A DNA stretch of 33,433 bases, from the NCBI GenBank assembly GCA_902768325.1, contig CACXKY010000040.1:1-33433 (forward strand). Reading direction: 5' to 3'. Below the pieces are notes generated by a model that did no database searches, had not been told where the DNA came from, and worked only from the letters and a program-made list of their open reading frames with translations. Origin of the DNA: Fibrobacter succinogenes (GTDB taxonomy: Bacteria > Fibrobacterota > Fibrobacteria > Fibrobacterales > Fibrobacteraceae). Position 1 is the stretch's first letter. Every line of letters begins with the position of its first letter. The position numbers were made by a program, and so were the translations under genes. Of this stretch, positions 1 to 33,433 are shown piece after piece.

Positions 1-183
1 AACGGACGCGGGGTGCTCACCATGATCAAGATTAACCCCGATGCCGTGGACAAGGACGACGTGGAAGCCCTCGAAGACCTCGTGATGGCCGCCGTCAACG
101 CCGCCGTCAAGAAAAAGGACGACGCCGCCCAATCCAGCCTGAGCGACATCACCGGCGGAATGAAGATTCCCGGACTGATGTAA
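1..183 (+). CDS. EbfC/YbaB family nucleoid-associated protein, C-terminal part
   Basis: The gene is open at the left edge of the window; the first base is the first base of a codon, and 60 codons plus a TAA stop are visible. The peptide has the YbaB/EbfC signature: a beta-strand segment with NGRG, then INPDAVDKDDVEALEDLV and AAVNAA, and it ends in GGMKIPGLM, close to the GGLNIPGLF tail of the family. Members are small dimeric DNA-binding proteins of about 105 residues that coat DNA and are usually encoded next to dnaX and recR, so roughly 45 residues are missing here. The upstream neighbour cannot be seen. The gene is followed 23 bp later by a terminator, so it ends its transcription unit. 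Confidence 0.88.
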   Translation, partial: NGRGVLTMIKINPDAVDKDDVEALEDLVMAAVNAAVKKKDDAAQSSLSDITGGMKIPGLM

Positions 184-205
184 TTGAAATTCGGACTTTA
201 CAAGG

Positions 206-231
206 ACTCCCGCTTTTGCGGGAGTTTTTTT
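206..231 (+). terminator. Rho-independent terminator after the EbfC/YbaB gene
   Basis: An 8-bp perfect stem (ACTCCCGC at 206-213, GCGGGAGT at 218-225) with a TTTT loop runs straight into a run of seven T. It separates the EbfC/YbaB gene from the efflux operon. Confidence 0.9.
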
Positions 232-245
232 ACGTTCTGACTCCC

Positions 246-309
246 TTTCGTCCATAAAATTGGGCATTTCGTCCACTTTTTCGCCCGAAACAATACATTA
301 TTATATAAT
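246..309 (+). promoter_or_regulatory. Promoter/operator region of the RND efflux operon
   Basis: TATAAT at 304-309 is a good -10 candidate, with no convincing -35 at 16-18 bp. Upstream, the 9-mer TTTCGTCCA occurs twice as a direct repeat at 246-254 and 267-275, exactly 21 bp apart (two helical turns), and a partial third copy (TTTCGCCC) is at 279-286. Same-face spacing of direct repeats just upstream of a promoter suggests a regulator site. No regulator gene is adjacent. Confidence 0.4.
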
Positions 310-352
310 AATTTTTTACATTTGGGTCGCAAAAAAGTATATAGGAGATGGA

Positions 353-1756
353 ATGCCAAGGCATTTAGGAACAATATCCGCCATAGCGCTGTGCATTTCG
401 GTCCCCCAGATTGTCGGGGCCACAACCTACACGCGCGAAGAAGCCGTCAAGATTGCCCTTGAAAAGTCTTCCGACGTGAAAAGCGCCGAAGAGAACCTGG
501 TTTCCGCGAATTCCCAGGTGGACGCCGGTTACGGCACCGCGATGCCGAGCATCGACCTGAGCGCAACCGTCAAGCGCATTTTCGACCTCCCCGATGTCAC
601 CGAATCGACCATGTTCTCCGACGCCGCCGCCGGAATGAACGCCGCAGCGACCGAGCCATACGCAGCCACCGTCATGGCCCCCATGCTAGACGGGATGGCG
701 TCCAAGATGGCCCAGCAAGGCTACCGCTGGCAGTCCTCCGTAGGCATTACCGCCACGCAGATCCTGTACGGCCAGGGCAATGTCGGAACGGGCATCGAAA
801 TCGCCAAGGTCTACAAGCACCAGAAAGAAGTCGAACTCGACCAGGCCAAGGCAACGGTCCGCTACGACGTTGAAACCTCCTTTGACCAGCTGATTTTCCT
901 GGATTCGTCGATATCCATTCTCGAAACGAGCATCGAACAGACCCAGAAGCACATCGATTTCGTCAACCAGTCTGTCGAAAGCGGCCTCGCCTCGGAACTC
1001 GACCAGGTGCGCGCCCAGCTGGAACTGGACCAGCTCAAGTCCAAGCTCGACAAGACCAAGAAAGACCGCGTCCTCGCACGCAACAAGCTGCTGAACACGA
1101 TGGGCCTTGACTGGGAAACCGATGTCGAATTCAACGGTGAACTCCGTGACCCCGACATGAACGCCCCCTATCCGGATACTTCCATGGCAAATGTCAAGAA
1201 GCGCCGCAGGGAACTTGCCGTCATCAGCGCCTACGAAGAGATGGCCGACAAGAAGATTTCCGTCGAAAGGGGTGGTTACAAGCCGACCATCGTCTTACTC
1301 GGCGGCCTCCTTTACGGGAACAACCAAAATAATTTCTACAAGTGGGACGCCCCGGACTGGGACAAGAATATCAACAAGTACATCGCCCTGAACCTCACGA
1401 TGAACCTGTTCAACGGCATGAAGACAAAGGAAGCCGTGGTCCAGGCCAAGTCCGCCCTGCGCACCACCCAGATTCAAAAGGAAACAGTCGAACGTGGATT
1501 CCGCATGCAGATTGAAGCCTGCGCCCGCACCCTCGAAGACGCCGTGAACCAGCTCGAAATCCAGAAGCGCCAAGTTGACCTCGCCCAGCGCAACTTCGAC
1601 CTGACCGAAGCTTCTTACAAGGTCGGCCGTTCGACACAACTCGATTTTTTGGATGCCTCGCTCAAGCTCCGTTCTGCAAAGCTTGACCACATGCAGGCCA
1701 TCTTGAACTGGAACAACGCCTACAATGCGCTCCTCCAGGCCACCGGTGAATATTAA
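353..1756 (+). CDS. TolC-like outer membrane efflux channel
   Basis: Outer-membrane exit duct of a tripartite RND pump. The 467-residue product starts at ATG 353, five bases after AGGAG (343-347); the frame is open further upstream but has no better start. Residues 1-23 form a signal peptide ending ...IVGA, with mature TTYTREEAVKIAL, the usual beginning of an OEP domain. Two OEP repeats follow (about 35-245 and 265-465), each rich in heptad coiled coil, for example LDQVRAQLELDQLKSKL and the C-terminal LTEASYKVGRSTQLDFLDA. Length fits the family (about 420-490). It is the first gene of the operon: 15 bp separate it from the adaptor, and the permease follows. The substrate cannot be deduced. 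Confidence 0.93.
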   Translation: MPRHLGTISAIALCISVPQIVGATTYTREEAVKIALEKSSDVKSAEENLVSANSQVDAGYGTAMPSIDLSATVKRIFDLPDVTESTMFSDAAAGMNAAATEPYAATVMAPMLDGMASKMAQQGYRWQSSVGITATQILYGQGNVGTGIEIAKVYKHQKEVELDQAKATVRYDVETSFDQLIFLDSSISILETSIEQTQKHIDFVNQSVESGLASELDQVRAQLELDQLKSKLDKTKKDRVLARNKLLNTMGLDWETDVEFNGELRDPDMNAPYPDTSMANVKKRRRELAVISAYEEMADKKISVERGGYKPTIVLLGGLLYGNNQNNFYKWDAPDWDKNINKYIALNLTMNLFNGMKTKEAVVQAKSALRTTQIQKETVERGFRMQIEACARTLEDAVNQLEIQKRQVDLAQRNFDLTEASYKVGRSTQLDFLDASLKLRSAKLDHMQAILNWNNAYNALLQATGEY

Positions 1757-1771
1757 AAAGAAGAGGAAAGA

Positions 1772-2815
1772 ATGAACAAGACTGTCAAAACCCTCCTGAC
1801 CCTCACAGCGGCATCCTTGCTCCTGGTTGCCTGCAACCCGAAAGAAGAAAAGGCCCAGACGAAGGCCACGACCATCGAAGAAATCCAGAAGGAAAAGGGC
1901 AAGCCCGCACGCGTGGTGAAGGCTGCCACCGCAAAGCTCACCGACGTCCGCAAGTTCAGCGGTTCCATCGAAGGCATGCAGCAGAACAAGATTATCTGCA
2001 AGATGAGTGATCCGCTCGCCAAAATCAACATCCAGGTCGGTTCCTCCGTCAAGAAAGACCAGGTGGTCGCCGAATACCTCTTCACAGGCGACAACACCCA
2101 GTACCAGCAAGCCCAAGAACAGGTTAAGGTCCTCGAAGCCGCAACCCAGAGGATGCGTACCGTCTATGAAAAGGGCGGTTTGAGCCAGCAGGACATGGAC
2201 AAACAGGAAATGGAGCTCAAAGTCGCGAAGATGAAACTCGAGACCGCGCGCCGTGCATCGCTCATCCTCGCCCCCGAAGCGGGCGTGGTCACCGAACTCA
2301 AGTTCCAGGTCGGCCAGACTCCCGGCCAGGGCGGCGTTCTCGCCACCATCGCCAAGCTCGACAAGGTCATCCTCAAGCTGAACGTCACGAGTCAGGACAT
2401 CGGCTACTTCAAGAAGGGCGCCGCGGCGACCGTTACCGTCGCCGGAGAGAAGGTCAAGGGAAAGGTTTCCCTGATCCCGCTCGCCGCCGACCCGCAGACC
2501 CGTTTCTTCCCGGTCGAAGTCACGTTTGACAACAAGAAGAAACAGCTTTTGCCGGGCATGTACGTTACTGCCGAACTCGACGCCCGCGAAGTGAACGGCA
2601 TCGTGATTCCGAACGAAGCCATTGTATACCGCAACGGCGTGAACGCCGTGTGGACCGTCGATAACGAAGGCAAGGCCCGCCGCAAGATCGTGAAGCTCGG
2701 CGTGCAGACCAAGCACGACATCCAGATTGCCGAAGGCCTGGAAGAAAACGAAACTGTCATCGTGGAAGGCCAGTCCCGCATGAACGACGGCGACAAGGTG
2801 CTGGTTGTCGAATAA
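1772..2815 (+). CDS. RND efflux periplasmic adaptor (membrane fusion) lipoprotein
   Basis: A 347-residue periplasmic adaptor of the AcrA/MexA type that links the inner-membrane permease to the outer channel. The N-terminus is a lipoprotein signal: a hydrophobic stretch ending LLLVAC with Cys21 as the lipidated residue; Asn follows, so no +2 Asp retention signal. Domains in order: the first half of the lipoyl/barrel-sandwich domain (VGSSVKKDQVVAEY), a short helical hairpin (about 100-150), the second lipoyl half (GVVTELKFQVGQ), a beta-barrel (LNVTSQDIGYFKKG...) and a membrane-proximal domain with IPNEAIVYRNG. The start follows AGAGGAAAG. It sits 15 bp downstream of the channel gene and 14 bp upstream of the permease gene, so the three are very probably one transcript. 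The hairpin is short, as in adaptors of HAE-1-like pumps outside the enteric bacteria. Confidence 0.93.
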   Translation: MNKTVKTLLTLTAASLLLVACNPKEEKAQTKATTIEEIQKEKGKPARVVKAATAKLTDVRKFSGSIEGMQQNKIICKMSDPLAKINIQVGSSVKKDQVVAEYLFTGDNTQYQQAQEQVKVLEAATQRMRTVYEKGGLSQQDMDKQEMELKVAKMKLETARRASLILAPEAGVVTELKFQVGQTPGQGGVLATIAKLDKVILKLNVTSQDIGYFKKGAAATVTVAGEKVKGKVSLIPLAADPQTRFFPVEVTFDNKKKQLLPGMYVTAELDAREVNGIVIPNEAIVYRNGVNAVWTVDNEGKARRKIVKLGVQTKHDIQIAEGLEENETVIVEGQSRMNDGDKVLVVE

Positions 2816-2829
2816 GGGAGTTTTGCTGA

Positions 2830-5800
2830 ATGATTAAGGCCAGTATCTACAAACCGATTACCATGCTCATGGTCATATTGACCGTGGTGGTTTTCGGTCT
2901 ATACACCTACTCCATGATGGTGGTCGACCTGATGCCGAAATTCGACGTCCCCGTGGTCACCGCAACCATCATCTACCAGGGCGCAAACCCCGAAGAAATC
3001 GAATCCACCATCATCAAGCCCATCGAAGACCAGGTGGAACTGGTGGACGGTATCGACTACGTGCAGTCCATATGCCTCGAGAACTACGGCATTTTGGTCG
3101 CCATGTTCAACATGGGCGTGAACGTGGACGTGGCGGCAAACGACGTGCGTTCCAAGATTGACCTAGCATCGGTGAACTTCCCCGACGCCGTGCAGGCACC
3201 GATTATCGCGAAGGTGGACATCAACGGTGCGGCCATCATGTCCATCTCGTTTACCGGGCCGCTCAACTCCACGGAACTCCGCCAGAAGGTGGAAGACGAC
3301 ATCGAACCGCTCTTTACGGCCGTTTCCGGAGTGGCAAGCGTCGACATTTTCGGCGGTACCACCCGCCAGATTTCCATCGAGCTTGACAAAGACAAGATGC
3401 TCGACCGCAACGTGGACATCGCGACCATCATGGGGCTGTTCGGGCAGTCGAACGTCAACTACCCGGTCGGCGAAGTCATCGGCAAGCACAAGAACACCTC
3501 CGTACGTACTTCGGGCAAGTTCCAGAGCCTCGATGAAATCCGCAACATGGACATCCCGACGGCGAAGGGCATCATCAAGCTCTCCGAAATCGCCGTTGTC
3601 AAGGACACCATCGAGACCATCACATCGGCCTCCCGCTTTAACGGAGTGAACTCCGTCTCGCTCGATATCAAGAAGCGCTCCGACGCGAACGTGGTGAAGG
3701 TTTCCGAAGGCGTCATCAAGCGCATGAACGAAATCCAGAAGACGCTCCCCGAAGGATTCGAGCTCCACCTAGTTTACGACAAGTCCGAAGCCGTGAACGA
3801 GTCCATCCAGAACGTTATCCAGAACATCATCATCGCCATCTGCCTTACCGCGGGCCTGTTGCTCCTGTTCCTCGGCAAGTTCTCGACCATGATTATCGCG
3901 GCCCTCACGATGCCTATTTCCGTGATTGGCGCCTTTACGCTCATGTACTTTGCAGGCTTCGGCATCAACATGATGTCGCTGATGGCCCTTTCGTCATCGG
4001 TGGGCCTGCTCGTTACGAACTCCATCGTGGTGCTTGAAAACATCAACGAAAAGCTGAAACTCGGGCTCGACCCGAAGGATGCAGCCCTCAAGGGAACCTC
4101 CGAAATCATGGTGGCCATCATGGCATCGACGCTCACCAACGTGTGCGTGTTCGTGCCTATCGCCTTCATGAAGTCCATCGCCGGTATCTTCTTCCGCACC
4201 TTCGGCCTTACCATGGTGTTCGCCACGTTCGTGTCGCTCCTCGTGACCTTCACGCTTACCCCGCTCATGGCGGCCTACCTGTTCAAGGGCGTGAAGAAGG
4301 ACGAGAACGGGAACATCATCGAAGGGCACCGTTCTATCGGCGAAAAGATTTTCGGAATATTCCCGGCCATCCTGAACGGTGTGCGTTTCGTTTACCTCAA
4401 GACGCTTTCGTTCTGCCTCTCCATTCCCGGCGTGATTTTCCAGGTACTGGCTCTATTCGGCACAATCGTCTTTGTCGGATTCCTCGCGAAGAACTTCCTG
4501 ACCGTGGAAATAATGCCGAAGCAGGACCAGGGCATGATCAGCGTCAAGCTCGAAATGCCCGTAGGAACCAATATCGAGACGACCGACAGCGTTGCGCGAA
4601 TCATCGAAAGCCGCATCAAGGGCGTGCCCGAGATTGTGCACTACAGCATGAACGTGGGCGGCTCGAACGGCTTTACCACGGTGAACCAGGCCACGATGCG
4701 CGTGAAACTTTTGAAGGACTGGGAAGGACGTACCCGCAGTACCGACCAGATTGTCGACTCCCTGCGCCCCTACCTCGCCGATATCCCGGACGCCTACATT
4801 TCCATCAAGTCCGCTTCGGCTTCCGAAATGAACAACAACTCCGCCGGCGATGTGGTGCTCGAAGTGAACGGCCTGCACGCGGACTCCGTCATCAAGGCTT
4901 CACAAATCGTGATGGACCGCATCAAGGACCAGGTTGACGGTATCGTGGACTTGAAGATGAGCTACGAAGCCGGTAAGCCCGAAATACGTCTTGTCCCGAA
5001 CCGCCAGGCGCTCGCCGACTACGGCGTGACGCTCCAGACGGTCGCCACGTACAACTACATCGCGGTGAGCGGCTACGAAGCCGGCCAGTACACCGAAGAC
5101 GGCGAAGAATACGACGTGTACGTGCGCATGATGGAAAAAGACCGCCAGAGCCATACCGACATCGAGAACCTGCCGATTCTGACCCCGAAGGGTTACTTGA
5201 ACGCAAGCGAACTGTTCTACATCGAAGACGGTGCCGGCCCGACCCGAATCGACCGCAAGCGCAAGCGCACCCGTGTCGACGTATCCATGAACTTGCTCCC
5301 CGGCCACACGACCGGTGAAGTCATGGGCAAAGTCGGAGCCCTCGCCGAAAGCATGAAGGGCGAACTCCCCGAAGGCATCTCCTTCAGCTTCGGTGCGCAG
5401 GCCGACATGCAGAACGACATGGTGGCGGAATTCAAGACGGCCATCCTCATGGCCATCATCCTCACCTATATTTTGCTTATCGCCCTCCTCGAAAGCTTCG
5501 CACAGCCCTTCATCATCATGACGACCATCCCGATGGGTGCCATCGGCGTGCTGCTCTCGCTTGTGTTCACGGGCAAGGCGCTCTCGATGATTGCCCTTAT
5601 GGCCATCGTGATGCTTATCGGTGTGGTGGTGAACAACGCCATTCTTTTGCTCGACGAAGCGAATAGGTTACTGCGTAGCGGAAGCATGGGCCGCAGGTCG
5701 GCCATCATGACCGCCGCCAAGACCAAGTTCCAGCCCATCGTGCTTGCGACCGTCGCCTCCGTGGTAGCCCAGCTCCCGCTGGCATTCGCACTCGGTGGTA

Positions 5801-5970
5801 ACGTGGCCGCCATGACCCAGCCGATGGGTATCGCCTCCGTGGGCGGCCTCATCGTTTCGGCCATCCTTACGATGTACCTGGTGCCCACGTTCTTCTGGCT
5901 CCCGAACGCCCTCTTCCACAAGGCCGGCAAGGGAATCAAGAAGATCAAGAAGAAAATGAGTAAGAACTAA
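2830..5970 (+). CDS. RND-family efflux permease (AcrB/HAE-1-like)
   Basis: A 1046-residue inner-membrane pump subunit of the ACR/HAE-1 family, full length (AcrB is 1049). TM1 lies at about 8-30; two large periplasmic loops follow TM1 and TM7; TM2-6 (about 330-490) and TM8-12 (about 870-1030) are recognisable. The odd feature is the proton relay. The TM4 motif that normally reads GLLVDDAIVVVEN reads GLLVTNSIVVLEN here, so the two essential Asp (AcrB D407/D408) are Thr396 and Asn397. In TM10 the AcrB Lys940 position is Asn935 (VVVNNAILLLDE). The rest of the core is well conserved, so the gene does not look like a decaying copy. It may use another relay or another ion. It ends the operon and is followed by a terminator. 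Confidence 0.93.
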   Translation: MIKASIYKPITMLMVILTVVVFGLYTYSMMVVDLMPKFDVPVVTATIIYQGANPEEIESTIIKPIEDQVELVDGIDYVQSICLENYGILVAMFNMGVNVDVAANDVRSKIDLASVNFPDAVQAPIIAKVDINGAAIMSISFTGPLNSTELRQKVEDDIEPLFTAVSGVASVDIFGGTTRQISIELDKDKMLDRNVDIATIMGLFGQSNVNYPVGEVIGKHKNTSVRTSGKFQSLDEIRNMDIPTAKGIIKLSEIAVVKDTIETITSASRFNGVNSVSLDIKKRSDANVVKVSEGVIKRMNEIQKTLPEGFELHLVYDKSEAVNESIQNVIQNIIIAICLTAGLLLLFLGKFSTMIIAALTMPISVIGAFTLMYFAGFGINMMSLMALSSSVGLLVTNSIVVLENINEKLKLGLDPKDAALKGTSEIMVAIMASTLTNVCVFVPIAFMKSIAGIFFRTFGLTMVFATFVSLLVTFTLTPLMAAYLFKGVKKDENGNIIEGHRSIGEKIFGIFPAILNGVRFVYLKTLSFCLSIPGVIFQVLALFGTIVFVGFLAKNFLTVEIMPKQDQGMISVKLEMPVGTNIETTDSVARIIESRIKGVPEIVHYSMNVGGSNGFTTVNQATMRVKLLKDWEGRTRSTDQIVDSLRPYLADIPDAYISIKSASASEMNNNSAGDVVLEVNGLHADSVIKASQIVMDRIKDQVDGIVDLKMSYEAGKPEIRLVPNRQALADYGVTLQTVATYNYIAVSGYEAGQYTEDGEEYDVYVRMMEKDRQSHTDIENLPILTPKGYLNASELFYIEDGAGPTRIDRKRKRTRVDVSMNLLPGHTTGEVMGKVGALAESMKGELPEGISFSFGAQADMQNDMVAEFKTAILMAIILTYILLIALLESFAQPFIIMTTIPMGAIGVLLSLVFTGKALSMIALMAIVMLIGVVVNNAILLLDEANRLLRSGSMGRRSAIMTAAKTKFQPIVLATVASVVAQLPLAFALGGNVAAMTQPMGIASVGGLIVSAILTMYLVPTFFWLPNALFHKAGKGIKKIKKKMSKN

Positions 5971-5990
5971 TCCCCCCCCCCAAAAAAAAG

Positions 5991-6018
5991 ACCCTGCCCC
6001 CTCGCGGGCAGGGTTTTT
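5991..6018 (+). terminator. Rho-independent terminator of the efflux operon
   Basis: ACCCTGCCC (5991-5999) pairs with GGGCAGGGT (6006-6014) as a 9-bp stem followed by a short T run; a C run and an A run precede it. It lies directly before the -10 of the next gene. Confidence 0.85.
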
Positions 6019-6020
6019 CA

Positions 6021-6026
6021 TATATT
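6021..6026 (+). promoter_or_regulatory. Candidate -10 of a leaderless promoter for the GspE-like gene
   Basis: TATATT ends exactly 6 nt before ATG 6033, and the short gap (TAGGGC) is not a usable ribosome site at that spacing. Transcription from this hexamer would begin at or next to the ATG. No -35 match is visible, because the upstream DNA is the terminator. Confidence 0.4.
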
Positions 6027-6032
6027 TAGGGC

Positions 6033-7289
6033 ATGGCAATCTTTATTATGAGGGGGAAGGCACACGATGCCGGTGTGCTGAATGTTGCCATTCCTGACAT
6101 TTACGACGAACTAACGCTGGAGCGCATCCGCTTCCAGAGCGGTTGCAGGATCATACCCGAACGCCACTCGGATGCCGAAATCCGCCAGATGGTACGCCAA
6201 CATTCCAGAAAGGATTCCGAAAGCATCCTGCAGGGGGCAGGCCCACAAGGCGGACGCGAAAACACATGGGAATCCGAACCCATCATCAACCTCGTCGACG
6301 CCCTAATCGATACCGCCATCAGGCGGAACGCGACGGACATCCATATGGAACCTTCCGACAAGGGTTTCCGCATCCGGTTCCGCGTAGACGGAATGCTTAC
6401 CGAATACAGGACGCTCCCCGCCTGGGTTGCCGAGCCGGTCCTTATCCGCCTCAAGCTGCTCGCGAACGTCGATATCACGGAGCGCAGGCTCCCCCACGAC
6501 GGTAGCTTTACCTTCGAAAGCACCGACGGGAATATCAACATCCGTCTAAGCACGCTCCCTGTACAGAACGGCGAACAGCCTCTAGAAAAATGCGTTCTGC
6601 GTCTATTACAGACAACAGATGACGGCATGACATTGGACAAGCTCGACTTTCGCCCCGAAATATTAACGGAACTGCGACGCACGTTCGAAGCGCCCCAAGG
6701 GATATTCCTGGTCACCGGCCCCACCGGTAGCGGCAAGACGACGACGCTCTACGCCGGCCTCCGCGAAATCATCGCCCGCCACATCAACGTGACGACCATC
6801 GAAGATCCGGTCGAATACCGCCTCGACGGAGCCAACCAGGTGCAGGTCAACGACAAGTGCGGCTTTACGTTCGCTACCGCGCTGCGGTCCATCTTGCGTC
6901 AGGACCCGGACGTCATCCTCGTCGGCGAAATCCGCGACAGCGAAACCGCCCAGATAGCCCTCCGTGCCGCCCAGACAGGCCACCTCGTCTTAGCGACCCT
7001 CCACGCCAACAGCGCAAGGGCTGCCGCCTCCCGCCTTGCCGACCTCGGGCTCCCGGTCTCCCTATTGCAGGAATCGCTCCTAGGCGTCGTCGCGCAAAGG
7101 CTCTTGCGGAAGCTGGCCCCAAATGCGAAGGGAACGGCGCAAACAGCATACCGCGGCCGCACCGCCGTTATCGAGTTTTTAAAACCCGACGGAAGCTACG
7201 TCGGAGGAACGCTCCAGGAAGACGCTGAACGTCTCGTGCAGCAAGGTATAACGGACCGCGCCGAAGTGACGCGCGTCCTCGGGCGCTAA
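6033..7289 (+). CDS. GspE/PilB-type secretion ATPase, orphan
   Basis: A 418-residue hexameric ATPase of the type II secretion/type IV pilus family (T2SSE). An N-terminal N2E-like region (about 80-190, with DIHMEPSDKGFRIRFRVDG) precedes the nucleotide-binding domain: Walker A GPTGSGKT with Lys235, the Asp box (TTIEDPVEYRL), Walker B (DPDVILVGEIRD) and the His box (GHLVLATLHANSA). It is shorter than typical GspE/PilB (about 500-570). The N1E domain is mostly absent, and the tetracysteine zinc module that normally sits between LRKL and YRGR has been replaced by about ten residues without Cys. No other pilus or secretion gene is nearby, so the partner machinery must be encoded elsewhere. The stop codon abuts the end of the convergent gene at 7290. 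Confidence 0.88.
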   Translation: MAIFIMRGKAHDAGVLNVAIPDIYDELTLERIRFQSGCRIIPERHSDAEIRQMVRQHSRKDSESILQGAGPQGGRENTWESEPIINLVDALIDTAIRRNATDIHMEPSDKGFRIRFRVDGMLTEYRTLPAWVAEPVLIRLKLLANVDITERRLPHDGSFTFESTDGNINIRLSTLPVQNGEQPLEKCVLRLLQTTDDGMTLDKLDFRPEILTELRRTFEAPQGIFLVTGPTGSGKTTTLYAGLREIIARHINVTTIEDPVEYRLDGANQVQVNDKCGFTFATALRSILRQDPDVILVGEIRDSETAQIALRAAQTGHLVLATLHANSARAAASRLADLGLPVSLLQESLLGVVAQRLLRKLAPNAKGTAQTAYRGRTAVIEFLKPDGSYVGGTLQEDAERLVQQGITDRAEVTRVLGR

Positions 7290-8150
7290 TCACTTTTTAA
7301 TGCGGGTGCTGTCGGGGGCCATCAGTTGGCGCAACGAATCTACGAGCACGCTGTCCTTCTTGGGGAACATGTTCTGGTAGATGACCGCGCGGCGTTTCGC
7401 CATGAACTGGCTTTCGCGCATGTTCGGGTGATGCTTGCCGGGGCTTGCGAGCATGGCGGCAAGATTGATGGCCTGGTCGATACTCAGCTTGCTACAGCTC
7501 TTCTTGTAGTAGGTGCGGCATGCCTCGTAGCAGCCGAAAATATCCTTGCCCCACTGGGCGTAATTCAAGTACAGTTCCAAGATGCGGTCTTTGCCGAGCT
7601 CATGCTCCATCAATAGGGCGTAAGCGAGTTCCTTGAACTTGCGTTCCCAAGAGCGCTCCCCGCTCAAGAACATGTTCTTGGCCAGCTGCTGCGTGATGGT
7701 CGAACCGCCAAACTTCGTCTTTCCGGAAATGCGGTTCGCATTCAATGCTTCGGCAATGGCGTAAACATCGAACCCTGGATGGAAGTAGAAACCGGCATCT
7801 TCGCTGGCAATCACCGCCTTCTGCAGGTACGGACTGATAGAATCAAGCGGCACAAACGTGTGCTTGATTTCGACATTCGGGTTGGAATCCCTGAGGGCTT
7901 CCATGTACTTGCTCATTTCCGGCTGGGTATCCTTCAACGATTCTACGCTGTCGTACAGGTCGTAGACATAGACGAAGCCCTTGTAAAGCACGATCGACGC
8001 GGCAATGGTAAAGGCGGCAGAATAGAGGATCAACGCCAGAATCGCAATCCTCAGCACAAAGTTGATGCACTTATAAAGGCAAAGAAGAACCTTCACGACA
8101 ATATTGTTCCTGAAGGCATGCCAAATATCCTTAATTCGCTGCCACGTCAT
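7290..8150 (-). CDS. mtgA: Monofunctional peptidoglycan glycosyltransferase (MtgA-like, GT51)
   Basis: A 286-residue enzyme that polymerises lipid II into glycan strands at the inner membrane. A membrane segment lies at about 30-57. The GT51 motifs follow in order: VIASEDAGFYFHPGFD with catalytic Glu117, GGSTITQQLAKNMFL, the second-Glu region KDRILELYLNYAQWG, and AAMLASPGKHHPN. There is no transpeptidase domain, so it is monofunctional, unlike PBP1A at 20698. It lies 20 bp downstream of the primase-like gene on the same strand and is probably cotranscribed. Its own start has TATCTT nine bases upstream and no Shine-Dalgarno. Its 3' end touches the end of the convergent GspE-like gene with no terminator between them. 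Confidence 0.92.
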   Translation of the reverse strand: MTWQRIKDIWHAFRNNIVVKVLLCLYKCINFVLRIAILALILYSAAFTIAASIVLYKGFVYVYDLYDSVESLKDTQPEMSKYMEALRDSNPNVEIKHTFVPLDSISPYLQKAVIASEDAGFYFHPGFDVYAIAEALNANRISGKTKFGGSTITQQLAKNMFLSGERSWERKFKELAYALLMEHELGKDRILELYLNYAQWGKDIFGCYEACRTYYKKSCSKLSIDQAINLAAMLASPGKHHPNMRESQFMAKRRAVIYQNMFPKKDSVLVDSLRQLMAPDSTRIKK

Positions 8151-8170
8151 AGTACGGATAAGATAGATAA

Positions 8171-9274
8171 TTATTTTTTGCCACCGAACCAGTCGTTGAT
8201 ATCCTGGCCCTCTTTCATAACACCCTTGATATTTTCAAGGCCTTCGCCCAAAATAACGGAACGAATTCCTGCCGTATCGAGGACTTTCTGGATATATTCC
8301 GTCCCCTTGCGGCCCGCATCGTCCTTATCGAGGCACAAGACAACGCTCTTGTTCTTGAAAAGCGGGAGCCATTCCGTCTTGAAATTGCGCACTCCAGGAA
8401 TACCGACGGCCTCGATTTTCTGGTTGAGGAACGTAAGCGTATCCACAGCACCTTCACACAGGTAGACCCAACCCGGTTTTTGGTCGAGCGCCGCCATATT
8501 GTACGGGAACGGCACCGTCCCTCGCAAGTTGAGTTCCTTGGGGATTACCGTGTCATCGATTGCCCTGGACTGGAAATAGAACGCACGGCGCTGCGTATCG
8601 AGGTACGGAAAAATCAACGGGTGCTTGTAATAGCGGAGGTGGCCCTTGTCGTTAAAGAGTCCCACATACTTGAGCACTTCCTCGCCAAAGTCCGCCTTGA
8701 GGCTGTTGTTTACCGCCTCGTAGTTGGTGATGGTGCGCAGGAGCATCTTGTCCCAGACAGGCTTGTAGATACGGCGGCGCATGAGGTACGCTGCCGCGGG
8801 CGTATTGTCGACCGGGCTTAGGCGCTTGAGGAAGGAGAGAATGATTTTTTTTCGTTCGTCCTCGGAGACGAGTTCCTGAGTTTCCGATTCCGGAGGGGCA
8901 ACCACTTCCGGCATACGGGCCGGAGCAGGGCGGTCCTCGTGCGAACGAGCGACGTACTGGTTCATTTCCTTGCGGGCGGAAGGCGGCACGAGGAACGGGA
9001 ACTGTTCCATCAGCCAACCCAGAGCTTCGACAAAGCCGCAGTCCTTGACGATTTGCACCAACGAAATCACGTCGCCGCGAACGTCGTCGCAGACCCAGCA
9101 GCGGAACGTTCCGCGTTCTTCCGAAATAGACACCGACGGGGTGCGGTCGCCATGGACATGGCGCTGCGGGTAGAAACAGCGGCACTTGCCGTGGGCGACA
9201 TCGACGCCCAGGCTCTCCGCGACAGCCGTAATCGAAATGGCCGACTTGAATTGTTTCAGTTCCTCGCTGGTCAT
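8171..9274 (-). CDS. DnaG-like primase fragment: CHC2 zinc finger plus Toprim protein
   Basis: A 367-residue protein combining the two hallmarks of bacterial primases. Residues 31-62 hold a CHC2-type zinc ribbon (Cys31/Cys33, His41, and FRCWVC with Cys59 and Cys62), then RGDVISLV. A central segment reads HPLIFPYLDTQRRAFYFQSRAI. The Toprim fold follows, with the acidic Glu in YLCEGAVDTL and the DxD in LCLDKDDAGRKG. It stops soon after Toprim, so the C-terminal helicase-binding domain of full DnaG (about 600 residues) is missing. This resembles primases of mobile elements, but no other mobile gene is near and base use matches the neighbours. It heads a two-gene unit with mtgA. A TATAAT lies 8 nt before the ATG. 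The cell probably has a separate full dnaG, which this window cannot show. Confidence 0.75.
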   Translation of the reverse strand: MTSEELKQFKSAISITAVAESLGVDVAHGKCRCFYPQRHVHGDRTPSVSISEERGTFRCWVCDDVRGDVISLVQIVKDCGFVEALGWLMEQFPFLVPPSARKEMNQYVARSHEDRPAPARMPEVVAPPESETQELVSEDERKKIILSFLKRLSPVDNTPAAAYLMRRRIYKPVWDKMLLRTITNYEAVNNSLKADFGEEVLKYVGLFNDKGHLRYYKHPLIFPYLDTQRRAFYFQSRAIDDTVIPKELNLRGTVPFPYNMAALDQKPGWVYLCEGAVDTLTFLNQKIEAVGIPGVRNFKTEWLPLFKNKSVVLCLDKDDAGRKGTEYIQKVLDTAGIRSVILGEGLENIKGVMKEGQDINDWFGGKK

Positions 9275-9305
9275 ATGCAGGAATTATAGTAAATCGGAAT
9301 GTAAA

Positions 9306-9401
9306 GTTACGAGTTACGAGTTACGAGTTCTGAGTTACTAGATAAATAAGAGGCAAATCTCCTTACATTCTACTATCAACTAGTAACTAGTAACTTAGAA
9401 C
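9306..9401. repeat. Inverted heptanucleotide repeat array upstream of murB
   Basis: Five tandem heptamers of the form GTTNNNA (for example GTTACGA, three times) fill 9306-9340. Six heptamers of the reverse complement type (ending AC, for example TAGTAAC twice) fill 9360-9401. The arms at 9325-9341 and 9387-9403 can pair over 17 positions with two mismatches. The array separates the divergent primase-like gene and murB, and reaches to within 8 bp of the murB -10. Confidence 0.8.
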
Positions 9402-9408
9402 TAATAAT

Positions 9409-9414
9409 TATATT
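9409..9414 (+). promoter_or_regulatory. Candidate -10 of a leaderless murB promoter
   Basis: TATATT ends exactly 6 nt before the GTG start codon at 9421, with TTTCGC between. No Shine-Dalgarno and no clear -35 are present; the -35 position would fall in the heptamer array. Confidence 0.4.
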
Positions 9415-9420
9415 TTTCGC

Positions 9421-10332
9421 GTGATTCTCTTTGAAAACGAACCGATGAGCAAGCACACCTCCTTTAAGGTCGGTGGTCCGGCACGTTTTTTCGTAAAGGC
9501 CGAAACGGTCGAAGACCTGAAGGCTGCCATGACGCTTGGCCGCGAGAAAGGCCTTCCCTACTTTATCCTCGGGAACGGCACGAACCTGCTCGTCTCGGAC
9601 AAGGGCTTTGACGGTATCATCGTCACGCTTGCCGGGGAATTTTCGACAATTGAAGATTTAGGGAACGGAGCTTTCAAGATCGGTGCAGCCGTTCCGCTCG
9701 GAAGGTTCGCTCGCACCACACTCAAGCAGGGCTATGCGGGCATTCACAAGCTCGCGGGAATTCCCGGAACCTTGGGCGGTGCGATTTACATGAACGCTGG
9801 CGCCTACGGCCAAGAAATCGGATGTTGCTGCACAACGGCAACCGTTTTAGATTGCGACGGGAACATACGCGAGGTTTCTAACGCCGATTGCGGTTTCGGG
9901 TACAGACAAAGTATTTTCCAAAAGAACAAGGTCACAATCCTTTCGGCGACATTCCAGTTGCCTGTCGCCAGCGCTCAGGGCAAGACCGCCAACGACCTGG
10001 AAGCGGAACTCACTGAATGCATGGCGAAGCGGAAGGCGACACAGCCGCTCAATATGCCAAACGCCGGTTCCACCTTCAAGCGCCTTACCACAGGAGCCGC
10101 GGATACGCCCACGCAAATCGCGCCGGGTTACTACATCGAACAGGCGGGCCTCAAGGGGCACCGCATCGGTGGCGCCGAAGTCAGCACGCTGCACGCGAAC
10201 TTCATCGTGAATGCGGGTGGCGCCACGGCCAAAGACATCAAGGAACTAAGCGAATTCGTGCAGGCAAGAGTTGCCGAGAAATTCGGCATCGAACTCAAGC
10301 GCGAAATAATCCTGCTAGGGAATTTTGAGTAA
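9421..10332 (+). CDS. murB: UDP-N-acetylenolpyruvoylglucosamine reductase
   Basis: A cytoplasmic FAD enzyme that reduces UDP-GlcNAc-enolpyruvate to UDP-MurNAc with NADPH, the second committed step of peptidoglycan synthesis. The 303 residues match the short (type II) MurB length. Visible motifs: KHTSFKVGGPA at the start, the FAD-binding ILGNGTNLLVSD, IPGTLGGAIYMNAGAYG, the catalytic Ser in NAGSTFKR, and the C-terminal Glu region FGIELKREI. The GTG at 9421 is preferred because an in-frame TAA lies at 9391 and homologues begin a few residues before the KHTSF motif; ATG 9445 is the alternative. No mur neighbours are present. It is flanked on both sides by heptamer repeat arrays. Confidence 0.95.
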   Translation: MILFENEPMSKHTSFKVGGPARFFVKAETVEDLKAAMTLGREKGLPYFILGNGTNLLVSDKGFDGIIVTLAGEFSTIEDLGNGAFKIGAAVPLGRFARTTLKQGYAGIHKLAGIPGTLGGAIYMNAGAYGQEIGCCCTTATVLDCDGNIREVSNADCGFGYRQSIFQKNKVTILSATFQLPVASAQGKTANDLEAELTECMAKRKATQPLNMPNAGSTFKRLTTGAADTPTQIAPGYYIEQAGLKGHRIGGAEVSTLHANFIVNAGGATAKDIKELSEFVQARVAEKFGIELKREIILLGNFE

Positions 10333-10335
10333 GGA

Positions 10336-10508
10336 GTTGTCAGTAGTCAGTTATCAGTTGTGAGTTATGAGTTACTAAAATTTCTGTTATCAAGAGGCTT
10401 CTCGGTAAAAGCTATACTAGTAACTCAGAACTAGTAACTAGGAACTCATCACTCACCTCACATCCCTAACCACTAATCACTGTCAACTTCCTACTGCCTA
10501 CCGTCTAC
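10336..10508. repeat. Inverted heptanucleotide repeat array downstream of murB, running into the VanZ-like gene
   Basis: Six heptamers beginning GT and ending A lie at 10336-10377. After a 40-bp spacer, 13 consecutive heptamers all ending in C (12 of them in AC, TC or CC at the last two bases as AC 11 times) lie at 10418-10508, degenerating gradually from TAGTAAC to forms such as TGCCTAC. The last part covers the stop codon and final five codons of the VanZ-like gene. The motif is the same as in the array before murB. Confidence 0.8.
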
Positions 10509-10919
10509 TTTCTCTTCCGGTACCGGATCATAACGATTCAGAATCCGCGTAATCACTGCATACACGGCACCGCCTATCAGGCCACCGGTCAAGTCGGCCA
10601 CAAGGTCGAGCACGCTGCTGTCGCGACCTTCCACAAAACTCTGGTGGTATTCGTCGGTGCAGCCGTAAACAAGCGCCAGCACGCCCACCACCAGTACGCG
10701 CAGCCACTGCCGTTTGGACCATTCCGTACGGGTCCAGAGCATCGCATAGCAACCGGCGAGCGTTGCGTATTCGCAAAAATGCGCAAGCTTGTCCCACACG
10801 TGCGGGAAGTCCTGCAGCTGTTCGTTCGTCAGCGACGAGAGTTTAAAAATGATGGCCATGCAGAGCACGCAGGGCACGGCACGGAAAAACGGATACTTGT
10901 CGAAAATACTTTCAAACAT
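10491..10919 (-). CDS. VanZ-like membrane protein
   Basis: A 142-residue protein with the VanZ-family layout: four hydrophobic segments with the conserved WDKLAHFCEYATLAGCYAML and the acidic motif GCTDEYHQSFVEGRDSSVLDLVADLTGG. VanZ confers low-level teicoplanin resistance in enterococci, but most relatives are of unknown function, so no resistance is claimed. I choose ATG 10919 (MFESIF...). A 26-residue upstream extension is possible in frame, but it would be encoded by the hairpin repeat at 10921-10966 and has no homologous look. The last five residues (VDGRQ) are encoded inside the heptamer array. No clear ribosome site is visible. Confidence 0.8.
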   Translation of the reverse strand: MFESIFDKYPFFRAVPCVLCMAIIFKLSSLTNEQLQDFPHVWDKLAHFCEYATLAGCYAMLWTRTEWSKRQWLRVLVVGVLALVYGCTDEYHQSFVEGRDSSVLDLVADLTGGLIGGAVYAVITRILNRYDPVPEEKVDGRQ

Positions 10920-10920
10920 A

Positions 10921-10966
10921 TTAGGTATGAGGTCGCGCCTTTGGCGCTTTGAGGAATGAGGTATGG
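10921..10966. repeat. Modular hairpin repeat upstream of the VanZ-like gene
   Basis: The order is TGAGGTC, GCGCC, TTT, GGCGC, TTTGAGG, followed by AATGAGG and TATGGG. The fixed flanks TGAGGTC and TTTGAGG surround a perfect stem with a three-base loop. The same flank-stem-flank design recurs at 19169-19260 and 25456-25590 with other stem sequences. Confidence 0.7.
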
Positions 10967-11013
10967 GCCTAAAGATAGAAAAAGAGGACATCTTCAAAAG
11001 TCTACATTATTTC

Positions 11014-11019
11014 TAAATT
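11014..11019 (+). promoter_or_regulatory. Candidate -10 of a leaderless rlmI promoter
   Basis: TAAATT ends 7 nt before ATG 11027. The DNA between is A/T-rich and has no Shine-Dalgarno. A weak -35 (TTCAAA, 10993-10998) is 15 bp upstream. Confidence 0.35.
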
Positions 11020-11026
11020 TAAATTC

Positions 11027-12220
11027 ATGAAAGCGATTACCCTGAAGGCCGGACGCGAGAAGTCCGCACTGCGTTACCACCCATGGATCTTTAGCGGAGC
11101 CGTCGACGAAGTTGTCGGCGACCCTGCACTCGGCGACACCGTCGAGGTTTACAGTTACCACAGCGATTTTCTGGGTCTTGCGGCGTACTCGCCCAAGTCC
11201 CAGATACGCGGGCGCTTCTGGACGTTCGGCGAAAAGGCGAACATCGACCGCGAATTTTTCAGCGACATTCTGGACCGTGCGATTGCCGCCCGCAAGAGTC
11301 GCGGTTTTGACATCGAAGACAAGGAATCCGCATTCCGCCTGATCAACGCCGAGAACGACGGCATTCCGGGCTGCATCATCGACAAGTACGCCGACATCTA
11401 TTCTGTCGAAATTCTCGCCGCCGGTGCCGAAGTCCACCGCAATACGATTTACGAACTGCTCGCCGAAAAGACGCACTGTCGCGGCATCTACGAGCGCTGC
11501 GATTCCGAAGTCCGCAAAAAGGAAGGCCTTCCCCTCCGTACGGGCGTAGTCTTTGGCGAAGTTCCTGACGAGCCCGTCATCATCAACGAGAACGGCATCC
11601 TCTTCCCCATCGACGTGAAGAACGGACACAAGACGGGTTACTACCTCGACCAGCGCGACGCACGCCGCCGCATCGGCGAGCTTTCCAAGGGCAAGAAAGT
11701 TTTGAACTGCTTCTGCTATACTGGCGGATTTGGGTTGTACGCCCTCCGTGGCGGTTGCGAGAAGGTTTACCAGGTGGACGTTTCCAAGGACGCGCTCAAG
11801 CTCGCCAAGGAAGGCATCATGAGGAACAAGCTCAGTACCGCGCATGCCACGCATGTGGAAGCCGACGTGTTCCAGTACCTGCGCAAGTGCCGCGACAAGG
11901 CGGAAACGTTCGACCTCATCGTTTTGGACCCGCCCAAGTTCGTCGAGAGCAAGGACAACCTGCAGAAGGGAGCCCGCGGTTACAAGGACATCAATCTGCT
12001 CGCGATGAAGTTGCTGGCCGAAGGCGGCATGCTCGCGACCTTCAGCTGTTCCGGGCTCATGGAAATGGACTTGTTCCAGAAAATTATCGCGGATGCCGCC
12101 GCCGATGCACATCGGCGCGTTCAAATCATTGAACGCTTCGGCCAGCCCGCCGACCATCCCGTGAATACCGCCTTCCCCGAAGGACAGTACCTCAAGGGAT
12201 TGCTCGTGCAGGTCGTTTAA
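11027..12220 (+). CDS. rlmI: 23S rRNA m5C methyltransferase, RlmI family
   Basis: A 397-residue SAM-dependent methyltransferase. In E. coli RlmI methylates C1962 of 23S rRNA to 5-methylcytidine. An N-terminal PUA-like domain (about 1-75, LKAGREKSALRYHPWIFSGA) is followed by a central EEHEE-like region and a Rossmann methyltransferase fold: the SAM motif region VLNCFCYTGGFGLYALRGG, the acidic motif VYQVDVSKDALKLA, and motif IV LDPPKFVESKDNLQKG. The FSCSGLME segment carries the Cys near the C-terminus expected for an m5C enzyme. Length matches the family (about 396). It stands alone between repeats and a terminator, and its start shows the -10/ATG arrangement described for 11014. Confidence 0.92.
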   Translation: MKAITLKAGREKSALRYHPWIFSGAVDEVVGDPALGDTVEVYSYHSDFLGLAAYSPKSQIRGRFWTFGEKANIDREFFSDILDRAIAARKSRGFDIEDKESAFRLINAENDGIPGCIIDKYADIYSVEILAAGAEVHRNTIYELLAEKTHCRGIYERCDSEVRKKEGLPLRTGVVFGEVPDEPVIINENGILFPIDVKNGHKTGYYLDQRDARRRIGELSKGKKVLNCFCYTGGFGLYALRGGCEKVYQVDVSKDALKLAKEGIMRNKLSTAHATHVEADVFQYLRKCRDKAETFDLIVLDPPKFVESKDNLQKGARGYKDINLLAMKLLAEGGMLATFSCSGLMEMDLFQKIIADAAADAHRRVQIIERFGQPADHPVNTAFPEGQYLKGLLVQVV

Positions 12221-12246
12221 TACCGCTGCAACGGATTCATCGTTTT

Positions 12247-12282
12247 AAAAAAAACTGGCCATTACCGGCCAGTTTTTTTTTT
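12247..12282. terminator. Bidirectional terminator between rlmI and the polyserine lipoprotein gene
   Basis: AAAACTGGCC (12251-12260) pairs with GGCCAGTTTT (12267-12276) around a 6-nt loop, with an A run before and a T run after. It can serve both convergent genes. Confidence 0.9.
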
Positions 12283-12301
12283 GACGTCTCAAAGATTTTG
12301 C

Positions 12302-13198
12302 TTACTCGCGTTTCTTGTAATAGATGCAATTGTCCATTGCCTCTTCAAACTTTTCCTGACGGTTGACGTTCCTTTGCGTAGTGGGCTCGTCCAGGAAGGT
12401 CTGCTTCTTCAGGTAAGACACCGTCGAATCGTCAATCCATTCATACCGAACAGACGTTTCGACTCCGACATACGTGTAGGCATACGCCCAAACGGAATCC
12501 GTCATCACAAAGGAGCATCCGGCAACCTGTTCATATTCATACGAGCTAGAGCTGGATTCCTCGCTAGAGCTAGATTCCACGCTGGAACTGGACACTTCAC
12601 TGGAGCTCGACTCCACGACACCGTTTTCGCTAGAACTGGAAACGATATTGCCTTCACTCGAACTAGACTCCGGAGCGTTACCTTCGCTAGAACTGGAGAC
12701 TTCGTCCTCGATGCCGTTCAAGCGTTTGCAATCTGCCATAATTTCGGCAAAATAGCTTTCACGGGTCATATAGACGCCATCGATTTCGCCTTCTTTCTTC
12801 GTTACCGTAACAATGGTCATGACCTCTTTGCTAGCATCACAAGAAGTCGTTTCCACTTCGCTGCCGTCTCCAGCCTTGTCATTAACTGCCACCGGATCTG
12901 CAAGTTTGCAATACATCTGGGCGAAAGAACCCGTATTGATGGACTTGTCCGTGACAACGACGTCGGTTCCATTAATGGCGTAAGACATCTGGTATCGGGA
13001 ACCAAAATCTTCAAGTCCCGGATACCCGTAGGTCCACACGGAATCTTCTATTTTAAAGTCACAGCCCAAAGTGATGTCTTCGAGCCCCGTCTTATTGCCA
13101 CCAGCATCCGTTTCAAAGGGTGCTTCAGACGAACTATCATCGCCACATGCAACAAGAAACAGTGCAACAGTCAACGGATACAGATATTTAATATTCAT
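12302..13198 (-). CDS. Polyserine-linker lipoprotein with a duplicated domain (hypothetical)
   Basis: A 298-residue putative lipoprotein of unknown function. The signal peptide ends LFLVAC with lipidated Cys18. A first domain (about 35-165) begins with a Cys-Phe-...-DSVWTYGY motif; a serine-rich linker with about seven SSSSE-type blocks follows (about 168-225); a second, shorter domain begins CSFVMTDSVWAYAY. The shared CxFxxxDSVWxYxY motif shows that the two domains are related. Polyserine linkers are common in Fibrobacter surface proteins. A GGGGG stretch upstream of the ATG can serve as ribosome site. TATATT lies about 35 bp further up (minus strand, near 13238) as a possible -10. It is the last gene of a minus-strand group of exported proteins and ends at the bidirectional terminator. 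Confidence 0.8.
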   Translation of the reverse strand: MNIKYLYPLTVALFLVACGDDSSSEAPFETDAGGNKTGLEDITLGCDFKIEDSVWTYGYPGLEDFGSRYQMSYAINGTDVVVTDKSINTGSFAQMYCKLADPVAVNDKAGDGSEVETTSCDASKEVMTIVTVTKKEGEIDGVYMTRESYFAEIMADCKRLNGIEDEVSSSSEGNAPESSSSEGNIVSSSSENGVVESSSSEVSSSSVESSSSEESSSSSYEYEQVAGCSFVMTDSVWAYAYTYVGVETSVRYEWIDDSTVSYLKKQTFLDEPTTQRNVNRQEKFEEAMDNCIYYKKRE

Positions 13199-13247
13199 TT
13201 TGCCCCCATATAGGTTAATTTTTTGGTGGCCCCAAATATAACAAAAA

Positions 13248-14828
13248 CTATTTCTTGAAGCGCTTTATATCTGTACGCTTGCCGTCGCTTACCGCCACGT
13301 GGTATAAACCCGGAGCCAGCGCGCGTACATCCATCACAGCTCCGTGCATGGTCCGCTGGCGCAAGACTTCGCGGCCCTGCAAATCCAAGATGCGCACCGT
13401 CGCGCCATTCTTGAAAGCGCTTGCGATTTCTACGAACAGGCTTCCATTCAGGTAATGGACCGATGTACCGTACAGGTTCGTAATTTCTGCGAGCACCGGA
13501 ATGGCCGTCCTGCCGGTATCGGTCACTGACGTATCGGTTTTCGAAGTATCAGTTTTCGTCGTATCCGTCTTACCCGTCGTATCTTTCACAGGAATCGCAT
13601 CGTCGGGCTTGAGCAAGCGGAACACCTGATACCATTCCCAGTCATCGGACCAGCTCTGTACCACGCGCTCGCCATCGGTTGTCGCACGCAGGTACATATC
13701 GCTGTGCTGCATTTTCATTCGCACCACGGAGCCCTCATAGCCGGACAGCTTTTGCATCGAGACCTTCTGGTGTGCACCGCCGTTCCACTTGTACAGGCTC
13801 ATCGTGTGACCCGCATCTTTCGATTCGTCCGGAGTATCAAGGGAGAGGTCTCCAAAATTAATGCGGTAAGCCGAACCCGAAAGCGGCGTGATAGTCGCAA
13901 TCGCATTGTCGCCCTTGCAGTCGCCCAAAGCAAGCTTGTCATCCGACGTCCTGACCATGCAGGTGCCAAAATTCATCGAGAAAATGCGCACCGTATCGGG
14001 CTTCGCCGGTTTCGCCTGCCACACGCGCACCCAGTCCGCCTCGAAATACGCGGGCTTGTCTGCGGTAATTTCAATGTCATCGCCCGCCCAGCCGCCAATC
14101 GCCAAGTTCACGATGATGTACTGCGCCGAAAGTTGCTTGATCTCGGTCGGGCGATTGTAGCTGGCAAACCGCTTGTCGTCAAAGTAGAAACTGAGCGTCG
14201 ACTCGTCCCATTCCACAGCGTAGTTGTGGAAGCCGGCAGAGCGGTCCGTATTGTCGTCCTTGTGCCCACCGAAAGAGGCTTCGTGATCCCACGCCGAGCC
14301 ATGGCTGCTGTACCAACTCGGGTCGGTATAGTGCAGGTAGTAATGGTGCTGCTTGCGCGATGCCGGAATTTCAAGGATATCGATTTCCGGGGGCCAGCCA
14401 TCTTGCAATGTCCAGAAGGCAGGCCAGGTTCCCTTCTGCCACGGTGCCTTGAAGCGGCCTTCGATATAGCCGTACTTCACTTCAAAATGATTCTTGGTAT
14501 CAATCGCACCCGAGGTATAGTCGACAGGGATTTCCTTATTGTTGAACTTCGCCTTGGCCCTATCCCCCGTTGCCTTGGGATGCTTTTTCTTTTCGCCCTT
14601 GAGCTTGAGCGTACCGTCAGAGACGATCACGTTCTCTTCGGCACAGTAGGCACGGTGATTGTGCGTCGGGCCCCAGTTGTACGTCGGGTTCCATTTTGTC
14701 TTATCGAGCGAAGTCCCGTCAAAGTTGTCTTCGAACACGAGTTCCCAACCGCTAAAATTCGAAGGAGGATCTGCGAAAGAAACTCCCGCAGCCAAAGACG
14801 CAATCACAGCAATATTTAAAAATTTCAT
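13248..14828 (-). CDS. Secreted family 16 glycoside hydrolase with T9SS-like C-terminal sorting domain
   Basis: A 526-residue exported endo-beta-glucanase (laminarinase/lichenase group). Residues 1-19 are a signal peptide (ending VSFA). The GH16 domain (about 25-275) carries the catalytic motif EIDILE with Glu148 as nucleophile, Asp150 and Glu153 as acid/base, plus GTWPAFW and the closing FEADWVRVWQ strand. Residues about 285-415 form an extra domain I do not recognise, possibly a carbohydrate-binding beta-trefoil-like module. A Thr/Asp-rich linker (TDTTKTDTSKTDT) follows. The last about 80 residues match the type IX secretion sorting domain pattern (VRILDLQGREVL... LAPGLYHVAV... KRFKK). ATG 14828 is preferred over the TTG at 14840. 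Exact substrate, beta-1,3 or mixed-linkage glucan, is undetermined. Confidence 0.9.
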   Translation of the reverse strand: MKFLNIAVIASLAAGVSFADPPSNFSGWELVFEDNFDGTSLDKTKWNPTYNWGPTHNHRAYCAEENVIVSDGTLKLKGEKKKHPKATGDRAKAKFNNKEIPVDYTSGAIDTKNHFEVKYGYIEGRFKAPWQKGTWPAFWTLQDGWPPEIDILEIPASRKQHHYYLHYTDPSWYSSHGSAWDHEASFGGHKDDNTDRSAGFHNYAVEWDESTLSFYFDDKRFASYNRPTEIKQLSAQYIIVNLAIGGWAGDDIEITADKPAYFEADWVRVWQAKPAKPDTVRIFSMNFGTCMVRTSDDKLALGDCKGDNAIATITPLSGSAYRINFGDLSLDTPDESKDAGHTMSLYKWNGGAHQKVSMQKLSGYEGSVVRMKMQHSDMYLRATTDGERVVQSWSDDWEWYQVFRLLKPDDAIPVKDTTGKTDTTKTDTSKTDTSVTDTGRTAIPVLAEITNLYGTSVHYLNGSLFVEIASAFKNGATVRILDLQGREVLRQRTMHGAVMDVRALAPGLYHVAVSDGKRTDIKRFKK

Positions 14829-14879
14829 ATCCACACTCAATCCAAATCGAAGCGATTGCCAAGCAACCTTTCGTCTAAA

Positions 14880-15929
14880 CTATTCCTTCACGCAACGTAC
14901 CGAAAGTCCATTGATCTTTCTCACCGTTTTCACGAGGGCATTGTCGTTACTGCAATCCAGGTACATGTGGTAAGCGAGGGAATCCGCAGCACCGCCGTCG
15001 GCTTCCGTAGCAGCCCACATGAGGGAAGAGCAACCGTGATAGGTGAATCCGTCCTGGGTGCCGGTGGTAAACTTCATGCCTGCGGGGAGCGCCGTAAAGC
15101 CGAAGTCATCGGTACCGCTTCCACCGTTTTCCCAGCCACTCATGGACTTGAGCTTGCTAGAGCCCTTCCAGAGAATTTCGTTCAACGAATCGGCCCCGAC
15201 CTCCTGCAACAGGGATTCCCAGTCCGCCTTCGTCGGCAAACGCCAGCCTTCGGGGCAAATTCTCTGCGCCACGTTCCACGTATAGAGGCGGCCCGCCGAT
15301 TCGCAGTTCTCGGGCTTGTCCCAGTAGCACCAGTCGTTCTTGATAGAACTCGCGGCCCCCTCGATGTCGAAGTAGTTCAGGTTCTCGGCCATCCAGACCT
15401 GTCCGCCGATGGTCGTCGTCTTGTAGACCATCCCGTCACGCGTGTCCGTCATCTCGCCATAGGCGAAGTCCGGATTGTCGTGCGTTCCCCTGGGGTCGTA
15501 GAAATGCCACACGCCCACGCTGTCGGGGTCGTGGCGCGCCGTATCGATACCCTCAACGCCGTCGGGGAAAAGGATGTTGAAAACGGAATCAAGAACCGCG
15601 GAATCTATGGCAGCAGGGTCTTGGGCCGCGACGTCATCTGCGTCATCACCAGCGTTCTCTGCCGCCAGCGCTTTTTCTTCAGCAGCATCGTCCCCGACAC
15701 CTTCTGCCGCACCCGTTTCTTCAACCGCTTGCGCCTTTTCTTCCGTCGCAGTTGCTTCGTCTTCTTCGCCAGAAAGCACCGTCTTCGACACAGCCGTACC
15801 ATCGTCGGCACCGCCCACGGCACTCACATCGCTTTCGGAAACTCCGGGATTGCTGCTATCGCTACAGGCGAAAAATCCTGCGCTGAGCAAGACAGACGCT
15901 ATGACTAGACACCCTTTTTTCAAGGTCAT
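14880..15929 (-). CDS. FISUMP-domain lipoprotein
   Basis: A 349-residue exported protein with the Fibrobacter succinogenes major paralogous domain (TIGR02145) at about 160-349. Diagnostic segments are DTRDGMVYKTTTIGGQVWMAENLNY, RLYTWNVAQRICPEGWRLPTKADWESLL, GFTALPAG and the terminal LSVRCVKE. The N-terminus is a lipoprotein-like signal ending GFFAC (Cys22; -3 Phe is unusual for a lipobox). Residues about 25-115 are an acidic Ala/Glu/Asp-rich linker. Function of the domain is unknown; paralogues are numerous in Fibrobacter and are presumed surface proteins. It has a strong ribosome site (AGGAGG five bases before ATG) and its own promoter at 15958-15986. It lies 51 bp upstream of the GH16 gene on the same strand. 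Confidence 0.92.
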   Translation of the reverse strand: MTLKKGCLVIASVLLSAGFFACSDSSNPGVSESDVSAVGGADDGTAVSKTVLSGEEDEATATEEKAQAVEETGAAEGVGDDAAEEKALAAENAGDDADDVAAQDPAAIDSAVLDSVFNILFPDGVEGIDTARHDPDSVGVWHFYDPRGTHDNPDFAYGEMTDTRDGMVYKTTTIGGQVWMAENLNYFDIEGAASSIKNDWCYWDKPENCESAGRLYTWNVAQRICPEGWRLPTKADWESLLQEVGADSLNEILWKGSSKLKSMSGWENGGSGTDDFGFTALPAGMKFTTGTQDGFTYHGCSSLMWAATEADGGAADSLAYHMYLDCSNDNALVKTVRKINGLSVRCVKE

Positions 15930-15957
15930 AGAAACCTCCTGAAATTCATCCCATCAT

Positions 15958-15986
15958 AATCTATGTTTTTGCGCACAAAAAATCAA
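15958..15986 (-). promoter_or_regulatory. Probable sigma-70 promoter of the FISUMP lipoprotein gene
   Basis: On the minus strand TTGATT (15986-15981), a 17-bp spacer and TAGATT (15963-15958) precede AGGAGG and the ATG at 15929. The leader would be about 22 nt. Confidence 0.5.
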
Positions 15987-16021
15987 TAGGCGCCACACGC
16001 CCCCAAGGCCGATTATACCCC

Positions 16022-16059
16022 TAAAAACAAGGAATCCCGGCGCCTTACGGTCCGGGATT
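16022..16059 (-). terminator. Rho-independent terminator of the TPR-protein gene
   Basis: On the minus strand AATCCCGG (16059-16052) and CCGGGATT (16040-16033) form an 8-bp stem, followed by CCTTGTTTTT. It lies 23 bp past the stop of the TPR gene. Confidence 0.8.
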
Positions 16060-16081
16060 ACGTAAAAAATGGGTGTTGCGG

Positions 16082-17413
16082 TTAGCGCGTGCGGCGCGGG
16101 AGTTCCGACGCATGCTTTTCGAGCCACACGGCGTCTTCAAGAGCGCGTTCGGCTTCGGTCGCCCAGTCAGAATCCGGGTACTGCTGCACGACTTCGCGGT
16201 AGCGCGAAACCGCACTGTGGAAGTCGCGGAGTTCGCGGTAGATGTTGCCCATCTGCAACATCGCGAAATAGCGTTCATCGGGGCTGGCCTCGGATTCCAC
16301 GACCGTCCTATACATCTGGAGGGCCGATTCAAAGCTGCCAGCCTTGAAATAGATGTTGGCCTTCGCAATAGGAGTATTTTCTTCCGTATTCACCGCCACA
16401 CGGGACTTGGGTGCCGGAGCGGCGGGCGTATCTTGCGCCACTTCTACCGGAGCCGTTTCTGTCGCCGTATCAGCAGAAGCGTCGGCCTTCGCAGCCTCGG
16501 CAGCCGCCTTGATTTCGGCCAGGCGGTCTTCGACTTCCTTGCGGTACGTGGCACCGGGAGAAGACTTCTTCAGGTACGCAGCCAGGGCTTTCTTCTCGAG
16601 GTCGGCCTTGCCCGTCTTCTTGTACACCAGCGCGAGGTAGTAGTTCGCATCGTTACCGCGTTCCTTGAAAGCGGCACCCTTCTTCAGGTTAAATTCAGCC
16701 TTGTCGTATTCGCCCATCTCGTAACGGGTCACACCCGCATAGAAGTAGGCACCCGCATCACCGGGCTTCTTCGCCAAGATTTCACGCCACACCTGGGCGG
16801 CTTCCTTGTACTTGCCTTCGGCGAGCAGTCCCCTACCCTTCTCGAACGGGTCGTTTGCAGCCGGGGCTTCGCTACGGCTGGGCTCGGCGACTTTCGCAGG
16901 TTCTGCCTTGGGCTGTTCCACCGGGGTTGCCTTCGGCGGTTCCGGCTTGGGTTCGGGTTTCGCCTCTACCGGTTTCGGTTCCGGAGCAGGCTCGGCCACC
17001 TTGACCGGTTCCGGTGCGGGAGCGGCCTCTTCGACAGGGGCGGCCACTTCTTCGGCAGGCCTGTTCTTCGGGTCCTTCGCGCGTTCAGCATCGGCCTTGG
17101 CCTTCTGGTTCAGGGCCTCGTAGACCTTGGCGGCGCCTTCATAGGCGGCACTCATCGTCGGTTCAAACTTGTATGCGAGCCTGTAGTTGGCAAGAGCCCC
17201 GCTGTAATCCTTCATCTTCATGCGGACTTCCGCAGCGGCGAAGTAGGCGGTAGCGTTCTTCGGATCTTCGGCCAATATCGAGCGGTATTCACCGAGAGCC
17301 ATTTCGTATTCGCCCTTGGCCTCGAAGCGAGCGCCCTGTTCCATACGGGGGTCAGCAGCAAAGGGCAGGGAAACCAAACAAGCTAAAAATAAAGCAGGAA
17401 TCCGAATATTCAT
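16082..17413 (-). CDS. Exported TPR-repeat protein with Pro/Glu-rich linker
   Basis: A 443-residue periplasmic or surface protein. The signal peptide ends LVSLPFA. An N-terminal TPR block (about 20-105: ARFEAKGEYEMALGEYRSIL, AYFAAAEVRMKMKDYSGAL...) is followed by a linker of Pro, Glu, Ala and Lys (about 112-190, many EPKP/PEPKP units). A second TPR block follows (about 195-310), then an acidic Ala-rich stretch and a C-terminal TPR pair (about 350-430) resembling the YfgC/Bam-type ANIYFKAGSFESALQMYRTVV pattern. Such proteins act as scaffolds; no enzymatic motif is seen. ATG 17413 is used, because the longer frame starts with TTG and would put residues before the signal peptide. A TAGATT lies 7 nt before the ATG and no Shine-Dalgarno is present. 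It is a single-gene unit between two terminators. Confidence 0.85.
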   Translation of the reverse strand: MNIRIPALFLACLVSLPFAADPRMEQGARFEAKGEYEMALGEYRSILAEDPKNATAYFAAAEVRMKMKDYSGALANYRLAYKFEPTMSAAYEGAAKVYEALNQKAKADAERAKDPKNRPAEEVAAPVEEAAPAPEPVKVAEPAPEPKPVEAKPEPKPEPPKATPVEQPKAEPAKVAEPSRSEAPAANDPFEKGRGLLAEGKYKEAAQVWREILAKKPGDAGAYFYAGVTRYEMGEYDKAEFNLKKGAAFKERGNDANYYLALVYKKTGKADLEKKALAAYLKKSSPGATYRKEVEDRLAEIKAAAEAAKADASADTATETAPVEVAQDTPAAPAPKSRVAVNTEENTPIAKANIYFKAGSFESALQMYRTVVESEASPDERYFAMLQMGNIYRELRDFHSAVSRYREVVQQYPDSDWATEAERALEDAVWLEKHASELPRRTR

Positions 17414-17443
17414 GGAATACAATCTAGCAAATTAAAATCCATA

Positions 17444-17478
17444 CAAAAAATCCAGCCCGGGGGACGAGCTGGATTTTA
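17444..17478 (-). terminator. Rho-independent terminator of groES-groEL
   Basis: On the minus strand AAATCCAGC (17476-17468) pairs with GCTGGATTT (17456-17448), followed by TTTTTTG. It lies 23 bp past the groEL stop. Confidence 0.88.
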
Positions 17479-17500
17479 TGGAGTAGAATGAAAAAGGCGA

Positions 17501-19153
<1,653 letters not shown>

Positions 19154-19168
19154 TTAAACTTTTTTTGT

Positions 19169-19260
19169 ATGGGGGATGGGGTATGAGGTCGCTTCGCTTT
19201 GGGGTATGAGCACGCTCTCTTCGAGAGCTTTGAGCAAAAGTTAGGCGCCAAAGGCGCGAT
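19169..19260. repeat. Modular hairpin repeats between groES and groEL
   Basis: Near-heptameric units (ATGGGGG, ATGGGGT, ATGAGGT) lead into three stem-loops: GC-TTC-GC within TGAGGTC...TTTGGGG; GCTCTC-TTC-GAGAGC (19214-19228) within TATGAGCAC...TTTGAG; and GCGCC-AAA-GGCGC (19245-19257). The last core is the reverse complement of the one at 10935-10947. The array lies in the groES-groEL transcript. Confidence 0.7.
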
Positions 19261-19263
19261 TAT

Positions 19264-19545
19264 TTACAGAGTAGCGATGACGTCCGGTTCCTTCACGATG
19301 AGGTAGTTTTCGCCGTCGACGGTCACTTCGGTGCCGCTGTACTTGCCGTAAAGCACCACGTCGCCCACCTTGACTTCCATCGGGACGATTTCGCCCTTGT
19401 CATTCTTGCGGCCCGGGCCCACGGCCACGACCTTGCCCTGCATGGGCTTTTCCTTGGCGTTATCCGGGATGAAGAGACCCGAGGAGGTCTTCTGTTCGGC
19501 TTCGGCCGGCTTGACAACGATTCGATCTGCTAAAGGCTTGATCAT
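19264..19545 (-). CDS. groS: Co-chaperonin GroES (Cpn10)
   Basis: The 93-residue heptameric lid of the GroEL chamber. The sequence is typical: [19 protein letters not shown] at the start, the mobile-loop region [41 protein letters not shown] and [16 protein letters not shown] 19545 is preferred over the GTG two codons upstream, because AAGGA lies 9 bp before the ATG and other GroES proteins start close to this residue. It is first in the operon, and its promoter region carries a -24/-12 motif (19638-19654). No CIRCE element, the HrcA operator common before groESL, was found. Confidence 0.97.
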
Positions 19546-19637
19546 TTTCACTTTTCCTTTTTTGCGGGCTTTTTGCGGCCCCTTTGTTTAAAAACTTAGT
19601 CCAGATTGGACCATTTTCTTGTTTTCGTTGCATTATA

Positions 19638-19654
19638 AGCAAAAGGCGTGCCAA
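19638..19654 (-). promoter_or_regulatory. Sigma-54-like (-24/-12) promoter upstream of groES
   Basis: The minus strand reads TTGGCACG, then CCTT, then TTGCT: a full match to the sigma-54 consensus TGGCACG-N4-TTGCW, with GG and GC at the invariant positions. Transcription would start near 19628, giving a leader of about 80 nt. A TATAAT (19637-19632, minus strand) overlaps its 3' edge, but no -35 hexamer lies at 16-18 bp from it, so a sigma-70 promoter is the weaker reading. Confidence 0.6.
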
Positions 19655-19685
19655 GCCATGACAGGCGTAAAAGGGGGCCCTTTAC

Positions 19686-19730
19686 GTTCAAAACTGAAAC
19701 AAACATCTATAATGTGTTTAATTTTGAAAC
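19686..19730. promoter_or_regulatory. A/T-rich dyad with a central TATAAT, between groES and the XRE gene
   Basis: The 15-base arm at 19686-19700 and the arm at 19716-19730 are near-inverted copies (shared CAAAA/TTTTG, AAAC/GTTT and GTT/AAC blocks). A perfect plus-strand TATAAT (19708-19713) lies between the arms. It could be an operator, perhaps for the adjacent XRE protein; a plus-strand transcript from it would run antisense to the XRE gene. This is inference from symmetry and location. Confidence 0.35.
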
Positions 19731-19749
19731 ACCACCTTTTTCGGGGACG

Positions 19750-20073
19750 TCATGTTTCTTCGTGGTACTTCTTCGCCTTATTTATATACTGGACAGCCTC
19801 GGAACTCCCAGACGAATGTCGTTCCAGCCCGGTTTCCTGCTCGTAGATGCGCATGAACTTTTCCAACATCTTGGCCGGAGTCAACCCCACGCCCCACGCC
19901 AACTTGCAGAACGTTTCAAACGAAGGCCCCCGAAGTCCGGTTTCCAACTGCGAAATGAATTGCCGGCTCAGGCCCGTCGTCGCCGACAGTCCTTTCTGCG
20001 TATAGAGCGTCTCCTGCCGCACCTGCAGCATCAGGCGCCGGAAGCTCTTGGCAAAGGCTTTTCGCTTGTTCAT
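19750..20073 (-). CDS. XRE-family helix-turn-helix regulator
   Basis: A 107-residue DNA-binding protein. The helix-turn-helix (HTH_3/XRE) covers about 15-70: RLMLQVRQETLYTQKGLSATTGLSRQFISQLETGLRGPSFETFCKLAWGVGLTPAKML, with the typical QKGLS...TGLSRQFISQLE recognition helices. The last about 30 residues are polar and may mediate dimerisation. Such regulators are often autoregulatory; the dyad at 19686-19730 lies just past its 3' end. No toxin partner adjoins it, so an antitoxin role is not supported. TAAATT ends exactly 6 nt before the ATG and no Shine-Dalgarno is present. Its target is unknown; groES, transcribed in the same direction downstream, is the nearest candidate. Confidence 0.85.
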   Translation of the reverse strand: MNKRKAFAKSFRRLMLQVRQETLYTQKGLSATTGLSRQFISQLETGLRGPSFETFCKLAWGVGLTPAKMLEKFMRIYEQETGLERHSSGSSEAVQYINKAKKYHEET

Positions 20074-20079
20074 AACGCA

Positions 20080-20085
20080 AATTTA
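20080..20085 (-). promoter_or_regulatory. Candidate -10 of a leaderless promoter for the XRE gene
   Basis: On the minus strand TAAATT is followed by TGCGTT and then the ATG at 20073, a 6-nt gap. TTGCGC is a weak -35 candidate about 20 bp upstream. Confidence 0.4.
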
Positions 20086-20171
20086 GTACAAACTATCGCC
20101 AAGTGCGCAACGCTTTGTATGCGAAAATGTAAGTTTTTTATAACTTATCTACAAAAAGCGGGCAATTCTAG

Positions 20172-20294
20172 ACCGGACAGGCCCAAATTCCAGAAAGCGC
20201 AACCAGTCATGGCCTGTCCTCTCGCCGCCACGACCCGTCAACACGAGTCGCTTGCGGCTCACAAAGGCTCCAGGATTCTCGTCCTACAGTCGGT
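20172..20294. ncRNA. Structured element A, distal copy behind tRNA-Arg
   Basis: This 123-nt segment can fold into a closed structure: ACCG (20172-20175) with CGGT (20291-20294); GACAGGCC (20176-20183) with GGCCTGTC (20211-20218); an outer stem GCCGC (20224-20228) with GCGGC (20254-20258) around an inner hairpin (CGACCCGT/ACGAGTCG, one mismatch); and a conserved segment GGCTCCAGG...TCGTCCTA. The same architecture with different stem sequences is element B. The transcribed strand cannot be decided, since each strand has one wobble that becomes a mismatch on the other. Not a known family that I recognise. No gene lies in 20074-20539; besides the two elements the stretch holds hairpins and the tRNA fragment. 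Confidence 0.5.
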
Positions 20295-20298
20295 ATAA

Positions 20299-20335
20299 AA
20301 GAAGAGCCCCCCTCTTTACGAGGGGAGCTCTTCTT
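20299..20335. terminator. Terminator-like hairpin between element A and the tRNA 3' fragment
   Basis: AAGAAGAGC (20299-20307) pairs with GCTCTTCTT (20327-20335); inside, CCCCT pairs with AGGGG. T-rich sequence follows on the minus strand (TTATA) and, more weakly, on the plus strand (TCT). It occupies the same place relative to the tRNA fragment as the terminator behind the complete tRNA. Confidence 0.6.
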
Positions 20336-20365
20336 TCTGCGGGTGCCAGGACTCGAACCTGGAGC
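20334..20365 (-). pseudogene. Duplicate of the tRNA-Arg 3' end (T-arm and acceptor strand only)
   Basis: These 32 bases are identical to 20536-20567, which is the 3' part of the complete tRNA-Arg gene plus three bases beyond it. The T-arm and the 3' acceptor strand with discriminator A are kept; there is no matching 5' half. The offset between the copies is 202 bp. Confidence 0.85.
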
Positions 20366-20374
20366 GGGTTTTAG

Positions 20375-20496
20375 ACCGCACGAGCCTTTCGCATATTTGG
20401 ACTTCCGGTCAGGCTCGTGCTCTCGCAACCACGGCCAGTTAATACTGGTCGCGGCTTGCTCACGACGGCTCCAGGTTTTTCGTCCTAATTTTCGGT
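20375..20496. ncRNA. Structured element B, proximal copy behind tRNA-Arg
   Basis: This 122-nt element has the same folding plan as element A: ACCG (20375-20378)/CGGT (20493-20496); a long stem CACGAGCCT (20379-20387)/AGGCTCGTG (20411-20419); an outer stem with GCAA and TTGC around an inner hairpin GGCCAGT/ACTGGTC; and the conserved GGCTCCAGG...TCGTCCTA. The 43-nt middle section aligns with A without gaps (20421-20463 against 20220-20262). Stem bases differ in pairs. It is followed directly by a strong hairpin with T runs on both strands. Confidence 0.5.
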
Positions 20497-20505
20497 ATTA
20501 TATGC

Positions 20506-20538
20506 AAAAACCCCTCTCTTATCGAGAGGGGCTTTTTT
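20506..20538. terminator. Bidirectional terminator between tRNA-Arg and element B
   Basis: CCCCTCTC (20511-20518) pairs with GAGAGGGG (20524-20531); five A precede and six T follow. It terminates the minus-strand tRNA transcript and could equally end a plus-strand transcript of element B. Confidence 0.85.
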
Positions 20539-20539
20539 C

Positions 20540-20613
<74 letters not shown>

Positions 20614-20626
20614 GATTGTGACCCCA

Positions 20627-20654
20627 AATATAGCATAATCGGCCATTTTGTCAA
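20627..20654 (-). promoter_or_regulatory. Sigma-70 promoter of tRNA-Arg
   Basis: On the minus strand TTGACA (20654-20649), a 16-bp spacer and TATATT (20632-20627) lie 13 bp before the mature tRNA 5' end, implying a leader of about 6-7 nt. The same architecture is found before rpsF. Confidence 0.85.
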
Positions 20655-20685
20655 GGGGAGAAGGGATTTTTTTTTGTTATTTAGC

Positions 20686-20691
20686 TAAATT
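20686..20691 (+). promoter_or_regulatory. Candidate -10 of a leaderless promoter for the PBP1A gene
   Basis: TAAATT ends 6 nt before ATG 20698; the gap is TGGGCC and offers no well-placed ribosome site. No -35 match is seen; a T-rich tract lies at that position. Confidence 0.35.
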
Positions 20692-20697
20692 TGGGCC

Positions 20698-22995
20698 ATG
20701 GAAATAGTCAAAAAATACCTATTCATATGTCGAGACTTTCTCCGTTCCCTTTTCAGCGACAGGAAGGTCGTCAAGTGGCTCATTATTTTTGGCATTCCCG
20801 TCATCCTCGGGATTATCGCCGTTTTCGCCACCTACATTCACTTCTTGCCTGAACTCCCGTCGCTCTCGCAGCTCGAACAGATCAACCCGAAGCTGGTCAC
20901 GAACATCTACGACATGAACGGGAAAATCGCCCACGAATATTATGTGGAACGCCGCGAATGGGTCCCCTACGACTCCATCCCTATCGACGCCATCCACGCC
21001 GTGATGGCTACCGAAGACCGCGCATTCTTCAGCCACTGGGGCATGAACGTTTGGGCCATCCCCTCGGCCATCCTGGAAAGCGCCTCCAGCGGCAAGAAGC
21101 TCCGCGGCGCATCGACGCTCACGCAGCAGCTGACCAAACTCCTCTTCCTCTCGCCGGAACGTTCCATTTCCCGTAAGATCAAGGAAGCGATGACGGCCAT
21201 CCGCATCGAACAGACCTACACGAAGGAAGAAATCCTTGAATTCTATATGAACGAGGTATACCTCTCCGGCGGCAACTACGGTTTCCAGGCCGCGGGAAGG
21301 TTCTACTTCGGCCACTCGCTCGACAGCCTCTCGATTCCGGAATACGCCGTACTCGCGGGTATGCTCCAGCGTCCGGAAGCCTACCGCCCCGACCGCCACC
21401 CGAAAGCGAGCCTCGAGCGCCGCAACACCGTGCTCTACGCCATGTACGACGCGGGCTACATCAGCAAGGAAGACTACCACAAGTACGTAGAAACGCCCAT
21501 CACGCTGAACCAGAAGGAAGAGGAAAGCGGTTCCGGCCTGTACTTCTACGAAGAAATCCGCAAGTACATGGAAAAGAAGTACGGCGAGAACTCCCTTTAT
21601 GCTGACGGCGTATCCATCAACTCGACCATCGACCCCGAAATCCAGGCGTTCGCCGACAGCGTCGCCCGCGTGCAGGTCGAAAAGGTCCGCCGCCGCGTCA
21701 AGTACCGCGCCACACGCCGCCTTTTCTTGACCAAGAAGTACGGCATGCCCGAAGATAGCGTCGTCGCCCACTTCGACAGCATCTACGCAGACTTCAAGAA
21801 GAACTACCTCGCCAACGATACGAACCCCGACCCGAACAAGCGCCGGTTCCCGGACAGTATCCAGTACCACCATCCCGAAATCGCGGCAATCCTGATCGAG
21901 AACGAGACGGGAGCCATCCGAGCGATGGTCGGCGGCAGCGACTTCAACAAGTCCCGTTGGAACAGGGCGGTGCAGTCCCTGAGGCAGCCGGGTTCGAGCT
22001 TCAAGCCTATCGTCTACGCAACGGCCATGGACAACGGCGCGTCCCCGTGCGACTCCGTGAACGACCAGCCAGTGACGATCCCCGACCCAGACGACAAGAA
22101 CCCGAACAAGGTCTGGCGCCCGGGTAACTTCGAACACGACTTCGAAGGCATGATGACGCTCCGTAGGGCCCTCTACCGCTCCAAAAATCTCCCCGCCATC
22201 CTGACGGGCATGAAGTACGGGCTCAACAACGTGGTGAACTACGCCCGCAAGTTCGGCATCGTGCGCGCACCGCTGATGGCCGTTCCGAGCCTCGCCCTCG
22301 GTTCCGTCGGCGCGACGCTGATGGAAATGACTTCGGCCTACACGGTGTTCCCGAACGGCGGTAACCGCATCGAACCGTACATGATCGAATCCATCGTGGA
22401 CCGCAACGGCGAAACGATCGAGAAGAATTCCAAGGTTGAACACGAAGTGCTGCGCCCGGCATCGGCCTACATCATGGTCGACATGCTCAAGGACGTGAAT
22501 ATCCGCGGTACGGCCGCACGCGTCTGGGCAAGCGGCTTTACGCACCCGAGCGGCGGCAAGACCGGTACCACCAACGACTACACCGACTGCTGGTACATCG
22601 GCTTCACCAAGCAGTACACCATGGGCGTGTGGGTCGGTTCCGACAGCCCGGGTACGCTGGGCGCAGGCCATACCGGCACCGAAGACGCCCTCCCCGTGTG
22701 GATAGCCGTGATGAAGGAACTCCACAAGAACCTCCCGCGCAAGCCCTTCCCCGTTCCGGGAGGAGTCGTGAGCAGGGGCATCTGCAACCACACCGGAAAA
22801 ATCGCCGGCGAATTCTGTTCCGAAAAGACGTACTGCCTCTATACGGCAGGCTACGCTCCCGAAGAAACCTGCGACGGCAACCATTTCGAAGTAAAAACCA
22901 AGTCTGCCGACGACGCAACGTTGTTCAGCAACAAGGGTTCCATAGAGACCAAGAGCTCTACAAACGGCCCGAAAAAAGCTAGAAAAATGTTCTAG
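20698..22995 (+). CDS. Bifunctional penicillin-binding protein 1A (GT51 plus transpeptidase)
   Basis: A 765-residue class A PBP that polymerises glycan strands and cross-links peptides on the outer face of the inner membrane. A short cytoplasmic tail and one membrane segment (about 27-48) precede the GT51 domain: VMATEDRAFFSHWG with catalytic Glu106, GASTLTQQLTK, EEILEFYMNEVYLSGGNYG, and LAGMLQRPEAYRP. A linker with KVRRRVKYRATRR follows. The transpeptidase domain has SxxK with nucleophile Ser433 and Lys436 (GSSFKP), SKN in LYRSKNLPAI, and KTGT with Lys621. The last about 70 residues hold four Cys (GICNHTGK...FCSEKTYCLY...EETC), as in some PBP1A tails. It is divergent from tRNA-Arg. The transcript appears to be leaderless or nearly so. 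Confidence 0.95.
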   Translation: MEIVKKYLFICRDFLRSLFSDRKVVKWLIIFGIPVILGIIAVFATYIHFLPELPSLSQLEQINPKLVTNIYDMNGKIAHEYYVERREWVPYDSIPIDAIHAVMATEDRAFFSHWGMNVWAIPSAILESASSGKKLRGASTLTQQLTKLLFLSPERSISRKIKEAMTAIRIEQTYTKEEILEFYMNEVYLSGGNYGFQAAGRFYFGHSLDSLSIPEYAVLAGMLQRPEAYRPDRHPKASLERRNTVLYAMYDAGYISKEDYHKYVETPITLNQKEEESGSGLYFYEEIRKYMEKKYGENSLYADGVSINSTIDPEIQAFADSVARVQVEKVRRRVKYRATRRLFLTKKYGMPEDSVVAHFDSIYADFKKNYLANDTNPDPNKRRFPDSIQYHHPEIAAILIENETGAIRAMVGGSDFNKSRWNRAVQSLRQPGSSFKPIVYATAMDNGASPCDSVNDQPVTIPDPDDKNPNKVWRPGNFEHDFEGMMTLRRALYRSKNLPAILTGMKYGLNNVVNYARKFGIVRAPLMAVPSLALGSVGATLMEMTSAYTVFPNGGNRIEPYMIESIVDRNGETIEKNSKVEHEVLRPASAYIMVDMLKDVNIRGTAARVWASGFTHPSGGKTGTTNDYTDCWYIGFTKQYTMGVWVGSDSPGTLGAGHTGTEDALPVWIAVMKELHKNLPRKPFPVPGGVVSRGICNHTGKIAGEFCSEKTYCLYTAGYAPEETCDGNHFEVKTKSADDATLFSNKGSIETKSSTNGPKKARKMF

Positions 22996-23072
22996 CAAAA
23001 TTACCTAAAAAAAATTTCGTTCAAATCGCCCCAAGTCCTTGATTTTTCAAGGGCCAGGGCGCTTCTGTGCCC

Positions 23073-23101
23073 TTAACAAAAACGTATTTTTTTGCTATCT
23101 T
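23073..23101 (+). promoter_or_regulatory. Probable promoter of rlmN
   Basis: TTAACA (23073-23078), a 17-bp spacer and TATCTT (23096-23101) precede ATG 23111 by 9 nt, which leaves a leader of only about 2-3 nt and no room for a Shine-Dalgarno. Confidence 0.5.
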
Positions 23102-23110
23102 TACACCACT

Positions 23111-24184
23111 ATGGAATGGCCGCGCAATATAAAAACTTTGACTACCGACGAGCTCAAGGCTTGGCTCAGGGATGTCGATGAAAAAGCTTACCGCGCCGAC
23201 CAGGTCCAGAAATGGCTTTTCTGTCAGCAGGTCCGCAGTTTCGACGAGATGGTGAACGTACCGCCCTCGCTCCGCGAGAAGATGGCGAACCAGTTCAGCA
23301 TGCTCGCCCTCAAGGAGGTCCAGCACCTCGTTTCGACCGACGGGACCATAAAGTGGCTCCTCGGGACGCACGACGGGCACCACATCGAGACGGTGATGAT
23401 TCCGGCGAACGGGCGTTTCTCCGTTTGCGTTTCGACCCAGATCGGCTGCGCCCAGAACTGCGCGTTCTGCCGTACCGCGAAGATGGGGTTCACCCGCAAC
23501 CTTGAAGCGGGCGAAATTCTCGAAGAGATTCTCACCGTGAACTGGTACCTGAAGGATAACGGGATTCTCGACGAAGAGGGCAACATCGCCCAGGTCACGA
23601 ACATCATCTTCATGGGCATGGGCGAACCGCTCAACAACCTGGAACAGGTCCACCGCGTCTGCTGCACGCTGCACAACCAGAAGCTTTTCAACATGGGTTC
23701 CAAGCGCATGACGGTCAGCACGTCCGGCGTCGTCCCCAAGATGAAGGAACTCGTGGACAGGAATACGCCGTGCTGCCTCGCCGTGAGCCTCAACAGCACG
23801 AACAACGAATACCGTTCGTCCGTAATGCCGGTGAACAAGGTCTGGCCCATCGAGAAGTTGCTCGAGGCCGTCGACGACTACATCCGCCGCACCGACAACT
23901 ACGTGACCTTCGAGTTCGTGCTCATCCAGGGCATCACCTGCACCCCGAAGGCCGCCAAGGAGCTCATCCGCATTTGCGCCCCGCGCCGCGTGAAGGTAAA
24001 CGCTATCGTCTTAAACGATGGCGACGACCCGACGCTCCACGCCCCGACCCCCGAAGAAGTCGAAGATTTTCTCGCAGCAGTGCGAGCCGCTGAAGTTCAA
24101 ATAACGATCCGCAATCCGCGTGGCAGGGATATCCTCGCTGCCTGCGGACAACTCGCGTACAAAAAGGAAGGTAAAAAATGTTAA
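23111..24184 (+). CDS. rlmN: Dual-specificity RNA methyltransferase RlmN
   Basis: A 357-residue radical-SAM enzyme that makes 2-methyladenosine at A2503 of 23S rRNA and A37 of some tRNAs. The [4Fe-4S] site is CAQNCAFC (Cys113, Cys117, Cys120). Other family segments are ALKEVQHLVS, GHHIETVMIP, CVSTQIGC, IIFMGMGEPLNN, VSTSGVVPKM, AVSLNS and NPRGRDILAACGQL, whose Cys is the methyl-carrying residue. The frame is open to 23039, but ATG 23111 (MEWPRN) fits family N-termini and the promoter. The stop overlaps the start of the next gene by 7 nt (ATGTTAA), so translation of the pair is likely coupled. Confidence 0.96.
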   Translation: MEWPRNIKTLTTDELKAWLRDVDEKAYRADQVQKWLFCQQVRSFDEMVNVPPSLREKMANQFSMLALKEVQHLVSTDGTIKWLLGTHDGHHIETVMIPANGRFSVCVSTQIGCAQNCAFCRTAKMGFTRNLEAGEILEEILTVNWYLKDNGILDEEGNIAQVTNIIFMGMGEPLNNLEQVHRVCCTLHNQKLFNMGSKRMTVSTSGVVPKMKELVDRNTPCCLAVSLNSTNNEYRSSVMPVNKVWPIEKLLEAVDDYIRRTDNYVTFEFVLIQGITCTPKAAKELIRICAPRRVKVNAIVLNDGDDPTLHAPTPEEVEDFLAAVRAAEVQITIRNPRGRDILAACGQLAYKKEGKKC

Positions 24185-24798
24185 CGCAGAACCTCCCGGA
24201 ATTCTGGGACAACCTCTATGCCGAAGGCAAGGACTACTGGAATTTCAAGAAGGCGACCCCGGCCCTGCTTGAATTTTTCAAGCACCCCTCCTGCCCTGCC
24301 GAAGGCTCCGTTCTGGTGCCCGGCGCTGGGTTCGGTTATGACGCCGAAGCCTGGGCTTTGCGTGGCCACGAAGTGCTTGCTGTTGACTTCGCCCCGACCG
24401 CCGTGGATGAACTCGACCACCTGAGCCGCAAGCACAAGAACCTGCATTCGCTCGACCGCGACCTGTTCACGCTTTCGCCGAAAGACGCAAAGCACGAAGG
24501 TCAGCTGTTTGACATCGTTTATGACTACGGTACGTTCTCCGCCATCCATCCCGGTCGCCGCGACGAATTCTTCGAAGTGTGCTACAAGATGATGAAGGAC
24601 GACGGCCTCTTCATCTGCCTCATGTACCCGCTGATGAACGGCAAGTCCCTGCAAGGGCCGCCGCACTGCACCAGCGAAGGCGAACTCATGGCGCGCCTGG
24701 ACGGCGTCTTCGACATCGTCGAACGCATCCCGGTAAAGAACAGCTTCCCCGGCCGCGAAGGCAAGGAAGAATTCTGGCTGATGAAAAAAGTCATCTAG
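24178..24798 (+). CDS. TPMT-like SAM-dependent methyltransferase
   Basis: A 206-residue class I methyltransferase of the thiopurine S-methyltransferase (TPMT) family. Seen: FWDNLYAEGKDYWNFKKATPALLEFF at the start (the family's FW...G...W...P motif), the SAM-binding VLVPGAGFGYDAEAWALRGHEVLAVDFAP, the motif around FDIVYDYGTFSAI, and LMYPL. Bacterial members methylate selenium, tellurium or thiol compounds, or have unknown substrates; the sequence does not decide. It overlaps rlmN by 7 nt and is therefore probably cotranslated with it. No terminator with a T run is seen in the 135 bp before ychJ. Confidence 0.85.
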   Translation: MLTQNLPEFWDNLYAEGKDYWNFKKATPALLEFFKHPSCPAEGSVLVPGAGFGYDAEAWALRGHEVLAVDFAPTAVDELDHLSRKHKNLHSLDRDLFTLSPKDAKHEGQLFDIVYDYGTFSAIHPGRRDEFFEVCYKMMKDDGLFICLMYPLMNGKSLQGPPHCTSEGELMARLDGVFDIVERIPVKNSFPGREGKEEFWLMKKVI

Positions 24799-24933
24799 AG
24801 CTCGGAGCCGTTTGGATTGGCAAGAACCCAAGCCAAGCGCCTAAAGACGAGAGAAGGGAGAATTTTCTACTTTAACAAAAACGGTCGAAGCGCCAGTCGC
24901 CCGACGAACACTACAAGGATTTAAGGTAAAGAT

Positions 24934-25431
24934 ATGGCTAAAGATTTATGCCCCTGCGGAAGCGGAAAAGAATACGGTGAATGCTGCGAACCCATCATCA
25001 AGGGTACGGCACTGGCCCAGAGCCCCGAAGCGCTGATGCGCTCTCGTTATACGGCTTATGCCAAGCACGAAATCGCCTGGCTCAGGGATTCCCTCGAAGC
25101 CACCCAGCGTAGCGACTTCGACGAACCGAGCGTGACCGCCTGGAGCAACGATTCCGAATGGCTCGGCATTGAAATCAAGCAGACCAAGACCGAAGAAGAA
25201 AAGAACATCGGCTGGGTCGAATTCATCGCCCGCTTCAAGCAAGGCAACGTCACCCGCAACCACCACGAACTCGGCGAGTTCCACAAGGTGGGCGGCGCAT
25301 GGTTCTTCTACGATGGCCGTGCCGTGAAGCAGGAAACCGTCCGTCACGAAGGTCCCGTCGTTGGCCGCAACGACCCGTGCCCGTGCGGATCTGGCAAGAA
25401 GTACAAGAAGTGCTGCGGCGCTGGGAAGTAG
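24934..25431 (+). CDS. ychJ: YchJ-like protein with two SEC-C zinc motifs
   Basis: A 165-residue cytoplasmic protein of the YchJ/UPF0225 family. SEC-C zinc motifs occur at both ends: [13 protein letters not shown] (about 6-18) and [13 protein letters not shown] (about 150-162). Between them is the YchJ NTF2-like middle domain with [25 protein letters not shown] and [23 protein letters not shown] motifs in SecA bind zinc and SecB or ribosomes; the role of YchJ is not established. The ribosome region is TTAAGGTAAAG before ATG. It is a single gene followed by the hairpin repeat block at 25456. Confidence 0.92.
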
Positions 25432-25455
25432 CAACGAGGACGGGGCTAACGCCCC

Positions 25456-25590
25456 TTGAGGTATGAGCTCGGTCGCCTACGGCCTTCGGCCTGCTCCCTT
25501 TGAGTAATAATAATCGCGCCATAGGCGCCAACTCAAAGGCACGAAGTGCCGACCTCACACCTCAAAGCACACCCCGTGTGCGACCTCAAA
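25456..25590. repeat. Modular hairpin repeats between ychJ and argC
   Basis: After a GGGGC/GCCCC hairpin (25442-25455) the block holds: TTGAGGTATGAG, then GGCC-TTC-GGCC; then a GGCGCC-containing palindromic stretch; then two tandem units of the form CTCAAA-stem-loop-stem-GACCTCA, with stems GGCAC/GTGCC (loop GAA, 25538-25550) and GCACAC/GTGTGC (loop CCC, 25567-25581), 28 bp apart. The flanks are the reverse complement of those at 10921. Confidence 0.7.
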
Positions 25591-25612
25591 ACCTTTTTCC
25601 GAAGGAAAAACC

Positions 25613-26575
25613 ATGTTCAAAGTTTTTGTTGACGGCGAAGCAGGAACGACCGGCCTGCAGATTTACGAGAGACTCGCGAAGCGCAACGATATCGAAGTGC
25701 TGCGCATTTCCGCTGAACTCCGCAAGGATGTAAACGAACGCAAGAGGCTCATCAACGAGTCCGACGTGACGTTCCTTTGCCTGCCCGACGCGGCCGCCAT
25801 TGAAAGCGCCGCCCTCTGCGAAAACCCGAACACCTGTGTGATCGACGCTTCCACGGCGCACCGCGTAAACCCGGCCTGGACTTACGGCATGCCGGAACTC
25901 AACCCGGCCCAGCGCGAAGCCATCTCGAAGAGCAAGAGGATCGCGAACCCCGGTTGCCACGCCTCGGGATTTATCCTCGGTGTGTACCCGCTGGTAGCTG
26001 CGGGCGTGCTCCCGAAGAGCGCTAACGTTTCCGCCTACAGCATCACCGGTTACTCCGGCGGCGGCAAGAAGCTTATCGCCGAATACGAAGACGATGCCGC
26101 GCTCGCGCACAAGGCGGGCGAATCGAAAGCCATCATGGCACCGGCGCCTTACGCGCTCGCCCTCAGCCATAAGCACCTGCCCGAAATGAAGAAGTACTGC
26201 GAACTTGAAAACACGCCGTTCTTCAACCCGGTGCTCGGTCCCTTCTACAAGGGCATGGCCGTGACGGTCTCCATCTTCCCGAACACACTCACCAAGAAAC
26301 TCGGCCCCGAAGGCCTCACCGAAGTCCTCGCCAAGCACTACGAAGGTAGCCGCTTTGTGAAGGTGATGCCCTACGAAGCCGCCCCCACGCTGTTCAACGG
26401 AAGGCTCGACCCGACAGTCGAGAACGACACGAACAACGCACGCATCCAGGTTTTCGGCAACGAAAACATCATGCAGGTGACGACGATTATCGACAACCTC
26501 GGCAAGGGCGCCAGCGGCGCCGCCATCCAGAACATGAACATCGCTCTCGGCCTCGACGAAGGAATCAGCCTTTAA
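25613..26575 (+). CDS. argC: N-acetyl-gamma-glutamyl-phosphate reductase (type 2 ArgC)
   Basis: A 320-residue NADPH-dependent enzyme reducing N-acetyl-glutamyl-phosphate to the semialdehyde in arginine synthesis. The N-terminus FKVFVDGEAGTTGLQIYERL is the nucleotide-binding motif of the short (type 2) class; the catalytic Cys115 is in NPGCHASGF. Other family segments are CLPDAAAIES, DASTAHRV, ITGYSGGGKKLI and NPVLGPFYKGMAVTVSI. Length suits type 2 (about 310) and not type 1 (about 345). GAAGGA lies 8 bp before the ATG. The stop overlaps the obg start by one base (TAATG), an unusual partnership of arginine synthesis with a ribosome GTPase; no other arg gene is in the window. Confidence 0.95.
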   Translation: MFKVFVDGEAGTTGLQIYERLAKRNDIEVLRISAELRKDVNERKRLINESDVTFLCLPDAAAIESAALCENPNTCVIDASTAHRVNPAWTYGMPELNPAQREAISKSKRIANPGCHASGFILGVYPLVAAGVLPKSANVSAYSITGYSGGGKKLIAEYEDDAALAHKAGESKAIMAPAPYALALSHKHLPEMKKYCELENTPFFNPVLGPFYKGMAVTVSIFPNTLTKKLGPEGLTEVLAKHYEGSRFVKVMPYEAAPTLFNGRLDPTVENDTNNARIQVFGNENIMQVTTIIDNLGKGASGAAIQNMNIALGLDEGISL

Positions 26576-27582
26576 TGTTTCTCGACGAAAAATCAATCGA
26601 AGTACGTTCCGGCAAGGGTGGAGACGGCATCTGCAGTTTCCACCGCGAAAAGTTCGTTCCGCTAGGAGGCCCCGACGGTGGTGACGGCGGACGTGGCGGA
26701 CACGTTATCCTCCAGGTGAACGAACAGTACTCTACCCTGCTCGACATGGGCAACGCCCGCGTCTACAAGGCGGAAAATGGACAGCCCGGCGGTGCGAAGC
26801 GCTGTACCGGACGTTCTGCCGACGACTTGATCGTCGACGTCCCGCGCGGGACGATCGTGAAAGACGCCGAAGGGCGCATCCTCGCCGACCTCACCGAGAC
26901 CGGACAGCGTTGGATTGCGGCCCGTGGCGGCAAAGGCGGTATGGGCAACCAGCATTTCGCCACGCCGAAGGTCCAGGCCCCGCGCAAGTGCACTCCCGGA
27001 GAGAAGGGAGAAAAACGCGAACTCTTCCTGGAACTCAAGCTCATGGCCGACGTCGGCCTCGTCGGATTCCCGAACGCCGGCAAGTCGAGCCTCGTGAACA
27101 AGATTTCGAGCGGACGCCCGAAGGTCGGCGACTATCCGTTCACTACCCTCGAACCCGTCCTCGGCATCGTCCAGATGAACGGCCACAGCTTTGTCGTCGC
27201 AGACATCCCGGGCCTCCTGGAAGGCGCGAGCGAAGGCAAGGGGCTCGGACACCAGTTCCTCAAGCATATCGAACGTACGCACACCCTGCTGTTCGTCATC
27301 GACGGTTTCGCTGAAAACGCCTACGAACAGTTCACCGTGCTCAAGGACGAACTCAAGGCATTCCACCCGAAACTCGCCCAAAAGAACTTCGTCATCGCCC
27401 TGAACAAGTCGGACCTCGGTATCGAGGACGCCATCAAGGAATTCAAGAAGCACCGCCAGAAAGTCATCGTCACATCGGCCATGACAGGCGACGGATGTAG
27501 CGAATTGAAGCAGGCTTTGGACGAAGCAGTCCCCCATATGCAGAAAAAACGCGTCGGTTGGGCAAAAAAGGCTAACGCTTAG
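26575..27582 (+). CDS. obg: Obg/CgtA GTPase
   Basis: A 335-residue essential GTPase acting on the 50S ribosomal subunit and stress signalling. The glycine-rich Obg fold (about 1-158) shows VRSGKGGDGICSFHREK, GGPDGGDGGRGGHV and AARGGKGGMGNQHF. The G domain follows with G1 GFPNAGKSS, switch PFTTLEP, G3 DIPGLLEGA, G4 NKSD and G5 VTSAM. The C-terminal OCT domain of some Obg proteins is absent; after the G domain there is only a short basic tail. The ATG shares one base with the argC stop, so expression is translationally coupled. There is a 75-bp gap before the HU-like gene. Confidence 0.96.
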   Translation: MFLDEKSIEVRSGKGGDGICSFHREKFVPLGGPDGGDGGRGGHVILQVNEQYSTLLDMGNARVYKAENGQPGGAKRCTGRSADDLIVDVPRGTIVKDAEGRILADLTETGQRWIAARGGKGGMGNQHFATPKVQAPRKCTPGEKGEKRELFLELKLMADVGLVGFPNAGKSSLVNKISSGRPKVGDYPFTTLEPVLGIVQMNGHSFVVADIPGLLEGASEGKGLGHQFLKHIERTHTLLFVIDGFAENAYEQFTVLKDELKAFHPKLAQKNFVIALNKSDLGIEDAIKEFKKHRQKVIVTSAMTGDGCSELKQALDEAVPHMQKKRVGWAKKANA

Positions 27583-27657
27583 CCCCAAGTTTATGTAATT
27601 TAATATAAGTCGTTGAATTACAAGAACTTGTATCATCCCAACAGAGGTGGACGGACT

Positions 27658-28002
27658 ATGGAGGAACGGACGAACATCACCAAGAAGGATATCGTCGAAG
27701 ATATCTCTCTACGCACCGGCCTTACCCAGGTGGAAACCAAGACTATTGTCGAAAGTTTCCTCGACGCCCTAGTCAAGGGGCTCATGCAAGGGAACAACAT
27801 CGAAATCCGCGGTTTCGGCAGGTTCAAGCTGAAGGAACGCAAGCAGCGCTCCGCAAGGAATCCCCGTACAGGCGAAACCGTCGTCATCAACGCAGGGACA
27901 AAACCGGTCTTTGAAGCCAGCAAGGAACTCATCAAGTCCCTCAACGATATTCTAGTGGCCGCAGAAGCGGCTTCAGCACCTGTCAAGAGCAATGGCAAAT
28001 AA
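27658..28002 (+). CDS. HU/IHF-family DNA-binding protein
   Basis: A 114-residue histone-like DNA-bending protein. It matches HU/IHF throughout: ITKKDIVEDISLRTGLTQVETKTIVESFLDALVKGL, the core IEIRGFGRFKLKERKQRSARNPRTGE with the DNA-intercalating NP in the beta-arm, and KPVFEASKELIKSLN. An extra about 20-residue Ala/Ser tail follows. GFGRF and RSARNPRTGE look slightly more IHF-like than HU-like, but paralogue identity cannot be fixed. ATG 27658 is chosen because AGAGGTGG lies 8 bp upstream; the longer frame begins with TTG. The 3' end overlaps smpB by 11 nt. Confidence 0.93.
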   Translation: MEERTNITKKDIVEDISLRTGLTQVETKTIVESFLDALVKGLMQGNNIEIRGFGRFKLKERKQRSARNPRTGETVVINAGTKPVFEASKELIKSLNDILVAAEAASAPVKSNGK

Positions 28003-28462
28003 GCAACAGAACACCCCGGTCATCCAGAACCGCAAGGCGAACCACCAGTACTTCGTAGACGAGACCTTCGAGGTGGGCGTCATGCTCATCGGCAGCGAAG
28101 TCAAGTCGATCCGCGACGGCAAGTGCACCATCGGAGAAGCCTGGATCGACGTGGACGAAAAGAAAAACGAAATTTGGCTCATCGGCGCAAGGATTGACGA
28201 ATACCTCTTTGCGAACCGTTTCAACCACTTCCCCGAACGCAAGAGGAAGCTCCTCGCCCATACCCACGAAATCCAGAAGATGCGCAAGGCGAAAGAACTC
28301 AAGGGCTGCACCATCGTCCCCCTGAAGCTCTACTTCAAGAACCGCCGCGCCAAGCTGGAAATCGGGATTTGCCGAGGCAAGGACCAGCGCGACAAGCGCC
28401 AGGACATCATCAACCGCGAAGCCAAGCTCGAAATGGCCCGCGTAGCAAAGGCCCACCGCTGA
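27992..28462 (+). CDS. smpB: tmRNA-binding protein SmpB
   Basis: A 156-residue partner of tmRNA in rescue of stalled ribosomes. Conserved segments: QNRKANHQYFVDETFEVGVMLIGSEVKSIRDGK, EAWIDVDE, HFPERKRKLLAHTHEI, GCTIVPLKLYFKNRRAKLEIGICRGK and the basic C-terminal tail RDKRQDIINREAKLEMARVAK that enters the ribosomal A site. It begins inside the end of the HU-like gene (11-nt overlap) and its TGA overlaps the ATG of the amidase gene (TGATG). The tmRNA gene is not in the window. Confidence 0.96.
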   Translation: MANKQQNTPVIQNRKANHQYFVDETFEVGVMLIGSEVKSIRDGKCTIGEAWIDVDEKKNEIWLIGARIDEYLFANRFNHFPERKRKLLAHTHEIQKMRKAKELKGCTIVPLKLYFKNRRAKLEIGICRGKDQRDKRQDIINREAKLEMARVAKAHR

Positions 28463-29586
28463 TGAAACGCTTACAGACAATCATCCTTTGTCTTGCCCTA
28501 GCCGTTTCAGCCAGCCTCGCCGGTTCCGTCGACATCGAGACGTTTGCCAAGCAGAACGGCTCCGAGTTCCACTGGTTCCCCGTCCAGAAGACATTCACAC
28601 TGCTCCACAAGGCGGACACGTTGAAGTTCGCCGTCGGCATTCCCTACGCTTCCAGCAACAAGGAAACCATCGCCCTTACTCGCGCACCCGAAATCAAGGA
28701 CGGCCACATCGTCATTGATTCCGCCGATGCGACACGCCTGATCAAGACTGCCGCGGCATCGTCTTCGGCGATAGCGAGCAGCAGTTCTACCATCAAATCG
28801 TCGGCCACGGCAAAGTCTTCTGCAGCCACGGTTCCCGCCGCCCCTAAAAACGAAACCGCCGGCACCCGCGAAGTCCGGACCATCGTCATCGACCCCGGTC
28901 ATGGAGGCAAGGACACCGGTGCTCAAGGCAAGAAGTCTAACGAGAAAGACATCGTGCTCGCCATCGGCAAGCTGTTGAAAAAGGAACTCGAGAAGGAAGG
29001 CTTCAACGTGAAGATGACCCGCGACAAGGACGTGTTCATCGAACTCGGACAGCGCGCCAACCTTGCAAACCAGTGGGACGGCGACCTCTTCGTGAGCCTG
29101 CACTGCAACGCCATCGACGCCACTCCTGAACGCAAGAAGCAAATCAAGGGCTACCACGTGTACGTGCTGCGCGCTCCCGAAAGCGAAGAAGACAAGGCGA
29201 TTGCCCGCCGCGAAAACAAGGTGGCCACGCTCTACGGCGAAAAGAACGCCAAGGAAGAACTTTCCCCCATCGAATGGTTCAAGCTCGAGGCCCGTCTCGA
29301 AAAGTACAAGCAGAACAGCTACATGTTCACCGAAGAAATGCTCAAGGCCATGGACGGCGGCAAGATCAAGCGCCAGGCCGGCGGCGTCGGCGGTGCGGGA
29401 TTCATGGTACTCGTGGGCGCGTTGATGCCCGCGGTGCTATTCGAGATCGGCTTTATCAGCAATCCCGAAGATGAAGACTACATGATTACGACGAAGGGCC
29501 AGGAAGATATCGCCGCACGCATCTCCAAGGCCGTCAGCAGCTACAAGGCCGCAGTCCACAGCTATCGCGAAACGCTCGGACGCTAG
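28462..29586 (+). CDS. N-acetylmuramoyl-L-alanine amidase (Amidase_3)
   Basis: A 374-residue exported zinc hydrolase that splits the MurNAc-L-Ala bond in peptidoglycan. Signal peptide about 1-20 (ending ASLA). An N-terminal beta-rich domain of about 75 residues is followed by an Ala/Ser linker (about 97-128). The Amidase_3 domain begins at about 138: TIVIDPGHGGKDTGA with zinc His147, the zinc Glu in KKSNEKDIVL, zinc His in SLHCNA, and catalytic Glu in LFEIGFISN. An insertion at about 225-290 with charged helices resembles the autoinhibitory insert of cell-division amidases such as AmiB/AmiC, though that assignment is inference. The start is taken at ATG 28462, overlapping the smpB stop; the longer frame would only extend antisense-like sequence into smpB. 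Confidence 0.93.
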   Translation: MKRLQTIILCLALAVSASLAGSVDIETFAKQNGSEFHWFPVQKTFTLLHKADTLKFAVGIPYASSNKETIALTRAPEIKDGHIVIDSADATRLIKTAAASSSAIASSSSTIKSSATAKSSAATVPAAPKNETAGTREVRTIVIDPGHGGKDTGAQGKKSNEKDIVLAIGKLLKKELEKEGFNVKMTRDKDVFIELGQRANLANQWDGDLFVSLHCNAIDATPERKKQIKGYHVYVLRAPESEEDKAIARRENKVATLYGEKNAKEELSPIEWFKLEARLEKYKQNSYMFTEEMLKAMDGGKIKRQAGGVGGAGFMVLVGALMPAVLFEIGFISNPEDEDYMITTKGQEDIAARISKAVSSYKAAVHSYRETLGR

Positions 29587-29620
29587 CCTCGGGCGTTAAT
29601 TCATCCATAAAGTTGTTCAT

Positions 29621-29654
29621 AAAAAAAGAACCGCCCCCTAATGGAGGACGGTTC
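29621..29654 (-). terminator. Terminator of the rpsF-rpsR-rplI operon
   Basis: On the minus strand GAACCG (29654-29649) and CGGTTC (29633-29628) enclose partly paired C/G-rich sequence with an ATTA loop, and seven T follow. It lies 25 bp past the rplI stop; an A run on the other side may also help end the convergent amidase transcript. Confidence 0.85.
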
Positions 29655-29678
29655 AAAATCGTCAACAAAGAAAGGCGA

Positions 29679-30128
29679 TTAAGCCTTCTCTGCAACCACC
29701 CAGACCTTGACCTGGGCTTCGACGTCGCTGAACACCTTGACAGTGACGGTGTAGACACCGAGCTGCTTGATGGGTTCTGCGAGTTCAACCTGGGCGCGGG
29801 CCACTTTGACGCCAGCCTTGGTAATGGCTTCAGCGATATCACCAGCGGTCACAGAACCGTACAGGCGTTCGCCTTCGACAACGCGGCGTTCGAGGTTGAC
29901 GGAAACCTGAGAGAGCTTGGCAGCGACATCGCCAGCGGCAGCGAGTTCCTTCTGGAACTGAGCTTCGAGGGCGGCGCGGTTGCTTTCGATCTGAGCCTTG
30001 GCTTCCTTGGTTGCACGGACGGCAAGCTTGCGCGGGAAGAGGTAGTTACGGGCATAGCCGTCCTTAACCTTCACAACGTCAAGCATCTTGCCCAAGTGGG
30101 GAACATTGGCCTTAAGAATAATTTCCAT
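29679..30128 (-). CDS. rplI: 50S ribosomal protein L9
   Basis: A 149-residue protein of the large subunit that binds 23S rRNA near the L1 stalk. The N-terminal domain is typical: MEIILKANVPHLGKMLDVVKVKDGYARNYLFPRKLAVRAT. A long connecting helix (about 45-78) and the C-terminal domain follow (RRVVEGERLYGSVTAGDIAEAITKAGVKVARAQVELAEPIKQLGVYTVTVKV). It is third in the rpsF-rpsR-rplI operon, 14 bp after rpsR, with AGGAGG-type sequence (TCCTCC on the plus strand) before its ATG. Confidence 0.97.
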   Translation of the reverse strand: MEIILKANVPHLGKMLDVVKVKDGYARNYLFPRKLAVRATKEAKAQIESNRAALEAQFQKELAAAGDVAAKLSQVSVNLERRVVEGERLYGSVTAGDIAEAITKAGVKVARAQVELAEPIKQLGVYTVTVKVFSDVEAQVKVWVVAEKA

Positions 30129-30142
30129 AGTCTAGTTCCTCC

Positions 30143-30394
30143 TTAGCGCATGCTGTCCGAAACGAACGGGAGAATAGCCATCTGACGAGCGCGCTTGATA
30201 GCCTCGTTCAGCATACGCTGATACTTGGCAGACGTGCCGGAGATGCGACGCGGGATGATCTTGCCACGTTCAGAGATGAAGCGACGGAGAGTCTTCTCGT
30301 CCTTGTAGTCAATGAACTTGACATTGTTTTCCGTGAACCAGCAAGTCTTCTTGCGGCGGATACGCGGAGCCTGCTTCTTATCTTCAAAAGCCAT
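30143..30394 (-). CDS. rpsR: 30S ribosomal protein S18
   Basis: An 83-residue small-subunit protein that binds next to S6. Family segments: [63 protein letters not shown]. One Cys remains in the KTCWF region, so it lacks a full zinc ribbon. Its ATG shares a base with the rpsF stop (TAATG), so the two S6:S18 partners are translationally coupled. No ssb lies between them, unlike in E. coli relatives and many Firmicutes. Confidence 0.97.
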
Positions 30395-30765
30395 TATTCA
30401 GCCTCCCCTTCTTCTGCGTCGACCGGGATGATTTCCTCGGTAGACTGAGCCATATCCTGGTTATAAACGATTTCGCTCATCGGATAATCAGCGAGGGTCA
30501 TCCAACGGAGGGCGTTTTCGTTCAGCTTGAGGGCAGCTTCCATGTTTGCCACCACAGAGGCTTCAGCCTTGTAGTAGAAAATCACATAGTAGCCGTGCTG
30601 GCGCTTGTTGATGGAATAGGCGAGCTTGCGCTTGCCCCAGTCGTCGCGACGGAGGATTTCACCACCGCCGTTGGTGATCATGGCACCGATGTTCTCGACT
30701 TCAGCGTTGATGGCGTCGTCAGAGATCATAGCGTCGATGATAACCATCGTTTCGTATTGTCTCAT
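30394..30765 (-). CDS. rpsF: 30S ribosomal protein S6
   Basis: A 123-residue small-subunit protein that forms a heterodimer with S18 on the central domain of 16S rRNA. Seen: [78 protein letters not shown]. The acidic C-terminal tail (ending VDAEEGEAE) is typical. It is first in the operon; its promoter is at 30840-30867 and a leader of about 70 nt lies between. Confidence 0.97.
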
Positions 30766-30839
30766 AATGAGTCCCTTTGGTCTATCGCCCGAGAACCGAC
30801 ATTGGCCCCGGGAGGGTTCCGATTAGAATCGGTGCGGCA
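30766..30839 (-). promoter_or_regulatory. rpsF leader, possible S6:S18 autoregulatory site
   Basis: The leader can form CCGAT/ATCGG and a longer GAACC...GGTTC helix enclosing a CCTCCCGGGG stretch. S6:S18 is known to bind a helix with a bulged CCG in rpsF leaders of several phyla. I cannot place the exact bulge here, so this is a tentative call from position and fold. Confidence 0.3.
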
Positions 30840-30867
30840 AATATAGAAATCACACCCTTTTTGTCAA
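30840..30867 (-). promoter_or_regulatory. Sigma-70 promoter of rpsF-rpsR-rplI
   Basis: On the minus strand TTGACA (30867-30862), a 16-bp spacer and TATATT (30845-30840): the same two hexamers and spacer as the tRNA-Arg promoter. The leader to the ATG is about 68 nt. Confidence 0.85.
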
Positions 30868-30931
30868 CACGGACCTCCCCCTGAGGTCGAACCTGAGCGT
30901 TTAGGGAAAGGCACAATCTTCCTTTTTTTAC

Positions 30932-30937
30932 TAATTT
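30932..30937 (+). promoter_or_regulatory. Candidate -10 of a leaderless promoter for the MlaD-like gene
   Basis: TAATTT ends 7 nt before ATG 30945, with TCCCCAT between. No Shine-Dalgarno and no clear -35 are seen. Confidence 0.3.
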
Positions 30938-30944
30938 TCCCCAT

Positions 30945-31976
30945 ATGAAGCTTTCGGACCGTTCCATAGGTTATATCTCCTTGCTCTCGCTAATCGGCAT
31001 TTTTGCAAGCATTTCCTATGGCATGTACGAAGCGCACCAGGATGTTCCGCACTCGGCGATTGTCGATTTCGAGGAACTCGGGACCTTGCAGCCCGAAGAC
31101 GAAGTCGTTGTCCGCGGCTACCGCGTAGGTACCATCGGCACGGTCTCCTGGCTCGGCGACCGCTCCCGCGTACAGATCAAGTTCGACAACCCTATCGTTA
31201 TCCGCGAAGGGACCCAGTTCAACAACATCAACTACGCCCTCATGGGCCAGCGCAGGCTTGAAATCATCCCTTCCAAGACAGGGAAGATCCTCCCCGAAGA
31301 CTATGTCCATACGGGGCATTTTGAGCCCGGCATCGCCGAAGCATTGCGGTTGATGGAAGACGTCAGCAAGCAGATTATGACCGTGCGCGAAGTGGTGATG
31401 CTTATCGCCAACGGCGATTCCACGCATGCATCCGCACAGCAAAAGTACGAAGAGATTATCGGCAACGTCGAAGGGCTGCTCGACAACCTCGAAAGCACAC
31501 TCAACAAGATGCAGCCCAAGGTAAGGCGGTTCTTCAACCAGGTCCAAGACGCAGAACACTCGCTGGTCGATGCGACAAAGCAGGCCGACACAGCCATCAA
31601 TGCGGCAACAGGCGCCATCAACGAAAAGCTCACGCAAGCACAGGACGTCATCAAGACGCTCGCCGACGGCACGGCCAAGATGAACGAGACGATTGCTTCT
31701 ATCGAGCAATCCGCAACCATGGACAAGCTGCTCGGTTCCCACGAAGCTATCGACAAGATCAACAACTTGATCAACAAGCTGGACAAGCTCATCGCCGCCA
31801 TCGATACCAAGGGCATCAAGATTTACGACGAGAACGGAAAGCAGGTCAAGCTGTTCACTTGGAAAAACGCAAACCTTATCGGAAAGACCGCCCGCGCGAA
31901 GGCGAGGGCTCGCGCCGAGAAGGGTGAAAGCCTTCCCGGCGGACCTTTGCGCGCCGAAGCGACGGGCGACGAATAA
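30945..31976 (+). CDS. MlaD/MCE-domain lipid transport protein
   Basis: A 343-residue inner-membrane-anchored periplasmic protein. One N-terminal membrane segment (about 8-27, IGYISLLSLIGIFASISYGMY) precedes an MCE (mammalian cell entry) domain at about 37-115: VDFEELGTLQPEDEVVVRGYRVGTIGTV..., GTQFNNINYALMGQRRLEIIPS. A long coiled-coil region follows (about 125-285), rich in Ala, Thr, Asp and Lys heptads, then a basic Lys/Arg/Ala C-terminus. MlaD proteins are substrate-binding parts of MlaFEDB phospholipid transporters; the long helical tail resembles YebT/PqiB-type or single-MCE needle proteins. The ATPase and permease genes are not adjacent. recG starts 25 bp after its stop, so the two may be cotranscribed. 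Confidence 0.87.
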   Translation: MKLSDRSIGYISLLSLIGIFASISYGMYEAHQDVPHSAIVDFEELGTLQPEDEVVVRGYRVGTIGTVSWLGDRSRVQIKFDNPIVIREGTQFNNINYALMGQRRLEIIPSKTGKILPEDYVHTGHFEPGIAEALRLMEDVSKQIMTVREVVMLIANGDSTHASAQQKYEEIIGNVEGLLDNLESTLNKMQPKVRRFFNQVQDAEHSLVDATKQADTAINAATGAINEKLTQAQDVIKTLADGTAKMNETIASIEQSATMDKLLGSHEAIDKINNLINKLDKLIAAIDTKGIKIYDENGKQVKLFTWKNANLIGKTARAKARARAEKGESLPGGPLRAEATGDE

Positions 31977-32000
31977 CCTCCGAAACAGAAGCTACAGAGA

Positions 32001-33433
<1,433 letters not shown>

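Follow-up and report, generated by a model that had tools for sequence, protein, structure and literature searches.

Fibrobacter, a gut bacterium, is a main degrader of cellulose in the rumen. In a 33,433-nt stretch of DNA of Fibrobacter succinogenes (contig CACXKY010000040.1; this whole stretch is referred to as the window), two elements built on the same plan (positions 20172–20294 and 20375–20496) lie next to a tRNA-Arg gene and have stems that differ in sequence and retain their pairing. Do these elements represent an undescribed structured RNA, as originally predicted from the coordinated changes in their stems, or are they copies of a mobile DNA repeat?

Structure of the repeat unit

Two elements of common plan are indeed present, but alignment with relatives proved the length of about 122 nt assigned to them wrong: the repeat unit comprises 93 nt in copy 1 (20170–20262; R1 match of 87 bits, E 5e-24; DNA fold) and 91 nt in copy 2 (20373–20463; R1 match of 90.3 bits, E 4.5e-25; DNA fold), both on the + strand with a period of 203 nt, compared to ~92 nt in the family. 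The plan of the unit on the + strand is AGACC – hairpin 1 – TCTC – hairpin 2 – TCAC, which on the bottom strand reads GTGA – hairpin 2 – GAGA – hairpin 1 – GGTCT. The unit is therefore composed of two adjacent palindromes, and ahead of each (on the 5′ side, bottom strand) stands a tetranucleotide that is invariant and stays unpaired. AGACC, TCTC and TCAC, all of them unpaired, hardly vary across the copies of alignment A1.

Hairpin 1 of the family has a stem of 8–10 bp and a loop of mostly 25–30 nt. In copy 1 (20175–20219) it is formed by GGACAGGCC and GGCCTGTCC around a 27-nt loop, as indicated by folding and by covariation of helix 1; in copy 2 the folds place it at 20378–20420. The invariant TCTC linker (GAGA on the other strand; invariant columns in A1) follows at 20220–20223 and 20421–20424. 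Hairpin 2 consists of a lower stem, a small internal loop and an upper stem, often with the tip GTTAATAC, and is located at 20224–20258 in copy 1 (folds; covariation of helices 2 and 3) and at 20425–20459 in copy 2 (folds), where this tip is present. The invariant TCAC end (GTGA on the other strand), at 20259–20262 and 20460–20463, is defined by invariant columns in A1 and by the right end at empty sites.

The middle blocks of the two copies (20220–20262 and 20421–20463) do align without gaps over 43 nt, with 30 identical positions, and the long stem (hairpin 1) has no mismatch in either copy and differs in sequence between them, just as described earlier. The inner hairpin (hairpin 2) is also present in both, but in copy 1 its upper stem carries one C.A mismatch. 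Both elements fold better than shuffled sequences on both strands, as RNA (z −3.3 to −4.3) as well as DNA (z −3.0 to −5.1).

The tRNA-Arg locus

The loop GGCTCCAGG...TCGTCCTA, previously regarded as a conserved part of the element, lies outside the repeat family and nearly reproduces the T-arm of tRNA-Arg in inverted orientation. The gene for this tRNA-Arg(ACG) is located at 20540–20613 on the minus strand (ARAGORN; Rfam RF00005, 61.7 bits), and its T-arm is GGCTCCAGGTTCGAGTCC. Comparison with the tRNA and with other species identified two inverted remnants of it on the + strand, at 20266–20286 (GGCTCCAGGATTCTCGTCCTA) and 20467–20487 (GGCTCCAGGTTTTTCGTCCTA); among the copies examined, related species have this segment at the same tRNA locus and at no other place. 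Inspection of the sequence also revealed two terminator-like hairpins with no assigned strand, one (20298–20335) with A/T runs on both sides and the other (20506–20536) behind the tRNA gene, together with a duplicate of the last 28 nt of tRNA-Arg (GCTCCAGGTTCGAGTCCTGGCACCCGCA; 20338–20365, minus strand), which matches the gene's 3′ end exactly. Judged from the sequence, this part of the window is a tandem duplication of a block comprising the repeat, the inverted T-arm remnant, the terminator and the tRNA 3′ end. Inverted flanks were rejected as a general feature of the repeat, since they are present only at the tRNA locus and in one array (L095), and isolated copies match the random expectation.

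The surroundings of the locus (16082–20073 and 20698–22995) encode a TPR protein, groEL and groES (minus strand), a small HTH protein (minus strand) and a PBP1A-like transglycosylase/transpeptidase (plus strand).

Distribution of the repeat

DNA searches yielded matches across the whole genus Fibrobacter. A covariance model of the unit, built from 17 copies, detected it in 60 of the 61 sampled Fibrobacter genomes, with up to 69 copies per genome. In a sample of the phylum the unit was found in 73/74 genomes of the genus, in five genomes of g17 and in one of g16, both of them other genera of the same family, and the model found it nowhere else in this sample; the homologues whose existence had been proposed as a check are thus numerous. 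Copy number differs between species from 1 to about 70. A scan of 84,980 species genomes with an exact pattern returned only Fibrobacter/Fibrobacterales records among the matches listed, and a viral origin was rejected because the strict pattern had no match in viral contigs.

The earlier statement that the elements belong to no known RNA family was upheld: the Rfam gathering score was reached by the tRNA only, so that a known family was rejected as their identity, and an Rfam search of the elements at E up to 10 produced only weak, chance-level matches. A literature search, exclusive of Text S8 (insertion sequences) in the paper on the S85 genome (PMC3079729), found no account of Fibrobacter repeats. 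The repeat family appears to be new and previously unlisted.

Covariation of the stems

Across 109 distinct copies, pairing holds in 90.3% of the pair cells, compared to 68.7% in shuffles and 29–42% with slid partners. Cells changed on both sides number 397, compared to 113 in shuffles, and neither the pairing fraction nor the count of two-sided changes was reached in any of 500 shuffles. The covariation inferred from two copies is therefore overwhelming in the larger alignment.

Strong covariation between repeat copies, however, does not prove a structured RNA, and what distinguishes the two in this case is the missing wobble bias. Over distinct stems in two alignments, 24 cells are G.T/T.G and 32 are A.C/C.A (19 of each in a first count). 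RNA transcribed from either strand should clearly favour one of these classes; since both are about equally rare, selection on RNA pairing, to which the covariation had been attributed, is unsupported. Only about 9 of 2258 cells show a one-sided change that keeps a standard pair. Copies at the same site in related species, which display no stepwise compensation, are identical, differ by single letters or have an entire stem replaced (L003 vs L043). Hairpin 1 has a TC/TC mismatch in more than half of all copies, so these letters are kept for a purpose other than pairing.

Covariation of this kind might also arise with neither selection nor function, if the copies were relics whose stems are kept perfect by quasi-palindrome correction, i.e. 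template switching during replication. The perfect pairing, the equal rarity of G.T and A.C and the few stepwise compensations among close orthologous copies fit such a process. It would not account for the near-invariance of the unpaired AGACC, TCTC and TCAC, or for insertions so young that related species still differ in having them, and we consider it improbable.

Arrays, insertion sites and nested modules

The unit forms tandem arrays with a period of about 94–98 nt, and in many cases a partial 5′ copy comes next. Comparison of two related genomes over about 400 kb identified several sites with a copy present in one and absent from the other. One genome contains both an intact gene for pyruvate:ferredoxin oxidoreductase (PFOR) and, near it, truncated 3′ copies of PFOR that bear the repeat in both orientations, and six insertion sites could be read in these fragments against the intact gene. 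The right end of the repeat is in register with TCAC (four sites), CCAC (one) or TCA (one); a few letters were lost or gained, and no clear target duplication was found at the six sites. Some PFOR sites are common to species of another genus (L389, L390, L392).

The dispersal, the polymorphism, the arrays and the insertion without clear target duplication are direct observations. The unit behaves like mobile DNA: it is scattered through genomes in many copies, some of them in tandem, it is polymorphic among related species, it shows nesting, and it occurs in both orientations within dead gene fragments. The two elements of the window probably (at a rough probability of 0.7) belong to a repeat of the Fibrobacteraceae that is dispersed, mobile as DNA and non-autonomous, and REP/MITE-like in its behaviour. 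The TCAC target was seen at PFOR sites only and not at the empty sites of gene ends, which counts against this reading.

At several loci (L174, G033:C4:369500–389400; the related L175–L178 and L389–L392), gene blocks at the 3′ end of PFOR are bounded by partial, repeat-bearing PFOR 3′ copies. They encode PDC-S01-like AAA/DUF4143 proteins, a PDDEXK nuclease and Fib_succ_major proteins. The PFOR 3′ end has the appearance of a hot spot for integration or exchange, common to two genera. A longer palindromic repeat, starting with TTGGGCGTTCCC and ending with TCCCTAACGC, abuts truncated PFOR copies in L174 (4482–5420 and 10560–10760) and L385.

Such gene blocks between copies, as well as the arrays and the folded, variable stems with fixed unpaired letters, are reminiscent of the attC recombination sites of integrons, and the units might accordingly serve a tyrosine-recombinase cassette system. 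This is very improbable, however, given that the unit has two hairpins instead of one and no R box, that inspection of the A1 consensus revealed no RYYYAAC/GTTRRRY boxes, that cassette genes are as a rule missing (most arrays have none between units), and that no integrase recurs beside the copies.

Other hairpin modules are nested within the repeat at fixed places. A second module (CCCACCTAAAGGTGGCCATGTACACT...AAGTGTCCAAAGG) is situated exactly at the TCTC linker in L051, L075, L106, L107 and L109. A third family, with the fixed letters GAGYGTCGCGA...CATGACCGAG, occurs inside the repeat or directly after a stop codon (L107, L208, L220; after adk in L234, L236–L240, L244 and L248), and a further insertion (ATAAACCTAAGCCGA...ACAGCAGAAACAA...) lies within the tip of hairpin 2 in L078 and L091. 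In L095 (G026:C22:43000–44800), four repeat copies alternate with a 96-nt piece that occurs five times and contains the start of a gene, flanked by GTACCGGGCGG/CCGCCCGGTAC.

Position of the repeats relative to stop codons

Of the independent first copies that lie outside the tRNA locus (about 127), about 44 begin no more than a few letters from where a same-strand reading frame ends, a fraction that is approximate, as the reading frames were called mechanically. A separate count gave 47 copies whose start falls between about −12 and +4 nt relative to a same-strand stop codon. The proteins encoded upstream of the repeat have plausible native C-termini, and empty relatives carry the stop codon at an unchanged place. 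The mirror-image arrangement relative to genes is rarer and shows no peak. In several species, the 5′ arm of the hairpin overlaps the coding tail of adk (AAGACCGCAAAGGC), with a matching 3′ arm (GCCTTTGC). The adk case suggested that stem 1 is copied from the target gene, which was rejected: subfamilies of loops and stems turn up again at sites unrelated to each other, and the 5′ arm is missing from empty sites, so that the entire unit usually moves together.

The position behind stop codons argues more strongly than any other observation for a role at mRNA 3′ ends, or for a TAA target preference. Were the former correct, the hairpin pair would be a structured RNA, a 3′-untranslated element placed directly after the stop codon that stabilises the mRNA 3′ end or senses translation termination, and that owes its spread through recombination to its usefulness. 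The stop-codon counts, the native C-termini with unchanged stop codons, the paired arms at adk, the folding superior to shuffles and the excess of two-sided pairing-preserving changes all agree with this explanation. It is nevertheless unlikely, because G.U is not in excess over A.C, both orientations occur within gene fragments, copy number varies widely between species, and the copies of the window are antisense to the tRNA, with no stop codon before them.

The same data bear on the mobile repeat. A neutral mobile element would not predict a sharp, sense-orientation peak behind stop codons, and this peak therefore counts against it, as does the retention of copies at one place across species, both at the tRNA-Arg locus and at the 3′ end of adk.

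Search for a mobilising gene

When the ORFs within 2.5 kb of the copies were clustered, only orthologous neighbours and common Fibrobacter proteins were obtained; no mobilising gene was found beside the copies and a recurring neighbour was rejected as mobiliser. Y1_Tnp (PF01797) is encoded by only 21 of the 61 genomes and is missing from the high-copy, near-complete genomes G026, G033, G079 and G081, so that REP/RAYT or IS200 was rejected as mobiliser. Reverse transcriptase (RVT_1, PF00078) was detected in 16/61 genomes and not in G026, G033, G005 or G081; reverse transcription (SINE-like spread) was rejected because several of the genomes without it are rich in copies. The missing mobilising gene, together with the distribution of Y1_Tnp, also counts against the mobile-repeat reading.

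Comparison with known palindromic elements

Among known systems, REPs are the closest to the repeat, which shares the broad features of REP-like sequences: its palindromic copies are short, numerous and scattered, lie for the most part outside genes and vary in number by species. The repeat further resembles the REP/BIME elements associated with RAYT in that a fixed unpaired tetranucleotide stands on one side of the palindrome and in that the copies are clustered and often close to gene ends. However, its tags are GTGA and GAGA (bottom strand) instead of the GTAG or GGAG of RAYT-linked REPs, its 92-nt unit combines two different hairpins head to tail, no RAYT gene flanked by the repeat was found, and several high-copy genomes have no Y1_Tnp gene at all. 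The position behind stop codons is a further feature that sets it apart. The repeat works like REP-type mobile palindromes and lies outside the RAYT-mobilised REPs.

Non-autonomous elements of the IS200/IS605 type (PATE) likewise possess subterminal hairpins. They insert beside a short target without duplicating it, a behaviour that agrees with the six PFOR sites of the Fibrobacter repeat, whereas the gene-end sites do not display the target. The Fibrobacter repeat has no linked transposase, and guide/target complementarity, known for IS608, is not evident. A published survey of GTAG- and CGTC-tagged families reported that the CGTC families, which are palindromic and in part located inside genes, have no dedicated transposase (PMC3733652). 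They resemble the present repeat in all these respects, but differ from it in tag, size, host phylum and the plan of two hairpins; Fibrobacter is not mentioned in that survey (PMC3733652).

Possible mechanism and significance

If the repeat is mobile DNA, a trans-acting enzyme may recognise its hairpins as single-stranded or cruciform DNA and join the GTGA/TCAC end to a TCAC-like target. The TCAC of the inserted copy could then serve as the next target, which would generate arrays. Recombination between copies may swap entire stems, in which case the palindromes would stay perfect as their sequence changes; such an exchange would yield covariation in the absence of selection on RNA.

A more specific version, which we put forward as a tentative possibility, is a mobile element that uses a novel transposition system (neither Y1/RAYT nor reverse transcriptase) and targets stop codons in the sense orientation, i.e. 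a self-spreading 3′-UTR module. If true, such a module would provide numerous mRNAs of one bacterial family with a standard 3′ end made of two hairpins. If the mobile-repeat reading is right, Fibrobacter carries a large family of hairpin repeats that is missing from the libraries searched and has no known mobiliser, and the position behind stop codons connects a mobile repeat with mRNA 3′ ends in a way that can be tested.
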